Below, one piece after another: positions 1 to 63,192 of a stretch of 63,192 nt of DNA (its first letter is position 1; each line of letters begins with the position of its first letter). The stretch covers positions 1 to 63,192 of the forward strand of contig JAUNJY010000021.1 of assembly GCA_030535455.1 (NCBI GenBank), read 5' to 3'. Made by a program: the position numbers and the translations under genes. Under the pieces are notes generated by a model, which saw only the letters and a program-made list of their open reading frames with translations, was not told where the DNA came from and did no database searches. The DNA is from a bacterium. GTDB lineage: Bacteria > Bacillota > Clostridia > Lachnospirales > Lachnospiraceae.

Positions 1-53
1 AACCCACGTATCTAGCTTGGAAGGCTAGTGTTCTACCATTGAACTACACCCGC
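1..53 (-). tRNA. tRNA-Gly(TCC), 3' part cut by window edge
   Basis: Read on the minus strand, a tRNA begins GCGGGTGTAGTTCAATGG at position 53 and continues through an anticodon loop CTTCCAA, giving anticodon TCC (glycine). The D-arm and anticodon arm are complete. The T-arm and acceptor 3' strand run off the window start, so the gene is partial here. Confidence 0.93.
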
Positions 54-195
54 ATGTCGTCAGTGATTACCTGTGACGCTTACATAGTTTATCGTATTTT
101 AATTGCTTTGTCAACAGAAAAACGCATGACTTTTCAAGGTAGTTTTTTCCATGTTTGTCCCCCATTTTTTCCCACTCCCAATCTTTCCTAGTTTC

Positions 196-215
196 ACCGA
201 TATGTATTTTATACT
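196..215 (+). promoter_or_regulatory. possible promoter of the chemoreceptor gene
   Basis: A TATACT hexamer at 210-215 lies 33 bases before the start codon but has no good -35 box at 17 bp. Just upstream, ACCGATAT (196-203) resembles the GCCGATAA -10 element of the motility sigma factor (sigma-D/28), which often drives chemoreceptor genes; a TAAA box at the right distance is not evident. The assignment between the two is undecided. Confidence 0.3.
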
Positions 216-247
216 AAGGGAATACCTATAAATGAAAAAGGAGTTTT

Positions 248-1984
248 ATGAACAAAGAATTAAATATGAAAACAAGGAAATTGAATCTTTCAAGCAAGAT
301 ACTTCTGTATACTTCTATTGCATTTACAATTGTATGCATTGTGATTACTTTTGGTATCTATCAATATTCCTCAAAACGTCTTGTGACATCGATCCAGACA
401 AAAGCTAAAGAGTCAGTTTCTATCTTAGCTGAAGCTATTGATGGAGACAAGCATTCCTCCTATACAATTGAAGATATCACTTCGGATGATTTTATTCGTC
501 AGCAAAAGCTACTTGCCAGCTTTTTAAATATTCACGGAGTACAATATGTTTACACACTCTCAGTCACCAACGACAAGGACCTTCATTTTGTCTTTTCTTC
601 AGAAGACTATATTAATAATGAAAATTCCATGGATTTAACTTATGATGTTACACCTAGCTTACAAAAAGCATTGGAAGGCAGTATTGTAGCAGATGAAGAG
701 ATTACAGAAGATGAATGGGGCCAATATATCTCTGGATATGCGCCTATTTATAATAGCCAAAAACAAATTATAGGTATTGTGGGAATTGACTTCTCTGCTG
801 AGAGTATTAAAAATGATTTAAAATCCACCGTTTTCATACTTATTATTGCAGGCATCGTTCTATGGGGATTAGGTCTGATTTCTTCCTACGTATTGACACG
901 AAAACTGAAGTCTAACCTCTATACCGTTATAGAAAAAGTAAACAGATTATCTGAGCATGACGGTGACCTCACCCTTACGCTTGATATTCAATCCGGCGAT
1001 GAACTTGAACTAATCGCTACAAGCTTTAATGGATTCACTTCCAAAATACGTACTACCATTGAAAACGTGTTCCATACAACCAATGAGATTACTGAATTTA
1101 CTGGTACTACTGTAGATACTTTTGAGCATAACAATGCCCAGGTATCCACAATCAATACTTCTATCCAGGCACTTTGTTCCTCAATGGAAGAAGTACAGTC
1201 CTCAATGGAAACTATGAATGCTTCTACTAAACATGTATTAGAATTCTTAACGACAATTTGTGAACAGGCAGAAGAACAAGCTTCCCACAGTGAAGCAATA
1301 AAGATTAATGCCAATCTGCTAAAAGAGTCCTCCCTTAAAAATAAGCAAGACATGTTACAATTAGTAGAACGATATAATGATGATTTACAAGCACAGCTTA
1401 ATAAATCCCAATCCATCTACCAGATTAATGAACTGACAAAAGATATTATTTCAATCTCCTCCCAGACAAACCTGCTTTCTTTAAATGCCAGCATTGAAGC
1501 TGCAAGAGCCGGAGAACATGGAAAAGGGTTTGCTATCGTTGCAAATGAGATTGGAACACTTGCTGATGTAAGTGCAAAGACAGCTTCCCAAATCAGCTCT
1601 GTTAATACGATTATCTTAGAGGCAATGGATGGTTTCTCTACCCTTGTTTCTTCCATTATTGGCTATATCAATACCGATGTACTGTCTGATTATGATAAAT
1701 TGGTATCTACGGCAGAACAATATAGTAATGATGCAGAGATCTTCCAATCATTAATGACTGAATTTCATCATAATTCTCAACAATTACAAGTGCAGGTATC
1801 CGATGTAACTGCTTCCATTCAGATGATGACAAACAGCTTAACAGATAATACTAAAGATATTGAGGATGTTACACAGATTACAGATGAACTTCAATCCACT
1901 ATGCTTCAAACCGCACAGGGCCTTAAGGATAATCAGGCACTTGTGGATGACCTAATAAAAACACTTTCCTTTTTTACAATCTAA
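248..1984 (+). CDS. methyl-accepting chemotaxis protein
   Basis: 578-residue transmembrane chemoreceptor. A membrane segment at about residues 17-39 is followed by an extracytoplasmic sensor region (about 40-190, Cache-like in size and position), a second membrane segment at about 193-217, a HAMP linker and a long helical signalling domain. The hairpin tip with [15 protein letters not shown] lies near residues 413-427 and is the conserved CheA/CheW contact region of the family. It starts at an ATG preceded by AAAAAGGAG. It stands alone, followed by a terminator region, so it is probably a monocistronic accessory receptor. The ligand cannot be told from the sequence. Its presence implies a chemotaxis system elsewhere in the genome. 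Confidence 0.93.
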
Positions 1985-2007
1985 ACAACAAATTGACCTT
2001 TAGAATT

Positions 2008-2048
2008 ACTCTATAGGGAAGGACTCGGAGAGAACTTTCCTATAGAGC
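2008..2048. repeat. stand-alone copy of hairpin III of the dispersed repeat family
   Basis: An imperfect palindrome with arms ACTCTATAGG and CCTATAGAG encloses a loop that differs by one base (A for G) from the loop of the corresponding hairpins in the tandem repeats at 5290-5663. The other modules of the repeat are absent here. It lies directly after the chemoreceptor stop codon. Confidence 0.75.
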
Positions 2049-2049
2049 A

Positions 2050-2090
2050 AAAAAAAGCCGAACAGGATTTATATCCCTGTCCGGCTTTTA
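2050..2090 (-). terminator. intrinsic terminator between convergent genes
   Basis: AGCCGGACAGG pairs with CCTGTTCGGCT on the minus strand (one G-U pair) and is followed by eight T residues, ending the leucine-rich-repeat gene. On the plus strand the stem carries one mismatch and a four-T tail, so it may also stop the chemoreceptor transcript. Confidence 0.85.
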
Positions 2091-2097
2091 CTCTATA

Positions 2098-2640
2098 TTA
2101 TCGTACTACTCTGCAAGTAGAATTACCAAAACAATTGTTTCCTAAAGTTTTGATTGTGCTACCACAGTTTACAGATTTTAAACTATTACAGCTAGAAAAT
2201 GCGTTGCTTCCTAAGTTACTTACGCCTTTTCCTAAAGTTACATTTTTTAAGCTATCACAACCTTTGAATGCATTTGCACCGATTGAAGTTACACAGTTGG
2301 ATACTTTTACAGATTTTAAATTATCACAGTTTTTAAATGCATTATTAGCAATTGAAGTAACCTTGTATTTCTTACCATTGCAAGTTACAGTAGTTGGAAC
2401 TGAACAAGATGATGATTTCTTTCCTTGGCTGGATAAACCAGTTACAGTACAAGTATTCTTTCCTGTTACTTTATAGCATAAGTTACCTGATGTAAATTTT
2501 GTACTTGTATTACTTTGAGTTGAAGTAACGTTTGTATTGCATTTCGCACTTGCTGCGGATACACTCGCTGTTGGAACAGACATAGTTCCTACTGATAATA
2601 ACATTGCTCCTGCTAAAATTACTTTGTTAAAGTTTCTCAT
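2098..2640 (-). CDS. secreted BspA-type leucine-rich repeat protein
   Basis: 180 residues. A Sec signal peptide is plain: positively charged start, hydrophobic core AGAMLLSVGTMSV, then a probable cleavage around VSAASA near residue 31. The mature part holds about four BspA/TpLRR (LRR_5) repeats in roughly residues 90-175 with the pattern ANAFKGCDSLKNVTL. There is no sortase motif or membrane anchor, so it is predicted to be released. The family commonly mediates binding to host or polymer surfaces, but nothing here specifies a partner. GAGGAG lies a few bases before the ATG. The protein is short for the family, so it could be a minimal member. Confidence 0.85.
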   Translation of the reverse strand: MRNFNKVILAGAMLLSVGTMSVPTASVSAASAKCNTNVTSTQSNTSTKFTSGNLCYKVTGKNTCTVTGLSSQGKKSSSCSVPTTVTCNGKKYKVTSIANNAFKNCDNLKSVKVSNCVTSIGANAFKGCDSLKNVTLGKGVSNLGSNAFSSCNSLKSVNCGSTIKTLGNNCFGNSTCRVVR

Positions 2641-2779
2641 AATTACTCTCCTCTTTTTGGTTCATTTATTACATAATTGTTAACAAATGTGTTTTTCAAG
2701 TTAATAGAATTGTAACATTTATTTAATAATTATGAAATATAACATTTATGGAAGAGTAGTTAATAACTTCATATTATGG

Positions 2780-3508
2780 TTATGATTGCAAGATATCCGT
2801 TATTTCCTTCTTGTATAGAAGGAAACGTTCTTCTAACAAAGTAGCTTCCGTTCGCTCTGCATCAAATGCCACCTGGACTTCTCCTAATATGGTTGCCGGT
2901 TTGTCCGATAACACATAGACCTTATCTGCAAGAAAGATTGCTTCCTCAATATCATGGGTAATTAATAAAATGGTTGCTCCCATCTCTTTTGTTACCGATA
3001 ACAGCCAGCTCTGCATCTTCTTTCTAGTCATAGAGTCCAATGCACCAAATGGCTCATCTAACAAGATTATATCACCAGATGTTAAATAAGTCTTTAGGAA
3101 ATTTGCACGCTGTTTCATTCCACCGGAAAGCATGCCCGGATACTTGTCCTCATACCCTAAAAGCCCAAATGTATCAAGGTAACCAACTACTTTTTCTCTT
3201 GCCTCACGCTTCTTCATTCCTTGAAAACGCAATGGTAATGCAATATTGTCAATGACCTTTTTCCAAGGTACCATCGTATCATTCTGATACATATAGCCGA
3301 CTTTACCATTTACATCAATTGTGCCTTCTTCCGGCACAATCAGGCCGGTAATCAGATTAAAGATGGTGCTTTTTCCACTTCCGCTTGGTCCAAGGAGTGC
3401 TACTACCTGCCCCTCCTTAACCTCTAAAGAGATATCCTTTAGGATTTCGGCTGTTCCAAATGACTTCTTTATATGGGAAAGCGTAATTTTATTTTGGTAA
3501 ATACTCAT
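2780..3508 (-). CDS. thiZ: ABC transporter ATPase, thiamine-precursor uptake (ThiZ-like)
   Basis: ABC ATPase of the nitrate/taurine/HMP class, about 242 residues. It has Walker A GPSGSGKST, the Q-loop MYQND, signature LSGGMKQR, Walker B IILLDEP and the switch histidine in LLITHD. I place the start at the ATG at 3508, because AAGTGAGG lies nine bases upstream; a GTG at 3523 would be in frame but overlies that site. The gene overlaps the end of the binding-protein gene by 20 bases, so translation is probably coupled. It powers the permease encoded by the third gene of the operon. The thiamine link rests on the TPP riboswitch upstream and on the NMT1-type binding protein. Confidence 0.88.
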   Translation of the reverse strand: MSIYQNKITLSHIKKSFGTAEILKDISLEVKEGQVVALLGPSGSGKSTIFNLITGLIVPEEGTIDVNGKVGYMYQNDTMVPWKKVIDNIALPLRFQGMKKREAREKVVGYLDTFGLLGYEDKYPGMLSGGMKQRANFLKTYLTSGDIILLDEPFGALDSMTRKKMQSWLLSVTKEMGATILLITHDIEEAIFLADKVYVLSDKPATILGEVQVAFDAERTEATLLEERFLLYKKEITDILQS

Positions 3509-4487
3509 TGGTATATGCCTCACTTGCTGCTAGATCTTCTTGAATTAAGTTATTTTCTAACATGACTTTCGTATAGTTATTCCACACGCTATCCTTCATC
3601 TCGCCCCATCTGTCAGCATCTGCCTTATATTGGTCTGCAAGATATTTCTGACTCTCAATGGCTAATTCCTGATCAATTCCAGATACTTCATTTACAAGCA
3701 CCTTGGCTGCCTCTTCTGGTTGTTCCATTGCAAACTCATACCCTTTTGTGGTTGCTTCCATAAACTTATAAATCATGTCTTCATCAGTCTCAATGACTTT
3801 GTCAGAAGTTGCAATAATTGGCGTATAGTAATCCAGGCTTTCATTTAACTCACGAAGAGGAATAAAGTTTACTTCTTCTCCCTTTAATCTGGCCTCAATA
3901 TTGGTCCAGCCTTCAAAGGTTAATTCAAAATCAATATTGTTCTTTGTTGCCATAAAGAAATCTTCGGTTCCTACCACCACAGAAGTAAGCTTGCTAAAGT
4001 CTGCTCCGCCATCTTCCATTACCATTTGCAATATAGCATCTTCACTTGGTCCGCCATAACCACCATATACCTTGCCCTCAAAATCTTTTACGGTTTCGAT
4101 TCCCTTTGACTTTGGAGAAGTATATCCAGATGTATTATGCTGAATAATTGCTGCAATTGCTTTAAGAGGAAGCTTGCTTTCTGCTGTCCGTGCATACGTA
4201 AAATCTTCTTGATAACTGATTGCAAATTCTCCTTTTCCTGCTGCTAATAATTGAAGGGAGGAACCTTCTGCAGGTTCTACAATCTCTACATCTAAGCCTA
4301 AATCCTTGTAGTACCCCTTCTCTTTTGCCACATAAAGTCCTGTATGGTTGGTATTTGCCGTCCAGTCTAAGATTACCGTTACCTTTTTTAGTCCGTCCGT
4401 CTCTTTCTTATCTGCCTTGCCACAAGCGGTAAGCATCATGCTTGCCGCTAAAATTCCTGCTACTAGTTTTGTTATTCCTTTGTTCAT
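3489..4487 (-). CDS. thiY: NMT1/THI5-like substrate-binding lipoprotein (ThiY-like)
   Basis: 332 residues with a lipoprotein signal (lipobox LTAC, mature Cys near residue 22). The NMT1/THI5 domain starts at about residue 35 with the WTANTNHTG motif and continues to the end. Family members bind pyrimidine precursors of thiamine such as formylaminopyrimidine and pass them to an ABC permease. The gene lies one base after the permease gene and overlaps the ATPase gene, forming a three-gene uptake operon behind a TPP riboswitch. This context supports a thiamine-pyrimidine rather than a riboflavin or sulfonate substrate. A good AAAGGAG site precedes the ATG. Confidence 0.9.
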   Translation of the reverse strand: MNKGITKLVAGILAASMMLTACGKADKKETDGLKKVTVILDWTANTNHTGLYVAKEKGYYKDLGLDVEIVEPAEGSSLQLLAAGKGEFAISYQEDFTYARTAESKLPLKAIAAIIQHNTSGYTSPKSKGIETVKDFEGKVYGGYGGPSEDAILQMVMEDGGADFSKLTSVVVGTEDFFMATKNNIDFELTFEGWTNIEARLKGEEVNFIPLRELNESLDYYTPIIATSDKVIETDEDMIYKFMEATTKGYEFAMEQPEEAAKVLVNEVSGIDQELAIESQKYLADQYKADADRWGEMKDSVWNNYTKVMLENNLIQEDLAASEAYTNEYLPK

Positions 4488-4488
4488 G

Positions 4489-5265
4489 TTACTCTCCTTT
4501 CTGTCTCATCCATGGTGTTGCTATTTTTTCTATTAAATGAATTGCGCCAAATACAATCATGCTTATTGCTACAATAAGTACGATTGCGGCAAACATCTTA
4601 TCAATGGCATAAACGCTTTTTGCTCTTGTCATATAGACACCAAGCCCTTTATTTCCGCCAAGCCACTCTCCAATAATAGCCCCCATAATGCTATAGGTTG
4701 CTGCTATTCTCATACCAGAGAAAAAGTTAATCAGCCCAAATGGCAGCTTTAAATGGATAAATCTTTGTATCTTGTTTGCCCCCATTAATCGAAAATGATT
4801 GATTAGTTCTTGGTCCACGGCTTCCATGCCATCCACCAGACTGATTACCATTGGAAAGAAGCATACAAGTACTACTACAACTACCTTAGGTAATATTCCA
4901 AAACCGAACCAGATTAAAAACAAAGGTGCAATTGCTATGGTTGGTATGGTCTGGGAAATTACTAAGACCGGATAGATTGCCTGTTTTAATAACGGTATCA
5001 GGTCAATCATCACAGCCAGTACCAGGGATAAGGCAATGGCAATTACAAATCCTAGCATCCCTTCATATAGGGTTACCAACATATTCTCCCAAAGTACTGA
5101 AAAGTCAGTACATAATGCCTCTGCCACCTTGCTTGGTGCCGGCATAATATATGGTTCAATCTTATTGATCCTTACAACTGCCTCCCAAATTCCCAACAGG
5201 CTTATTATAAATAGGACCGGTATTATCTTTTTTATTATCTTTTCTACTATCGATTGACTCTTCAT
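4489..5265 (-). CDS. thiX: ABC transporter permease, thiamine-precursor uptake (ThiX-like)
   Basis: 258 residues with about six membrane helices and the EAA-loop region typical of binding-protein-dependent permeases (around residues 165-185, HFRLMGANKIQRFIHLKLP). It is the first gene of the operon thiX-thiY-thiZ and is preceded by ATAGGAGA. The family includes nitrate, taurine and formylaminopyrimidine permeases; the TPP riboswitch and neighbouring NMT1 protein favour thiamine pyrimidine. The leader between riboswitch and this gene is about 720 bases and holds three tandem structured repeats, unusually long for such an operon. Confidence 0.88.
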   Translation of the reverse strand: MKSQSIVEKIIKKIIPVLFIISLLGIWEAVVRINKIEPYIMPAPSKVAEALCTDFSVLWENMLVTLYEGMLGFVIAIALSLVLAVMIDLIPLLKQAIYPVLVISQTIPTIAIAPLFLIWFGFGILPKVVVVVLVCFFPMVISLVDGMEAVDQELINHFRLMGANKIQRFIHLKLPFGLINFFSGMRIAATYSIMGAIIGEWLGGNKGLGVYMTRAKSVYAIDKMFAAIVLIVAISMIVFGAIHLIEKIATPWMRQKGE

Positions 5266-5289
5266 CTAGTTTCTCCTATCAATAACAAA

Positions 5290-5850
5290 GTGTATGTTCC
5301 ACACACTCTCGCGCTTAAACTCCCTGCAAGGAACACACACTTTGCCGCGCCGAACTCGGTCGCGACAGCGACATTCTCCTTTCGAGTGAGTGCGCATCTT
5401 GGCTTTCTGTTTTTTTGAAAGCCTTTTTTACTCTATAGGGAAGGGCTCGGAGAGAACTTTCCTATAGAGTAAAAAAGTGTGTGTTCCACACACTCTCGCG
5501 CTTAAACTCCCTGCAAGGAACACACACTTTGCCGCGCCGAACTCGGTCGCGACAGCGACATTCTCCTTTCGAGTGAGTGCGCATCTTGGCTTTCTGTTTT
5601 TTTGAAAGCCTTTTTTACTCTATAGGGAAGGGCTCGGAGAGAACTTTCCTATAGAGTAAAAAAGTGTGTGTTCCACACACTCTCGCGCTTAAAATTGCTG
5701 CAAGGAACACACACTTTGCCCGCGCCAAAATCGATCACGAAGTGATAAACTCCTTCCGCGTAAGTGCGCATCTTGGCTTTCTGCTTTTTTGAAAGCCTTT
5801 TTTAATTGATAGGAGGCTTCTCCAAGAGAAGTTTCCTATCAATTAAAAAA
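5290..5850. repeat. three tandem copies of a 187-bp structured intergenic repeat
   Basis: Unit boundaries are about 5290, 5477 and 5664. Copies 1 and 2 are almost identical; copy 3 differs in its middle and outer arms. Each unit has, on the plus strand: hairpin I (GTGTGTGTTCC with GGAACACACAC); a nested helix ACTCG/CGAGT plus GTCGC/GCGAC around a conserved CTCCTT; the invariant block GCGCATCTTGGCTTTCTG; a terminator hairpin GGCTTTC/GAAAGCC followed by T6; and hairpin III (ACTCTATAGG with CCTATAGAGT) followed by A6. On the minus strand hairpin I is followed by T6. No open reading frame of note is present. Further copies lie at 8084 and 34500. Confidence 0.92.
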
Positions 5851-5886
5851 AGCATAGCATTTTCCAATATCAGAAAAATACTATGC
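5845..5886 (-). terminator. intrinsic terminator, probable TPP riboswitch expression platform
   Basis: On the minus strand GCATAGTATTTT pairs with AAAATGCTATGC and is followed by seven T residues. It begins about 15 bases after the end of the TPP aptamer, the usual place for a terminator controlled by the switch. Confidence 0.85.
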
Positions 5887-5899
5887 CTATTAATTAACA

Positions 5900-5992
5900 T
5901 AATTATCTCCCTACGTTGGCATGATCCAAATCAGGTATATGGGTCGAAACACGGTTTCCTCTCAGGTAATACTCTACCTCCCCAGATATAAC
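5900..5992 (-). promoter_or_regulatory. TPP riboswitch (THI element)
   Basis: The minus strand carries the conserved TPP aptamer blocks: CTGAGAGG, then ACCTGATTTGGATCATGCC, then the ending ACGTAGGGAGA. It lies immediately downstream of a -35/-10 promoter and upstream of a terminator hairpin. With TPP bound, the terminator should form and reduce transcription of thiXYZ. This fits precursor uptake being needed only when thiamine is short. Confidence 0.95.
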
Positions 5993-5995
5993 TGT

Positions 5996-6024
5996 ATGTT
6001 AACTACTATTTATTTAATTGTCAA
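5996..6024 (-). promoter_or_regulatory. promoter of the TPP riboswitch-thiXYZ unit
   Basis: Minus-strand TTGACA (6024-6019), a 17-base spacer, and TAACAT (6001-5996). The -35 box begins just after the tatD stop codon. Transcription would begin at about 5989, at the foot of the aptamer. Confidence 0.7.
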
Positions 6025-6771
6025 TCAAATACCAGTCTCTTCCATCAATTGGCAGAAATTACTCCAAATGATATCTTCTATTTTCGCTGGCTCTAACTGT
6101 TTACACTCCGCTAAGCGTTCTACAATCCTAAGAATTTCAGAAGGGTATCCATACTCTCCAGTCACCCATTCTAGCGCCGTTGGTCCATCGGTCTCAACAA
6201 GAAGCCGATCCATGGGGATTTTAGATACCAGTTGCTGTGTAAGCAATGATATTCCATAATCCACACTGACTGTAAAGTAGCATCCTAAGGATACCAGCTT
6301 TTCAAAGATCTTAATATCACCACTATACCAATGGATTATTACCTTACTACAATCATAGCCCTTCAGGCTTTCATAGATTTCTTCCTCGGCTCCTTTGGTA
6401 TGGATGGTTATGACCTTATTTCGTTTCATACTTTCTTTTAATAAGAAATGATATACTTCCTGCTGTCTTTCATAATTTTCAGGATCCTCTGCCCACACTG
6501 TATCCAGCCCGATTTCTCCAATCAGTCTGCTTTCCTCAATCCAAGGAATTAATTTTGTCAGACTATCCCTAAAAGATCCAGCCTTCCAAGGATGTATGCC
6601 AAATGCGGGAATAACATAAGAACACCTTTCGCCATACGATTTATTTTGCATATAGCTTTCAAGGTCCATACTATTGGCTATTGTAAGGATCTTATAGTCT
6701 TCAATCTCTCTTAATGCTTTTTCTATCTGTTCCCCATAAAAGTCTAAATGGGTATGTGCATCTACATACAT
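6025..6771 (-). CDS. TatD-family metal-dependent hydrolase
   Basis: 248 residues of the amidohydrolase TIM-barrel family. Metal ligands are visible as DAHTHLD near the start, GEIGLD near residue 90, TIHTKG, the HWYSG histidine, and the terminal ETDGP. TatD proteins are 3'-5' DNA exonucleases or related phosphoesterases; the family also contains many uncharacterised hydrolases, so the substrate is uncertain. The gene begins one base after the stop codon of the metallo-beta-lactamase gene, so the two are probably co-transcribed. Its stop codon lies at the promoter of the thi operon. Confidence 0.85.
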   Translation of the reverse strand: MYVDAHTHLDFYGEQIEKALREIEDYKILTIANSMDLESYMQNKSYGERCSYVIPAFGIHPWKAGSFRDSLTKLIPWIEESRLIGEIGLDTVWAEDPENYERQQEVYHFLLKESMKRNKVITIHTKGAEEEIYESLKGYDCSKVIIHWYSGDIKIFEKLVSLGCYFTVSVDYGISLLTQQLVSKIPMDRLLVETDGPTALEWVTGEYGYPSEILRIVERLAECKQLEPAKIEDIIWSNFCQLMEETGI

Positions 6772-6772
6772 A

Positions 6773-7822
6773 CTAGAAACACTTAGAGCACGCAGTTAAT
6801 TTTCTTGCTTTGGCATTCTTAATGGTTGTCTTTGTAAACGTTCCTCTTCCACAAGCCTTTTTATGATATTTGCTTCCTGTTGGTGTAACATATACATAGT
6901 TGCCTACTGCTGCAGATGAACTAGATGAACTGCTAGAAGAGCTGCTTCCTGAAGAACTTGAATTAGAACTAGAAGATGAACTCTTCGTTGGTACGTTCTT
7001 ATAAGTTAATTTCTTTCCATTAGATGTAATTACAATGGTACCCTTTTGATCGGTACGAACAACATTTTTAGAATATTTCTTTAATCTGTTATTCACGGTT
7101 TTATCAGGATGTCCGTAATTATTATTCTTTCCAACTGAAAGAACGGAGTATTCTGGACTTGTTTCCTTAATAAATGAAACTGCGCTAGAGTAATTGGATC
7201 CATGATGGGATACTTTTAATACATCCACATTTACGTTATATTTACTAGCGATTTGTTTTTCAAGCTTTGCACTGATATCTCCTGTAAATAGGAAACTCTT
7301 TTTGCCATGTACTAACTTTAAGACGATACTAGAATCATTGCTGTCTGAAGCTTTTGCATCTGCACTTAATACTTCTGCCTTAATTCCTCCAAGATTAATC
7401 TTTGCCCCTCTAGAAACGTTGCTTCTCTTTACCTTATACTTCTTAATGGCTGCAATCAGTTCTTTATACTCGCCTGAATTGCTTGTATATTTCGTCATAT
7501 AAATATTCTTTACGCCATAATTCTTGATGACAAGGTCTGCACCGCCCATATGATCTGCATCTGGATGGGTTACGACTAAGTTGGTAATCTTCTTAACGTT
7601 GATTTTCTTTAAATATGTGTTTAACTGAGAATACTTCTTCTCTACTCCGGTATCGATTAAGGAATAATTTTTCCCATATTGTACAAGAATTGCATCTCCT
7701 TGTCCTACATCGATAAAATGTACTGTTAAATTTGTTGCCGCATTTGCTTCCACTGGTACTGCGCCCATTATAATCATAATGCTTAACATTACCATGGAAA
7801 TAATTCTTCTGATGTTTTTCAT
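6773..7822 (-). CDS. secreted metallo-beta-lactamase-fold protein, ComEC-like domain
   Basis: 349 residues. A signal peptide (residues 1-28, hydrophobic MVMLSIMIIMGAVPV, cleavage near EANAA) is followed by a metallo-beta-lactamase domain with the metal motif HPDADHMGG and the later SHHGSN and GHP histidines. This is the version found in the C-terminal half of ComEC/Rec2, here without the membrane channel. A serine-rich linker (about residues 280-302, almost entirely Ser) leads to a C-terminal module with YHKKAC and CSKC, a Cys/His pattern seen at the end of several Firmicute extracellular MBL and nuclease proteins and suggestive of a metal site. Probable role: extracellular phosphodiesterase or nuclease; substrate unknown. 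The ATG has AAAGAGAGG upstream. Confidence 0.87.
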   Translation of the reverse strand: MKNIRRIISMVMLSIMIIMGAVPVEANAATNLTVHFIDVGQGDAILVQYGKNYSLIDTGVEKKYSQLNTYLKKINVKKITNLVVTHPDADHMGGADLVIKNYGVKNIYMTKYTSNSGEYKELIAAIKKYKVKRSNVSRGAKINLGGIKAEVLSADAKASDSNDSSIVLKLVHGKKSFLFTGDISAKLEKQIASKYNVNVDVLKVSHHGSNYSSAVSFIKETSPEYSVLSVGKNNNYGHPDKTVNNRLKKYSKNVVRTDQKGTIVITSNGKKLTYKNVPTKSSSSSSNSSSSGSSSSSSSSSSSAAVGNYVYVTPTGSKYHKKACGRGTFTKTTIKNAKARKLTACSKCF

Positions 7823-7968
7823 AATGCCTCTCTTTTTGTCCCTCTTTGATGTATTGGAACACAGAACAAGCCACGCGGGCTTACTCTGCCCCCTACTTAA
7901 ATCTCAATATCTTATCTTATTTTAAGCATTCTGTAAATCATTTTTCTCCTTTTTTCTCTCAAATGTAG

Positions 7969-7996
7969 TTGTATTTCTCTTCCAATATGGTATAAT
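7969..7996 (+). promoter_or_regulatory. promoter of tRNA-Val
   Basis: TTGTAT at 7969-7974 and TATAAT at 7991-7996, spaced 16 bases, end 10 bases before the mature tRNA 5' end. Confidence 0.8.
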
Positions 7997-8006
7997 TTAC
8001 CTATTA

Positions 8007-8080
8007 GGAGTCATAGCTCAGCTGGGATGAGCGTTCGCCTCACACGCGAGAGGTCATGGGTTCGAGCCCCATTGGCTCCA
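8007..8080 (+). tRNA. tRNA-Val(CAC)
   Basis: Complete cloverleaf. The acceptor GGAGTCA pairs with TGGCTCC, the D-arm is AGCTCAGCTGGGATGAGC, the anticodon stem TTCGC/GCGAG encloses loop CTCACAC (anticodon CAC, valine GTG codons), and the T-arm holds GGGTTCGAGCCCC. The discriminator is A and no CCA is encoded. A dispersed repeat copy with a terminator follows within four bases. Confidence 0.96.
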
Positions 8081-8083
8081 TTA

Positions 8084-8243
8084 TAACAAAGTGTTTTGCT
8101 TGCAAAACACGACCCACCGAACGCGATCACGAAGTGATAAACTCCTTCCGCGTAAGTGCGCATCTTGGCTTTCTGATTTTTAGAAAGCCTTTTTTAATAC
8201 ATAGGAGGCTCTTCGAAGAGAAATTTCCTATCAATTAAAAAAA
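8084..8243. repeat. dispersed structured repeat, tRNA-Val copy
   Basis: Same module order as the tandem copies at 5290, but with different paired sequences: hairpin I GTGTTTTGC/GCAAAACAC (8091-8110), nested helix ACGCG/CGCGT (8121-8125 with 8149-8153) and ATCAC/GTGAT (8126-8130 with 8134-8138), then GCGCATCTTGGCTTTCTG, terminator GGCTTTC/GAAAGCC-T6, and hairpin III (loop CTCTTCGAAGAGAA) with A7. The terminator hairpin, about 8167-8196, probably ends the tRNA-Val transcript. Confidence 0.9.
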
Positions 8244-8281
8244 GTCTTCTCACTCAAGAATGAATGGGAAGACTTTTTTTA
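8237..8281. terminator. bidirectional terminator
   Basis: AAAAAAAGTCTTC pairs with GAAGACTTTTTTT around a short loop. It serves the superoxide reductase gene on the minus strand and backs up termination of the tRNA-Val transcript on the plus strand. Confidence 0.88.
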
Positions 8282-8314
8282 TGCCCTGTTCTTTAGGGTG
8301 TTTTCTATAACAAT

Positions 8315-8689
8315 TTAATCAATATCTGCCTTCCATAGTCCATGCAAGTTACAATATGCATAGGCTGCCAAAGGCTTGTCTCCATCGGAAATTTTAAAAT
8401 GGACTACTGGATCACTATCATGAGGCAAGAACTTATACTGTCCGCCATTTTGTGTCTCTAAAACTACTGTAGTAATAGAATGCTCCTCTGACATAGGGTG
8501 TGATACACTTCCTACATTTACAGTTACTGTATCACCGCTTAACGTAACTACCGGCATATGTTTTTCTTTTGCCGCATCCACGCTGTTCGGTGTAATCTCT
8601 TGTGCCTCTGCAAAAGACGCCTCCGAAGTAAAACATTTTGTAATTGGGATTACCAGGCCATCGTTATTGCATTTAAAAAATTTCATCAT
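8315..8689 (-). CDS. superoxide reductase (desulfoferrodoxin family, one-iron type)
   Basis: 124 residues from the ATG at 8689, chosen because AAGGTGG lies nine bases upstream; the frame opens two codons earlier at a TTG. The C-terminal domain has the iron ligands of centre II: EKHMP, the SHPMSEEHS histidines and CNLHGLW (Cys and His). These reduce superoxide to peroxide without making oxygen, typical of anaerobes. The N-terminal desulforedoxin-like region (FFKCNNDG) keeps only one cysteine, so the rubredoxin-like centre I cannot form. It neighbours a flavodoxin gene that could donate electrons. The enzyme is cytoplasmic. Confidence 0.88.
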   Translation of the reverse strand: MMKFFKCNNDGLVIPITKCFTSEASFAEAQEITPNSVDAAKEKHMPVVTLSGDTVTVNVGSVSHPMSEEHSITTVVLETQNGGQYKFLPHDSDPVVHFKISDGDKPLAAYAYCNLHGLWKADID

Positions 8690-8758
8690 ATTCAAAAGCC
8701 ACCTTTCTAAACCTCTTAGTTAGTTTTCCTTCTAAGGTGGATTCTATGTATTTAATTC

Positions 8759-9178
8759 TTAAATTCCTCTTTTTCTTATCTTACAAGCAAACTGCACTCC
8801 CTCATCAATTGTCTTCTGATTTGGCTGCTTCCAATTCAAGAATAGAAATCTTCCCTTTCCTGCAAACACCTGGTCTGATACTGGAATTCCAAGCTGTTTT
8901 AATTTATCTCGATATTCCTTGGTCTGATCCTTGCCCATACAACTGGTTGTAAATAACACCACTTTTCTTACTGACTTTAAATCTTCCCGTTGTGCAAACT
9001 CCTCAACTGCTTTCTTAGGTTTTCCACCGTAAATGCCAAATCCCAAGAATAACAAATCTGTCTTATTCAGATTTTCAACTTCTTCCACTGTCTCTGCCTT
9101 GACTCCCATTCTCTTTGCAATTGCTTCTGCCACCTTTTTGGTACGCTTCTTACTTTCATAGACAACCTTGATCCTCAT
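8759..9178 (-). CDS. flavodoxin-like protein
   Basis: 139 residues of flavodoxin fold: first strand IKVVYES, second strand and loop DLLFLGFGIYGGKP, then VVLFTTSCMG. The phosphate loop is atypical (ESKKRTKK in place of T/SxTGNT), so FMN binding may be weaker or use other contacts. Length matches short flavodoxins. GAAGGAGGG lies before the ATG. It may carry electrons to the neighbouring superoxide reductase, an inference from position only; related proteins also act as protoporphyrinogen oxidases or NAD(P)H-dependent reductases. Confidence 0.78.
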   Translation of the reverse strand: MRIKVVYESKKRTKKVAEAIAKRMGVKAETVEEVENLNKTDLLFLGFGIYGGKPKKAVEEFAQREDLKSVRKVVLFTTSCMGKDQTKEYRDKLKQLGIPVSDQVFAGKGRFLFLNWKQPNQKTIDEGVQFACKIRKRGI

Positions 9179-9218
9179 AGCAAATACCCTCCTTCTTTTC
9201 TTGCATCTCTATAACGAT

Positions 9219-9254
9219 AAAGGCTATCACCATATTTTTGTGATAGCCTTTTTT
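9219..9254 (+). terminator. terminator-like hairpin
   Basis: AAAGGCTATCAC pairs perfectly with GTGATAGCCTTT and six T residues follow on the plus strand. The flanking genes are both on the minus strand, where the T-tail is only three bases. It may separate the hydrolase and flavodoxin units or stop antisense transcripts. Confidence 0.65.
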
Positions 9255-9255
9255 C

Positions 9256-9993
9256 CTAATTAAGTGTACTTAAAAACTCGATTGTACTTTCTGCTGCCTG
9301 CTTTTGCTGTTCTTCACTTGTAATGGATGCTTCATGATCACCCTCCTGTAATCCATAGCTTCCAAAGTAACTATGATTTCCTCCAGTAATCTCTTGGAGT
9401 TTGGAGTCTTTTGATAATGTTGCCTCTTTTACCTTGGATAACTTTGCAACTCCATCTAAACTTCCATATAAGCTCAATACCTTTATATCAATATCTTTTA
9501 ACTCATCTGACTGTGGATAAGATGCATATAAAACCACTCCTGAAATTGATTTATGAGTGCTTGCATATTTAGAAGCCATGACTCCTCCTAGAGAATGGCC
9601 ACCAATTGCCCATGTCTTAATATATTCATACTTTTGTTGAATGTCCTCTGCCTTATCCGGAGAAAGGATAGCCAAATTACAGGTCATAGGAGCAATCACA
9701 ACTAAATATCCTTGCTCTGCGATTTTCATACACAATGGTGCATAAGCTTCTGGTTCCACTAAACCTCCCGGATAAAAGATAAATCCCTTGGTTGGTGTTT
9801 CCGTTGGCATAAATTCAATATAGTCATTTTGTGTGACTACTACTTTATCATTTCCACTACACGCCTCTACTGCCTGTTCATTTGGCTGATAGGAATTTCC
9901 CACCCATTTAGCAAATCCTGCTCCAGCTATGATCACGACTACTAGTACAATAAGTTCTATATAATGACGTAATTTTAATCTTTTTTTCTTCAC
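9256..9993 (-). CDS. membrane-anchored alpha/beta hydrolase
   Basis: 245 residues. One N-terminal membrane segment (about residues 12-30, IELIVLVVVIIAGAGFA) anchors an extracytoplasmic alpha/beta hydrolase domain. The nucleophile elbow is GGHSLGG near residue 134; the acid is probably Asp in YGSLDG near 178; the histidine is in GGNHSYFG near 206. The FYPGGLV stretch near residue 73 fits an oxyanion region. The family covers esterases, lipases and dienelactone hydrolases, so the substrate is unknown. The start codon is GTG with AAAGGA about eleven bases upstream. Confidence 0.82.
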   Translation of the reverse strand: MKKKRLKLRHYIELIVLVVVIIAGAGFAKWVGNSYQPNEQAVEACSGNDKVVVTQNDYIEFMPTETPTKGFIFYPGGLVEPEAYAPLCMKIAEQGYLVVIAPMTCNLAILSPDKAEDIQQKYEYIKTWAIGGHSLGGVMASKYASTHKSISGVVLYASYPQSDELKDIDIKVLSLYGSLDGVAKLSKVKEATLSKDSKLQEITGGNHSYFGSYGLQEGDHEASITSEEQQKQAAESTIEFLSTLN

Positions 9994-10074
9994 CGATTAA
10001 TCAATCCTTTTCTGTAATTATCCTTAGTATATCACCTTTTTCTTTGTCCTGTACAGTAAATTCACTTCCAAAAC

Positions 10075-10123
10075 CTCTCAGGTGAGTTACATCTTGACTT
10101 TCTGCCTTTTTTTAAAGAAAGCC
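10075..10123. repeat. degenerate copy of the dispersed repeat core
   Basis: CTCAGGTGAGTTACATCTTG and ACTTTCTGCC...AAAGAAAGCC resemble the GAGTGAGTGCGCATCTTGGCTTTCTG core and terminator hairpin of the intact copies. The T-tract after the hairpin is missing and outer modules are not recognisable. Confidence 0.5.
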
Positions 10124-10134
10124 AAACCTAACGC

Positions 10135-10665
10135 CTAAAACCTTAGATTTGACTTTACATATAATTCATTATATAACTCCATTAACTCTGTCTTACTAAA
10201 CTGGACATATTCTTCTTGGCTTACTAGCTGTGAATTCAGTCTGTAGCGTCTCTTTCTTGTCTTAATATAGACTTTAAAGGCTACTGGATTTACCTCACCT
10301 CTTCCAAACAGAATATCGCAATAGGATAAATCCCTTATATCATCATAGATAATCTTATAACGTTTTTTTCGGTCTGTGATCTCCACGTAATCTGTATAAA
10401 AATCGGCCATAACATAGTACGTAAAAAGAGTATCCTTATCAGGAAGAAGCCATTCTAATAAATAAAATATACCTCCCCATAAGCATACGGCTACAACCTC
10501 TATTGTCCATCCAAATCGGTCTACATCCAAGTGGAGCAGGTACTCTACTATAAGTAGCAATGATGCTGTCAATAAACCAGTTAGAATAATGGCTAACAAT
10601 GCTTGTCCCAACACAGCATATCTCCATTTTCTAATTTGAACCGATTGTATCTTAAGTGTCTTCAA
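10135..10665 (-). CDS. hypothetical membrane protein with two N-terminal helices
   Basis: 176 residues, not recognised. Two membrane segments lie at about residues 16-40 and 52-72, followed by a soluble, basic domain with beta-strand-like stretches (YKIIYDDIRDLSYCD, FKVYIKTRKRRYRL). That layout resembles YcxB-like or PH-domain-like membrane proteins, but I would not assign it. The start is a TTG with AAGGAGA five bases upstream. It follows the MraY-like gene after 13 bases and is probably co-transcribed with it. Confidence 0.7.
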   Translation of the reverse strand: MKTLKIQSVQIRKWRYAVLGQALLAIILTGLLTASLLLIVEYLLHLDVDRFGWTIEVVAVCLWGGIFYLLEWLLPDKDTLFTYYVMADFYTDYVEITDRKKRYKIIYDDIRDLSYCDILFGRGEVNPVAFKVYIKTRKRRYRLNSQLVSQEEYVQFSKTELMELYNELYVKSNLRF

Positions 10666-10678
10666 AATATTCTCCTTG

Positions 10679-11641
10679 TTACTGAATTAAATAAACAACG
10701 GCAACCCCGATCATTACCTGTATAATTACAAAACGAAATACAGTCTGCGTATTGGACCAGTCCCATACCTTTCTTGTCTGATCATGAAGAGGTGTACGCA
10801 CATTGGACAATACCTTGATCTTTAGGAAACGCAGCAAAGAAACTTTTACAAGGCCGAGTCCGCCATCCAAGATAAGTACAAGTGCCACTGGAATATATAA
10901 GAATGGGCTCATTGTCTTAAGAACCGCAATTGCAATAAACAATCCCATTGCACGAGATCCAGCATCCCCCATCATCATCTTGCTTGGTGTTGCATTATAC
11001 CAAAGGTATCCTAAGATACAGATTACAAATAATAAGATCAGATAAGAAAAATGTATGTCTCTTCCTTGTATCTGGTCAATGATATAGATCGTAAGAAGGG
11101 TCACTATGGTAAGGGAACCTGACAATCCATCCACACCATCAGAGCAGTTGGTTACATTAATAGATACCCAGATTAAGACTACTGCTAAAATTATAAATAA
11201 AATAGGTGGTATGGTAATTGTGGTATGTAAGGTTGCAATCGTCACTATGTTGCTATTAAAGTTTAGGAACGTAACTGCTGTCATTATGGCAATCACTAAA
11301 TCGAGAAAGCCTTTTTTATACTCTCCCCAAGGTGATCTGGAGCAGTCATCTAAGAAACCGGTAAGCATTGCTGCCACTACCATAATTAAATAAATAATCG
11401 TTTCCGTGCCCAACTTTCCAAACACAATGGTAGCTGCGGTAAATACTAAGATAAAAATAAATCCTGCACCTCTTGGTTTTCCTGCAGATTGTTTTCCGTT
11501 AAATGCAAAATCCCTTCCTAAATCATGTGGAAGCTTGTCCGCAAAGAAATGTAACAAAAGGCATGTTGCAAAAAATGCTGCCAATAGGCCTGACATGGCA
11601 AGTAAAGCTTGATCAATTCCCTGATTAAAATACTGAATCAT
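10679..11641 (-). CDS. mraY: MraY-like phospho-N-acetylmuramoyl-pentapeptide transferase
   Basis: 320 residues with about ten membrane helices. Catalytic motifs of the polyprenyl-phosphate transferase family are present: LTGFLDDC (paired aspartates), NVTNCSDGVDGLSG (Asn/Asp metal site), MMMGDAGSRAMG and the terminal HDQTRKVW segment, which corresponds to the His-rich MraY loop but carries one histidine here. It transfers phospho-MurNAc-pentapeptide to undecaprenyl phosphate at the cytoplasmic face, making lipid I. The gene is outside any dcw cluster, so it could be a second copy or a paralogue with another sugar donor. It has its own promoter. Confidence 0.8.
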   Translation of the reverse strand: MIQYFNQGIDQALLAMSGLLAAFFATCLLLHFFADKLPHDLGRDFAFNGKQSAGKPRGAGFIFILVFTAATIVFGKLGTETIIYLIMVVAAMLTGFLDDCSRSPWGEYKKGFLDLVIAIMTAVTFLNFNSNIVTIATLHTTITIPPILFIILAVVLIWVSINVTNCSDGVDGLSGSLTIVTLLTIYIIDQIQGRDIHFSYLILLFVICILGYLWYNATPSKMMMGDAGSRAMGLFIAIAVLKTMSPFLYIPVALVLILDGGLGLVKVSLLRFLKIKVLSNVRTPLHDQTRKVWDWSNTQTVFRFVIIQVMIGVAVVYLIQ

Positions 11642-11675
11642 TTGTAATACCTCTACTTTTCATTTTCTTATTTCT

Positions 11676-11704
11676 ATTGTATTACCATATTTTTTACATT
11701 TCAA
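11676..11704 (-). promoter_or_regulatory. promoter of the mraY-like gene
   Basis: Minus-strand TTGAAA (11704-11699), 17-base spacer, TACAAT (11681-11676), followed 35 bases later by the start codon with GAGGT. Confidence 0.65.
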
Positions 11705-11727
11705 TATGTTATATTGAAAAACTAGGG

Positions 11728-11756
11728 TTGCCTTTTATTTCCATTAGTCCTAAAAT
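11728..11756 (+). promoter_or_regulatory. promoter of the lipoprotein gene
   Basis: TTGCCT at 11728-11733, 17-base spacer, TAAAAT at 11751-11756. It lies back to back with the mraY-like promoter. Confidence 0.65.
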
Positions 11757-11789
11757 AGGGGCTGTATAAATAAAAAAAGGAGTGTTTTG

Positions 11790-12587
11790 ATGAAAATTAG
11801 AAAACTAGTAATTTCTATGGTTGCATTGGCTACAAGCTGTAGCTGCCTACTGCTTTCAGGATGTAAAAGTAATGAAGAAATATCTGCAGAGGCTAGTGCA
11901 AGCATCTCCCCAACTGCTATGCCAAGTACGGAAGCCACAACATCGGCTCCAAGTCCAGACTCTACTACCATTTATGAAGCAGGTGCTTCCTGGACTCCTG
12001 CCCCTTCAGCAACTCCAAGTACAACAAGCACGCCTGCTGCAACGGATACATATAAAGCGGGAACATTGACAACCAAAGAATATAACAGTACATACATCGG
12101 ATTACAATTTAAATCAGACAGTGATTATACACTGGCGACTAAAGAACAACTACAGAAAGCATTGGGACAAGGTGCAAAAATTGCATATGGCGACAAGAGC
12201 GATGAGGTTCAAGAGCTGACCAAAGATATGGTTACTTATGAAATGATGGCTTCAAGCAAGTCAGGATATCCTAATGTTAGCATAGGCGTTGAGAAAGCTA
12301 CCATTGACTCAATGACAGAAAAACAATACTTTGATGCATTTAAGACCCAGCTTGCTAGTCTAGATAACGTTACTGCAACCGTTGGAGATGCCGTAACAGA
12401 AAATTTATGCGGTCAAGACTATCTGGTTGCACCTATTACGATGAAAGTAAACTCTATTGAAGTGATCGAGAAAATATATATACGAAAAAAAGAAAGTAAC
12501 TTTATCTTTCTTACCTTAACCGGATTAAAAGGCAAAGAAAGCGATATGGATGCTTTGATGAAACACTTCACTGCAAGCGAACTGTAA
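11790..12587 (+). CDS. lipoprotein of unknown function with Thr/Ser/Pro-rich linker
   Basis: 265 residues from the ATG at 11790 (AAAGGAG eight bases upstream; the frame opens one TTG earlier). The signal peptide ends in lipobox LLSGC, with the mature Cys near residue 25. Residues about 30-90 form a low-complexity linker rich in Ala, Ser, Thr and Pro. The rest (about 95-265) is a compact alpha/beta domain starting TYIGLQFKSDSDY, of the sort found in many small Clostridial lipoproteins. No enzymatic motif is visible. It is monocistronic and ends at a strong terminator. Confidence 0.82.
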   Translation: MKIRKLVISMVALATSCSCLLLSGCKSNEEISAEASASISPTAMPSTEATTSAPSPDSTTIYEAGASWTPAPSATPSTTSTPAATDTYKAGTLTTKEYNSTYIGLQFKSDSDYTLATKEQLQKALGQGAKIAYGDKSDEVQELTKDMVTYEMMASSKSGYPNVSIGVEKATIDSMTEKQYFDAFKTQLASLDNVTATVGDAVTENLCGQDYLVAPITMKVNSIEVIEKIYIRKKESNFIFLTLTGLKGKESDMDALMKHFTASEL

Positions 12588-12623
12588 AAAGGAGGGTAGC
12601 AACTTTTGCTACCCCCCTTTTTT
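12586..12623 (+). terminator. intrinsic terminator of the lipoprotein gene
   Basis: AAAGGAGGGTAGC pairs with GCTACCCCCCTTT around ACTTTT, with six T residues after it. Confidence 0.92.
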
Positions 12624-12633
12624 ATGTAACAAA

Positions 12634-12778
12634 AAGGGGAGTACACCGGCCGGGTTGGTAGCCAATGCATCCCCAATTTTGCCAAACATTTAGATAGGAC
12701 CGACCGGACTTTCACCGCTGTCTTCTATCTGGCAACATTGTCTGTTTGGAACGGGTAATCCCTCCCAGACAATTTCAT
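12634..12778 (-). ncRNA. unassigned three-hairpin structured element
   Basis: Read on the minus strand after the tetR stop codon there are three successive hairpins: GTCTG/CAGAC with an inner GGG/CCC (about 12739-12770); TGCCA/TGGCA with inner AGATAG/CTATCT around GACAGCGGTGAAAGTCC (about 12680-12735); and a GGGG/CCCC-based hairpin followed by T5 (about 12635-12675), which can act as a terminator. The region is G+C-richer than its surroundings and has no open frame of note. It could be a small RNA or the 3' end of the exporter operon. It does not match the riboswitch families I can recall. Confidence 0.5.
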
Positions 12779-12822
12779 ACAATTACATTATAGCAACAAT
12801 TAATACTATAAGCAACCTATTT

Positions 12823-13458
12823 CTAATTTAATGCCTTTATAATACTTTCAAGTACAAATTGTTTCCCGTTTGCACGAGTCATTCCCATTGCTAAATTATT
12901 TTGTTCCATCAATAGAAGCAGGGAATAGGAAATCACTTGCGAGTTAAGCGTCATCCTGCGTTTCATAATGTTTGTCTCTTTTATAAGCCCTTCTCTGGCT
13001 GCAGTATCCATGATTTTGTCTTGGATTTCCTCCATCTGCTGACAATTCACAATATCCTGAACTTTTTCAAACTCTTGATATAAACGTTCTGTCACATCAT
13101 AGGCTCTTATGCCGATCTTAAATAGCTGACAGAAAGAGTGGTTTTCATGAAAGTTATCTGAGATAAAATCAAGGACTCCAATCACTTTCTCTTCAAACGT
13201 GCTATCACTGTCTGCAATTAACTTCAGACTTTCTACCTTCTTCATGGTATCAAACATCAAAGCTTTGGTGATGATTTCTTCTTTACTTGAAAAATATTCG
13301 TATGCCGTACCCTTTCCAATTCCTGCACGAGACGTAATATCAACAACCTTCATGGTGTTGATACTACTGTTCTCGTTAATCAGATTGACTACTGCATCAT
13401 ATATTAATACTACTTTTTCTGGCGGATTATTGAGCAAGTTTCTTTCCTCACAGCTCAC
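12823..13458 (-). CDS. TetR-family transcriptional regulator
   Basis: 211 residues. An N-terminal TetR helix-turn-helix lies at about residues 15-62 (ITSRAGIGKGTAYEYFSSKE is the recognition segment); the rest is a ligand-binding helical domain. The start is GTG overlapping the last base of the exporter stop codon (TAGTG), with GGAGGAA before it, so translation is coupled. As the second gene of the operon it probably represses its own promoter through the dyad at 17437-17454. The inducer is presumably a substrate of the pump. Confidence 0.9.
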   Translation of the reverse strand: MSCEERNLLNNPPEKVVLIYDAVVNLINENSSINTMKVVDITSRAGIGKGTAYEYFSSKEEIITKALMFDTMKKVESLKLIADSDSTFEEKVIGVLDFISDNFHENHSFCQLFKIGIRAYDVTERLYQEFEKVQDIVNCQQMEEIQDKIMDTAAREGLIKETNIMKRRMTLNSQVISYSLLLLMEQNNLAMGMTRANGKQFVLESIIKALN

Positions 13459-16400
13459 TATAATTCCTCCTCTACCATACTTTTATTTCTATTAAATGCA
13501 TCGTAGATACAAGGTACAACAATTAATGTTAAGATCGTACCATAAATTAAACCACCAACAGTTACAATTGCCATTGGCTGCATCATTTCGGAACCACTTC
13601 CAAGTCCTAATGCCATTGTTGACATTGCAAGGATCGTAGTTAATGCTGTCATTAAGATTGGACGTAATCTTGTCTTACCTGCTTCTACGATTGCTTCTTT
13701 CTTATCCATGCCTTCGCGACGAAGCTGGTTGATATAGTCTACCATAACGATACCGTTGTTTACAATGATACCTGCAAGCATTACGAAACCGATCATACCA
13801 ACGACACTTACTTCATTTCCTGTAAAGTAAAGTGCAAAGAGACCACCTGTAAATGCCAAAGGAATTGTAAACATAATGATAAATGGTGAAAGTAAGGATT
13901 GGAACTGAGCAACCATTACAAGGTAGATGAATACGATTGCAAGAACAAGCATTAATACTAACTGGTTCATTGCTTCCTTAATCTGTTCATCTTCACCTGC
14001 CATATTGATACTGTATCCGTCTGGAATCTCTATAGATTTTAAGTTCTTTTGGATATCATTACTTACAAGGCTGACATTATATCCGTCTTTAATAGCGGAC
14101 GTTACACTAATTGTTCTTACCTGTGCATCACGTTTAATGTTATTTAAAGAAGTACCTGTTTCAAACTTAGCAATCTTGCTTAAAGGAATATCCTTTTTCT
14201 TGCCTTCGCGATCTGTATGGCTGAATGTTAACTTCTTGATATCTTCAATAGTAACATGACTCTGCTCTTCGCTTTGAACATATACTTCATAGTCTTTTGT
14301 ATCTGTAGTAATTGTTGTTGCTGACGTGCTAGAAGCCATTTCCTTATGCACGATCTGGAATACTTGGGCAACTGTCATTCCATACTCTGCTGCCTTATCC
14401 TTATCCACTACGATTGTAAAGGAAGGAGTTGTATCATCAAGACCATCTTGTACCTTTTCTGTACCTTCTGTATCTTTTACCACATCTGCAACTTTTGCTG
14501 CAAGCTCTTGTAACTTATCAAGGTCATTTCCCTTGATTTCTACGCTGATACCACTACCCATAAAGGAACTTACTCCTGAGGCAGAAGAACTTGTAGAAAC
14601 TTCACAATTCATATCTTTTGTTAACTCATTTACTTGATCAATGATCTTTTGGTTAGAGCCTTTTGCAGTCTCCTCTAATACAAGGTACATGGATACGCTG
14701 TCTGCTGATCCGCCACCCATAGAGGAAAGCATTCCGCCACCACCTGCCATGGCACCAATATCTTTAATTCCTTCAATTCCTGAAAGTTTCTCCATTACTT
14801 GATCCGATTGAGAAATTAGTTCATCAAAGGTAAGGGTCTCCCCTTCTTTTGGTGCGATCGTTACACTTAGCTGATCAGTGCTCATATTCATATCCATAAA
14901 GGAGAAACCTCTGGATAATGCAGCTTTTGCACTGATTACAAGAAGAATAATTCCTACAATGAAAACAATTGCTTTGAATTTCATGGATTTTCTTAAAATA
15001 AATTCATAGCCGCCTTGTACACGTTCTAAGAAACCATGCTTGATCTCTTTCGTGTTCTTTAACAAGCCTGCTGCCATCATTGGTACAAAGGTAAGAGCAA
15101 CAAGTAAGCTGGCTGCTAATGTAAATGCAATCGTTAAAGCGATATCAACGAATAACTGACGTGTGATACCTTCGGTAAAGATAATTGGAGCAAATACACA
15201 AACTGTAGTCAATGTTGATGCAACAATTGCCCCTGTTACCTGGCTGGCACCTTGAACAGCTGCCTTACGGATTGTTAATCCTTCATTTCTTAAACGGTAG
15301 ATATTTTCAATAACAACGATGGAGTTATCTACCAACATACCAATTCCCAGTGCTAAGCCTGATAAGGAAATGATATTTAAGGAAATATTGCTAAAGTACA
15401 TTAATACGATTGCAAAGATTACACTTAATGGAATGGAACATGCAATGATTAATGTTGGCTTGATATCTTTTAAGAATAAAAGTAATACGATAATTGCAAG
15501 GATTGCACCAACAATCATATTTTCCATAACGGATTGTACGATAATGTCAATGTAAACACCCTGGTTCATCATAACGCTCATATTTAAATCAGCATTTTGC
15601 TGTTCTAATGAGTCAAACTTGTCTAATAAACGGTCTGTTACGTCACCAGTAGAATAACCTGTCTGCTTTTCAAAGGAAAGCATAATGGCTGGATTGCCAT
15701 TTACTTTGGAATACGTATCTGCAGAATCATCAATTGTTGTAATCTCTGCTACATCAGATACTTTGATTGGATCAATTCCATCCATTCCAAGGTCTACTAA
15801 TACAAGGTCTTTTAATTCTGTTTCAGAAGTAACCTTGTTTCCAATACGTACAAGGTATTTGTCTTCCCCTGTTCCTGCATATCCTGCTGGCATAGAGAAG
15901 TTTTGTGCTACTAACAGATTATTTAAATTATCAAGTGTTAATACGGTATTTAGATCAGCTGAATTCTTTGCATTTTCTTTTGCTTCATTTAGCTGGTTTT
16001 GTCCATCTGTAATCTGGCTGGATGCAGCTTCAAGTTTTGAAGAAGACTCACTCATCTCAAGGATTGACTTGATCTCTGTTTCATTTAATGTCACAAGTGC
16101 TTGGTCTAATGAGGTCTTACCTTCACTGATTTTCTTTTGTCCAGCTTCGATTGTGGCAATTCCCTTATTGATTTCCGTTAATGTCTTGCTTAACGTAGAA
16201 ACCGCAGTTGGAATGTCTTTGTAACTTGTCATGCTTACACCTGCATCTGCAAATGTTGCTGCTTGCTGCTGTAAGCTTTCATTGATCTTATCCAGGTTTT
16301 CCTGAAGAGAATCAACAGTTGCCTTTAATTGTTCTTCTGACGTAATGTCATATCCTGTTTTTTCTTTTAAAGAAGCAAGCATATTGGAAATGGCTGCATC

Positions 16401-17396
16401 CCCTGCTTGTTTTTGCATCTCCTCTGTTGCCTGTGGGTTTTGAGTAAGTAAGGCTGCAACTGCACCCTGACGTACTGCTGGAAGGCTTTCTTGTAATGTC
16501 TTTAACTGAGAAATGGCATTTTCAAGTTTTGTTGCTCCATCATAAGCAGTCTGTAAAGACTCAATTGCAGCAGTCATGGACTTCTTATTTGCCTTTAACT
16601 CTTCTAATTTATTTGCAAGTTCTGTTTCTTGTTTGGAAAGTTCAATCTTTTGATTGATGATTTCATTGGTAGATGAACTCATCTTATCTGATAATTGATC
16701 TTTTCCATCTTGAAGCTTGTCCTGTCCTTCTTTGATTTCATTGGAAGAACTAGTAAGCTTGTCTTCTTGTTCTGTAAACTGACCTTCGATCTTCTTTTGA
16801 ATTTTCTTATTCAATGCATCGATCTTGTCCTTGTTCATGGTTACTTGAAGATTTTCTGTTAATGCTCCTGTTGTAGTTACAGTTGCTACACCTTCAATAC
16901 TTTCAAGGGATGGTACCAATGTATTTTCTACATACTCAGATATTTCTGACTGAGACATTCCCTCTATGTCGGCTGATGCTACCATGACTGGCATCATATC
17001 AGGATCTAACTGCATAATCATTGGGGCACCTACGGTATCCTTCCAATTCCCCTTTAACTGATCCAGTTTTTGTTGCATTTCAATTAATACAGAATCCATA
17101 TTAGCTGTTTGTTCATATTCCAAAATAACAACCGAATAGTTGTCATACGATGTTGAACTAACGCTCTTAATATTGGATGTGGTGGCCATTGCCCCCTCGA
17201 TTGGAGCCGTAACCTCCTTCTCGACTTCTTCCGGACTTGCACCTGCATATGTGGTCATAACGATTGCATATGGCATATCCATGTCTGGAAGTAAATCCGT
17301 TGTCATTCTTGTTAATGATACAATACCAAGAACGATTACCAGTACTACCCCTACCAGTACGGTATACGGTTTCTTTACACTAAACTTTGAAATCAC
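13458..17396 (-). CDS. RND-family efflux transporter with large coiled-coil insertion
   Basis: 1312 residues, AcrB/HAE-like. The first membrane helix is at about 12-31, and the canonical helices carry GIGMLVDNSIVVIENIYRLR (TM4 region) and GIIVNNGIVMVDYINQLRR in the second half. A segment of about 310 residues (roughly 190-505) in the first extracytoplasmic loop is strongly alpha-helical and heptad-like (EIKEGQDKLQDGKDQL, TELANKLEELKANKK). No membrane-fusion or outer-membrane gene is adjacent, as expected for a single-membrane cell. It is the first gene of an operon with tetR. The start is GTG with AGGAGGG upstream. Substrates may be drugs, detergents or lipids. Confidence 0.9.
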   Translation of the reverse strand: MISKFSVKKPYTVLVGVVLVIVLGIVSLTRMTTDLLPDMDMPYAIVMTTYAGASPEEVEKEVTAPIEGAMATTSNIKSVSSTSYDNYSVVILEYEQTANMDSVLIEMQQKLDQLKGNWKDTVGAPMIMQLDPDMMPVMVASADIEGMSQSEISEYVENTLVPSLESIEGVATVTTTGALTENLQVTMNKDKIDALNKKIQKKIEGQFTEQEDKLTSSSNEIKEGQDKLQDGKDQLSDKMSSSTNEIINQKIELSKQETELANKLEELKANKKSMTAAIESLQTAYDGATKLENAISQLKTLQESLPAVRQGAVAALLTQNPQATEEMQKQAGDAAISNMLASLKEKTGYDITSEEQLKATVDSLQENLDKINESLQQQAATFADAGVSMTSYKDIPTAVSTLSKTLTEINKGIATIEAGQKKISEGKTSLDQALVTLNETEIKSILEMSESSSKLEAASSQITDGQNQLNEAKENAKNSADLNTVLTLDNLNNLLVAQNFSMPAGYAGTGEDKYLVRIGNKVTSETELKDLVLVDLGMDGIDPIKVSDVAEITTIDDSADTYSKVNGNPAIMLSFEKQTGYSTGDVTDRLLDKFDSLEQQNADLNMSVMMNQGVYIDIIVQSVMENMIVGAILAIIVLLLFLKDIKPTLIIACSIPLSVIFAIVLMYFSNISLNIISLSGLALGIGMLVDNSIVVIENIYRLRNEGLTIRKAAVQGASQVTGAIVASTLTTVCVFAPIIFTEGITRQLFVDIALTIAFTLAASLLVALTFVPMMAAGLLKNTKEIKHGFLERVQGGYEFILRKSMKFKAIVFIVGIILLVISAKAALSRGFSFMDMNMSTDQLSVTIAPKEGETLTFDELISQSDQVMEKLSGIEGIKDIGAMAGGGGMLSSMGGGSADSVSMYLVLEETAKGSNQKIIDQVNELTKDMNCEVSTSSSASGVSSFMGSGISVEIKGNDLDKLQELAAKVADVVKDTEGTEKVQDGLDDTTPSFTIVVDKDKAAEYGMTVAQVFQIVHKEMASSTSATTITTDTKDYEVYVQSEEQSHVTIEDIKKLTFSHTDREGKKKDIPLSKIAKFETGTSLNNIKRDAQVRTISVTSAIKDGYNVSLVSNDIQKNLKSIEIPDGYSINMAGEDEQIKEAMNQLVLMLVLAIVFIYLVMVAQFQSLLSPFIIMFTIPLAFTGGLFALYFTGNEVSVVGMIGFVMLAGIIVNNGIVMVDYINQLRREGMDKKEAIVEAGKTRLRPILMTALTTILAMSTMALGLGSGSEMMQPMAIVTVGGLIYGTILTLIVVPCIYDAFNRNKSMVEEEL

Positions 17397-17436
17397 ACTT
17401 ATTCCCTCCTACTTTATTTGCTTTTCTCTTTTGTTG

Positions 17437-17493
17437 ACTGACCCGCCGGTCGGTTATGCGTATTAGTATATAATTAATCACATTTAAATTCAA
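17437..17493 (-). promoter_or_regulatory. promoter and TetR-type operator of the exporter operon
   Basis: Minus-strand TTGAAT (17493-17488), 17-base spacer, TATACT (17470-17465). Immediately downstream, ACTGACC-CGCC-GGTCGGT (17437-17454) is a near-perfect inverted repeat overlapping the predicted transcription start. A repressor bound here would block initiation. The TetR protein in the same operon is the obvious candidate. Confidence 0.78.
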
Positions 17494-17510
17494 GTTAAAA
17501 AAATATAAAC

Positions 17511-17546
17511 AAAAAAGGACTAGTAATTCTACCAGTCCTTTTTTTA
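17511..17546. terminator. bidirectional terminator
   Basis: AAAAAAGGACT pairs with AGTCCTTTTTT around a 13-base loop. It ends the dicarboxylate symporter gene on the minus strand. Confidence 0.9.
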
Positions 17547-17555
17547 TTTCATTCT

Positions 17556-18821
17556 CTATTCAATTGCAGCGCTTTGCATTGCTGCTTTTCTAATCTTTCT
17601 CTTTTCAGATGCATCAATACAGATTGTACACGCTGCATCTCCTGTAACATTTACAGTAGTACGAGCCATATCAAGAATTCGATCAATCCCTTGAACCAGC
17701 GCAATTCCTTCTAATGGTAATCCTACACTTTGTAATACCATAGCTAACATGATTACACCAGAACCTGGAACACCAGCCGTACCGATCGATGCTAATGTGG
17801 CAGTGAGGATAATCATAAGCTGCTGTCCAAATCCTAAATCAATTCCAAAGATTTGTGCAATAAAGATTGCGCAAACCCCTTGATAAATTGCCGTACCATC
17901 CATATTGATGGTTGCACCAAGTGGTAATACGAAGCTTGCAACTTCTTTGTCTGCTCCTAGTTTTTCCGTACATTCTAAGTTAAATGGCAAGGAACCAATA
18001 CTGCTTGCACTTGAAAATGCAAATAACATTGCAGGACTCATTCCTTTGAAAAACTTCTTAGGACTCATGCCTGCAAAGAGTTTCACTGTTCCTGAATAAA
18101 TTACGATTATATGAAGGATACTTGCTAAATACGCAATTCCGATCAATCGTAACAATGGAAGTAAGATTGCAATCCCGTTGGTTGCAACTACTGGTGTAAT
18201 TAATGCAAATACACCGATTGGTGATAATGCAATAATCATTTCCATGATTTTGATGCAGACTTCTGTCATGCTTTCAACAAAATGTCCTACTACCTTTCCT
18301 TTTTCTCCAGCCTTGATAATACCAAAGCCAAAGAATAAAGCAATCACGATTACCTGAAGCATTGTCGCATTTAATAATGGATCAATAAAATTCGATGGAA
18401 AGATATTAACAAACGTGTCCATTAAAGAAACTTTATTTACTGCAGAGTCATAAGATTGAAGCACACTGCTATCTAATACATAGTTACCGCCTACATTTAA
18501 TACATTCGCTGCCAAAAGACCAAAGCCAACTGCAAATGCTGTGGTACATACGTAAAATAAGATTGTCTTTGCTCCAATGCTGCCTACTTTCTTAATATCC
18601 TTTAATGAGATAATTCCTTGTGTAATTGAAAATATAACAAGAGGAACAACAATTGTCTTAATCAGATTAAGAAAGATTGTTCCAAATGGCTTAATATAAT
18701 CAGTTGCAATGGACTGATGCTGTTGTAATAAAAAACCGCACACAATACCCAGCACCAATCCTAATATTATCTTTGTTGTCAGACCCGTTTTTTTCAAGTG
18801 TCTATTTCTGCCCTTCTCCAT
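17556..18821 (-). CDS. dicarboxylate/amino acid:cation symporter (DAACS family)
   Basis: 421 residues of the GltP/GltT/DctA fold: eight membrane helices and two re-entrant loops. Signatures are the serine-rich loop SSASSIGSLPFNLE, the sodium/substrate helix ATINMDGTAIYQG, and GTAGVPGSG. These transporters import glutamate, aspartate or C4-dicarboxylates with Na+ or H+. Substrate choice within the family depends on a few residues in the last helices and I do not assign it. The gene is single, with GAAAGGAAG before the ATG and a terminator 10 bases after the stop. Confidence 0.92.
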   Translation of the reverse strand: MEKGRNRHLKKTGLTTKIILGLVLGIVCGFLLQQHQSIATDYIKPFGTIFLNLIKTIVVPLVIFSITQGIISLKDIKKVGSIGAKTILFYVCTTAFAVGFGLLAANVLNVGGNYVLDSSVLQSYDSAVNKVSLMDTFVNIFPSNFIDPLLNATMLQVIVIALFFGFGIIKAGEKGKVVGHFVESMTEVCIKIMEMIIALSPIGVFALITPVVATNGIAILLPLLRLIGIAYLASILHIIVIYSGTVKLFAGMSPKKFFKGMSPAMLFAFSSASSIGSLPFNLECTEKLGADKEVASFVLPLGATINMDGTAIYQGVCAIFIAQIFGIDLGFGQQLMIILTATLASIGTAGVPGSGVIMLAMVLQSVGLPLEGIALVQGIDRILDMARTTVNVTGDAACTICIDASEKRKIRKAAMQSAAIE

Positions 18822-19070
18822 CGTCTCTTCCTTTCACTTAAGTATACTTTTTCAAGAATGACAGGCTGCTCCAATAGAAGCCTTCTGCTCTTGAAAAAGA
18901 GGACTAGCCTCTTCTGCTAATCCCCTTCGATTATGTATATAATTTAACATAATGCAACTTTTTGCGCAAATACTTAGCAGTAAATACATACTATATATAC
19001 TATTTACCTTACGTTTTGCACACTTATGCACCATATCAATCGCTAGTATGGTCTCCAGTTTTCTTCTCTC

Positions 19071-20345
19071 TTATTCAATATGCAGTAATGCATTTCTTGG
19101 CTGGTACCAAATTACTTTATACAGTGTAATACATGCTCCTATTATATTAAGCCCTACTGCCGCTCCAAACATAAGGAGAATGGAAGTTATAGAATAACCT
19201 ATCTGAATATTTATTATATTGGACAGAAATCCACTAATTACTCCCTTTAATGCAAGACTTGCAACAATACCGATCACCCCTCCAATAAGAAGTGGTATTA
19301 ACTGCTCTCCAACCATCTGTAAACTGATTTTATATTTTCTTTCGCCCAGGGACAGTAAAATACCGATTTCATAATCTCTTTCACGCATTGCCATAATGAC
19401 TAGCAATGTAATAATAATGGCCCCAAGGCTGATTATGGCCGCCAATATGATATTGGTAATACTGACAATGGTCTTTAGTGAACTGGCAAGAAGGCGGTAG
19501 GAAGTATCATCATTTTCAAATAAAAAGTTATCCTTTGCGAAACTGCTTTGTGCAACCACCTCTTGCGCAAACTCTTTGTTTTTCTCTGGATCTTTCATTC
19601 TGAACTGGGCAATGGTAAATGCATTCTTTCCGTCGATTTCAAGAGCTGATGCAATATCTGTATAAATGGTATTCTCCTGGTTAGCATAGGGATCATACTG
19701 GTCACTGCTTTCTTCATCTTGGGATGCACTGTTATAATATAAACCAACAATCTTCATCTCTACCTTGTTTCCTTTTGCATCTTCTACTGTAATCTTATCC
19801 TCCAATGCCAAGTTATTGTCCCTAGCCAGAGAATAATTTAAGATACAGACATGATCATCCTCCTCTGTAATCAGTCTGCCCACCAATAAACTGGAAAACA
19901 TCGTTGAAAAATCATCATTGTATTTACTATTGGAGTTTCCTTGTATGTAAAGATTATATGAAGGCACGTAATCTTCCTTTTCCTTCTTCTTTAATTCATT
20001 TTCCGTCTGCTGTTGCGTTACTTTTGCATGAAAACCTTTCGCATATGCTAAAGTACGAATATAGTATTTTGCGTCCTTTACATTGGATAACTGCTCGATC
20101 CTCTTTACTTCCTCCATTGGAATTTGGCTGGAATTTAGATAGTCTGTTCCATAGCTTACCGAAGTACGAACTAAGACTGACGTATCCATGGACTTACGAA
20201 TTTCCTCTACCGACCGTTCTGATGTACTGCGTATCGATATGGCTATTAAAAGCACAAGGGATAGTACACTAGCAATCAAAAGCATTACAATGGTATTTCG
20301 CTTATTGGAAATCACACTACTAATCATACGATTTAGATAATTCAT
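19071..20345 (-). CDS. FtsX/MacB-type ABC transporter permease
   Basis: 424 residues with the FtsX-like layout: one N-terminal helix (about 20-40), a large extracytoplasmic domain (about 45-270), then three helices around 290-320, 345-370 and 385-415. The segment MRERDYEIGILLSLGERK is the characteristic coupling sequence after helix two. It starts eight bases after the stop codon of a second, similar permease, so the two probably form a heterodimer. No ATPase gene is adjacent. Members export peptides or lipoproteins or transmit mechanical signals; the substrate is unknown. Confidence 0.85.
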   Translation of the reverse strand: MNYLNRMISSVISNKRNTIVMLLIASVLSLVLLIAISIRSTSERSVEEIRKSMDTSVLVRTSVSYGTDYLNSSQIPMEEVKRIEQLSNVKDAKYYIRTLAYAKGFHAKVTQQQTENELKKKEKEDYVPSYNLYIQGNSNSKYNDDFSTMFSSLLVGRLITEEDDHVCILNYSLARDNNLALEDKITVEDAKGNKVEMKIVGLYYNSASQDEESSDQYDPYANQENTIYTDIASALEIDGKNAFTIAQFRMKDPEKNKEFAQEVVAQSSFAKDNFLFENDDTSYRLLASSLKTIVSITNIILAAIISLGAIIITLLVIMAMRERDYEIGILLSLGERKYKISLQMVGEQLIPLLIGGVIGIVASLALKGVISGFLSNIINIQIGYSITSILLMFGAAVGLNIIGACITLYKVIWYQPRNALLHIE

Positions 20346-20353
20346 TCTCCCAC

Positions 20354-21895
20354 CTACCTTCTAATTAGACTTCCTGGTGATAGCCTTAAAATATAGGCTA
20401 TCTGGATCAGCATGGTAATAATCACAAGTATAAATAACAATGTAAAAAACAATGCAACAATCCTTACATTTAGTCTAAAGTCCAGGTAGCTCTTTGTCGT
20501 AACGTTAGCAGTATTATTATGAACTGTCTCCTCCGTACTCTCTTGCTGATATGTCTCTGCATAGCGAAGCGGCTGTCCATACATCTTAACCTCATACTCA
20601 TCCTTAATTGACTTATTCTGAAGTTCTGCACGCTCAGCCATGGATGAAAGCATTTGGTTCCCATATCTCTTTGTAATTCCCGGTGCAGCTACCATTGCAA
20701 TTCCTGCTGCCACAATTACTAATACAATGACCTCCACTAAAATCTGCAATGCAATCCTTTTCTTTGACTCCCCAATGCTTAATAACACGCCAAACTCTTT
20801 GTTCCTCTTACGAAGTGTAAACGAACAAATCAAAGCCATAATAAAGAAAGTTGCAATTCCCATAATAATGCCCGTATATTTCATAATATCCCGTATTTCT
20901 TCCAAGGGAGCTGCAACCATGCTATACCAGTCACTGTCAATCAGGACATAATACCACTGCTTATAGAAAAACTCTCCAAGGATTGTATCAGCATACAACT
21001 TGCTTAATTCCTTAGGGTCCATCGTATTATATGTTCCGGCAGTAACTTCCTTTACGTTATGGTAGTTTATTCCCTCCGTTATATTAGAAATCTCCTCCAC
21101 GTTAATATTCTTCTTTAAGTATTCTAGATAAGGCTCAATGTCAGAAGAATTCTTGAGATATACAACGACCTGGACAATTTGATGGACCGTCAGTCTTGAC
21201 TCCTCGCCGTAGACACTCTTCCAATATTCTAAAAGCGTACTGTACGGCATATAAATCCAGTTTTGAGCACTTTTTAATGCTTCTTTATCATCTGAGGTAA
21301 AAATACCAATCACCTCCAAATCTAGCAACTGGTCGTTGGATCGTTCTAAATAAAGCTCCCTACTTAACTGGCTTTCATGAACGGTAAGTGTATCTCCCAC
21401 GTTTAGTCCATTCTCACTTGCATAAATACTTGAGATTAAGACTTCCTTTTTCCCCTGATCCTTGGTTACAAAATGCTTCCCCTCTTTTAAGTAAAAACTC
21501 CCACTGGAAAATGGCTCATAATACTGGGAGTTCTGAATTGCTGTCACATGTAAATTTTCATACACATCCGTACTGTCTTTGGGACTGAAAAAATACATAT
21601 ACTGGACAATACTATTATACTCTTCAACATAATCCGAATTGACCATTACAGGAATGTCAGTCTCGTTAATCGTAGCTGTATCTACTGAGCCACCTGCCCC
21701 TATTACCATAGGTGGTTGAATAGTTACTGCATTGGTGATTGCTTTTTCCGAAATTGCAATGGATGCATCCGTTGCATCGTAAATCATCAGACAAGCCAGA
21801 CCTATCCCTAGTAACGCCGTAAAAATTAGGATCGTGCCAATTGTCTGTATTTTCTTATGTACTAGATTAGCCCATGCTCTCATAAAAATCCTCAT
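20354..21895 (-). CDS. FtsX/MacB-type ABC transporter permease (first of pair)
   Basis: 513 residues with the same four-helix plan: helix at about 18-38, extracytoplasmic domain to about 340, helices at about 345-365, 385-410 and 480-505, with LRKRNKEFGVLLSIGESKKR as the cytoplasmic coupling segment. An extra charged stretch between helices three and four (about 415-475) is longer than in its partner. GGGGGAGG precedes the ATG; a second ATG four codons on is also possible. It leads a two-gene unit without an ATPase. Confidence 0.85.
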   Translation of the reverse strand: MRIFMRAWANLVHKKIQTIGTILIFTALLGIGLACLMIYDATDASIAISEKAITNAVTIQPPMVIGAGGSVDTATINETDIPVMVNSDYVEEYNSIVQYMYFFSPKDSTDVYENLHVTAIQNSQYYEPFSSGSFYLKEGKHFVTKDQGKKEVLISSIYASENGLNVGDTLTVHESQLSRELYLERSNDQLLDLEVIGIFTSDDKEALKSAQNWIYMPYSTLLEYWKSVYGEESRLTVHQIVQVVVYLKNSSDIEPYLEYLKKNINVEEISNITEGINYHNVKEVTAGTYNTMDPKELSKLYADTILGEFFYKQWYYVLIDSDWYSMVAAPLEEIRDIMKYTGIIMGIATFFIMALICSFTLRKRNKEFGVLLSIGESKKRIALQILVEVIVLVIVAAGIAMVAAPGITKRYGNQMLSSMAERAELQNKSIKDEYEVKMYGQPLRYAETYQQESTEETVHNNTANVTTKSYLDFRLNVRIVALFFTLLFILVIITMLIQIAYILRLSPGSLIRR

Positions 21896-22015
21896 TTTCC
21901 TCCCCCTCTAGTACCTCTCTTTGTAATTCGATATAACTATTTTACCATATTTTTACACATGTGATCATTTTTCAATTCATTCATTTATATCAATTACTTA
22001 TATAGACTTAAACTG

Positions 22016-22135
22016 CTAGAAGAGACATTTTCTCTTTATGAACAGTGCGTGTAAAACTCTCACTATTCCCTCGCCAAACCGGACCACATAATCATTCTCT
22101 TCCTTACCGGGGAATGTACCTTTGGGTTTCAAACT
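22016..22135 (-). other. intergenic open-frame remnant (39 codons, no start)
   Basis: The interval 21896-22420 has no convincing gene. Within it, a minus-strand frame with no start codon reads KPKGTFPGKEENDYVVRFG and then GEGIVRVLHALFIKRKCLF before TAG at 22016. The composition is coding-like, but no ribosome site or start is present. The sequence also contains the potential pairings ATTCCC/GGGAAT and CCGG/CCGG. It may be a gene fragment or a small structured repeat. Confidence 0.3.
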
Positions 22136-22181
22136 AAAAAAAGCGACTACACTCTTTTTACAAGAATGTAATCGCTTTTTC
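22136..22181. terminator. bidirectional terminator-like hairpin
   Basis: AAAAAGCGACTACA pairs with TGTAATCGCTTTTT (one mismatch) around an 18-base loop. It lies upstream of the permease pair and downstream of merR. Confidence 0.75.
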
Positions 22182-22246
22182 TTTATATGAACTAAATAAA
22201 CAAAATATTAAATCTTACCTGACATTTATGACTCAATTATGTAAAT

Positions 22247-22300
22247 AAAAAGAGCTCTTACATGAATAGTGTAAAACCATTCATGTAACAGTACTTTTTA
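22247..22300 (-). terminator. terminator of the merR gene
   Basis: TTACATGAAT pairs with ATTCATGTAA, flanked by AAAAAG and CTTTTT which extend the stem beyond a small internal loop. Minus-strand transcripts end in a T5 tract. Confidence 0.7.
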
Positions 22301-22420
22301 ATAGGCTGTAAATTCTTCATATTTTTTATTATTTTATATCTCACTGTAGTCATATAGAGTATATAGTATAAAGTTACTTTAGTTGCAAGTCTAATTTTAA
22401 ATTTTCTTATTGATTTACGC

Positions 22421-23233
22421 TTACTTTTCCTTAATCGGTATCCATAATTCAATGTAGGTCTTTGTCACCTGATTATCATTATCATGGAATAATATAACGC
22501 CATGTGCATTTCCTGCTGTCTCAAGGCCCCTGGTCTCAAGGTAGCTAAATACAGGCTCTAAGCCATAATTCTTGTCTTCAAAGAAGCTATTGCTTACGAT
22601 TACTGTATGAAGGCATAAAACTCTTTCGATTACAATTACATTATTACCTTGTGGCAATCGTAACCTTTTTGCCTCTTCCTCTGATGCACTCAAACCTAAA
22701 GCCACTTTAGGTTGTCCCTTTTCTTGATGTGCAAAATCAAATACTACTGCTAGTTTTGTAAATGGAAGATGATTTACCCACTGTTTTAATACTTCGTTAT
22801 TCAGACTATTTTTGCTGATTAAGTTTCCTTCCGGATCGACATTGATCCAGGTTGGATCGCAGGATATGATCTCATATTCTCCAACCATGCTGTCCATTTT
22901 ACATAGCTGTCCAATATACTGATCCAAATCTGAAACCAAATGTTGATAGAGATCTATTTTTTCTTCTAGCATTCGCTTATTTCTAATATGGTTACCAATA
23001 AACATTCTGCTATTATAAGCCGTATTTTGCAGCGCGCCTGTAATCTCTTTTAATGGAATTTCACGATTTCTTGTTTCCTTACATTGAATTAGTTTTATCA
23101 GATCCTCAATTTCATAGTAGCGGTGTCCATTCGCTTCTTTTTTGGTCTGTATAACTCCTTCTTTTTCATAATAGTGAATTGCAGCCGTTGTTAACCCTAA
23201 TAAATGTGCAACCTCACCAACTTTGTATTTCAC
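22421..23233 (-). CDS. MerR-family transcriptional regulator
   Basis: 270 residues. The N-terminal winged helix (1-70) begins with YKVGEVAHLLGLTTAAIHYY and includes the wing GHRYYEIED. A dimerisation helix follows (about 75-120). The C-terminal part (about 120-270) resembles a GyrI-like effector domain ending in TYIELWIPIKEK, which suggests sensing of bulky ligands. The start is GTG with AGGAGGAG upstream. It is a single gene next to an FtsX permease pair; no operator can be identified, so its targets are unknown. Confidence 0.88.
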   Translation of the reverse strand: MKYKVGEVAHLLGLTTAAIHYYEKEGVIQTKKEANGHRYYEIEDLIKLIQCKETRNREIPLKEITGALQNTAYNSRMFIGNHIRNKRMLEEKIDLYQHLVSDLDQYIGQLCKMDSMVGEYEIISCDPTWINVDPEGNLISKNSLNNEVLKQWVNHLPFTKLAVVFDFAHQEKGQPKVALGLSASEEEAKRLRLPQGNNVIVIERVLCLHTVIVSNSFFEDKNYGLEPVFSYLETRGLETAGNAHGVILFHDNDNQVTKTYIELWIPIKEK

Positions 23234-23396
23234 GTAATACTCCTCCTGCTAATACATTTTCCGTACTACTATATCAATTTTCTACATTCCTGTAAATGAT
23301 TGTATTCTTAACGTACTATAAATTTTTGTGATATCTGCTCATATTTATAAACAGTATTTTCCAATATATAACACTTTGCTGTGCCCATGTTTTTCC

Positions 23397-23425
23397 TTGT
23401 GATTGCAAATTTCCCTTGCTATAAT
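23397..23425 (+). promoter_or_regulatory. promoter of gntR-type gene
   Basis: TTGTGA at 23397-23402, 17-base spacer, TATAAT at 23420-23425. Confidence 0.75.
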
Positions 23426-23460
23426 GGAAACGTCTATATCAATTATATAGGAGGATACAT

Positions 23461-24165
23461 ATGAACCGCTTATCAAATCTAAAAGGCAAGCTTTTGGTAG
23501 AACAGGTGGAAGATGAACTATTCCAACGAATTCAATCCGAAGGTTACCGTGTTGGCGAAAAACTCCCAAATGAGTTTAAACTTGCCGAGTCCTTCTCTGT
23601 CAGTCGCAGCACCATGCGTGAGGTTATTCGAAGCCTTACGTCAAAAGGCATATTAGAAGTAAGACGTGGATCAGGAACTTATGTGGTAGGTACCATGCTT
23701 CCTGAAGATGATCCGTTAGGAATTAAAGACTTTGAGGATAAAGAGGCAATTGCCCTTGACCTGGTAGATGTACGCCTTATGATCGAGCCTGCCATGGCAG
23801 AGGCCGCTTGTCATAATGCAACCGAGGAAGAAATTGCTCACTTAGAAAAACTCTGTGATCTGGTAGAAGAAAAAGCCCAAAATGGCGAAAGTTATATTAA
23901 AGAAGACATTGCCTTCCATTGCTATGTTGCGGAATGTTCCAAAAATAAAGTCGTGGAACAGCTTGTTCCTATTATTGACACTGCTGTCATGATGTTTGTA
24001 AACATTACACATAAGAAAGTATTAAATGAGACACTGCTTACTCATAGAGCCGTAGTGGATGCTATTGCAGCAAGAGACCCTGTAGGTGCACGAAATGCAA
24101 TGATCATGCATATGACCTTCAACCGCAGTATGATTCAAAAAATCATGAAAGAACGTAGCGAATAA
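23461..24165 (+). CDS. GntR/FadR-family regulator with FCD domain
   Basis: 234 residues. The GntR winged helix occupies about 10-78 (YRVGEKLPNEFKLAESFSVS, then RSTMREVIRSL, wing RRGSGTYVV). The FCD ligand domain spans about 90-225 with the metal-binding residues expected in this class (Asp of DVRLMIEP, His of DIAFHCYV, and the H in LLTHRAVVDAI). AGGAGG lies directly before the ATG. It precedes a sugar-acid dehydratase and a gluconate-type permease; the perfect palindrome between them (24269-24285) is a likely binding site. It should control catabolism of a sugar acid that also acts as the inducer. Confidence 0.9.
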   Translation: MNRLSNLKGKLLVEQVEDELFQRIQSEGYRVGEKLPNEFKLAESFSVSRSTMREVIRSLTSKGILEVRRGSGTYVVGTMLPEDDPLGIKDFEDKEAIALDLVDVRLMIEPAMAEAACHNATEEEIAHLEKLCDLVEEKAQNGESYIKEDIAFHCYVAECSKNKVVEQLVPIIDTAVMMFVNITHKKVLNETLLTHRAVVDAIAARDPVGARNAMIMHMTFNRSMIQKIMKERSE

Positions 24166-24268
24166 TTTTTACCTAAAGTTGTCAGACATAAGTTGTCCGA
24201 CAACTTTATTTGTAAATTCCCAAATATTAAGTAATTTCCTCTCATTTTTCCCATTATTGTTTCTACTT

Positions 24269-24285
24269 TTGTACAATCTGTACAA
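24269..24285 (+). promoter_or_regulatory. 17-bp palindromic operator before the dehydratase gene
   Basis: TTGTACA-ATC-TGTACAA is a perfect inverted repeat with a 3-bp spacer, matching the size and TNGTNNNACNA-like pattern of FadR/GntR sites. A TATAAA at 24306-24311 lies 20 bases further on, so the site overlaps the -35 region. The GntR protein upstream is the probable ligand. Confidence 0.75.
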
Positions 24286-24414
24286 TTTTTCCCCTTTCCT
24301 ATTGCTATAAAGTAGAAAACTGTCCATCCGTCTTGTTAGATGTTTTCTCAGATGGTATTCTTAAGTCACAGAAAAGATACTACAACTTTTTCAATTATGA
24401 AAGGAGTTTTATAT

Positions 24415-26136
24415 ATGACACTACACAGTCAAGAAGTTCGAAAACTTGCACCTGAAAACGATCCATTAAAAATGGGTATGGGCTGGACCTTAGAGGATCT
24501 CTCTAAGCCACAGATTATTGTGGAAAGTACATATGGAGACAGCCATCCAGGAAGTGCACATCTAAATCTATTTGTAGAAGAAGCCATGAAAGGGATTTAC
24601 GAAGAAGGCGGCAAAGGTGCCAGATACTATGCAACAGACATCTGTGATGGTATCTCTCAAGGACACGATGGTATTAACTATTCCCTAGTTTCCAGAGACA
24701 TGATTGCCAACATGATTGAAATCCATGGGAATTCCATTGGATTTGACGGCGGAGTATTTATTGCCAGCTGCGATAAGTCAGTACCAGCAATCCTAATGGG
24801 AATCGGACGACTTAACCTTCCTTCCATCGTAGTAACAGGAGGGGTTATGGATGCCGGTCCAGATCTTCTTACGTTAGAACAAATCGGTATGTATTCCGCA
24901 ATGGAAAAACGTGGCGAGATTACAGAAGAAAAATTAAACTACTACAAACATAATGCCTGTCCATCCTGTGGCGCATGCTCCTTTATGGGAACTGCTTCCA
25001 CAATGCAGATCATGGCAGAAGCCTTAGGCCTTATGCTTCCAGGTTCCGCATTAATGCCGGCAACTTGCAAAGACCTAAAAGAAGTTGCTTATGAAGCAGG
25101 CGTTCAGTCTGTAAAACTTGCAAGAATGGGCTTAAAAGCCAGCGACATCGTAACAAAGAAATCCTTTGAAAATGCAATTATGGTACATGCAGCAATCTCT
25201 GGTTCTACCAACTCATTATTACACATTCCTGCAATTGCAAGAGAATTTGGAATTGAGATTGATGCAGATACTTTTGACCGCATGCACCGTGGTGCCCACT
25301 ATCTGTTAGACATCCGTCCAGCAGGAAAATGGCCAGCACAATTCTTCTATTATGCTGGAGGCGTTCCAAGAATTATGGAAGAGATCAAATCCATGCTACA
25401 TCTTGATGTTATGACTGTAACAGGAAAGACACTTGGTGAAAACCTAGAAGACTTAAAAAACAATGGCTTCTATGAAAAATGCGAAGCATACTTAAAACCT
25501 TGGAACATCAAACGTACTGACGTAATCCGTACCTTTGAAGATCCAATCGGTACCGATGGAACAGTTGCCATCTTACGAGGAAATTTAGCGCCAGAAGGTT
25601 CTGTTGTAAAGCACTCCGCAGTTCCAAAAGAAATGTTCAATGCCGTATTAAAGGCTAGACCATTTGACTGTGAAGAAGATGCAATTGAAGCAGTCCTTAC
25701 TCATAAGATCAATCCTGGTGATGCAGTTATCATCCGCTATGAAGGACCTGTTGGTTCCGGTATGCCTGAAATGTTCTATACGACAGAAGCCATTGCCTCT
25801 GATGAACGACTTGGAAAAAGCATTGCCTTAATTACAGACGGACGTTTTTCCGGTGCATCCAAAGGCCCAGCCATTGGACATGTTTCTCCAGAAGCAGCAA
25901 GCGGCGGACCAATCGCCTTATTAGAAGACGGGGACTTAATCAAGATTGATATCCCAGGACGTGTTCTTGAAATCATAGGTATTCACGGAGAAGAACTTCC
26001 AAAAGAAGAAGTTGACCGTATCCTTGCAGAACGAAAAATGCAATGGAAACCTAAAGAAGAAAAATATAAATCAGGATGCCTTAACATCTACTCTAAACAT
26101 GCAGTCTCCCCAATGAAGGGTGGATATATGAAATAA
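24415..26136 (+). CDS. IlvD/Edd-family sugar-acid dehydratase
   Basis: 573 residues from the ATG at 24415, which has AAAGGAG ten bases upstream; the frame is open for 25 codons before it. Iron-sulfur cysteines appear in ASCDKSVPA and CPSCGACSFMG, and the conserved SGSTNSLLHIPA and GRFSGASKGPA segments are present. The family comprises dihydroxy-acid, 6-phosphogluconate and aldonate dehydratases. Beside a GntP permease and FCD-type GntR regulator, and away from any ilv genes, an aldonate or gluconate-like substrate giving a 2-keto-3-deoxy acid is more likely than branched-chain amino acid synthesis. The exact sugar acid is not determined. Confidence 0.85.
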   Translation: MTLHSQEVRKLAPENDPLKMGMGWTLEDLSKPQIIVESTYGDSHPGSAHLNLFVEEAMKGIYEEGGKGARYYATDICDGISQGHDGINYSLVSRDMIANMIEIHGNSIGFDGGVFIASCDKSVPAILMGIGRLNLPSIVVTGGVMDAGPDLLTLEQIGMYSAMEKRGEITEEKLNYYKHNACPSCGACSFMGTASTMQIMAEALGLMLPGSALMPATCKDLKEVAYEAGVQSVKLARMGLKASDIVTKKSFENAIMVHAAISGSTNSLLHIPAIAREFGIEIDADTFDRMHRGAHYLLDIRPAGKWPAQFFYYAGGVPRIMEEIKSMLHLDVMTVTGKTLGENLEDLKNNGFYEKCEAYLKPWNIKRTDVIRTFEDPIGTDGTVAILRGNLAPEGSVVKHSAVPKEMFNAVLKARPFDCEEDAIEAVLTHKINPGDAVIIRYEGPVGSGMPEMFYTTEAIASDERLGKSIALITDGRFSGASKGPAIGHVSPEAASGGPIALLEDGDLIKIDIPGRVLEIIGIHGEELPKEEVDRILAERKMQWKPKEEKYKSGCLNIYSKHAVSPMKGGYMK

Positions 26137-26159
26137 CAAAAAGAGAGGAGATTATATCT

Positions 26160-27536
26160 ATGAATATAATGTCACTTACAGCTACGACAGCTACTGATAT
26201 CAATCCAACAAGACTTGTGATTGCGGCACTTATTGGTCTCGCACTACTCCTTGTACTAATCATCCATTTTAAATTACACGCAATCATCTCCATCCTGGTA
26301 GGTGCAGTTGCAATCGGCGTAATCGCAGGAATGCCACTTACAGAAATCGTTGAATCCGTAAATACCGGTATCGGTAATACATTAAAAGGCATCGCGTTAT
26401 TAGTCGGCCTTGGTTCCATGTTTGGTGCAATCCTTGAAATCTCAGGTGGTGCACAAACATTAGCAGTAACCATGGTAAATAAATTTGGCGATAAGAAAGC
26501 TGCATGGGCACTTTCCATCACCGGTTTAGTAATCGCTATGCCAGTATTCTTTGATGCAGGATTAATCATCCTTATCCCACTTGCATTCTCCCTTGCAAAG
26601 AAGACAAAGAAATCTTCCTTAGCTTATGTAATTCCTCTTTTAGCAGGTCTTGCAGTAGGACATGCATTTATCCCACCTACACCAGGTCCAATCCTTGTTG
26701 CTAATATGCTTGGCGTTGATCTTGGCTGGGTAATCCTTGTTGGTATTCTTTGCGGTATCTTCTCAATGATCGTAGCAGGACCAATCTGGGGTAACTTCTG
26801 TGGAAATAAGTACTATGTTCCAGTACCGGAACAAGTTCAAAACCAAAAAGACGTTGATGAATCCAAACTTCCAAAATTCGCAACTGTTGTACTTATTATC
26901 TTAATTCCACTTGTACTTATTATTTTAAAATCCGTTGCAGGCGTTATTCCAGCAATGGCAGGTATCCTTCCTGTATTATCTTTCCTTGGTGAACCATTTG
27001 TAGCCTTAACAATCTCTACTGTTGTTGCAATGTTCTTACTAGGAATTAAACATGGATACTCTATGAAAGAACTTGAAAAAGTTATGACAGACTCCCTTCA
27101 GCCAACAGGTATGATTCTTCTTGTAACTGCAAGTGGCGGGGTACTACGATACATCCTTCAAAACTCCGGAATTGGTGAAGTAATCGGAAATGCAGTTTCC
27201 AGCTTAAACCTTCCAATCGTTGTTGTTGCTTTCCTTGTTGCAGTATTAGTTCGTATCTCCGTAGGTTCTGCAACTGTTGCAATGACTATGGCAGCTGGTA
27301 TCATCTCTGCAATGCCTGGTATTGGTGCTCTTTCTCCTTTATACCTTGCTTGTGTGACTGCTGCAATCGCAGGTGGAGCTACTGTATGTTCTCACTTCAA
27401 TGACTCAGGCTTCTGGCTTGTAAAATCCTTAGTAGGAATGGATGAAAAGACTACACTTAAGACTTGGACCATCATGGAAACATTAGTTGGTGGTACCGGA
27501 TTTATCGTAGCACTTATTATCTCCTTCTTCTGCTAA
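26160..27536 (+). CDS. GntP-family gluconate/sugar-acid permease
   Basis: 458 residues, about 12-14 membrane helices, with family motifs FDAGLIILIPLAFSLAK, HAFIPPTPGPI, and SVGSATVAMTMAAG near residue 370. The GntP family imports gluconate, ketogluconate or related acids by proton symport. The gene starts 23 bases after the dehydratase with GAGAGGAG, so both are on one transcript under the palindromic operator. It is followed by a terminator. Its substrate is probably the one dehydrated by the preceding enzyme. Confidence 0.92.
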   Translation: MNIMSLTATTATDINPTRLVIAALIGLALLLVLIIHFKLHAIISILVGAVAIGVIAGMPLTEIVESVNTGIGNTLKGIALLVGLGSMFGAILEISGGAQTLAVTMVNKFGDKKAAWALSITGLVIAMPVFFDAGLIILIPLAFSLAKKTKKSSLAYVIPLLAGLAVGHAFIPPTPGPILVANMLGVDLGWVILVGILCGIFSMIVAGPIWGNFCGNKYYVPVPEQVQNQKDVDESKLPKFATVVLIILIPLVLIILKSVAGVIPAMAGILPVLSFLGEPFVALTISTVVAMFLLGIKHGYSMKELEKVMTDSLQPTGMILLVTASGGVLRYILQNSGIGEVIGNAVSSLNLPIVVVAFLVAVLVRISVGSATVAMTMAAGIISAMPGIGALSPLYLACVTAAIAGGATVCSHFNDSGFWLVKSLVGMDEKTTLKTWTIMETLVGGTGFIVALIISFFC

Positions 27537-27537
27537 T

Positions 27538-27584
27538 AAAAATGCCCCATATCATCTTATATTGGATGATATGGGGCATTTTCT
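27538..27584. terminator. bidirectional terminator between convergent genes
   Basis: AAAATGCCCCATATCATC pairs with GATGATATGGGGCATTTT around TTATATTG. Confidence 0.93.
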
Positions 27585-27589
27585 TTGCT

Positions 27590-28057
27590 CTATTTAGTAA
27601 TCGAAACTATCTTGTATTTGACATTACGATATCTGAACTCTTCTCCTAGCTGTTTTCCCAGTGCCTGCTCCACCAATGGTGGATATCCTTTGTGAAGCCC
27701 AGTAGGTGCAACCCTATATTTTGAAATGATTCTTGTTCGATCGTTAAGGATTTCAATCTTATCATTCTCTTTTACAAGCTCATGTTCGGGTACATTCTTT
27801 TTGGGAACTTCGAGACTTTCCTCTGTTAACAGTCTTCTTCTGCGTCTTCGGTCATTTACCTCGTCTTCCTCAGCTTCCTCATAATAATCACAATGAGCAG
27901 ATCCACCACAGTGCATGCCCAAATATAAGGACTTTCGATTGCTACATCTTTTCTTTTCAAAGTCATAAGACTTACATTTTGATCTATGACGCCTTCTGTC
28001 TCCTTCTTGAGTCTTTGTGAAACCGATATGCCATGGCGTCCCTTGTATTGACTTCAT
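27590..28057 (-). CDS. uncharacterised Cys/Arg-rich protein with GreA-C-like tail
   Basis: 155 residues. The N-terminal half is basic with a cluster of cysteines and histidine (KCKSY, KKRC, GMHCGGSAHC between about residues 27 and 57), compatible with a metal site. An acidic stretch and a run of six arginines follow (about 60-75). The C-terminal 60 residues (NDKIEILND to the end, including LVEQALGKQLGEEF) resemble the C-terminal domain of GreA/GreB transcription factors, which binds RNA polymerase secondary-channel-acting proteins. The combination is not one I recognise. A GGGAG site precedes the ATG. Function unassigned. Confidence 0.65.
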   Translation of the reverse strand: MKSIQGTPWHIGFTKTQEGDRRRHRSKCKSYDFEKKRCSNRKSLYLGMHCGGSAHCDYYEEAEEDEVNDRRRRRRLLTEESLEVPKKNVPEHELVKENDKIEILNDRTRIISKYRVAPTGLHKGYPPLVEQALGKQLGEEFRYRNVKYKIVSITK

Positions 28058-28210
28058 ATTTCTATCTTGCTCCCTGTTAATTATGCTATACCATTATTAT
28101 AGACGGAATTGGATGCAGATAAAAGAAGAAATATTTCTATAATATTCTTGGGCTTGCTTTTATTCGACAATTTATATATTCTTATTTTATCACTTACTCA
28201 CTAATCCTAC

Positions 28211-28734
28211 ATGAAAGGATTTACTTTTTTGATTATAACAAAACATTTAAGATCCCATTTTGAATTAGAGATTCCATACACTATCGATGAAACAAACGCC
28301 ATACTAAAAAAGAATATCTTTACTAAAAGTTCAAACTCTCCTTTTTTACAACATGGCTGTATCTAGATGAGAAACCTTACATAGGTACCTATAATGCTTG
28401 TAGCTTCAAGATAACTCCCAATCCTAAAAAGCCTTCCGGATATACAAATACCTTTGACACACTTGGAGTACTGGATGGAATCTATGAGGCACATAATGAT
28501 ATCACACGTATTAAAATGGATTTCTATTTAACATTCTCTACAAAACTATTACTATTCCTATTCCTGGGCTTTTTACTGCTATTCTCTTTCATTAGTTTAT
28601 TCTTTAATGTACTAATAGGGAGCGGCATACTACTTATTGACTTATTACTTTATACCATGTTACCTAACTTCTTTTTACACTGCAGTAAAAAAGAAGAAGC
28701 ACGCTTTAAGCATTTATTTAATTTGGTTTCCTGA
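28211..28734 (+). pseudogene. frameshifted membrane-protein gene (or programmed -1 frameshift)
   Basis: From ATG 28211 the frame runs 51 codons to TAG at 28364. The -1 frame is open from before this point to TGA at 28732 and continues in a coding-like manner (TTWLYLDEKPYIGTYNA, later a strongly hydrophobic pair of helices, LFLFLGFLLLFSFI and LLIDLLLYTMLP). Both frames overlap at TTTTTTA (28342-28348), placed as T-TTT-TTA in the first frame. The joined product would be about 175 residues with two C-terminal membrane helices. No good ribosome site precedes the ATG. Deletion of a T in a T7 run is the simplest explanation; product unrecognised. Confidence 0.6.
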
Positions 28735-28741
28735 TTTTTTG

Positions 28742-29173
28742 CTATAAATCCTCTAAAATCTCAATTGCTCGTCTATATTTCTCAACACGTCTTAAATCTC
28801 GCTCAGTAACCGTGTCTAATCTTGTGAGGTCCATATTATGTCTCAAATCCTCTATCTTAACTTTTCTAGCAATCTCATTCTTCTTTATTCTTCTTATATA
28901 CTTTATATAATCTTGTTTTGGAGTCTTTGTAAGCAATCCCACGGCCTCAATAATGTCTGTGTTAAATCCACTTTCTGCTAACTCAGCCAGAGTAATCGGG
29001 GTATCTTCCACTACGTCATGTAATAAGGCAACTATTGTACTGTCCTCATCTGTCATCTTAGATGCTACTAAAATAGGATGTTGGATATAGGGATATCCTG
29101 CTTTATCAATCTGATTATCATGCGCCTTGTAGGCAATGTTCATTGCCATACGAATATTTTCTGAATATAGCAC
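28742..29173 (-). CDS. small HD-domain phosphohydrolase (SpoT/MESH1-like)
   Basis: 143 residues forming only the HD hydrolase domain of the RelA/SpoT family: AYKAHDNQ, YIQHPILVA, ALLHDVVEDT (HDxxED) and the later EDLRHNMDL with its Asn/Asp. No synthetase, TGS or ACT domain is present. Such single-domain proteins hydrolyse (p)ppGpp or other nucleoside phosphates. It starts at GTG with AGGAGAA upstream. It stands alone, so its regulation is not evident. Confidence 0.88.
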   Translation of the reverse strand: MLYSENIRMAMNIAYKAHDNQIDKAGYPYIQHPILVASKMTDEDSTIVALLHDVVEDTPITLAELAESGFNTDIIEAVGLLTKTPKQDYIKYIRRIKKNEIARKVKIEDLRHNMDLTRLDTVTERDLRRVEKYRRAIEILEDL

Positions 29174-29230
29174 TGTTGTTCTCCTATCTCATACATGTGT
29201 CAATTCTACTTTTGTTACTTGATCTCATCT

Positions 29231-29332
29231 TTATTCTTCATTTTCCATCTCTACTTTATTACTTTGAAAATAATTGACCCAACATATACATGCAAAAATA
29301 ATACAGAGATAAGATATTAATAAATACCCCAT
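29231..29332 (-). CDS. possible small single-helix membrane protein
   Basis: 33 residues starting at ATG 29332 with GAGGGA just before it: a hydrophobic helix (YLLISYLCIIFACICWVNYF) followed by a short charged tail. The frame extends upstream into G+C-rich, non-coding-looking sequence, so I take the internal ATG. Small proteins of this kind are common but easily spurious. Confidence 0.3.
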   Translation of the reverse strand: MGYLLISYLCIIFACICWVNYFQSNKVEMENEE

Positions 29333-29474
29333 AAGTCCCTCGTAGTCTTTTGTAGCAATCTTTATAATGCACCACAAACAAGGACCGGCTCGGGCCTTTT
29401 CCCTAAAAGCCTGCCACCGGCAGCCTTTCTTAACGGCAAAAGACCTGCGGTTCAAGTCCCGTTTGGACATAACG

Positions 29475-29507
29475 AAAAAGGACCAAGCTTTTCAGCTTGA
29501 TCCTTTA
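29475..29507 (-). terminator. terminator of tRNA-Leu
   Basis: Minus strand AAAGGATCAAGCT pairs with AGCTTGGTCCTTT, followed by TT; a five-T tract results. Confidence 0.85.
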
Positions 29508-29514
29508 CCCATAG

Positions 29515-29599
29515 TGCAGTCGACGGGACTTGAACCCGTACCCAGTTAACCCAGACTAGATCCTTAGTCTAGCGCGTATGCCAATTCCGCCACGACTGC
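29515..29599 (-). tRNA. tRNA-Leu(AAG)
   Basis: 85-base class II tRNA with acceptor GCAGTCG/CGACTGC, anticodon stem CTAGA/TCTAG around loop CTAAGGA (anticodon AAG), a long variable arm and T-arm CGGGTTCAAGTCCCG. The discriminator is A; no CCA is encoded. An unmodified A34 would read CUU; deamination to inosine would allow CUC and CUA as well. Confidence 0.93.
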
Positions 29600-29637
29600 A
29601 TTTATTCAATTGCTAGTGTTCCCTAGCGACATTAGTT

Positions 29638-29666
29638 ATTCTATCACACGATTTGACAAAATGCAA
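29638..29666 (-). promoter_or_regulatory. promoter of tRNA-Leu
   Basis: Minus-strand TTGCAT (29666-29661), 17-base spacer, TAGAAT (29643-29638). Confidence 0.65.
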
Positions 29667-29724
29667 TACCTTTTTGCGTAAATTTTTTTAATTTTTTAAT
29701 CAATTTGTATATTTCATTTTAAAT

Positions 29725-29816
29725 AGGCAAAGACTAGTAATGTTCCGATGACCCTCGTTGGAGCAAAGAACGGCTAAAGCAAGAGATCGTAAACCCTGTT
29801 AAGGGAGGTTTTCCTA
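29725..29816 (+). promoter_or_regulatory. possible structured leader with sequestered ribosome site
   Basis: About 90 bases upstream of a small frame carry conserved-looking purine-rich sequence. AAACCCT can pair with the ribosome site AGGGAGG/GGTTT just before the ATG at 29817. This arrangement would hide the ribosome site until opened. No riboswitch family was recognised. Confidence 0.35.
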
Positions 29817-30010
29817 ATGGACCATCAACGTAATCACTGTACTTGTGGGGTATATTACAAGGTTGCTAAAGAAGATGATCAATTCTAGTTGCTGTCATTC
29901 CTAACATCTTAGAAGCTCAATTGACTGTTATGCCATCTGATCTTGTAGATACAAGAAGGCCACAGTGCTTTTATTGCCATCGGTTTTTTATGCACAATGT
30001 AATCCATTAG
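29817..30010 (+). pseudogene. small frameshifted gene, zinc-ribbon-like ends
   Basis: A strong AAGGGAGG site precedes ATG 29817. The first frame encodes 23 residues with HCTC (MDHQRNHCTCGVYYKV) and stops at TAG 29886. The -1 frame then stays open for about 43 codons to TAG 30008 with VAVIPNILEAQLTVMPSDL and a CFYCHRFF motif. One inserted base would give a single protein of about 65 residues with two Cys pairs, compatible with a small zinc protein. No slippery heptamer is present, so decay or an assembly error is more likely than recoding. I do not recognise the family. Confidence 0.45.
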
Positions 30011-30069
30011 TAGGTAGGGAATTAACGGAACGGATGAATAAGTTTTTATGATAAGTAGTCACTAGCCGT

Positions 30070-30128
30070 AAAAAAAGGACCATAACTATAAGCGATTCGT
30101 ATAATCATCATAGTTATGTTCCTTTTTT
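30070..30128. terminator. bidirectional terminator
   Basis: AAAAAAAGGACCATAACTAT pairs with ATAGTTATGTTCCTTTTTT (one mismatch) around a 20-base loop, between the small plus-strand frame and the minus-strand agr unit. Confidence 0.88.
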
Positions 30129-30202
30129 CATTTATTTAATCGTCCCTCATAAATCCTACTATATAGCTTTCTTTCCAACATTCTCCCCAACTATTTCCCT
30201 AT

Positions 30203-30664
30203 TTAAAGCTGGCAGAGCTGTCCTTTATATCGTCTAATCATTGGACTGCTCTTTGTTGTCACATAACACTGGATGCCGGCTTGTCTAGTCAGACTCTGCA
30301 TGCAGCGAATTACTGCATACAGATCCCCATCAAACAGCGCTCCATCCATATTATTTAATAAGACAATCCTTGCACTCTTATACTTGGTTATAAATAACCG
30401 TACTAATAACTGCTGTTTACATGTCAGACTGCAAATTGGCTCATAGTAATAGTCTAATAACTGATGCTCAACCAAATAATTCTTTATTGCTTGCACGTAC
30501 TCATTTCCATACACACTATTTGCAATGCCATAGAAGACTAAATACTCCTCAATAGTTAGCTTCGTCTGGCTAAACCCACTATTAATTTCATCTACCTTCT
30601 CGTGTCTTAAACATTCCCTGTGAAATGCGCTTAATTCCTGTAGATTGCTGCTTGTGAATACCAC
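30203..30664 (-). CDS. degenerate ABC-ATPase-like protein, third gene of agrBD unit
   Basis: 153 residues that align by eye with the second half of an ABC ATPase: a helical region beginning LTIEEYLVFYGIANSVYG, a signature-like ICSLTCKQQLLVRLF in place of LSGGxxQR, and a Walker-B-like RIVLLNNMDGALFD in which the catalytic D-E is N-N. No Walker A is present, so ATP hydrolysis is not expected. It begins at a GTG 38 bases after the agrD stop, with AAGGA upstream. It may be a remnant of a peptide exporter ATPase or a repurposed regulatory protein. Identification is tentative. Confidence 0.6.
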   Translation of the reverse strand: MVFTSSNLQELSAFHRECLRHEKVDEINSGFSQTKLTIEEYLVFYGIANSVYGNEYVQAIKNYLVEHQLLDYYYEPICSLTCKQQLLVRLFITKYKSARIVLLNNMDGALFDGDLYAVIRCMQSLTRQAGIQCYVTTKSSPMIRRYKGQLCQL

Positions 30665-30702
30665 TAAATCCTTAATAGTAATACACCCCTTACTATTTAC
30701 GA

Positions 30703-30879
30703 TTATTTAGAAAAGATACTCTTAATTTCTTTTATATCTACATTTTTCATATCTTCTGGTTTCTTAGGGTCATAGAAATATAACATACAACCATCATTTC
30801 CCCAACGAGAAGCTTTTGCTGCTCCTGTTACTAATGTTTTTTTTGCTGAATTCATCATTTTTTCTTTTAAATTACTCAT
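30703..30879 (-). CDS. agrD: AgrD-like cyclic autoinducer peptide precursor
   Basis: 58 residues, too short for ordinary gene calling. An N-terminal amphipathic region (residues 1-25) is followed by GNDGCMLYFYDPKKPEDM and a charged tail. AgrD precursors carry a Cys that closes a thiolactone ring with a residue four positions on, followed by a Pro-containing acidic recognition segment. By that rule the ring is Cys31-Met-Leu-Tyr-Phe, with DPKKPE as the recognition tail. The ATG overlaps the last eight bases of agrB, so the two are translationally coupled. The 19-residue C-terminal tail after KKPEDM is longer than usual. Confidence 0.85.
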   Translation of the reverse strand: MSNLKEKMMNSAKKTLVTGAAKASRWGNDGCMLYFYDPKKPEDMKNVDIKEIKSIFSK

Positions 30880-31459
30880 AATCGTGTTCTCCTTTTTCTT
30901 TTCTTATTGGTAATAAGGCAATGCTCTGAATCGTAATTGCCATCGAGGCGATAAACAGATACGACATATAATGTTCCCAAAATATCCCCACACAGGTTAT
31001 TACGACTCCATCCAATAAAAGAATTGCGATACTTACGAGTTTATGTAATTGCTTTTTTTCTTCTTCCAAATGTTTTGTGCCTGTCGCAAAGAAACAGCAA
31101 ATACATAAGGAAAATCCATAACTCAAGATCAATATAACTTTTATCAATACAGTGTCTGCCAGAAGCCTACTTAGGAGTATGCTTGCCAGCTGAGATAACG
31201 TAAATGTGAGAAAGCATCTCGTATGAGTACTTGCATGAGCCCCCCCGGAAAATAACCGGTATGGGATAAAAAACAGACAATATACTATGGTTTCTAATTC
31301 AATATGTAAGACGATTGCAATCATGACTGTCAATATCAGATTACATGCTGTGGACAGAAGTAGTTCCATTCCATAGCGTATCGTTTCATAATATTCCCTC
31401 TGTTCTATTCCCTTAAATAGATACTCGGTTAATTTGTCTGCTAATCGTTCGTAAGTCAT
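30872..31459 (-). CDS. agrB: AgrB-like peptide-processing membrane protease
   Basis: 195 residues from ATG 31459 (ACGGAGAG upstream); the frame opens 20 codons earlier without a ribosome site. About five to six membrane helices. The AgrB catalytic pair is visible as His in FSGGAHASTHTRC and the Cys a few residues further on (GAHAST...RCFL). AgrB cuts the AgrD precursor and closes the thiolactone ring at the membrane. It is the first gene of a unit with agrD and lies back to back with agrC. Confidence 0.9.
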   Translation of the reverse strand: MTYERLADKLTEYLFKGIEQREYYETIRYGMELLLSTACNLILTVMIAIVLHIELETIVYCLFFIPYRLFSGGAHASTHTRCFLTFTLSQLASILLSRLLADTVLIKVILILSYGFSLCICCFFATGTKHLEEEKKQLHKLVSIAILLLDGVVITCVGIFWEHYMSYLFIASMAITIQSIALLPIRKEKGEHDYE

Positions 31460-31487
31460 TCGTATCTCTCCGTCCTCTCTCGTTTTT

Positions 31488-31622
31488 ATTATACTAATTC
31501 TATTTTTGATTACAAGCAAGATTGTGTATGTTGCATAAAATCCGACGTATTTAGCAGGTATTTCTTGCTATCATTCTAATATCCTATTAAATTTGACATT
31601 AAAATCTCTTTTACGATATAAT
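31488..31622. promoter_or_regulatory. divergent agrB and agrC promoters with direct repeat
   Basis: Towards agrB: minus-strand TTGTAA (31515-31510), 16-base spacer, TATAAT (31493-31488). Towards agrC: TTGACA (31593-31598), 18-base spacer, TATAAT (31617-31622). Between them GTATTT occurs twice with an 11-bp period (31547-31552 and 31558-31563), on one face of the helix and 32 bases upstream of the agrB -35 box. That position and spacing suit a LytTR response regulator acting as activator of agrBD. Confidence 0.65.
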
Positions 31623-31658
31623 AAAAGCAATATATCTAACTATCGAGGTGAATTATTT

Positions 31659-32972
31659 ATGTTATTTAGTCTGATGGGGGCGGCAATTGATTCTTTTTTG
31701 CTTTACCTGTTATTACATAATCAACTAGAATTTAAAAAAAAGTTCAAAAATCCACGTCTCATTGGATATTTATCCTTTTTTATACTGATTGCTCGTTTTT
31801 TAATCAATTGGAATGTGAAAGAGTCCGTTATGGACTATGTATCCAAAATACTATCGATTTTTCTAATTTTCATCCTTATCTTATTCCTATACTCTAATTC
31901 GATTAAGAAGAAAGTCATTAGCTTTTTAATATTTTATACGATCATAATACTATCCGAGGTGATCATTGTCTGTGCCCTGCTTTTACTCTCCTATGGCATG
32001 CCATTTCAACAAGTTATGCAGAATACGGCCATTGCCCAGATCTGTACCATATTTTCAAAGATCTTTGCCTTTGGGATAATAAATGAGTTTAATCTAAGGA
32101 GCAAAAATCTGGACATGCCTTACCACAAAGAACTTTCCTTTATCATGTTCTGTAACGTGACACTGTTCTTTATGATTCTATTCCTTTTTAGATCTGATTT
32201 TACGTATATGCAAAATAACTCCAATCCACTCATTGTCCTATCCTTTGGCTTATTATTTATATCAATCGTAGCCACTATGCTGATTATTAAGATTTCTCAG
32301 CGTTCTAAACAGGAAATGGACTACCAGTTACGTGTACAGCAATTAGAAATGCAGACAAATATGAATCAGGATATGGCAAGGCTTGTTTACAAACTTCGCT
32401 CTTTCCGCCACGATATGAACAATCATTTCAGCTTAATGGTGGGGCTCTTAAAAGAGAATGAGTATGAACAGCTTGAACACTATCTATCTGGAATTATTGA
32501 GGAAACCAGCGATGTAAATAATTATATCTTTCTTGAAAATAAAGCACTTACCGTAGTCATCAATAACAAGCTTGCAAAAGCTGCCATGCATAATGTTGAA
32601 TTTAAACCTATCATTGAGGTCCAGACCCTTCCAATGAATGATTTAGATATCTGTACATTACTTAGCAATATCTTGGATAATGCCATTGAGGCAGCTTCCC
32701 AGGTGGCCGACAATGCTTATCTGACTCTTAAGCTTTCAAAGAAAGGGTCCTACTACTTTATTCAGTGTGTTAATTCATTTAAGACTATGCCTATAGAGAA
32801 AAATGGTCGTTTCCAAACCACCAAGGATAATCAAAATATTCATGGACTAGGCATCGAGAACATAAAAAACATTGTAAATGAATATGATGGCGAGCTTAAC
32901 ATATACTATGACGATCAATTTCACATTCAAGTCTATTTACCGGATACTAGTCCACAAAAGGAGGAACTGTAA
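31659..32972 (+). CDS. agrC: AgrC-like sensor histidine kinase (GHKL type)
   Basis: 437 residues from ATG 31659 with GAGGTGA nine bases upstream. Six to seven membrane helices occupy about residues 1-205, then a dimerisation helix with the phospho-acceptor in FRHDMNNHFS near residue 250 and a GHKL ATPase domain with NILDNAIEAA and HGLGIENI. This is the layout of AgrC receptors for cyclic peptides. The last stop base overlaps the agrA start (TAATG). The receptor probably senses the peptide made by the divergent agrBD unit. Confidence 0.92.
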   Translation: MLFSLMGAAIDSFLLYLLLHNQLEFKKKFKNPRLIGYLSFFILIARFLINWNVKESVMDYVSKILSIFLIFILILFLYSNSIKKKVISFLIFYTIIILSEVIIVCALLLLSYGMPFQQVMQNTAIAQICTIFSKIFAFGIINEFNLRSKNLDMPYHKELSFIMFCNVTLFFMILFLFRSDFTYMQNNSNPLIVLSFGLLFISIVATMLIIKISQRSKQEMDYQLRVQQLEMQTNMNQDMARLVYKLRSFRHDMNNHFSLMVGLLKENEYEQLEHYLSGIIEETSDVNNYIFLENKALTVVINNKLAKAAMHNVEFKPIIEVQTLPMNDLDICTLLSNILDNAIEAASQVADNAYLTLKLSKKGSYYFIQCVNSFKTMPIEKNGRFQTTKDNQNIHGLGIENIKNIVNEYDGELNIYYDDQFHIQVYLPDTSPQKEEL

Positions 32973-33682
32973 TGCATTTTAATATTGCCGTATGTGATGA
33001 TGAGCAATTACAAGTACAGATCAATATAAATTATTTAAAGGAAATTATTAAGAAAAATCATCTCGATGTAACCTTAACCGGATTTACTTCCCTTGATGGG
33101 CTAAATGAACATCTTTCTATCAATGATGTTGATATTATATTTATGGATATTGATCTTGGAAATGCCTCCGGAATTAAAGGAGCAGCTGAACTATTTTCCA
33201 CAAGGCCTGATCTTCTCGTTATCTTTATTACAGGACATAGGGAATTTGCCTGTGAGGCATTTGACATTGATGCATTAGGCTACATATTAAAGCCAATTGT
33301 TCCTGATAAGTTAGAACATACCCTATTGAAGGCCATCCGCCAGATCACGGACCGCATTGAAAAGCAGTCAAGTCGTTTCCTAGTATTCTATGGAGATAAG
33401 AATAAGATGCGTGTTCCGGAAAATGAAATTCGTATCATTGAGCGAAGCGGTTCCCATGCATTGATTACTACTACAAAAGATAGTTACCGTGTCTACGATT
33501 CGTTGAAAAATCTATCAGAACGATTGAGCGATGATTTTATCCGTATTAATCAAAGTGATCTAATCAATGTTGCCGAAATAGATTCTATTCGCGGAACAAC
33601 TATGTATACAAAAAACTGCGGCGAGAAAGTAATTAGCCGTAAATATAGAAAAGACGTGCTAGAAGCGTTTTTTAATCAATAA
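32972..33682 (+). CDS. agrA: AgrA-like LytTR response regulator
   Basis: 236 residues. The receiver domain (1-125) has CDDE near residue 9, the phospho-acceptor in IIFMDIDLG near residue 55 and the Lys in ILKP near 105. A LytTR DNA-binding domain spans about 140-236 with IIERSGSHALI and FIRINQSDLINVAEI. It is co-transcribed with agrC and followed by a strong terminator. It should bind LytTR direct repeats such as those upstream of agrB, closing an autoinduction loop. Confidence 0.93.
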   Translation: MHFNIAVCDDEQLQVQININYLKEIIKKNHLDVTLTGFTSLDGLNEHLSINDVDIIFMDIDLGNASGIKGAAELFSTRPDLLVIFITGHREFACEAFDIDALGYILKPIVPDKLEHTLLKAIRQITDRIEKQSSRFLVFYGDKNKMRVPENEIRIIERSGSHALITTTKDSYRVYDSLKNLSERLSDDFIRINQSDLINVAEIDSIRGTTMYTKNCGEKVISRKYRKDVLEAFFNQ

Positions 33683-33730
33683 AAAAAGAGTCTGCATTGG
33701 CTGATCACTCAGTTATGCAGACTCTTTTTT
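33681..33730. terminator. bidirectional terminator between agrA and transaldolase
   Basis: AAAAAAGAGTCTGCAT pairs with ATGCAGACTCTTTTTT around a 16-base loop. Confidence 0.93.
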
Positions 33731-33744
33731 CTATTTATATAAGA

Positions 33745-34398
33745 CTATTCTCCAAATACAGCTCTATAATCAGCTTGGAATTTAGCAATTCCTTGATCTG
33801 TTAATGGATGTTTTGTCATTGTTTCAATAACACTGTATGGTACAGTTGCAATATCAGCTCCTGCTAATGCGCAATCTGTTACATGAATTGGATTACGAAC
33901 GCTTGCAGCAATGATTTCTGTCTGAATACCATGGATTTCAAAAATTTCAGCTACTTGACGAATTAAGTCAATACCTGGCATTGAAATATCATCTAAACGG
34001 CCTAAGAATGGTGATACATAAGATGCACCAGCTCTAGCTGCTAATAATGCTTGGTTTGCTGAGAAAACTAATGTTACGTTAGTTTTAATACCTTCACTAG
34101 TTAATACTTTTACTGCTTTTAATCCTTCAACAGTCATAGGGATTTTAACTACCATATTAGGATGGATTTTAGCGATTTCTCTACCTTCTTTGATCATGCC
34201 TTCAGCATCTACAGTAGTCGCTTTTACTTCTCCACTGATAGGTCCGTCTACGATTGATGTAATTTCCTTAATTACTTGAGCAAAATCTCTTCCCTCTTTT
34301 GCAATTAATGATGGATTTGTTGTAACCCCACAAATAACTCCCATGTCATTTGCTTTCTTAATGTCTTCTACATTGGCTGTATCAATAAAAAACTTCAT
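33745..34398 (-). CDS. tal: transaldolase (short, FSA/TalC-like class)
   Basis: 217 residues, the length of the short single-barrel transaldolase/fructose-6-phosphate aldolase group. The start [15 protein letters not shown], the TTNPSLI motif, the Schiff-base lysine in VVKIPMT near residue 85, and SPFLGRLDD are all present. Enzymes of this class move dihydroxyacetone units between sugar phosphates in the non-oxidative pentose phosphate pathway, or cleave fructose 6-phosphate; sequence alone leans to transaldolase. Single gene with AGGAGG before the ATG. Confidence 0.92.
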
Positions 34399-34499
34399 TT
34401 CTACTACCTCCTAAGTAATATGTTATAAGATATAATATACTATATTTCCTATTATATATCATTATGTTTTACAATTAAACTATATTTTTGTAAAAAACA

Positions 34500-34818
34500 A
34501 GAAATTTGCATCTGCAAATTTCTTAGCGCTGAACGTGATTACATCGTAATATACTCCTTTCACGTGAATGCGCATCTTGGCTTTCTGTTCTTAGAAAGCC
34601 TTTTTTATTTAGAAGGCTGCTCGAAGAGAAGTCTCCTAAATAAAAAAATTAAATTTGCATCTGCAAATTTCTTAGCGCTGAACGTGATTACAAAGTAATA
34701 TACTCCCTTCACGTGAATGCGCATCTCGGCTTTCTGTTCTTGGAAAGCCTTTTTTTATTTTAGGAAAGTTAAAAACTTTCCTAAAATAAAAAAAGAAACT
34801 TGCATCTGCAAATTTCTT
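34500..34818. repeat. two tandem structured repeats plus extra hairpin I, beside tRNA-Asn
   Basis: Copies at about 34500-34648 and 34649-34794, period 149, then a third hairpin I alone (34795-34818). Paired sequences differ from other loci: hairpin I AGAAATTTGCA/TGCAAATTTCT; nested helix ACGTG/CACGT with ATTAC/GTAAT; the core GCGCATCT(T/C)GGCTTTCTG is kept; hairpin III is ATTTAG/CTAAAT in copy 1 and ATTTTAGGAAAGTT/AACTTTCCTAAAAT in copy 2. On the minus strand the last hairpin I (GAAATTTGCA with TGCAAGTTTC, then T7) is a good terminator for tRNA-Asn. Confidence 0.9.
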
Positions 34819-34835
34819 TTTGGGCAAAAAAATAA

Positions 34836-34908
34836 CTCCCCAAGTTGGACTCGAACCAACGACAACACGGTTAACAGCCGTGTGCTCTACCAACTGAGCT
34901 ATTGAGGA
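34836..34908 (-). tRNA. tRNA-Asn(GTT)
   Basis: Complete cloverleaf on the minus strand: acceptor TCCTCAA/TTGGGGA, D-arm AGCTCAGTTGGTAGAGC, anticodon loop CTGTTAA (GTT, asparagine), T-arm TTGGTTCGAGTCCAA, discriminator G, no encoded CCA. Confidence 0.96.
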
Positions 34909-34918
34909 ATATGCTTAT

Positions 34919-34947
34919 ATTATATACAGGTATAAGAAAAAAGTCAA
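34919..34947 (-). promoter_or_regulatory. promoter of tRNA-Asn, overlapping a terminator-like stem
   Basis: Minus-strand TTGACT (34947-34942), 17-base spacer, TATAAT (34924-34919). The -35 box is also the descending arm of an AAAAAAGTCAA/TTGACTTTTTT stem whose other arm lies near 34976-34990, so the element may end the cobalamin operon transcript as well. Confidence 0.75.
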
Positions 34948-35017
34948 CACTTTTTTTTCAAAATTAATTCTACAATTGACTTTTTTCTTTTTTGTTCATC
35001 TACAATGTATCTCTTTC

Positions 35018-36211
35018 TTAGTTTTCACTTAACAGCATGGAATGAATCGTTTCTGCTCTCTGCTTCCATGTATGTTCTCTACATGTTCTTTCAAAGGCAT
35101 GATGTATGATTTGCTTAGTAGTAACTGTACTATTTAATATTGTCCTAACGACTTCAGGAAGCTTATCTAATTCATCTAATCTATAATAAAACAGTTCTGT
35201 TTGATCATGGTATTGTTCTTCTAAGTATTTGCTAGAATCGGTTAGTACGACTGCCTTATTCATCATTGTATTGAATATACGATCATGAGCACCATCCTTA
35301 AACCAAGGCATTACATTTAATGAGATTTTAGCATTTTGAATATACTTAAGACAGTCCGCTGATTTACATTCCTTATGCATAATTAAATTTTCAGGATGTC
35401 TGCATTCTAGGTTCTCCCATCCTGCCCCTATTACATCTACCTTAAACCCATGATCTACTAATGTTTTAACTACTTCCCCTCGAAAATGCATACGTACATA
35501 AAGGTCAATGAAGATCATTGTAGCCATTGCATCTTTAAGATTATCTTCCGTCTTCTCATCCTCAAGTTCTCTCATCAGATGCTTTTCCATACACTTATCA
35601 ATGGACAGCCATGGATGCTCAATTAAATCATTAATTATTTCATAATAGAACTTTGTATATTCTTCATTTACCCTTGTAATATGCTTTTCAAATGTCTTGG
35701 GATTGGCATAATTTCCGGTAAATACAATGTCCATCTTTCGCTCTTCAAATGGTTTTTCAATAAAATGTTCATGCTCATCATATTGAGTTCCCGCAAGTGG
35801 TAAAAAACCAGTATTGGTGATCTGAGGGAAGAATCGCTGTACATATGCCAGATGGTCTCTATCTATACATAGCTGAATGGATCTTTTTGGCATTCGTTCT
35901 AGAATTTCATGATAATAAAAAGGATGATCCACCATTATGTTTATACATAACACATCATAAACATCCCATAACAGTTGTCTATTTTTCTCTTGGAATAATT
36001 CATAGTCATCTAATCCAATAAAGTTAAAGGTAATCAGCGCAGTGCGACCTTTCACAATAAATTTCTTTAAATGACGTATGCTCGTCTGTGGATCCGAAAA
36101 GTCAAACATAAATATCTTATAACCAAGTTTCTCAAATGTTGGCTTCATTTGTTCGGAAAAATATCCTAGTGTTTCAATGTTTCCCTTACATAAAACTAAT
36201 TTTTCAATCAT
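35018..36211 (-). CDS. CgeB-like glycosyltransferase family protein
   Basis: 397 residues, cytoplasmic. The N-terminal half resembles the DUF3880 domain (LITFNFIGLDDYELF, VDHPFYYHEILE) and the C-terminal half a GT4-like nucleotide-sugar domain (VDVIGAGWENL, KISLNVMPWFKDGAHDRIFN and NKAVVLTDSSKYLEEQY), as in spore-associated CgeB/SpaM proteins. The sugar donor and acceptor are unknown. It starts 26 bases after the BtuD-like ATPase gene with AAAAGGAG, with no terminator between, so it is probably the last gene of the cobalamin operon although it has no evident B12 role. Confidence 0.78.
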   Translation of the reverse strand: MIEKLVLCKGNIETLGYFSEQMKPTFEKLGYKIFMFDFSDPQTSIRHLKKFIVKGRTALITFNFIGLDDYELFQEKNRQLLWDVYDVLCINIMVDHPFYYHEILERMPKRSIQLCIDRDHLAYVQRFFPQITNTGFLPLAGTQYDEHEHFIEKPFEERKMDIVFTGNYANPKTFEKHITRVNEEYTKFYYEIINDLIEHPWLSIDKCMEKHLMRELEDEKTEDNLKDAMATMIFIDLYVRMHFRGEVVKTLVDHGFKVDVIGAGWENLECRHPENLIMHKECKSADCLKYIQNAKISLNVMPWFKDGAHDRIFNTMMNKAVVLTDSSKYLEEQYHDQTELFYYRLDELDKLPEVVRTILNSTVTTKQIIHHAFERTCREHTWKQRAETIHSMLLSEN

Positions 36212-36237
36212 TCTGATGCTCCTTTTTTCCCATATAC

Positions 36238-36999
36238 TTATGTTGCATGGTAAAGTATATGGATCTGTTCATTCTCATCAGTATAAATGGTTGTATTAAT
36301 CTCATATACCTGCTTTATATACTCTGCAGTAAGTACGTCTTTGGGTTGTCCTTCAGCAATTATAGTACCATCTTTCATTAAATATAGATAGTCACAATAC
36401 ATAGCTGCAATATTAAGGTCATGAATGGCTGCAAAAACGGTTAATTCCTTCCTTTTTACTAATTCCATTACTTCTAGCTGATATCTGATGTCAAGATGAT
36501 TCGTCGGCTCATCTAAGATTAAACACTCTGTTTCTTGTGCCAACGCCCTTGCTAGGATGACTCTCTGCTGCTCTCCCCCTGATAAGGTGGAAAAAATACG
36601 ATTATTAAACTGCTCAAGCCCTACTTCTTTTAAACAGCTCCATACAATCTCATAATCTTTTTTATTGTCTTGTTCTAAAAGTTTCTTATGTGGTGACCTT
36701 CCCATAAGAACAATCTCTTCTACTGTAAAATCAAAATTGTAGTGGTTTTGCTGTTCAAGAACTGCTATTTTTTTTGCAGACTCCTTAATCTTCATCTGTT
36801 CAAGAGATTTGTTATCTAATAGGATTACTCCACTATCTGGTTTTAATGTTCGATAGATACACTTTAAAAAAGTACTTTTTCCACTACCATTTGGACCTAG
36901 TATACCTGTTAACTGATTTCTTCTTACATTAAGATTAATTCCTTTTAAAATAGAGGTTTCTCCTAATCGTTTGGTTACTCCCTTTGTCTCAATCATCAT
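36238..36999 (-). CDS. btuD: ABC transporter ATPase, BtuD/FecE-like
   Basis: 253 residues with Walker A GPNGSGKST, signature LSGGEQQR, Walker B CLILDEPTNHLD and H-loop AAIHDLN. It belongs to the iron-siderophore/heme/B12 import class. ATG overlaps the permease stop (ATGA). Placement inside the cobalamin-synthesis cluster indicates corrinoid (cobalamin or cobinamide) uptake; iron-complex transport cannot be excluded from sequence alone. Confidence 0.88.
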   Translation of the reverse strand: MMIETKGVTKRLGETSILKGINLNVRRNQLTGILGPNGSGKSTFLKCIYRTLKPDSGVILLDNKSLEQMKIKESAKKIAVLEQQNHYNFDFTVEEIVLMGRSPHKKLLEQDNKKDYEIVWSCLKEVGLEQFNNRIFSTLSGGEQQRVILARALAQETECLILDEPTNHLDIRYQLEVMELVKRKELTVFAAIHDLNIAAMYCDYLYLMKDGTIIAEGQPKDVLTAEYIKQVYEINTTIYTDENEQIHILYHAT

Positions 37000-38066
37000 G
37001 TATTACTGCCTCCCAAACCATAAGTCTTTTTCAAACATAAGTATAAAAAACAAGGACCGCCAATCATTGATGTCAGTATACCAATTGGTAATTCTGAGTT
37101 AGGCAGAATGCTTCTGCATCCTACATCAGCCCATATCATGAAAATTGCTCCTACCAGGCTTGCAATTGGCAATACATTTTTGTGGTTATTTCCTACAACC
37201 ACTCTTACCATATGTGGAATTAATAATCCTACAAATCCAATCATTCCAGATGCATATACAATGACACCTACCATTAATGAACTGATTAATAAGTATAAAT
37301 ATCGATATCTTTGAAGGTCAGTTCCCAGTGTGATTGCTGCCTGATCTCCAAGAAGCATCAGGTTTAATGTGCGAAATTGAGTACAGAAGAATGCGGTTCC
37401 TACTAATACTATTATTACTACCACTGCATTGGTCTCTGCCTTGGCTCCAGCCAGACTTCCCATTAACCAGTACGTGATGCTTTGTATTCCTTCTTTGTTA
37501 TTTGCCAGATATACAATAAAACTGGAAAAGGCAGAGCAGATTGAGCTAATTCCTGTCCCCACCAATAACAGCTTTACAGAATTGGCTCTTCCCCCAATAT
37601 TGGCACATGCTACTACAAGAATAGATACTAAGAATGCGCCTAGAAATGCAACTATTCCTACTGACTGGTTTCCAAATATGGCTCCTACACCAAGTAAAAT
37701 TGCTGCAGTAGCACCTAATGATGCTCCTGAAGATACTCCTAATATATAAGGGTCTGCAATAGGATTTTTCACAATTGCCTGCATTACAGTTCCTGTTACT
37801 GCTAATCCCATCCCTACTGGAATTGCTAGAATAATTCTTGGCAATCGTATCATCCAGACAATGTCATGAACTGGACCTGTGGCAAATTCTTTAAATGCTT
37901 CTATATGAAATAGTTCATAACCAATTACTTTATATACACTGGTAATCGGTATAGATGTGGTACCTATGGTGACTGCAATTAGAATAGAGACTCCTAAAAT
38001 TACTAACAAGGAAAGAACCATTCCTATTAATAGAAATGGTCCTTTTCTTGTATTTTTTAGACTATT
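36996..38066 (-). CDS. btuC: ABC transporter permease, BtuC/FecCD-like
   Basis: 356 residues from ATG 38066 (AGAAGGAA upstream); the frame opens 22 codons earlier inside the binding-protein gene. About ten membrane helices of the FecCD family, with RLPRIILAIPVGMGLAVTG and GLLIPHMVRVVVGNNHK as signature regions and an A-S-L-G-A stretch typical of the class. It overlaps the end of the binding-protein gene by five bases and the start of the ATPase gene by four. The three genes form a complete corrinoid-type importer. Confidence 0.88.
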   Translation of the reverse strand, partial: NSLKNTRKGPFLLIGMVLSLLVILGVSILIAVTIGTTSIPITSVYKVIGYELFHIEAFKEFATGPVHDIVWMIRLPRIILAIPVGMGLAVTGTVMQAIVKNPIADPYILGVSSGASLGATAAILLGVGAIFGNQSVGIVAFLGAFLVSILVVACANIGGRANSVKLLLVGTGISSICSAFSSFIVYLANNKEGIQSITYWLMGSLAGAKAETNAVVVIIVLVGTAFFCTQFRTLNLMLLGDQAAITLGTDLQRYRYLYLLISSLMVGVIVYASGMIGFVGLLIPHMVRVVVGNNHKNVLPIASLVGAIFMIWADVGCRSILPNSELPIGILTSMIGGPCFLYLCLKKTYGLGGSNT

Positions 38067-39078
38067 CATAAATTCCTTCTGAAAATGCTTCGATCCCATT
38101 TTGTGTACGTATACCGCTTGCATACATATCACCTAACATGATTGCATGTACATTTCCATTTTTCACTGCTGATAAACTTGCAAATGAAGGATCTTTTAAT
38201 ACCTTATCAAGGTTTGCAGTCTTAACATCTTCTCCATTTTCACCACTATAAGCCATATATACTACAAAGATTTCATCTGGATTTAATGAAACAAGTTCCT
38301 CTTTGCTAATATTAGATCCTTCTGGTGCTACTAATTTAGCACCTAATGAAGTGACCATATCACCTGCTAAAGACGCTTGTCCATAATTAGTAATAGCATC
38401 ACCAAGGAATTCAATTACAGCAACTGTTTTTTGTTCTGTTTCAGTTTCTGCTTTTTTCTCTGCATCACTTATTTCTTGTTTCATTTTATTGACGATTTCT
38501 TCTGCTTTCTCTTCTACATCAAAGATTTTTCCTAAATTAAGAATATCTGTATATTCATTTTCTAGTGTTCTTGTAGTGTAGTTCTTTCTTGTATTGCTGT
38601 TAATATATGTGTTACATCCGTTAGAAATCCAGTAATCAACGTTTCCTAAATTTTTATCGCTGAAGATAGAACCCCAGCTTAAGATCATATCTGGCTGAAG
38701 GGAAATCACTGTTTCTTTGGATGGTGTAAATTCATCTAAATAGTTTACTTTATCAAATGCTGTCTTTAATGAGCTATCTACTTCGTTATCTAATCCTGCT
38801 GCTGCAACTAAACGATCTTCTAAGCCTAATGCCAACATTGTTTCAATGGAACCTTGATATACCGCAAGTACACGTTCTGGTGCCTTTTCATAAACTGTTG
38901 TTACTTCTTTTCCTTCTCCATCATAAGTTGTAATCGTTACCGGATAGTGAGAAGATGATGTTTCTGTATTCGCTGGTACTTCTTCATTTTTCGTATTCTC
39001 TTTACATCCTGCTAGTAAGCATACTACCATAACTAGCATAAGTACTAATTGGAATTTTTTCATTATTGATTTGTTCAT
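38062..39078 (-). CDS. btuF: corrinoid/siderophore-binding lipoprotein, BtuF-like
   Basis: 338 residues with a lipoprotein signal (lipobox LLAGC, Cys near residue 25). The helical-backbone periplasmic-binding fold is seen in PERVLAVYQGSIETMLALGLEDRLVAA and SLQPDMILSWGS, with the interdomain helix (about residues 185-215) rich in Lys/Glu. It delivers substrate to the neighbouring BtuCD-like complex. In this operon the substrate is probably a corrinoid. Confidence 0.85.
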   Translation of the reverse strand: MNKSIMKKFQLVLMLVMVVCLLAGCKENTKNEEVPANTETSSSHYPVTITTYDGEGKEVTTVYEKAPERVLAVYQGSIETMLALGLEDRLVAAAGLDNEVDSSLKTAFDKVNYLDEFTPSKETVISLQPDMILSWGSIFSDKNLGNVDYWISNGCNTYINSNTRKNYTTRTLENEYTDILNLGKIFDVEEKAEEIVNKMKQEISDAEKKAETETEQKTVAVIEFLGDAITNYGQASLAGDMVTSLGAKLVAPEGSNISKEELVSLNPDEIFVVYMAYSGENGEDVKTANLDKVLKDPSFASLSAVKNGNVHAIMLGDMYASGIRTQNGIEAFSEGIYE

Positions 39079-39099
39079 TTCTATTTCCTTTTACCTATC

Positions 39100-39621
39100 C
39101 TAAAATTCCACGCCTCTTCTGGCAGGAATTCCTTTTTCATATGGATGTCTTTCTTTTCTCATTTCTGTTATATAATCTGCATGTTCTATAAAAAGGGCAT
39201 CTGGATTTCTGCCTGTTATTACAATCTCTAGCTGCTCCGTCCTTGTCTCAAGTAGCCTTTGGACCATATCTTTTTCTATTAATCCACGTCGATATGCTGC
39301 TGATAGCTCATCTAATACAAGCAAATCACAATTTCCTTCTGCTACTAACTCCATAGCCTTTTTAAGATTATCGTTATGCATACACTTGGTACGCTCTTTT
39401 TCTTCTTCTGACATCGTCCAGACAAATCCTAAATCTTCCTTGTTTCGTAATACTCTTATTTCAGGTATTCTTTGTAATATTGAAAGTTCCCCTGTTTGGC
39501 TTCCTTTTAGAAATTGTACGATGACAACTCTATTGCCACATCCTGCCGAACGAACTGCAAGTCCCATGGCAGCTGTGGTCTTTCCTTTTCCTTCTCCATG
39601 ATATACATGGACCATACTCAT
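39100..39621 (-). CDS. cobO: cob(I)yrinic acid a,c-diamide adenosyltransferase
   Basis: 173 residues of the CobA/CobO/BtuR family. Starts with VHVYHGEGKGKTTAAMG (P-loop GEGKGKTT), then VVIVQFLKGSQTGE and LLVLDELSAAYRRG. It transfers the adenosyl group from ATP to the cobalt of corrinoids, making the 5'-deoxyadenosyl form required for the later amidation and loop-assembly steps. AGGAG precedes the ATG. It sits four bases after cbiP. Confidence 0.94.
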   Translation of the reverse strand: MSMVHVYHGEGKGKTTAAMGLAVRSAGCGNRVVIVQFLKGSQTGELSILQRIPEIRVLRNKEDLGFVWTMSEEEKERTKCMHNDNLKKAMELVAEGNCDLLVLDELSAAYRRGLIEKDMVQRLLETRTEQLEIVITGRNPDALFIEHADYITEMRKERHPYEKGIPARRGVEF

Positions 39622-39625
39622 TCTC

Positions 39626-41164
39626 CTATCTGTCTCTTTCTATTCCCATTATTGAATAGATTTTTTGCATGTCTATACTTTCTCTGATTACTTGTGCTAA
39701 CTTGTCATACTGGTCCATCTTATATTGTTCATAGTCTACAACGACTAAATCTTCTTTTGTCAGGCCTTTTCGCTCTAGCAGAATATGCAATAATGTCTTT
39801 GTAAATAATTGATTTTCGAAAATTCCGTGGATATATGTGCCCATAACGGTTTCAGATACACAGCCGTCCAATTTCCAATCCTCTTGTTGTTCATTTACAT
39901 TATGGACTTTTGCAAAAGTTTGCGTTTCCTTAAATGGTTTGGAAATTCCCATATGAATTTCATATCCATCAATAGTAATTCCAGACAGTGGTTTAAATAC
40001 GCCCTCTAGATCTGCAATCTTTCCTTTTGCTCTTGTCCTAGTCTTTTCTGTTTCAAATCTGGTGTCCATTGGTAGTAAGTCTATGCCGGCAAGAGAACCT
40101 AATCCTTCACTTCCTTCTTCATCCACTACCTTACGTCCTAGCATCTGAAAACCTCCGCAAATTCCCATTACCAAACATCCTTCTTTATGAAGCTTTAGGA
40201 TTGTTGCTTCTAATCCGCTCTCTCTTAACCATTTTAGATCTGAGATTGTACTTTTACTTCCTGGCAATATAATAAGGTCTGGTTTCTTTAATTCACTTAT
40301 CTTATTAACATAGCGGACTGATACCCCTTCAATTGCTTCTAATGGATTAAAATCTGTAAAATTTGATATTCTTGGCAGCTTTATTATGGCGATATCTACT
40401 GCCCCAATGGCTGCTTTTTTATCAAATCGCTCCGTAAGGCTATCTTCATCCTCAATATCAAGAGTAGCATAAGGTACGACGCCTACCACGTCTTTCGATG
40501 TAATTTCCTCTAACATAGTAATGCCCGGATCCAAGATGGTCTTATCGCCTCTAAACTTATTAATAATTAGGCCTTTTACCCTCTCTTTTTCATCCTCTTC
40601 TAATAGCTGCATAGTACCAGCCAGCTGTGCAAATACTCCGCCACGATCAATATCTCCAATTAATACTACAGGGGCATCCACTAACTTAGCCATCCCCATG
40701 TTGACAATATCTTCATTTTTTAAATTGATTTCAGCCGGTGAACCAGCACCCTCAATGACAATAATGTCATTTTCTTGTGCCAACTTCTCATAGGCTTGCA
40801 TAATGTCCGGTATTAATTGTTTCTTATGCTTAAAGTACTCTCTTGCCTGCATGTTTCCTTTCACTTCACCATTTACGATGACCTGGGAACCCATATCTGT
40901 TGTTGGCTTAAGTAATATTGGATTCATATATACAGAAGGCTTCTTGTTACAAGCTTCTGCCTGCATTACCTGAGCTCGTCCCATTTCCAAACCTTCTTCT
41001 GTAATAAAGGAGTTTAATGCCATATTTTGAGACTTAAAAGGTGCCACTTCATATCCATCTTGTACAAATACACGGCATAGACCTGCTGTTAGCAGGCTTT
41101 TACCTACATTAGACATGGTCCCTTGAACCATGATGGGGATGGCTCTTCTTTGTGTTTCTTTCAT
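39626..41164 (-). CDS. cbiP: cobyric acid synthase (glutamine-dependent)
   Basis: 512 residues. The N-terminal dethiobiotin-synthetase-like domain begins PIMVQGTMSNVGKSLLTAG and the C-terminal class I amidotransferase domain (about 255-450) carries the nucleophile Cys in MGICGGFQMLG and a later YEIHMG histidine. It amidates positions b, d, e and g of adenosylcobyrinic acid diamide with glutamine-derived ammonia. Length is that of CbiP/CobQ rather than CbiA. Confidence 0.95.
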   Translation of the reverse strand: MKETQRRAIPIMVQGTMSNVGKSLLTAGLCRVFVQDGYEVAPFKSQNMALNSFITEEGLEMGRAQVMQAEACNKKPSVYMNPILLKPTTDMGSQVIVNGEVKGNMQAREYFKHKKQLIPDIMQAYEKLAQENDIIVIEGAGSPAEINLKNEDIVNMGMAKLVDAPVVLIGDIDRGGVFAQLAGTMQLLEEDEKERVKGLIINKFRGDKTILDPGITMLEEITSKDVVGVVPYATLDIEDEDSLTERFDKKAAIGAVDIAIIKLPRISNFTDFNPLEAIEGVSVRYVNKISELKKPDLIILPGSKSTISDLKWLRESGLEATILKLHKEGCLVMGICGGFQMLGRKVVDEEGSEGLGSLAGIDLLPMDTRFETEKTRTRAKGKIADLEGVFKPLSGITIDGYEIHMGISKPFKETQTFAKVHNVNEQQEDWKLDGCVSETVMGTYIHGIFENQLFTKTLLHILLERKGLTKEDLVVVDYEQYKMDQYDKLAQVIRESIDMQKIYSIMGIERDR

Positions 41165-41185
41165 ATTTATAACCTTGCTCCTTAC

Positions 41186-42268
41186 TTACATTCTGATTTC
41201 TTGTGTTAATGCATCAATCAATGTCACATTATCATTGTGTCGTCCTACAGTAATTCGATAATACTGATTGCCTAATCCATGATAATTGCCACACTGTCTA
41301 ATTAATATTTTTCTGACTAACATTCTTTCATATAGTGATATGGGATTAGTAGTATGGCTTGGATCTTTAAAGACAAGATAATTTGTCTCTGAGTGATATA
41401 CCTCACATCCTATCTTTCTTAGCATGGATGTAAGATACTCTCGCTCCTCCTTAATATAATCTCTTGCAGCTTCCACATATTCATGTTGTTTAAGTGCTGC
41501 AATACCTGCTACTTGAGCTACACTAGAAACTGCCCACGGCGGACCGCTCTGACGCATACGGGAAAGCAAGTCGAAATCCGCACAAAGGGCATATCCTAAT
41601 CGTAATCCTGCCATGGCATATGTTTTTGTAAATGCTTTTATGATTATGACATTTTCATACTTTGTAAGGTTACTTACCATGGAATGGGTCTCCTCATACA
41701 TGGTAAATTCCATAAAGCATTCATCAATTACAACTAAGACACCTAATTGCTTACATTTTTCAATAATTCTTCTCATCATCTCTGCTGGAATTAGGTTTCC
41801 AATTGGGTTATTGGGATTACATAAAAACACCATACTACATCGCTTATTTTCTATTTCTTCCAGAATATCCTGTTCCACCAGGTATCCTGTCTCTTCTTTT
41901 AGCTCATAATAGAATACTTCACTACCCACCATATGAAGTGCTTGTTCATATTCGGAAAATGTGGGCGCCAGAACCATAGCTTTTTTAGGCTTCACAGCAA
42001 GGCATAAACGATAAATAATGTCTGCTGCTCCATTTCCACACAAAACCATATCTGAAGTAATCTTTGCTTTGCTATTTGCTTTACTGATTTCTTTTCTTAA
42101 GGTAAGACAGGCACTGTCCGGGTACTTTACATACTGTTCCATATTTGCTGTTATTGCTTCTTTTACCGCATCTGGCATTCCAAAAGGGTTTACATTAATC
42201 GAGTAATCCAATGTCACTTGCTTATCGTATACCTCTCCGCCATGGGTATATTGATTGTTTCTCTTCAT
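41186..42268 (-). CDS. cobD: threonine-phosphate decarboxylase, PLP-dependent
   Basis: 360 residues of the fold-type I aminotransferase family close to histidinol-phosphate aminotransferase. The beginning THGGEVYDK, LDYSINVNPFGMP and the Schiff-base lysine in IIKAFTKTYAMAGLRLGYA support CobD, which decarboxylates L-threonine phosphate to the aminopropanol phosphate of the nucleotide loop. Location between cbiP and cbiB agrees. AAGGAG before the ATG. Confidence 0.92.
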   Translation of the reverse strand: MKRNNQYTHGGEVYDKQVTLDYSINVNPFGMPDAVKEAITANMEQYVKYPDSACLTLRKEISKANSKAKITSDMVLCGNGAADIIYRLCLAVKPKKAMVLAPTFSEYEQALHMVGSEVFYYELKEETGYLVEQDILEEIENKRCSMVFLCNPNNPIGNLIPAEMMRRIIEKCKQLGVLVVIDECFMEFTMYEETHSMVSNLTKYENVIIIKAFTKTYAMAGLRLGYALCADFDLLSRMRQSGPPWAVSSVAQVAGIAALKQHEYVEAARDYIKEEREYLTSMLRKIGCEVYHSETNYLVFKDPSHTTNPISLYERMLVRKILIRQCGNYHGLGNQYYRITVGRHNDNVTLIDALTQEIRM

Positions 42269-42280
42269 TCTACCTGCTCC

Positions 42281-43261
42281 TTAGCTTATTATGAATATAA
42301 GGCGAATACTAAGTGCCATTACCATCATTAGTAATGCTGTTCCGTACAATAATTGATTGGCACGCTTAATGTCTTCCACTTCAATTGCTCTTTGCTTGTC
42401 ACCTATATACGGTTTCTTATAAAGCTTTCCGAAATAATATGCATCCCCTGCCAGCTGGATATTTAATGCTCCTGCGCATGCGGCTTCTGTTTGAGCAGAG
42501 TTTGGACTGGCATGGTTCCTTGAGTCTCTTCGAAAGATTTTATATGCCTGTTTTCCATCTAACCCAATACAATAACTAGAACCTACCATAAGAAGTCCGG
42601 CGCTTCGGGACGGAACATAATTCACGATATCGTCCATTTTGGCTGAACATCTTCCTAGATACAGATACTTTTCATTTTTATAACCAACCATGGAGTCAAG
42701 TGTGTTAATTGATTTATATAAAAATCCTAATACTGCTCCTCCAATCATCATATAAAAGATCGGCGCAATGACTCCATCCGACGCATTCTCTGCAATGGTC
42801 TCTACTGTTGCCTTTGTAATCCCTTCTTGATCTAATACTTTCGTATCACGTCCTACGATCATGGATACATTATATCTTGCCTCTTCAATGTCTCTCTTTT
42901 TTAACGAATAGTACACTTTCATACTCTCATCCTTTAGACATTTTGTGGCTATCAGCTGATAACAAAAAATGCTTTCTATGGCCAGTCCAAGCCATATGGA
43001 TGTACGATAACTAATTATTAAGATAATGGCAGGCAGACCTGTTGCAATGATAATTACAACTAAAAACAAGACTGTTCCTGCTGCCAGTTCTCCATTTTTA
43101 CTCTTTGAAAAGACTTTGCGAAGCATTTTCTCAGACTTTCCAATAAGCAGTCCTATCAATCGGATTGGGTGAAATGAATATCTGGGATCTCCAAAAATCA
43201 AATCTAATATATATCCAATTACTAATGCAATTGTTTGACACAATAGTAATTCTTTAATCAT
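42281..43261 (-). CDS. cbiB: adenosylcobinamide-phosphate synthase
   Basis: 326-residue membrane protein (about five to six helices) with the family start IGYILDLIFGDPRYSFHPIRLIG and the core motifs ENASDGVIAPIFY and SAGLLMVGSSYC. It joins aminopropanol phosphate to adenosylcobyric acid. It overlaps the preceding phosphatase gene by eight bases, indicating coupled translation. Confidence 0.94.
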   Translation of the reverse strand: MIKELLLCQTIALVIGYILDLIFGDPRYSFHPIRLIGLLIGKSEKMLRKVFSKSKNGELAAGTVLFLVVIIIATGLPAIILIISYRTSIWLGLAIESIFCYQLIATKCLKDESMKVYYSLKKRDIEEARYNVSMIVGRDTKVLDQEGITKATVETIAENASDGVIAPIFYMMIGGAVLGFLYKSINTLDSMVGYKNEKYLYLGRCSAKMDDIVNYVPSRSAGLLMVGSSYCIGLDGKQAYKIFRRDSRNHASPNSAQTEAACAGALNIQLAGDAYYFGKLYKKPYIGDKQRAIEVEDIKRANQLLYGTALLMMVMALSIRLIFIIS

Positions 43262-43835
43262 TAATTTCCTCCATTACATATAAACGCTTCTGCTGGGTAT
43301 CGTATTCACAGATAAATCCGCATCCATTTTTGACCATCCAGTCGAAGTACCCATCTCTTTCTTTGCAATATTCAGATAATATTGACATAATCGTTCCTCC
43401 ATGAACGACCAGCCCAATAATCTCTTCCTTTGCTTCTTCTATGACCTGTAAAAATGCTTCCACACATCGTGCTCGAAATTGTTCCATGGATTCTCCACCT
43501 GGAAATGGAAGCTTTCCTTCACTATCGATCCAGTCCTGAAAACTAGGATTATCCGCTAAGTCCATATAATTCTTATATTCAAACTCTCCAAAATCACACT
43601 CTTTTAACTTCTCGTAACTTATCTTCTGCATGGCCGGATAGATTATATCTGCTGTTTCTACACAGCGTTTCATGGGACTTACAACTAATTGCTTAATATC
43701 AGGATATTTATTGGCTAGTACTTTTTGCTGGATCAAAATTCTACCCTTTTCACAAAGGCTTTCATCCGTTGTACCCACATATCTTTTGCTTTCATTTCCT
43801 GCTGTCATTCCATGACGAATAAATACTACTCTCAT
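43254..43835 (-). CDS. cobC: alpha-ribazole phosphatase (histidine phosphatase family)
   Basis: 193 residues with the phosphoglycerate-mutase-like catalytic motif VFIRHGMTAGN at the start, the second Arg in SPMKRCVETA, GGESMEQFRAR and the second histidine in VVHGGTI. In this context it is the CobC phosphatase acting on alpha-ribazole 5'-phosphate or adenosylcobalamin 5'-phosphate. ATG overlaps the preceding stop (ATGA). Confidence 0.88.
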   Translation of the reverse strand: MRVVFIRHGMTAGNESKRYVGTTDESLCEKGRILIQQKVLANKYPDIKQLVVSPMKRCVETADIIYPAMQKISYEKLKECDFGEFEYKNYMDLADNPSFQDWIDSEGKLPFPGGESMEQFRARCVEAFLQVIEEAKEEIIGLVVHGGTIMSILSEYCKERDGYFDWMVKNGCGFICEYDTQQKRLYVMEEIND

Positions 43836-44218
43836 TTTATTCGAACTCCTATCCCACAGATAATTCGTTCCACACTAAGTGCTTCCTTTGCCAATCTACA
43901 GCTGACACGCCCTACTAATTCACGATACTCTCGTTCTTCTCTCTTCATTGGTACAATTCCAGCTCCGACTTCATCACATATAATATCTACTTTGGGGTTG
44001 TCCGTAAGGAGCTGTTCTATTAATACATAGACATCCTGTTCCTTCTCCCACTCGCGTTTGATCCACAAATGAAAGTGATTAATGACGTTCGCATTCTTTA
44101 ATTCCTCATAGATGCAGTCTGCACCATCTGCAACTTTCACCTCTGTAAATGACAGGCTTTGTTTCTCTAATACATAGTCTAATTTTCCTTGAGCTGTTCC
44201 TCCAACATATAATCTCAT
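43832..44218 (-). CDS. CobU-like protein with altered P-loop
   Basis: 128 residues, a shortened relative of adenosylcobinamide kinase. The P-loop reads GGTAQGKL, lacking the Ser/Thr after Lys that CobU needs; the middle has IICDEVGAGIVP and the C-terminus RVSCRLAKEA...IICGIG mirrors the end of the CobU family (SRLAKKAD...VVCGIP). The true CobU lies two genes away, so this is a paralogue. Role unknown: perhaps a regulatory partner or an enzyme for another substrate. It is coupled to cobC by a four-base overlap. Confidence 0.8.
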   Translation of the reverse strand: MRLYVGGTAQGKLDYVLEKQSLSFTEVKVADGADCIYEELKNANVINHFHLWIKREWEKEQDVYVLIEQLLTDNPKVDIICDEVGAGIVPMKREEREYRELVGRVSCRLAKEALSVERIICGIGVRIK

Positions 44219-44242
44219 ACAGTCCTCCTACCTTTAGCGCTC

Positions 44243-45013
44243 TTATGTTACAATCTTAAATCCCAGTACAACAAGCATTATGATAATTAACTCACAAATC
44301 TGCAAAAAGTATCCTGCTAGATCTCCTGTAACTCCTCCAAAAAACTTATTCGCCATCCTTTTATAATATAGGAATGTTAATAGAGTACTAAGGAATATGA
44401 CACTTCCCACGAATGGATTAATTAAAATATTTGTTATTGTACAAATAAAAAGTATGATGCACTGGGTAACTGCGATTGCCTTTTTGTTGGCTGACTTGGC
44501 AAACTGATAGAAGGTTCCCTCCTGTTTGGCTGGCTGGAACCATACAAATGCCATGCTGCTATACGCTCTAGATATAATAAATCCAATGCTTACCATAATG
44601 CATGCACGAAGAGATGCAATCTCGCTTGCTGCTCCTAGATATAAAATCATATAAATAAATGCAGTAATCACTGCAAATGCTCCTAGATGGGGATCTTTTA
44701 AGATTTCAAGACGTCTTTCTTTTGACTGCCAGGAATGCTTTGCATCCATGGTATCCATATAGCCATCCATATGAATTCCCCCGGTAATAAGTAGGGGAAT
44801 GACTGTGGCCACGGTTGCAAAAAAGAAGGTATTTACACCGATCAGATGTGCCATATACCACCATAAAAGTTCCATTGCTCCAATTATCAGACCTACAAGG
44901 GGAAAGAAACAAAAACTATATTGCATTGCCTCTTCCTCCCAATCAATAAATGGGGTTGGTACTTTTGAGTACATGGATATTGCTATGAACATTGATTTCA
45001 TCACATTTTTCAT
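44243..45013 (-). CDS. cobS: adenosylcobinamide-GDP ribazoletransferase (cobalamin synthase)
   Basis: 256-residue membrane protein of about six to seven helices with the CobS signature TGGIHMDGYMDTMDAKHSW (acidic, metal-binding) near residue 77 and KDPHLGAFAV. It joins adenosylcobinamide-GDP and alpha-ribazole phosphate at the membrane, the final condensation of cobalamin synthesis. The ATG overlaps the cobU stop (ATGA). Confidence 0.94.
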   Translation of the reverse strand: MKNVMKSMFIAISMYSKVPTPFIDWEEEAMQYSFCFFPLVGLIIGAMELLWWYMAHLIGVNTFFFATVATVIPLLITGGIHMDGYMDTMDAKHSWQSKERRLEILKDPHLGAFAVITAFIYMILYLGAASEIASLRACIMVSIGFIISRAYSSMAFVWFQPAKQEGTFYQFAKSANKKAIAVTQCIILFICTITNILINPFVGSVIFLSTLLTFLYYKRMANKFFGGVTGDLAGYFLQICELIIIMLVVLGFKIVT

Positions 45014-45573
45014 TCTTTATTATCCTCTATACTTTTTACTATGACTGGAATTCCGCAGACTACCTCTACTACCAAGTCTGCTTTTTTTGCAAGCCTGCTA
45101 TTAATTTTACCAAGCTGGCTTATATACTCCATGGTTTCTAAATCATAGCTTTCTCCTGATGCAAATACATCATTAGTCACTATCACTAAGTGATGACAAG
45201 ACTGTTCAATCTCTTCTATGCCTTGTACAACCTTTGCGACTAGATCCTTTAAACTATTTTCACTTCGATCTGTTCTATATTTTTCATTTGCTAGCAGATT
45301 GGACATACACTCAAGTAATACGACCGCTTCGTTATTCCAATTGATTGATGCTTTTTCTATATCTACATATTGCTCTACTGTGGTAAATCCTTTATTCTTC
45401 CGTAACTCATGGTGTCTTGTTATCTTTTGCAGGGTCTCCTTGCCAAACGGCTGCATGGTAGCAATATAGAGTAGCGAATTGGTATTCTCTTTATGCTTTG
45501 CATATTCCAACGCTTTATTCTCTGCATACTCCGATTTTCCGCTTCCGCTTCCGCCAATAATCAAAGTAATCAT
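45010..45573 (-). CDS. cobU: adenosylcobinamide kinase / guanylyltransferase
   Basis: 187 residues with P-loop IIGGSGSGKSEYAE, the RxxHH-type RHHELRKNKGF segment containing the guanylylated histidine, and VTNDVFASGE. It phosphorylates adenosylcobinamide and then attaches GMP. Complete in contrast to the shorter relative two genes downstream. ATG overlaps the cobT stop. Confidence 0.95.
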   Translation of the reverse strand: MITLIIGGSGSGKSEYAENKALEYAKHKENTNSLLYIATMQPFGKETLQKITRHHELRKNKGFTTVEQYVDIEKASINWNNEAVVLLECMSNLLANEKYRTDRSENSLKDLVAKVVQGIEEIEQSCHHLVIVTNDVFASGESYDLETMEYISQLGKINSRLAKKADLVVEVVCGIPVIVKSIEDNKE

Positions 45574-46652
45574 ATGGTCTCCTGATAGCGCTCATATGGC
45601 TTAACATCATAATCCTCAAATGTCTCATCCATCTGATATACTGTAAGCGCCATATCTAACATTGGGAATAGAAAGGCTGCTCCTGTTCCTTCCCCAAGAG
45701 CCAGTTCTCCATGAATGATTGGTGTTAGTTCTAGTGCATCCATTAACAGCTTACTGGCTGGTTCTTTTCCTAGATGACTTGGGACCATATAGTGAGAGGC
45801 TTCTTTACACAGTTGTTTTGCAAGAAGAGCAGCCACACCACTAATTACTCCATCAATCACGATTGCTACCTGATATAATGCTCCACCAAGAAATACGCCA
45901 ACCAATCCTGCAATATCGAACCCACCTAATTTGGATAGAATATCAATTGGGTCGTCTTTGTCTGGCTCATTAATTCTAATTGCTTCCTTAATGACTTCGA
46001 CTTTATGTGATATGCCCTCTTTGGTAAGTCCTGCACCTCGTCCTGTCACAACTTCTACCGGCTGTTTCAACAGGATACTAGCGATGGCACTGCTTGTTGT
46101 GGTATTGCCAATTCCCATTTCCCCTGTTCCAAGAATACGATAGCCTTGTCCTTTTAATTCCTTCACAGTCTCCATTCCTACATATATTGCTTCAATGGCC
46201 TGTTCCCTTGTCATGGCTGGTCCTAGTTTCATATTTTTTGTTCCATATGCCAACTTATGAACCCTAAGTCCTGGTGTGTGTATATCAGCTGCTACTCCAA
46301 CATCCACAGGAATTACATCTGCACCTACTACTTTACACATACGACAGACACTAGATTGTCCGGTAACCATATTACTTGTTACCATGGCAGTAATTTGTTG
46401 ATCTGTCTGGCTTACACCTTCTTCAACCACTCCATTGTCTGCGCACATAACAATGATGGCCTTTTTGCGAAACTCTAGCTGTATGCTGTCTTGTATTCCT
46501 GCAATCTGAATTAATAACTCTTCCAAGCGTCCCAGTCCAGCAACTGGCTTAAATAGTCCATCCAAAAGCACTCTTGCTTGTTGTTGCTTTTCTTCATTGG
46601 GTAATTTAATCTTTTCTAATTGGCTTTTTAATTTCTCTTCCATTGGTCCCAT
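45570..46652 (-). CDS. cobT: nicotinate-nucleotide-dimethylbenzimidazole phosphoribosyltransferase
   Basis: 360 residues from ATG 46652, which has GAGGAGG eight bases upstream; an in-frame ATG at 46673 overlaps cbiA but lacks a ribosome site. Motifs are MCADNGVVEEGVSQT, GTGEMGIGNTTTSSAI and the catalytic Glu in ELALGEGTGA. The enzyme makes alpha-ribazole phosphate from a lower-ligand base. No dimethylbenzimidazole synthesis genes (bzaABCDE or bluB) occur here, so the base may be imported or may be adenine-type. Confidence 0.93.
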   Translation of the reverse strand: MGPMEEKLKSQLEKIKLPNEEKQQQARVLLDGLFKPVAGLGRLEELLIQIAGIQDSIQLEFRKKAIIVMCADNGVVEEGVSQTDQQITAMVTSNMVTGQSSVCRMCKVVGADVIPVDVGVAADIHTPGLRVHKLAYGTKNMKLGPAMTREQAIEAIYVGMETVKELKGQGYRILGTGEMGIGNTTTSSAIASILLKQPVEVVTGRGAGLTKEGISHKVEVIKEAIRINEPDKDDPIDILSKLGGFDIAGLVGVFLGGALYQVAIVIDGVISGVAALLAKQLCKEASHYMVPSHLGKEPASKLLMDALELTPIIHGELALGEGTGAAFLFPMLDMALTVYQMDETFEDYDVKPYERYQETI

Positions 46653-46665
46653 CTGCTCTTCCTCC

Positions 46666-48030
46666 TCAGACATTTTCTGTTCGACATGCTTCTACAAACT
46701 GTCTGGCAACATTTGTATTGGCATAAAAATGTATGTGTGGATATCCTGCATATAATGTCTTAGTTGCATATGCACACTTCCAGTTAATCTGTTTAAATGG
46801 CTTCTGGGCTACAAAACCATCTCCTGTATGCTCGCTATCCCAATAGTGAAACTCATGTGCTTTGATCTTATCACCTTTCTTACAAAGTAAATTGTCTACG
46901 GCTGCCTCAAGTTCCACATATCCAAAACGTTGAAGTCGATTTGTTTTATAACAACCTCCTTCAAGGACTGCTGCCATAGGGTAACGATTACCTTCTCGAT
47001 CTTCAATCCATTCATGTAAGTACATAAATCCACCACATTCTGCTATGGTCGGCAGTCCATTTTTAATTGCCTCTCTTATGGATGTAATCATAGATTGATT
47101 GCTAGAAAGCTGTTTTGCATATAGCTCCGGATAGCCTCCGTAAAGAAGCATTCCATCTGCCTCCGTCGGGATTGATTTATCATGAAGCGGACTAAAGTAC
47201 ATAATTTCACATCCCAGTTCTTCAAGTAAATTAATATTATCTTGATAGATAAAACAAAATGCTTCATCCTTTGCTACTGCAATACGTATTTTTTTATTTA
47301 CCTGCTGCTCCTGATTGCTTCTTTGCTGATAAGCAGGAAGTTCTGGTGCCTTACCTGCTAATTCTAGCAGACCATCTATATCTATAGTCTCTGCTAACTT
47401 CAATGCCAGTCCTTCTATCTTATTCTTAATGTCATGGATTTCATCTGCAGTAACTAATCCTAGATGTCTGCTTTCTAATTGGAATTCCTTTAGTGTTGGT
47501 ACATATCCTAAAACACATATTCCCATATTTTCAGCTACTTCTTTTAACGGTTCATATAATTGAGCTGGCAGACGGTTAAAGATGACTCCACGAATTTGGT
47601 TTGGGCGGTATGTGAGAAATCCATGCAGGATTGCTCCAATGGACTCGGCCATGCCTTTACAGTCAATGACAAGTACGACTGGTGTCTTAGTTGCCATTGA
47701 TACATGAAAGCTTCCACCGATGCTTTTCATCCCAAGACCATCATAGTATCCCATTACTCCTTCTATTACAGTAATGTCCTTATTCTGACCATGCTTTGAT
47801 AATAATGAGGAGAGAACTTCATCTTCAAAAAAATATCCATCTAAATTGCCGGATCGAACTCCAAGCACCTTTTCGTGAAACGCGGGATCTATATAGTCTG
47901 GACCACATTTTAATGATGCCACACTTAATCCACGGTTTACTAATAGCTGTAATACCCCACAGGTTAAAGTGGTCTTTCCTGAACCACTTTTCATACCTGC
48001 AATCATGATACGGTTACATTTCCTTCTCAT
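46666..48030 (-). CDS. cbiA: cobyrinic acid a,c-diamide synthase
   Basis: 454 residues from ATG 48030 with TTGGAGG eight bases upstream (that stretch would itself be coding if an upstream TTG were used). N-terminal ATPase domain starts IMIAGMKSGSGKTTLTCG; C-terminal glutamine amidotransferase domain has the Cys nucleophile in AECGGFMYLHE and LLYGGYPELYAK. It amidates the a and c side chains using glutamine and ATP. Stops eight bases inside the region before cobT. Confidence 0.95.
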   Translation of the reverse strand: MRRKCNRIMIAGMKSGSGKTTLTCGVLQLLVNRGLSVASLKCGPDYIDPAFHEKVLGVRSGNLDGYFFEDEVLSSLLSKHGQNKDITVIEGVMGYYDGLGMKSIGGSFHVSMATKTPVVLVIDCKGMAESIGAILHGFLTYRPNQIRGVIFNRLPAQLYEPLKEVAENMGICVLGYVPTLKEFQLESRHLGLVTADEIHDIKNKIEGLALKLAETIDIDGLLELAGKAPELPAYQQRSNQEQQVNKKIRIAVAKDEAFCFIYQDNINLLEELGCEIMYFSPLHDKSIPTEADGMLLYGGYPELYAKQLSSNQSMITSIREAIKNGLPTIAECGGFMYLHEWIEDREGNRYPMAAVLEGGCYKTNRLQRFGYVELEAAVDNLLCKKGDKIKAHEFHYWDSEHTGDGFVAQKPFKQINWKCAYATKTLYAGYPHIHFYANTNVARQFVEACRTENV

Positions 48031-48051
48031 TACTTCCTCCAACTTTTTAAT

Positions 48052-49326
48052 CTATTTATAGGCTGCAATGAGATCACAAGTCTTTTCTAAATCCTCTTTT
48101 GTATGGGCGTCTGATACAAACATCGCCTCAAACTGTGCTGGTGCTGTATAAATTCCTCGCTCTAATAAGTAATTGAAAAATCTTGCATATTCAGAAGTAT
48201 CTGCTGTCATTGCTGTTGCATAATCTACAACATTTTCTTTAGTAAAGAAAATACTCATAAGGGAACCAATCTGATTTACACATACTTTGTCTCCCAATGC
48301 TTCTTTTGCTGCCTTTGCTAATACCTTTGTTTTTTCTTCTAATAACGTGTATATCTCTGGATTGTTCTTTAGTATACGTAATGTTTCAATTCCAGCCGTT
48401 GTTGCAATGGGATTTCCTGATAAGGTTCCTGCTTGATAAACTCCTCCAAGCGGAGATACCACACTCATAACGTCCTTTCTTCCACCGTAAGCACCAATAG
48501 GCATACCTCCGCCTACAATCTTTCCTAATGTAATCAGATCTGGAGTAATGCCATAATGAGCAGTTGCTCCACCGACTCCTAGACGGAAGCCTGTGATTAC
48601 TTCATCAAAGATAAGTAGTGCTCCATTTTCTTTGGTAATGTCACGTAAGAATTGTAAAAAGCCTTCCTTTGGAAGAACTAATCCCATATTGGCTGCTACT
48701 GGTTCAACAACTATTGCTGCAATCTTATCCTGATAATTAGCAAATAAGTCAGCTACGCTTTGTTCATCATTATAATTGGCTACTAATGTATTGCTTGTAT
48801 AAGAAGCAGGTACTCCGGCACTGTCAGGCACTGCTGTTGTAAGTGCTGCCGAACCAGCTTTTACTAATAAACCGTCCGAATGTCCATGATAACAGCCTTT
48901 AAACTTAATGATCATATCTCGCTTCGTATAGCCTCTTGCCACACGTATAGCACTCATTACCGCTTCGGTACCTGAACTTACAAGACGAACCATTTCCATT
49001 GCAGGCATAATCTCTGTAATTAAGTCTGCTAATTCCACTTCTTTCTTGGTTGGTGCTCCAAAGGTAAGGCCTTTACCACAGGCTTCTTTTACTGCTTCAA
49101 TAACTTCTTCTCTTGCGTGTCCTAGAATTCCTGGTCCCCAAGAACATACATAATCTATATACTCATTCCCGTCCACATCATAAATTTTAGAGCCTTTTGC
49201 TTCTTCCATAAAACGAGGGCACCCACCTACTGAACCAAATGCACGTACAGGGCTATTTACACCTCCTGGAATCTTTTCCTTTGCTACTTCAAATAGCTGC
49301 TTAGACTTAGTAATTACTTGTTCCAT
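48052..49326 (-). CDS. hemL: glutamate-1-semialdehyde 2,1-aminomutase
   Basis: 424 residues, fold-type I PLP enzyme. PGGVNSPVRAFGSVGG at the start, VRLVSSGTEAVMSAIRVARG, and the PLP lysine in ITLGKIVGGGMPIGAYGG. It converts glutamate semialdehyde to 5-aminolevulinate, the second step of the C5 tetrapyrrole route started by hemA in the same operon. Length is normal. Confidence 0.96.
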   Translation of the reverse strand: MEQVITKSKQLFEVAKEKIPGGVNSPVRAFGSVGGCPRFMEEAKGSKIYDVDGNEYIDYVCSWGPGILGHAREEVIEAVKEACGKGLTFGAPTKKEVELADLITEIMPAMEMVRLVSSGTEAVMSAIRVARGYTKRDMIIKFKGCYHGHSDGLLVKAGSAALTTAVPDSAGVPASYTSNTLVANYNDEQSVADLFANYQDKIAAIVVEPVAANMGLVLPKEGFLQFLRDITKENGALLIFDEVITGFRLGVGGATAHYGITPDLITLGKIVGGGMPIGAYGGRKDVMSVVSPLGGVYQAGTLSGNPIATTAGIETLRILKNNPEIYTLLEEKTKVLAKAAKEALGDKVCVNQIGSLMSIFFTKENVVDYATAMTADTSEYARFFNYLLERGIYTAPAQFEAMFVSDAHTKEDLEKTCDLIAAYK

Positions 49327-49348
49327 CCTGCTTCTCTTCTTTCTTTTC

Positions 49349-50317
49349 TTATTCTGCTAACCACTCTGCAACATCTAATGCATGATAAGTGATAATAATC
49401 TTTGCGCCTGCACGCTTTATAGCTATCATGTTCTCCATTACAATTCGTTTCTCGTCCATCCAGCCATTAGCTGCTGCCGCCTTTACCATTGCGTATTCAC
49501 CACTTACATTGTAGGCTACCAATGGATGATTAATTCGGTTGGCTACTTCACGAATAACATCTAGATATGCTAAGGCTGGTTTTACCATGACAAAATCAGC
49601 ACCTTCTTCAATATCTTCCTCTACTTCACGAATTGCTTCTTTTAAGTTGGCTATATCCATCTGATAGCTTTTTCGGTCCCCGAATTGTGGAGCAGAATGG
49701 GCTGCATCACGAAATGGCCCATAGTAAGCAGAAGCATACTTTGCACTATATGCCATAATTGGTATATTGATAAATCCATTTTCATCTAATGCTTCACGAA
49801 TATAACTAATTCTTCCATCCATCATATCTGAAGGTGCGATAATATCTGCACCTGCCTCTGCAAGACTAACCGACATTTTTGCAAGCAGTGGAAGTGTCTC
49901 ATCATTTAAAATGTGTCCATCACAAATTAGTCCACAATGTCCATGAGACGTATATTCACAAAGGCATACATCTGCGATTACCAACATATCCTTATAATTC
50001 TCTTTTATAAATCGAATTGCCCTCTGTGTAATTCCATTCTCGTCATAAGCGCCGCTTCCTACTTCATCTTTTTTAGTCGGAATGCCAAAAATCAATATAC
50101 CTGCGATCTTGCTCTGATCAATACGTTCTAATTCTTCTTTTAGTCGATCAATTGAATACTGATAAATTCCTGGCATAGAAGCAATCGGATTTTTTATATT
50201 TTCTCCGTCTATTACGAATATAGGATATATTAAATCCTTTCTGCTGACAGATGTTTCCCTTACTAAGCTTCTCATTGTCTCACTGCTACGAAGTCGTCTC
50301 ATTCTATTTTTCATCCT
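49349..50317 (-). CDS. hemB: porphobilinogen synthase (delta-aminolevulinate dehydratase)
   Basis: 322 residues from ATG 50317 (GGGAGAC upstream); the start overlaps the cobA-hemD stop by 14 bases, and the open frame extends further into that gene. Active-site lysines in [19 protein letters not shown] and [12 protein letters not shown], and the cysteine-containing metal segment [14 protein letters not shown], which is the zinc-type arrangement. It condenses two aminolevulinates. Confidence 0.95.
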
Positions 50318-51857
50318 GCTGTCTCCCGTCTTTTTCTTGATGTGAAATAATTGTCTTTGCCAATCCCGTTGCTGTGTAGTCTTTAGATACAATGCTTGTT
50401 CTTTCTTGCTCTTCTAACAGTGTTTTAGCAGTCACTTCTCCAATACATGCAAATTGTACCTCTTTCATCCATTCGAACTGTTCTTCCTGTAAGTTCTCAA
50501 AAAAGCCTCTGACTCCTTCTGCACTGGCAAATGTAATATAATCTAAGTCTTCAACTTGTTTTAGCTTCTCATCTCTTAATTCTATATTGCTCTTCATCTC
50601 ATAAATCTTTATATCATCATAGTGAACTTCATGTTCCTTAAATACTTTTGTAAGTTCCGGTGAACCATTCTTTGCTCTTGGTATAAACAAGCGGTCCTCT
50701 TTTTTAAGCTTCCTTACTAAACCATTGGCCAAATCTAATGTAGTATATTTCTCAGGCATATAGTCTGCATAGTATCCATACTCTTCTAACGTATCTTCAG
50801 TACCCTTTCCTATTACGGCAAATTGAATGGATGCTAATTCTCTTTGATCGATACGCAGTTGCTTCATCTTTTTAAAGAATAAATGTACTCCATTTGTACT
50901 AGTTAATACTACCCATGTATAATTTCCTAATGATTGTAATGCTGTTTCAAACTTTGCATTTTCTATTGGTTCAATATTGGAATAAGAAAGGTCGATGCAG
51001 TGTGCACCTTCATTTTCTAATTTTCCAGTCAATTTCTTCACCATGTGTCTGGTTCCAGTTATTCCTACCTTACAGCCTGCAAGTGGTCTTTCATCTTGAC
51101 ATTTCATAGAAAATCCGGCTACATCTCCAATAACAATAATTGCAGGCGCCTCCACCTTTTCTTCTTTTACGATCTGACTGATTGTCTGTAACGTACCTCG
51201 AACAACCCGTTCTTTCTTGGATGCACCATTGGAAATTACTGCAGCTAACGTATCCTTAGACTTACCATACTCCATTAGCTTTTCAGTGATTTTATCAATA
51301 TTCTGTACTCCCATTAGAAATACAAGCGTTCCTTTTAACTTGGCAAATGCCTCAAATTGGTCATCTTCTACAGTCGTATTGTCGGAATTTAGACTTGCTG
51401 TATGTCCCGTAATAACATGAAAACTCCTTGCTGCACCACGGTGTGTAACTGGAATTCCAGCAAGTTCTGGTACTGCGATAGCAGAGGTTACTCCCGGTAC
51501 TAGTTCATAACCAATTCCTTCTTCTTCTAATGCAAGGATTTCCTCTCCTCCTCGTCCAAAGACGAAAGAGTCCCCTCCTTTTAGACGGACTACAGTTTTT
51601 CCTTCCTGTCCAAGACGTACAAGGATTTGATTAATTTCCTCTTGCTTTACTGGATGGTTTCCCACTCGTTTTCCCACATTAATCTTCTCACAGGAACTTG
51701 ATACTAGAGAAAGTAATTGTTCTCCTGCCAAACGATCATAGACTACGGCATCACAAACTTTAAGTTTATCAATCCCTCGTTTTGTAATTAATTCTGGGTC
51801 TCCTGGACCTGCTCCAACCAAATATACAAATCCTTTTTTGTTTGTATGGCTATTCAT
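50304..51857 (-). CDS. cobA-hemD: fused uroporphyrinogen-III methyltransferase / uroporphyrinogen-III synthase
   Basis: 517 residues. Residues about 8-250 are an S-adenosylmethionine uroporphyrinogen methyltransferase ([53 protein letters not shown]). Residues about 255-505 are a HemD-type synthase that closes the tetrapyrrole ring with inversion of ring D ([27 protein letters not shown]). The fusion couples uroporphyrinogen III formation to precorrin-2 synthesis. Such fusions are known in Clostridia and Bacilli. ATG overlaps the hemC stop. Confidence 0.95.
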
Positions 51858-52737
51858 GTAACATACCTCGAATTCTATTTACTGCTTCAGCCGCTAATGC
51901 TAGGCGCGCTTGTACCTGATCTGTTCCGTTCCATTTTACAACCTTGCCATCTTGCTCATATAAGACAGACAATTGAATTGTATCATCGTGGATCTCACTA
52001 TAAACCGCAACTGGCTCATGACATCCTGCTTCTAACAGACGAAGTACCTCTCTTTCTGTCTGTAGGCGATATGCTGTTTCTTTATGATTGATCTGTTCTA
52101 GTAACTTACTACAGAAATCATCTTTTCTTCCTTCAATTGCAATAATTCCTTGTCCTGCTGCTGGAAGAAATGATGTGCTATCAAAGACTTCAAACTCATA
52201 CTCTTCACTATCTAACAAGCCTAAACGGCTAAGTCCGGCCATGGCTAATATAATACCGTCATACTGACCATTTTTCATTTTTTCTAAACGTGTACCTACA
52301 TTTCCACGGATATTACAGCAATCCGCCATCGGATAGTATTCCTTTACCTGCATTTGTCTTCGCAAGCTGCTGGTACCAATCGTATTAAGCTGTCTTTTAT
52401 CTCCTTTGACACGTACTAATACATCCCTTGGGTCTGCTCGCTCAAGAACCGCTACTACGTCTAATCCTTCTAATAATTCCATCGGCATATCCTTCGCACT
52501 ATGTACGGCGAAATCGATGGTTCCGTCTGCTATTGCTTCTTCAAACTCTGACACAAATACGGCTTTCCCTCCAAATGCAATTAATGGCTGATTTAATATT
52601 TTATCGCCCTTTGTAGTCATAGTTATAATTTCAATAGATACGTCCGGATGAACACGCTTTATTGCCTGTATCACTAATTCGGTCTGTGCCATTGCTAATG
52701 CACTCTTTCTAGTTCCAATCTTGATTGTTGTCTTCAT
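51850..52737 (-). CDS. hemC: porphobilinogen deaminase (hydroxymethylbilane synthase)
   Basis: 295 residues. IKIGTRKSALAMAQTELV start, DFAVHSAKDMPM with the catalytic Asp, GTSSLRRQMQ, and the cofactor-binding cysteine in EAGCHEPVAVY near residue 240. It polymerises four porphobilinogens to hydroxymethylbilane. The start lies inside the end of the precorrin-2 dehydrogenase gene (29-base overlap). Confidence 0.96.
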   Translation of the reverse strand: MKTTIKIGTRKSALAMAQTELVIQAIKRVHPDVSIEIITMTTKGDKILNQPLIAFGGKAVFVSEFEEAIADGTIDFAVHSAKDMPMELLEGLDVVAVLERADPRDVLVRVKGDKRQLNTIGTSSLRRQMQVKEYYPMADCCNIRGNVGTRLEKMKNGQYDGIILAMAGLSRLGLLDSEEYEFEVFDSTSFLPAAGQGIIAIEGRKDDFCSKLLEQINHKETAYRLQTEREVLRLLEAGCHEPVAVYSEIHDDTIQLSVLYEQDGKVVKWNGTDQVQARLALAAEAVNRIRGMLHE

Positions 52738-53383
52738 CTTCTCTTATCACCTTATCTATTACTTGATTTATCACAACATTTGTGATTTTTTGTTGCTGTT
52801 CTATGCCGATTTGAATTAATTCATAAAAAATAATTTTACGCAATCTCTGCTCTTTTACCTTTTGCTTTACCAATTCCCTTGCTTGTTCCAACTCCTGTAG
52901 TTGTACTTCTAATTGATTTGGAATACATTGCTCTACCTTTGAACGGATCATCCTTGTGACTGCTGGACTTTTTCCACCAGAGGTAATCCCAACGGTAATT
53001 CCTTCTTTATTGATTACAGATGGAAAGATAAACGTAGAATCCTGCTTGCTTGTTGCACTATTAAAATGAATTCCCTGCGCCCTGCACCATAAGCCTATCT
53101 CATGATTTAACTCATGGTTACTCGTTGCCGCAACAATGATGCATAAGCTTGTGTACTTTTTCTCTTCCAGAAAGCCAATCGATACTTCCTGTGTAGAAAG
53201 CTTACAAAGAGTACTGTTTCTAAACTCTTTCCCTGTAAGCTCCTCACAAAAAGTATCTGATATGATTTCCACCTTTGCTCCAAGAGAAGCCAATACTTTC
53301 GCTTTTCTAGCTGCAACAGGACCACCACCTATGATCAGACAGTCCTTTTGATCTAATTCAATAAACAACGGAAAATACGCCAT
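52709..53383 (-). CDS. precorrin-2 dehydrogenase (Met8/SirC/CysG-N-like)
   Basis: 224 residues. NAD-binding start LIIGGGPVAARKAKVLASLGA, then FIFPSVINKEGITVGITSGGKSPAVTR, the sirohydrochlorin-synthase family pattern. It oxidises precorrin-2 to sirohydrochlorin, the substrate of the cobalt chelatase CbiK in this operon. The C-terminal helical region is long for a dehydrogenase and may serve dimerisation or ferrochelation. AAGGAG before the ATG. Confidence 0.9.
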   Translation of the reverse strand: MAYFPLFIELDQKDCLIIGGGPVAARKAKVLASLGAKVEIISDTFCEELTGKEFRNSTLCKLSTQEVSIGFLEEKKYTSLCIIVAATSNHELNHEIGLWCRAQGIHFNSATSKQDSTFIFPSVINKEGITVGITSGGKSPAVTRMIRSKVEQCIPNQLEVQLQELEQARELVKQKVKEQRLRKIIFYELIQIGIEQQQKITNVVINQVIDKVIREDEDNNQDWN

Positions 53384-53394
53384 ATCTCTTCTCC

Positions 53395-54531
53395 TTATAA
53401 CTGTTTTAATGCTTCTAAAACCACTTGAAACTCAGAAGACTTTGTTCGTTCTCGTAAGTCATAAAGAATTGATTCGAAGCTTTTCTCTTGAAACATTGAT
53501 TTTATTCGAGGTATGTCCTGTAGAAATTCATGAAATAATAATGTCTTTTTTACCTCTTCCATAAACTCTTCTACAATTGCCTGTGCATCCTTTACCTCTT
53601 GCAGCTTTATTGCATTATTTTCTTTACTTAGATACTCAAAATAATCAATATCGTGTAAGGTAACCATTGGAATAGCCTCTACATTTTTATCAATATCCAT
53701 AGGCATGCTTAAATCTAAGAATAACCGTCTCTTCTTTGTTACCAATGCCTTTAAAAGCTCTTCCTTTGTAATCGTATAATGAGGGCTAGAAGTTACACTG
53801 ATAATGATATCCGCCTCTTCCATAAAGGCATATCTAGAGTCATAATCTACAAACTCTACTCCCGGCTCTAAAATCTGGATACTGGCATTATGTTTACGAA
53901 TCGTACCATATACCTTGATCCCTGGCCTTCCATTGATATTCTTCATTACAATGGTTCCCATTTTTCCTGAGATACCAATAATTAATACTTTTGTGTCGGA
54001 GCCATCCTCTTTTTTAAACTTTGCGGTTTCATTTGCCACTAAAGTACCAATGGAAACAGGAATTTTGGACAGATTGGTAGAAGTCTTAATCTTCTTGGCA
54101 CATGTGATTGCATCCTGAAATATAGTATTAAGATAATACCCAGTAACGCCCTCTTTTCTTGCTAAAAAGAAGGCGTCTTTTAACTGACCAAGAATTTGAT
54201 CTTCACCAAGTACCATGGAGTCTATGCCACATGCAACTTTGTACAAGTGGCGCATCGCCATTTCATCCATATAAACCTGAAAATACTTCATCCAATCTTC
54301 GACTGGGATTTGTTTAAAATCAGCCAGTGACTGCTGCACCTTAGTTACAGCATACATATCTCCTACAAAATAAATTTCACTTCGATTACAAGTGGAAACA
54401 ATTACACATTCCTCTACTATTCCTTGCTCCTGTAATTGGTGGAGAAAGTCTATTTTCTCTTCCTCATTAAAAGCAAATAATGCTCGAACTGAAGCTGGTG
54501 CCGTTTTATGACTAATGGCTAAGCAATGCAT
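53395..54531 (-). CDS. hemA: glutamyl-tRNA reductase
   Basis: 378 residues. Catalytic domain with the active cysteine in VSTCNRSEIYF near residue 48, NADPH-binding domain (VLIIGISGKMG, with an atypical glycine loop) and a short dimerisation tail. It reduces glutamyl-tRNA(Glu) to glutamate-1-semialdehyde, committing glutamate to tetrapyrroles. It is somewhat shorter than typical enzymes of about 420 residues, the difference being in the C-terminal helices. RBS AGAGGGGG. Confidence 0.92.
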   Translation of the reverse strand: MHCLAISHKTAPASVRALFAFNEEEKIDFLHQLQEQGIVEECVIVSTCNRSEIYFVGDMYAVTKVQQSLADFKQIPVEDWMKYFQVYMDEMAMRHLYKVACGIDSMVLGEDQILGQLKDAFFLARKEGVTGYYLNTIFQDAITCAKKIKTSTNLSKIPVSIGTLVANETAKFKKEDGSDTKVLIIGISGKMGTIVMKNINGRPGIKVYGTIRKHNASIQILEPGVEFVDYDSRYAFMEEADIIISVTSSPHYTITKEELLKALVTKKRRLFLDLSMPMDIDKNVEAIPMVTLHDIDYFEYLSKENNAIKLQEVKDAQAIVEEFMEEVKKTLLFHEFLQDIPRIKSMFQEKSFESILYDLRERTKSSEFQVVLEALKQL

Positions 54532-54547
54532 CTTTCTCCCCCTCTTA

Positions 54548-55192
54548 CTACTCGTCTTTCATCATATATATTAATGCATTACAGATGGCTGCTGCTACGT
54601 TACTGCCACCCTTTCTTCCTCTTGCTACAATATATGGTACCTTTGTCTGCATTATTAACTCTTTTGACTCCACCACATTTACAAATCCCACAGGAACACC
54701 AATCACTAATTCTGGATTAATTTCTCCCTCCTCAATGAGTTCATATAAACGTACTAAAGCTGTAGGTGCATTGCCAATGGCAAAGATTATTTTCTTATTC
54801 TGTTCTCTGCTTAGCTTTGCTGCCTTTTCCATACTTGCTACTGCTCTTGTAATTCCACGTGCCTTTGCAGTCTCTCTTACATCGTCATCCGCCATAAAGC
54901 ATTGTACTTCTCCACCAAACTTGGCAAGGCGTGCTTTATTAATGCCGGCCTTTCCCATATTGGTATCCGTCACGATCATAGCACCATCTTTAATTGCTGC
55001 CATTGCTTTTTCTACTGCATGTTCTGAAAAGCACATACTTGTCTCATATTCAAAATCTGCTGTTGTATGGATACAGCGCTTAATAATCGGTTTTTGTAAT
55101 GGATCTAAAGTTGTCTTTAGCTCCTCCTCAATCATTTCAAAACTACGCTTTTCAATTTCTTCTGGTAATACATTTTGCAACTTAACTTTCAC
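54548..55192 (-). CDS. cbiC: cobalt-precorrin-8 methylmutase
   Basis: About 214 residues. I choose the GTG at 55192 because AAGGA lies seven bases upstream; the frame is open to a GTG at 55213 that lacks a ribosome site. Motifs are IEKRSFEMIEEEL at the start, VTDTNMGKAGI, and GVPVGFVNVVESKEL. It moves a methyl group from C11 to C12, giving cobyrinic acid. Its start overlaps the end of cbiET. Confidence 0.93.
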   Translation of the reverse strand: MKVKLQNVLPEEIEKRSFEMIEEELKTTLDPLQKPIIKRCIHTTADFEYETSMCFSEHAVEKAMAAIKDGAMIVTDTNMGKAGINKARLAKFGGEVQCFMADDDVRETAKARGITRAVASMEKAAKLSREQNKKIIFAIGNAPTALVRLYELIEEGEINPELVIGVPVGFVNVVESKELIMQTKVPYIVARGRKGGSNVAAAICNALIYMMKDE

Positions 55193-56432
55193 GACTTTTT
55201 CCTTTTCTTCCACTGATGATGTAAATTGGGTTTTGTCCCATCATCATGTGATACTTTCCTACGTTCTTCGATTTCGATACCTGTACTTGTGCAATATCAA
55301 CATTCTCTATCCTATATTTCTTAAATACATCAAGTGTCTCACTCATGGTTTCTAATGCAATTGCAGTCACAACGAAATTAATTTCCTCTTCACCGTCTTC
55401 GCTTAATTGTTTGTTCAATATGGCTTCTATAATAGCCTCCATATTCCCTTTACTTCCTCCAATAAAGACAGATGATGGACAAGGTAAGCCTTTGAATGCC
55501 TCTGGAGCCATACCTTCTATAATGTTTAACTGGTCCGCTTGAAACTGCTCTTTATTATTATGAATTAATTGCACTGCATCCGGATTAGTCTCAATGGCAT
55601 ATACAGTTCCATTACCAATATTTAATGCCATTTCAATTGATACAGAGCCAGTTCCGGCTCCAACATCATATGCTACGGTGTCTCTCTTTAAACTTAACTT
55701 GCTTAAGATTACCGCTCTTACCTCACTTTTAGTCATAGGGACCTTTCCACGAAGAAATGCTTCATCTGGAATACCAATTGTAAGGACATTTCTCTCAAGC
55801 GCAGTTTTTTTCAGCTGATTGATCACAATGATTACGCTTAACTTGTCATACGTATATTGTTGTAATTCTTTTATGGTGCCTTCTGTAATTCTTTCTGTCT
55901 CATAAGATAGATTTTCACCTATATACGCATATACACTATCTAAGCCTGCTTCAGAAAGAGTATTTAGAATAGATGACACATTTCCTCCAGTTAGGAAGAA
56001 GGTCTTCTCTTGTTCCTTTACCGTCTTAACTACATCAACTTCTGCACCATGCATACTCACAAGCTTTGCATCTTCCCAAGAGAGGCCTACTTTGCTAAAG
56101 AAATAGGATACCGACGAAATACCCGGTAATACCCTTGGCTGAATTCCCTCTTCTAAAAGTGCTTTTCGAATCTCTTTTGTTCCACTGTGAAATCCAGTAT
56201 CTCCAGACATAAGTACAACATAGTTGTCATATTCCGTTTGATTAACATAGTCTGCAATTTCATTATGCTTATATGAAATAAAATGTTCTGCATCAGGTGC
56301 AAATTCTTTGGCAGCATTCACCATTCGTGTAGCTCCAATTAAGACCTTTGCCTCTTTTATGGTATCCATGGCTTCTACCGTTATGGTCTTAAAGTTTCCC
56401 ATGCCAATTCCTACGATTGTCACATGTTTCAT
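55182..56432 (-). CDS. cbiET: fused CbiE-CbiT precorrin-6B methyltransferase/decarboxylase
   Basis: 416 residues. The N-terminal half (1-205) is the CbiE C5-methyltransferase (TIVGIGMGNFKTITVEA, VVLMSGDTGFHSG). The C-terminal half (about 215-410) is CbiT, a Rossmann SAM methyltransferase that methylates C15 and decarboxylates C12 (YDVGAGTGSVSIEMAL, VFIGGSKGNMEAII). The fusion is equivalent to CobL. Start overlaps the cbiJ stop (TAATG). Confidence 0.95.
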   Translation of the reverse strand: MKHVTIVGIGMGNFKTITVEAMDTIKEAKVLIGATRMVNAAKEFAPDAEHFISYKHNEIADYVNQTEYDNYVVLMSGDTGFHSGTKEIRKALLEEGIQPRVLPGISSVSYFFSKVGLSWEDAKLVSMHGAEVDVVKTVKEQEKTFFLTGGNVSSILNTLSEAGLDSVYAYIGENLSYETERITEGTIKELQQYTYDKLSVIIVINQLKKTALERNVLTIGIPDEAFLRGKVPMTKSEVRAVILSKLSLKRDTVAYDVGAGTGSVSIEMALNIGNGTVYAIETNPDAVQLIHNNKEQFQADQLNIIEGMAPEAFKGLPCPSSVFIGGSKGNMEAIIEAILNKQLSEDGEEEINFVVTAIALETMSETLDVFKKYRIENVDIAQVQVSKSKNVGKYHMMMGQNPIYIISGRKGKSRES

Positions 56433-57220
56433 TATTTACACCCGCCTTTATTGTCCAAATACGATGTCATACTACGCTGTAACTCCTCTACTGTCATTCC
56501 TTGCTCAACATCAGGGCGTCTTATGACTAATAATCTTGCTCCTGCACGACGTGTTGCTGCAATTTTTTCATAGAAGCCTCCAATGCTTCCTGATTCCTTT
56601 GTAACCAAATACGTTGCATCTAGCTCTTTTAACATAAGGTAATTCATTTCTTCAGAAAACGGTCCTTGCATTCCAATAACCTTCTTGGCCTTTATACCGT
56701 ATTTTACACAAGCCTCCATTGCTTCCACTGTTGGCAGCATACGAAATGTCAGTCTATCTTCAAAATCTTTCACTTTACAATAGGGTTCAAGTACCTTACT
56801 TCCTGTAGTGATCAATACGTTGCCTTCTACATGATTAAGATACTCTACCGCTTCCTCTAATGTATTTACAAAGATAATCTGGTCATCTCTGTTTTCCAGA
56901 TCTTCTTCATAGGAATCTCGAATTACTCTCTCATACCTTATGTTGCATGCTTTCGCTGCCTTCTTAATATTTTGTGTTACGTCCACCGCATAAGGATGGG
57001 TCGCATCAATTACTAAATCACAGGAAATTGATGTTAAAAATTCTATCATAGCTTCATGGTTCATCCGACCTACATGGATCTTTAAATCATCGCTCTGTGG
57101 AAGGACGATTTCTCCATATTCCGTCGCTACACATGCCTCTACCGGTTGTCCATTGTTTATAAAAAACTCACAAAGCTTACGTCCTTCTGTAGTCCCTGCA
57201 AATAATACGATTCGTTTCAT
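56432..57220 (-). CDS. cbiJ: cobalt-precorrin-6A reductase
   Basis: 262 residues with the family start VLFAGTTEGRKL, LVIDATHPYAVDVTQN and VTKESGSIGGFYEK. It reduces the macrocycle after ring contraction using NAD(P)H. Both ends overlap neighbours through TAATG, so cbiH, cbiJ and cbiET are translated as a coupled set. Confidence 0.94.
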   Translation of the reverse strand: MKRIVLFAGTTEGRKLCEFFINNGQPVEACVATEYGEIVLPQSDDLKIHVGRMNHEAMIEFLTSISCDLVIDATHPYAVDVTQNIKKAAKACNIRYERVIRDSYEEDLENRDDQIIFVNTLEEAVEYLNHVEGNVLITTGSKVLEPYCKVKDFEDRLTFRMLPTVEAMEACVKYGIKAKKVIGMQGPFSEEMNYLMLKELDATYLVTKESGSIGGFYEKIAATRRAGARLLVIRRPDVEQGMTVEELQRSMTSYLDNKGGCK

Positions 57221-57945
57221 TAGATGTGATATCCTCTTGGTGTAACCATTTTATTATTAATGTTCTTTGTATTTGAATTTCCTACGAATACTGTAGTAAA
57301 CATATCTACTTGAACTTCTCTTAGCTCTTCTAATGTGCAGATGTGATATTCTTCTCCCATACGTCCAATATTACGTACATAACCACATACTGTATCCTTC
57401 TTTTTATATTCCATCATCATATCACAAGCCTTTTGTAAGTAATCATGACGTTTTTTACTGGATGGGTTATATAAGCACACTACAAAATCTGCTTTGGATG
57501 CCATCTTTACTCGTTCTTCTATAACCTCCCATGGTGTTAATAAATCACTTAAACTGATTACTGCAAAATCATGAGTAAGCGGTGCACCTAATACAGAACC
57601 CCCACTACATGCCGCTGTTACTCCTGCAACAACCTCGATTTCAAATGGTGGATAATCCTTAGTAAGCTCATAGATCAGGCCTGCTAATCCATATATTCCG
57701 CTATCACCGCTACAAACAAGCGCTACGTTGCTTCCTTTTAACGTTTCTTCAATTGCCCAACGACAACGGTCAATTTCCTTTTTCATAGGTGTTTGAAAAT
57801 ACTTCTTTTCTGGGAAATATTCTTTTACAATCTCTACATACGTGCTATATCCTACGATGATATCTGCCTCTTTAATTACCGATACTGCCTCATTTGTCAT
57901 ATATTCCAAGCCACCTGGCCCAAATCCTACAATGTATAATTTCAT
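57220..57945 (-). CDS. cbiH: cobalt-precorrin-3 C17-methyltransferase
   Basis: 241 residues, tetrapyrrole methylase fold: LYIVGFGPGGLEYMTNEA, ALVCSGDSGIYGLAGL, EVVAGVTAACSGGSVLGAPL. It methylates C17 and promotes ring contraction, giving cobalt-factor IV-type products. AGAAGGG precedes the ATG. Confidence 0.95.
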   Translation of the reverse strand: MKLYIVGFGPGGLEYMTNEAVSVIKEADIIVGYSTYVEIVKEYFPEKKYFQTPMKKEIDRCRWAIEETLKGSNVALVCSGDSGIYGLAGLIYELTKDYPPFEIEVVAGVTAACSGGSVLGAPLTHDFAVISLSDLLTPWEVIEERVKMASKADFVVCLYNPSSKKRHDYLQKACDMMMEYKKKDTVCGYVRNIGRMGEEYHICTLEELREVQVDMFTTVFVGNSNTKNINNKMVTPRGYHI

Positions 57946-57947
57946 CT

Positions 57948-59012
57948 TTACTGCCCTTCTATTTTACAGAGTGCAACGGTTACTCCGTCCACAGCCTGTT
58001 TTCTAACTATGATTTGTTGTTCTGTTCTGTTATTCTTTGTCTCTAGCATACTTCCAAGAACTGCACTTCGCTCGCATACATTGTCCACGCCCGTGATACT
58101 TTGTACAAACGAGGATCCAGTAAAGTCTCCTGCAAGTTGCATTAATTCTTGTGATGAAAAAGTCTCAAATGGTATCTGCCATTTTTCTGCTAATTGCAGT
58201 AACGCTTTCTCTTGTTTTTTTATATCAATGGAACATAGCTTTACAATTGCTTCTTTTGCAATATGGTATTGTCCTAATATCTGCCTTACAACACGTTCTA
58301 CTTGTGCTGGATCTTTATCTTTCCTACATCCTATACCTAACACTAAATTCTTTGGAATTAGATGAAGGGTTCTTTCAAAAGGCATGTCTAACTCATCATA
58401 GGTAACGCATACGCCTACTTGGACATTGTCATGTTTAGTTAATCCACGGGGACATTCCAATGCCATCTTCCATTCCATATTTCCTTCCACATTACATCTG
58501 TAACCTACAGACTCATCATTTAAAAGTCTGGCTGATACTTCTTTTGCCAGTTCCATTTCCTTAATATACAGCTTTCTCTTTGCTGCCCACACATCAATTG
58601 CTAACTTATTGTTAACATCTGTTGCAGTAGTAATGACAGGGGTTGCCTTCAGATTCGAAGCAATGTCTAGTGCCAGTTCATTTGCACCGCCAAGATGTCC
58701 TGATAATAAGGAAATTACAAACTTCTTGCTCTCATCCATTACAAGGACTGCGGGATCATTCACTTTACTCTTTACATAAGGTGCAATACTACGTACAGCG
58801 ATGCCGGCTGCTGAGATAAATAGGATGCCGTCCATAGATACAAATAACTCCTCAATCAGCGGACCTAACTTATAAAAAGGCTCTAATTCCTCTATTGCAT
58901 ATTTATGAAAACAATATGTTTTTACGTTATGTCCCTCTTCCACAAGATACTCTTTTGTCTTCACAGCCGCATTTGCACCGTTTCTTGTAAATGCTACAAT
59001 TGCTAGTTTCAT
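57948..59012 (-). CDS. cbiG: cobalt-precorrin-5A hydrolase
   Basis: 354 residues from ATG 59012 (MKLAIVAFTRNG), chosen because this is the conserved beginning of CbiG; the frame is open for 27 codons further into cbiF. N-terminal (DGILFISAAGIAVRSIAPYV), middle (LLSGHLGGANELA) and C-terminal (LVLGIGCRKD) CbiG domains are all present. It opens the delta-lactone and releases acetaldehyde, a step unique to the anaerobic route. Confidence 0.94.
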   Translation of the reverse strand: MKLAIVAFTRNGANAAVKTKEYLVEEGHNVKTYCFHKYAIEELEPFYKLGPLIEELFVSMDGILFISAAGIAVRSIAPYVKSKVNDPAVLVMDESKKFVISLLSGHLGGANELALDIASNLKATPVITTATDVNNKLAIDVWAAKRKLYIKEMELAKEVSARLLNDESVGYRCNVEGNMEWKMALECPRGLTKHDNVQVGVCVTYDELDMPFERTLHLIPKNLVLGIGCRKDKDPAQVERVVRQILGQYHIAKEAIVKLCSIDIKKQEKALLQLAEKWQIPFETFSSQELMQLAGDFTGSSFVQSITGVDNVCERSAVLGSMLETKNNRTEQQIIVRKQAVDGVTVALCKIEGQ

Positions 59013-59016
59013 TTTC

Positions 59017-59769
59017 TTACTCTTTCTTTGCTTCTCTAAACTCCGTTGCAAATGTCTTATCATATAATTTGGATAGTTCGTATTCATCCCCAAGGAAATC
59101 CCCTACAACGATTAATGCTGTCTTTGTGATCTGATTATCCTTTGCCATCTGTGGAAGTTCTTTTAATGTTCCACGAATTACTTTTTCTTCAGGCCAAGTT
59201 GCCTTATATACGATTGCACAAGGAGTTTCTTCTTCGTAACCGCCAAGTAATAATTCTTCTTTTAACTTCTCTGTCATACTAGAACTTAAAAAGATTACCA
59301 TTGTTGCATGATGAGCCGCAAGAGATCGAATGTTTTCTCGTTCTGGTACCGGAGTTCTTCCTGCCATACGTGTCACAATTACGGTTTGTGCTACGTCCGG
59401 AAGCGTATATTCTGCCTTTAATGCTGCGGCTGCTCCGCACATGCTACTTACTCCTGGACAGACTTGATATTCTATTCCTTCTCTTATTAAGCCATCCATC
59501 TGTTCACGAATGGCACCATAGATACTTGGATCCCCTGTATGAAGACGTACAATGTTCTTTTCACGATTTTCATACATTACCTCTAGTACTTCATCCAATG
59601 ACATTTTTGCGCTATTATAAATAAGGCATTCTTTTTTTGTCATAGTAAGTAACTCTGGATTTACTAAAGAGCCTGCATAAATTACAATATCAGCTTCTCC
59701 TAATAAACGAGCTCCTCTTACTGTAATTAAATCTACCGCACCACTTCCAGCACCTACAAAATATACCAT
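59017..59769 (-). CDS. cbiF: cobalt-precorrin-4 C11-methyltransferase
   Basis: 250 residues, tetrapyrrole methylase: VYFVGAGSGAVDLITVRG, VRLHTGDPSIYGAIREQM, CPGVSSMCGAAAAL. It adds the C11 methyl group. AGAGGT site upstream of the ATG. It lies 15 bases after cbiD. Confidence 0.95.
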   Translation of the reverse strand: MVYFVGAGSGAVDLITVRGARLLGEADIVIYAGSLVNPELLTMTKKECLIYNSAKMSLDEVLEVMYENREKNIVRLHTGDPSIYGAIREQMDGLIREGIEYQVCPGVSSMCGAAAALKAEYTLPDVAQTVIVTRMAGRTPVPERENIRSLAAHHATMVIFLSSSMTEKLKEELLLGGYEEETPCAIVYKATWPEEKVIRGTLKELPQMAKDNQITKTALIVVGDFLGDEYELSKLYDKTFATEFREAKKE

Positions 59770-59784
59770 GTTGTTATTACCTCT

Positions 59785-60978
59785 CTAATTCCTTCTTCTG
59801 CATTCCTGCTGAGTTCTTAATTGCTTAATTAATCTATCTGTCGTGCTTGTCTTTCCTAATAATCCAAATTGATTAGAAAATACAATTGCACCTATTTCCA
59901 TTCCATCATATGCACGTCGTTTTAAATGAAACTCAATTTTTTCCATGATTATATTCATAGTTTCCGTTAAAATACCTGCATCCTCTAAAACATGTAATGC
60001 TTCATCCGTAGTTACACAGTCTTGTAAATTCTTTAATAGCTCTAAACTGGCTCCTGCGGTTAATGCTGCGTTTATCAATATCTCAATTCGTCCATCTGCA
60101 TACTTGGAATGTGTATTCATTATTCCAGCTGCAAGCTTTACCATTTTTCCAATATGCCCTACAAATAGCATACCTTTCAGCTTAAACTCAAACCCCATAT
60201 CAATGGTGTCACCGATAAAGTTGCTGGACTTTACATGGCTGTCTCCAATTCCCTTTAGCTCGCCTTTTAAATACTGTTCTCCATAGTTTCCTGGAGTAAC
60301 TACGATATACTCATCTCCAGCTTTGTGAAGCATGTTAATTTCCACTCGGATTGTATCTACCAGGGCCTTTTCACTCATTGGTTCCACAATTCCGCTTGTT
60401 CCTAATACAGAGATGCCACCGACAATTCCAAGTCTAGGATTGAATGTCTTCTCTGCCAGCTCAACACCCTTGGGAATACATATGGTAACCTTTAGCTTGT
60501 TCTGATACTCTGATTCCTCACGTATTTCCTCTACTTCAGATATAATCATCTTTCTCGGTGTAGAATTAATAGCAGCATTTCCAATTGGCTGGTCAAGACC
60601 AGGTTTTGTAACTCTTCCAACTCCAATTCCGCCATCAAGTTCAATCTCAGGTTTCCCAGAAACTTTCTCTACTGTGGCATAGACAAAAATACCATTGGTA
60701 ACATCAGCATCGTCTCCACTGTCCTTTTGTACTGCACATGTAACTTTTCCTTCATCCCGCTCAATATGGTAAATACCCAAGGACAGTGCAATTCCCTTTG
60801 GAGTCATTAACTGTACCGACTTTACATCTTCGTATTGATATTGCTCTAATAAAAGCATCATTGAAGCTGCCTTAGCAGCCGCAGCTGCACAGGACCCCGT
60901 GGTATAACCACAACGAAGTTTTTTATTATTTACATAAACGTAGTCTAAGTCTTCTGCTTTGTTGTGATCCTTTTCCAC
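59785..60978 (-). CDS. cbiD: cobalt-precorrin-5B C1-methyltransferase
   Basis: 397 residues with the diagnostic RCGYTTGSCAAAAAKAA start, KDSGDDADVTNGI and GTSGIVEPMSEKAL. It methylates C1 in the oxygen-independent pathway. The start is GTG with AAGGAG twelve bases upstream inside the end of cbiL. Confidence 0.95.
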   Translation of the reverse strand: MEKDHNKAEDLDYVYVNNKKLRCGYTTGSCAAAAAKAASMMLLLEQYQYEDVKSVQLMTPKGIALSLGIYHIERDEGKVTCAVQKDSGDDADVTNGIFVYATVEKVSGKPEIELDGGIGVGRVTKPGLDQPIGNAAINSTPRKMIISEVEEIREESEYQNKLKVTICIPKGVELAEKTFNPRLGIVGGISVLGTSGIVEPMSEKALVDTIRVEINMLHKAGDEYIVVTPGNYGEQYLKGELKGIGDSHVKSSNFIGDTIDMGFEFKLKGMLFVGHIGKMVKLAAGIMNTHSKYADGRIEILINAALTAGASLELLKNLQDCVTTDEALHVLEDAGILTETMNIIMEKIEFHLKRRAYDGMEIGAIVFSNQFGLLGKTSTTDRLIKQLRTQQECRRRN

Positions 60979-60983
60979 TATTT

Positions 60984-61673
60984 TTACTTCTCCTTTTCCT
61001 TAGAAACAATTACTGTATAATAACTAGATTTCTCCGGGAAGTTCTCAATACCATAACATTTTTTTTCATTTCTAAGACCGCAGTTTTCTACCATATATAG
61101 GTCCATATTGCTTTCTTGTAAACGTTCTTTTACATCTATAAACTTACTTGCAGATTTCATTAATACTTTCGTACCTGTTACTTCGAACATTTCCTCTAAA
61201 TTATAAGTTCCTGGATAAATATGAAGTGGTTCTGAACGTTCCACTAGACTCATGTTAAGAGATGCTGCTGTTGCGCAAAAAGAAGTGATTCCGCTAATGA
61301 TCTGTGTCTCATATCCTGCTTTTTCAACACGATGATGAATATATATATAAGTTGAGTATACTGTAGGATCTCCAAGTGTTAATACTGCTACATCTTTTCC
61401 TGCATCCAGATGCTCCATAATACTTGCTGCTACATAATCATAGTTATCATTTAGTACCTTCTTGTCCTTTGTCATTGGCATATGAAACGCTAATACCTCT
61501 TTTTGATCGATAGTATTAACTGCACCCTTTGCAATGTTGTATGCCACACAAGTTTCAAGATTATCACTTGGTGCAACAATTACAGGACACTCCTCTATTA
61601 TTCGTACCGCCTTTAATGTCATTAATTCTGGATCCCCTGGACCAACTCCAACTCCGTACAATTTTCCTGGCAT
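60984..61673 (-). CDS. cbiL: cobalt-factor II C20-methyltransferase
   Basis: 229 residues from ATG 61673, preferred because GGAG lies six bases upstream, whereas the ATG four codons earlier has none. Tetrapyrrole methylase motifs are LYGVGVGPGDPELMTLKAV, VAVLTLGDPTVYSTY and QIISGITSFCATAASL. It adds the C20 methyl, the first modification after cobalt insertion. Confidence 0.94.
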   Translation of the reverse strand: MPGKLYGVGVGPGDPELMTLKAVRIIEECPVIVAPSDNLETCVAYNIAKGAVNTIDQKEVLAFHMPMTKDKKVLNDNYDYVAASIMEHLDAGKDVAVLTLGDPTVYSTYIYIHHRVEKAGYETQIISGITSFCATAASLNMSLVERSEPLHIYPGTYNLEEMFEVTGTKVLMKSASKFIDVKERLQESNMDLYMVENCGLRNEKKCYGIENFPEKSSYYTVIVSKEKEK

Positions 61674-61733
61674 ATCTTTCTCCATTTCTATGTGATATCG
61701 TATCTTTTTTCTAACGTTTCATTTATAAAGAAG

Positions 61734-62519
61734 CTATACGCATTCCTTTATACTGTCTTTTATATGATTGATAAATAATGAAGCAACAAATTCATATTCA
61801 CCAAGTCCCTTTATAATTGGAACAACTTCATAGCCTGCCTCTTTTAATTTATTTAGCCAAGATTCATCGTCAGTTAACATATCATTTTTTACATGTTCTC
61901 CTGCAACGATCATAAATGGAGTAAGATAAACTTTTTTATAATCTTTTTCTCCTAGTCTTTCTAAAATATCATCTAAATCAGGAAATGCTTCTACAGTTCC
62001 AACATATGCATGTTTATATCCTCGTCTACGAAAAATATCATTCATTGCAGAATAAGTAACATTGATATAATGATCTGTGCCGTGCCCCATAAAAACTATT
62101 GCTTCATTTTCTTCTAAGACTGGCATTTCATTCATTAACTTATCTGTAAATTCAAAATAATCTTCCGTATCTGTCAACAAAGGAACCCCACACGTTACTG
62201 TTTTGAACTTTTCCTTATAAGGCTCTAACTGGTTTAGCATTTTCTCATATTCAAATCCATTAATAATATGCGTAGGCTGTACTTTTACTTCCTCTATTCC
62301 ATCTTCTAACATGGCCTCCATAGCCTCTGTTACATTACAGACATGAATATTATGTTTTTTCCATAAAATCTTCTTAATCATACTGCTTGTGAATGCTTCA
62401 TATACAGAACAATCGCTAAATTCATTTTTAATTTTATTGGTTATATGATCTATTGTCTTTGCTTTTGTATCTAAATGACTTGTTCCAAAACTTACAACTA
62501 AAATTGCTTTTTTACTCAC
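61734..62519 (-). CDS. cbiK: anaerobic sirohydrochlorin cobaltochelatase
   Basis: 261 residues from the GTG at 62519, where ACAGGAG lies six bases upstream and the product starts with the usual KKAILVVSFGTSHLDT; an ATG twelve codons earlier lacks a ribosome site. Metal-binding histidines occur in VQPTHIINGFE and FMGHGTDHY, with a third near GEHVKND. No signal peptide, so it is cytoplasmic. It inserts Co2+ into sirohydrochlorin and is the first gene of the riboswitch-controlled operon. Confidence 0.95.
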   Translation of the reverse strand: MSKKAILVVSFGTSHLDTKAKTIDHITNKIKNEFSDCSVYEAFTSSMIKKILWKKHNIHVCNVTEAMEAMLEDGIEEVKVQPTHIINGFEYEKMLNQLEPYKEKFKTVTCGVPLLTDTEDYFEFTDKLMNEMPVLEENEAIVFMGHGTDHYINVTYSAMNDIFRRRGYKHAYVGTVEAFPDLDDILERLGEKDYKKVYLTPFMIVAGEHVKNDMLTDDESWLNKLKEAGYEVVPIIKGLGEYEFVASLFINHIKDSIKECV

Positions 62520-62642
62520 TTTATTCTCCTGTTTTCTTCCTTCTAGTAGTTCCATTCAGCAGAGATAAACATTACTGCCTAATAATTATTTTTCATCACA
62601 AGCATCAAGCTTCTATAAGTATTCTTTTGACTTGTTTTTTGC

Positions 62643-62680
62643 AAAAAAAAATACCTTTTATACAAATGTATAAAAGGTAT
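62643..62680 (-). terminator. intrinsic terminator in the cobalamin operon leader
   Basis: Minus strand ATACCTTTTATACA pairs with TGTATAAAAGGTAT and is followed by eight T residues. It lies between the cobalamin aptamer and cbiK and is the likely off-state structure of the switch. Confidence 0.9.
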
Positions 62681-62753
62681 AACAAAATAAGCTCATCCTA
62701 AGCCTACTTTATTACACCTGCCATACTCCGTAGCATATGCAATTACGTATATA

Positions 62754-62985
62754 AAGGCAGGTCTTCTGACTCAGGCTTCAACATAATATCTAGTCTTCCC
62801 TAAATAACTGAACCTTGTGTTCGACTTATTTAAGTGACCTTACATATAGAATAAATATAGTTACGCTCTGTATCTATACTATACGTAGATATTACTCCTC
62901 CATTACAGCGGCGGGACCGTATGGGATTCTCACCCATTTCCCTATTATCTTTCTTATTTCTTTAAAACAAGAAAGCACCTTTACA
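62754..62985 (-). promoter_or_regulatory. cobalamin riboswitch
   Basis: The minus strand has the B12-box features: GGGAAATGGGTGAGAATCCC, then ACGGTCCCGCCGCTGTAA, the internal AGGGAAGAC and the closing GCCTGAGTCAGAAGACCTGCC (read in two parts). It precedes cbiK and a terminator. Binding of adenosylcobalamin should favour the terminator and repress the 29-gene unit. Confidence 0.95.
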
Positions 62986-63003
62986 TATTATAATGTGTGT
63001 AAA

Positions 63004-63032
63004 ATAATAACATTATCTTACCATTGTGTCAA
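63004..63032 (-). promoter_or_regulatory. promoter of the cobalamin operon
   Basis: Minus-strand TTGACA (63032-63027), 17-base spacer, TATTAT (63009-63004). A dyad, AATAATA-gcg-TCGAC-tttt-GTCGA-TATTATT (63031-63061), abuts and slightly overlaps the -35 box and may bind a regulator. Confidence 0.75.
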
Positions 63033-63105
63033 TAATAGCGTCGACTTTTGTCGATATTATTTAATAACAACCAATGTAATAACTCTTCTCCTTTAAGCAT
63101 CTTAA

Positions 63106-63133
63106 CAAAAAAAAACCGCTATCACTAGCGATT
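63106..63133 (-). terminator. terminator of an upstream minus-strand gene outside the window
   Basis: Minus strand ATCGCTA pairs with TAGCGGT around GTGA, with a run of about nine T residues after it. Confidence 0.8.
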
Positions 63134-63192
63134 TTCTTTTCACGTTTATATCTTCAAAACTACACATTGCTTCGAATTATTATCAGATCTTA

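Follow-up and report, generated by a model that had tools for sequence, protein, structure and literature searches.

What is the non-coding repeat that stands in three tandem copies between a TPP riboswitch and a transporter gene in the 63,192-nt stretch of DNA analysed here (the window), and again at two further loci? A first-pass annotation had described a dispersed family with covarying helices, either a structured RNA or a mobile element. All six copies were found at the three loci where it had placed them, and the helix arms that it quoted are present in the sequence at those places and are complementary (Table 1). The 18-base block GCGCATCTTGGCTTTCTG occurs in the window five times exactly and once with one mismatch, against a mean of 0.02 matches at up to 3 mismatches in 100 shuffles. 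The tandem array (approximately 5283-5852) has a unit of 187 nt. Its third copy, which joins a hairpin I of type b to a core and hairpin IV of type a, looks by its sequence like a recombinant of these two subtypes, and its inner helix is partly broken, as the annotation had said.

Table 1. Features at and around the three element loci, in window positions.
Feature	Position	Strand	Remarks
ABC transporter permease gene (BPD_transp_1)	4489..5265	-	
Stretch like the outer part of hairpin IV (ATTGATAGGAG)	5266..5289	-	Repeat family D4; probably holds the RBS-like AGGAG of the permease gene
Element copy 1, first of tandem array of three	5283..5469	+	Type b core at 5345-5435, 102.6 bits; hairpins I-IV read on +, gene-sense is -
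Element copy 2	5470..5656	+	99% identical to copy 1
Element copy 3	5657..5852	+	Hairpin I type b; core and hairpin IV type a
Host terminator behind TPP riboswitch	5850..5888	-	Hairpin then T-tract, abuts copy 3; -13 kcal/mol, z -4.3
TPP riboswitch	5891..5994	-	RF00059, 72 bits; upstream of the array in gene-sense
tRNA-Val	8007-8080	+	
Single element copy	8085..8243	+	Type a; between tRNA-Val and the desulfoferrodoxin-gene terminator
Host terminator hairpin abutting single copy	8244..8277	-	Fold of 8246-8282: -9.4 kcal/mol, z -3.8
Desulfoferrodoxin gene	8315-8695	-	
Element copy, first of tandem pair	34499..34648	+	Type d core (ACGTG/CACGT)
Element copy, second of tandem pair	34649..34794	+	Type d; abuts tRNA-Asn terminator
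Terminator-like hairpin behind tRNA-Asn	34795..34818	-	Fold of 34786-34835: -14.3 kcal/mol, z -4.8
tRNA-Asn	34835-34909	-	

The element is approximately 150-190 nt long, dispersed and non-coding, and is too short for an ordinary gene. It consists of four hairpins. On the + strand these are a variable stem at the 5' end (hairpin I); the core, made of an outer GCGC/GCGC helix, an inner helix and a next helix (hairpin II); GGCTTTC...GAAAGCC followed by T's (hairpin III); and a long hairpin, with an A-tract behind it, whose loop is AGGAG..CTC..GAGAA-like (hairpin IV). The first-pass annotation used the name hairpin III for what is hairpin IV here, and counted the present hairpin III in its conserved block. 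In gene-sense the host terminator hairpin and its T-tract are followed by hairpins IV, III, II and I and lastly by the element's own T-tract (TTTTTTA or TTTGTTC). A tetranucleotide guide 5' of a hairpin foot, which pairs with the cleavage site in REP/RAYT and IS200/IS605 systems, was looked for by eye: in a few copies the T-tract and the A-tract on either side of hairpin IV pair and change together, but both could be element-coded. Departures from this plan were also seen. Two copies of G273 (L290, match at 44093, and L313, match at 2281948) carry an extra hairpin-forming insertion of approximately 50 nt inside the core helix of an otherwise intact element, and some copies in this genome (C113:71231, C40:3884 and C86:15481) break off within hairpin III or IV, with the host terminator following at once.

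Of the six copies in the window, minimum-energy folds of single sequences give the full core helices in copies 1 and 2 alone, with other structures in copies 3 and 4 and partial core helices in copies 5 and 6, so the case for structure rests on covariation and not on single folds. In this genome (140 matches, 136 of them distinct), changes on both sides of a pair are found in 384 cells of the alignment, where shuffles average 122, and they extend to 19 of 22 pairs; in a multi-genus alignment of 108 matches (103 distinct) there are 338 such cells versus 87 in shuffles, and all 22 pairs have them. Paired cells make up 92.3% and 96.1% of the two alignments, respectively, both of which were fitted to the model and thus favour structure. 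When the pairing partner is slid by 1-3 columns as a control, paired cells fall from 92-96% to 27-56%. At hairpin I a perfect stem of 8 bp or more was found in 112 of 202 rows, in 44 versions, some of which are longer or shorter forms of one stem, and 32 different six-base outer arms are present among the copies of hairpin IV that were counted. The family with covarying helices that the first-pass annotation proposed is therefore borne out, and pairing is kept in the further genomic copies as well.

Covarying core helices and a terminator-like hairpin III could point to a trans- or cis-acting RNA made from the + strand, with hairpins I and II as its functional parts and III as its terminator. 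This reading also draws on an excess of G-U over A-C pairs on the + strand (141 to 94 in the strand-polarity test and 88 to 37 in a second count), a weak and partly circular signal given that the models were built, searched and fitted on the + strand. Against it, the element has no evident promoter: a scan of 5200-6050 gave a single promoter-like match, which lies outside the array and compares with 1.3 in shuffles. More than 100 copies is also unusual for an RNA gene. The unpaired CTCCTT stretch, which in this genome resembles an anti-Shine-Dalgarno loop, is not kept in the G095 copies, which have AAATACAATA-like letters there, and an anti-Shine-Dalgarno role was dropped. The hairpins would fit folded single-stranded DNA equally well, and the structured-RNA half of the earlier alternative is not borne out. 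We consider an RNA gene very unlikely.

The element is abundant in this genome (G000) and patchily spread over the family. The conserved block occurs 104 times in this genome with up to 3 mismatches, compared to none for the reversed control. A covariance model built from 24 copies (R1) gave 148 matches in this genome (E up to 0.1; 150 candidates scored), some of them partial, and 54 in the complete, single-contig genome of the congener G003. Across 98 relatives R1 matched 15 genomes; among them are the genus mates G001 and G003 as well as G095, the only one matched of 38 genomes that are outside the family but within the order. A second model (R2), for which 108 multi-genus matches were used, scored 11 candidates in each genome and matched 126 of 397 family genomes, in 112 of 334 genera, leaving 271 family genomes without a match at the cut-off; of 391 genomes drawn from the class, the six that R2 matched all belong to the same family and include this genome. 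The first-pass annotation had recognised no named family, and no Rfam family reached its gathering cut-off at the element in the window or at 20 loci of this genus and others, the best match below threshold at an element being mir-4679 at 37.7 bits versus a cut-off of 88. No description of the element was noticed in searches of open-licence papers. The element could be among the 3161 numbered candidate structured RNAs from human microbiomes of which PMC8040213 gives an account in its available text.

Outside bacterial genomes, 22 unannotated 'Bacteriophage sp.' records match an element of G263, and the 15 of these that were listed come from human faecal samples. R2 confirmed the element in all four records that were checked (MT835536, MT835487, MT835472 and MT837532; L337-L340), and in three of these four scaffolds a hairpin is seen by eye behind hairpin IV. 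These scaffolds show that the element occurs in faeces and not that phages carry it, as they may be bacterial DNA in virus preparations. No plasmid matched either of two query elements. Exact-pattern scans gave 12 stretches of genome contigs from varied organisms with one match each, in a scan that may leave out this genome and very near ones, and 10 stretches of viral contigs, in which R2 finds no element better than E 0.009; both sets were taken as chance.

The copies have dispersed recently. In G003, three copies that are 100% identical over at least 140 nt lie at unlinked loci with no flank homology, and pairs with at least 97% identity and, again, no homology in the flanks number 28 among ten copies. 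In this genome there are ten pairs of this kind among eight copies, lying on different contigs. Junctions are sharp: in gene-sense, eight G003 copies are each preceded on the left by a different host hairpin and six or more T's, and on the right each has hairpin I, TTTTTTA and then unique flank (right-end sequence CTCTTTTTTA). Because identical copies lie at unlinked loci between unrelated flanks and end in sharp junctions, we conclude that the element moves. The feature is a mobile element rather than a proven RNA, and it is this half of the earlier alternative that stands.

The ends of the element are not inverted repeats. In the eight G003 copies each end carries a T-tract. In type-a copies of G000 one end is AAAAAA and the other is often GAACAAAG; as these ends differ, direct repeats were rejected as a target-site duplication for type-a copies. 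A MITE of a DDE transposon was likewise rejected, there being no terminal inverted repeats and no general target-site duplication. Comparison of G000 with G003 and of G433 with G137 gave no base-exact empty site; these relatives are approximately 75% identical and their intergenic DNA does not align, which also holds for a gene end of G137 that is without the element when compared with G433. The spacing between tandem neighbours is 113-189 nt, except for one pair at 79 and another at 279. A second repeat, GTCTACAGTCTGA, stands directly before a hairpin at L087, L088, L091 and L094 of G003 and at 13 places in the G000 stretches; three of its four G003 occurrences come after a conserved TGGAGAACGAAGTTCTCCAAACCTCTCC block, and it is not present in the window.

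Most copies lie directly behind an intrinsic terminator of the host. On the + strand the host hairpin follows immediately on the A-tract behind hairpin IV, and a strong hairpin starts exactly at this junction in 68 of 110 testable copies, compared to 10 of 108 at 250 nt downstream, 3 of 109 at 250 nt upstream and 2 of 110 in shuffled sequence; in the other 42 of the 110 the junction hairpin scored below 8. The testable copies are the 118 rows, of 202, with a hairpin IV score of at least 15, minus eight that are followed by another copy. The neighbouring gene points its 3' end at the element in 181 of the 194 rows, among the 202, that have a called gene there, where genes are plain ORFs of at least 90 codons; by this crude calling 13 rows lie inside an ORF. 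In other genera most loci viewed show the same layout, terminator included, with a few copies truncated or lacking a clear hairpin. The hosts in the window are the terminator of the TPP riboswitch, that of the desulfoferrodoxin gene and the terminator-like hairpin behind tRNA-Asn. At the last of these (34499-34818), the stem of the hairpin on the tRNA-Asn side is nearly the same as hairpin I of both adjoining copies, as if the element had taken up a terminator hairpin or left one behind.

Such a position raises the question of whether the copies are two-way terminators or insulators kept by selection for the host and spread by recombination instead of transposition. The element does carry terminator-like signals in both directions: at most loci viewed by eye a T-tract follows hairpin III on the + strand and hairpin I on the other, and a terminator scan of the array found 8 sites versus 0.4 in shuffles, including hairpin I on the - strand, with hairpin III exceeding the loop limit of the scan. 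Some copies are also old, since the tRNA-Asn locus has the same subtype in G000 and G001, where changed arms of hairpin IV still pair by eye. Elements stand in both G000 and G003 at approximately five gene ends with matching flanks (on both sides at only one), which could reflect conserved function; the subtypes at these shared ends differ, however, which suits independent insertion at the same terminator. The identical copies between unrelated flanks and the 271 unmatched family genomes also speak against a function for the host, and an array inside a thiamine-transport leader is hard to see as useful insulation. We regard selection for the host as an unlikely explanation.

Orientation follows the direction of replication. 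It agrees with local GC skew for 53 of 54 matches in G003 and for 145 of 148 in this genome. Along the G003 contig all matches but one, of 48 nt, fall into three blocks: - strand as far as 1.105 Mb, + strand between 1.159 and 3.403 Mb, and - strand again from 3.664 Mb onwards. GC skew, which partly reflects gene orientation, switches sign between the same neighbouring matches. In five further complete genomes, 39 of the 43 matches (of 53) that lie in the stretches examined agree with skew. On the terminator side all four copies that disagree have a + strand gene, which is also the case for 7 of the 39 agreeing ones. In G003, 68 of 453 gene 3' ends (15%) belong to lagging-strand genes, in an ORF sample taken mostly around elements with some overlap between stretches, so approximately 8 of the 54 elements would be expected to be flipped if terminators alone decided. 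One was observed (P about 0.002, calculated by hand), and the element thus seems to need both a terminator and the correct replication strand. Position behind terminators and the tie to replication direction are the two strongest features of the element, and neither is in the first-pass annotation.

For a gene on the leading strand, the gene-sense strand serves as lagging-strand template. The reading we favour, and hold to be probable, is that the element is non-autonomous and enters the lagging-strand template at terminator hairpins, itself in the form of folded single-stranded DNA. At a replication fork this template would be exposed as single-stranded DNA, in which the hairpin and T-tract of a terminator could fold. 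A putative enzyme that reads 'hairpin then T-tract' would join the element 3' of that tract. As the last hairpin of the element (I) and its T-tract repeat the same signal, excision could occur at two matching sites, and the repeated signal would also allow insertion next to an existing copy and so give tandem arrays. The host gene and its terminator would be left intact and the element would add terminator-like hairpins in both directions, making it nearly harmless. The family, its covariation, its place behind terminators, its strand bias, its recent dispersal and its sharp junctions are observed; the single-stranded intermediate, the joining site and the role of the hairpins as recognition sites we infer, and the mechanism as a whole is plausible. 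The G-U excess on the + strand would favour folding of that strand, the opposite of the one predicted; it speaks against insertion on the lagging-strand template, though we give it little weight.

Insertion of single-stranded DNA with this strand logic has parallels. REP/BIME sequences with RAYT (TnpA-REP) and the IS200/IS605 family follow a lagging-strand logic in the available text of PMC6006769 and PMC3733652, and resemble the element as small intergenic hairpin repeats of high copy number with hairpins near both ends. Like them, the element has hairpins near both ends, no terminal inverted repeat and strand-biased insertion. Unlike REP/BIME it is longer (approximately 150-190 nt, four hairpins) and targets a terminator, and a casual look noticed no GTAG tag of the REP kind in it. 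Their enzyme is also wanting: Y1_Tnp (PF01797) has no match in 10 of 21 carriers, including the complete G003 with its 54 element matches, and a Y1 transposase was rejected as the general mobiliser. This genome has three Y1_Tnp matches, each several kb from the nearest element, and Y1 is present in 11 of 15 genomes matched by R1 versus 49 of 83 others.

Group IIC introns share the target, as they use DNA hairpins such as terminators (PMC3898094, available text) and exploit lagging strands (PMC10190682, available text), and the 68 of 110 junctions described above likewise place the element 3' of an intrinsic terminator hairpin. The element could accordingly be imagined as a small RNA retrotransposed in trans by a group IIC-intron-like reverse transcriptase, the more so as it ends in gene-sense with a hairpin and T-tract like a terminated RNA. 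Yet it is shorter than 200 nt, the copies tested have no Rfam group II intron match, and RVT_1 has no match in 10 of 21 carriers, including this genome (93.6% complete). We hold copying through RNA to be improbable, and reverse transcriptase was rejected as the general mobiliser. Of 20 genomes in both enzyme surveys, five (G253, G128, G398, G207 and G278; completeness 91-99%) have neither Y1 nor RVT_1 and still carry 8-11 element matches each, in a survey that scored 11 candidates in every genome. Genes can be missing from a draft assembly, however, and loss of an enzyme after use is also possible. An autonomous partner was sought by clustering 587 ORFs from 108 G000 stretches, and no transposase-like multi-copy family was present among the groups shown; multi-copy groups beside the copies look by eye like ABC-transporter ATPases, response regulators and other host genes. 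By analogy, the element would combine IS200/IS605 logic with a group IIC target and yet be filed under neither. As a tentative and broader version of insertion as single-stranded DNA, elements across the family may recognise terminators by shape, insert on the lagging-strand template and be moved by neither Y1 nor reverse transcriptase, possibly by a host replication or recombination factor.

Other short repeats were compared as well. BOX, RUP and SPRITE of Streptococcus are also dispersed and strongly folded, BOX being modular and SPRITE terminator-like and enriched at gene 3' ends (PMC3049150, available text). BOX and RUP differ in having terminal inverted repeats (same source), which the ends of the element lack, and neither insertion directly behind an existing terminator nor strand bias is among the features given for the three in the available text of PMC3049150. 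Compared by description and not by sequence, bcr1 of the Bacillus cereus group and EFAR of Enterococcus faecalis are similar short structured repeats. EFAR repeats are two-way terminators. Mobile features of bcr1 are named in a title cited in PMC2267715. No GTTRRRY-like core, the motif of integron attC sites, was noticed in the element by eye.

The array in the window places the element in an operon leader. Read in gene-sense, the TPP riboswitch and its terminator come first, then the three copies of the element, then the permease gene of an NMT1/THI5-type transporter and, behind it, the gene for the NMT1/THI5-like binding protein. A promoter-like match lies upstream of the riboswitch (6024-5996), which is not evidence by itself as shuffles give 1.3. 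The riboswitch should control the transporter operon. With hairpin I of copy 1 at -26.8 kcal/mol in gene-sense and TTTGTT or TTTTTT following the copies of the array, the array may uncouple the transporter genes from the riboswitch.

Approximately a third of the sampled genomes of the family carry the element, and it is absent from the RNA families searched. It matters for annotation and for transcription, as the array between a TPP riboswitch and transporter genes illustrates. Choosing a target behind terminators by the shape of the DNA is a safe-harbour strategy, one known mainly from group IIC introns, and finding the enzyme responsible could reveal a new way of moving single-stranded DNA.
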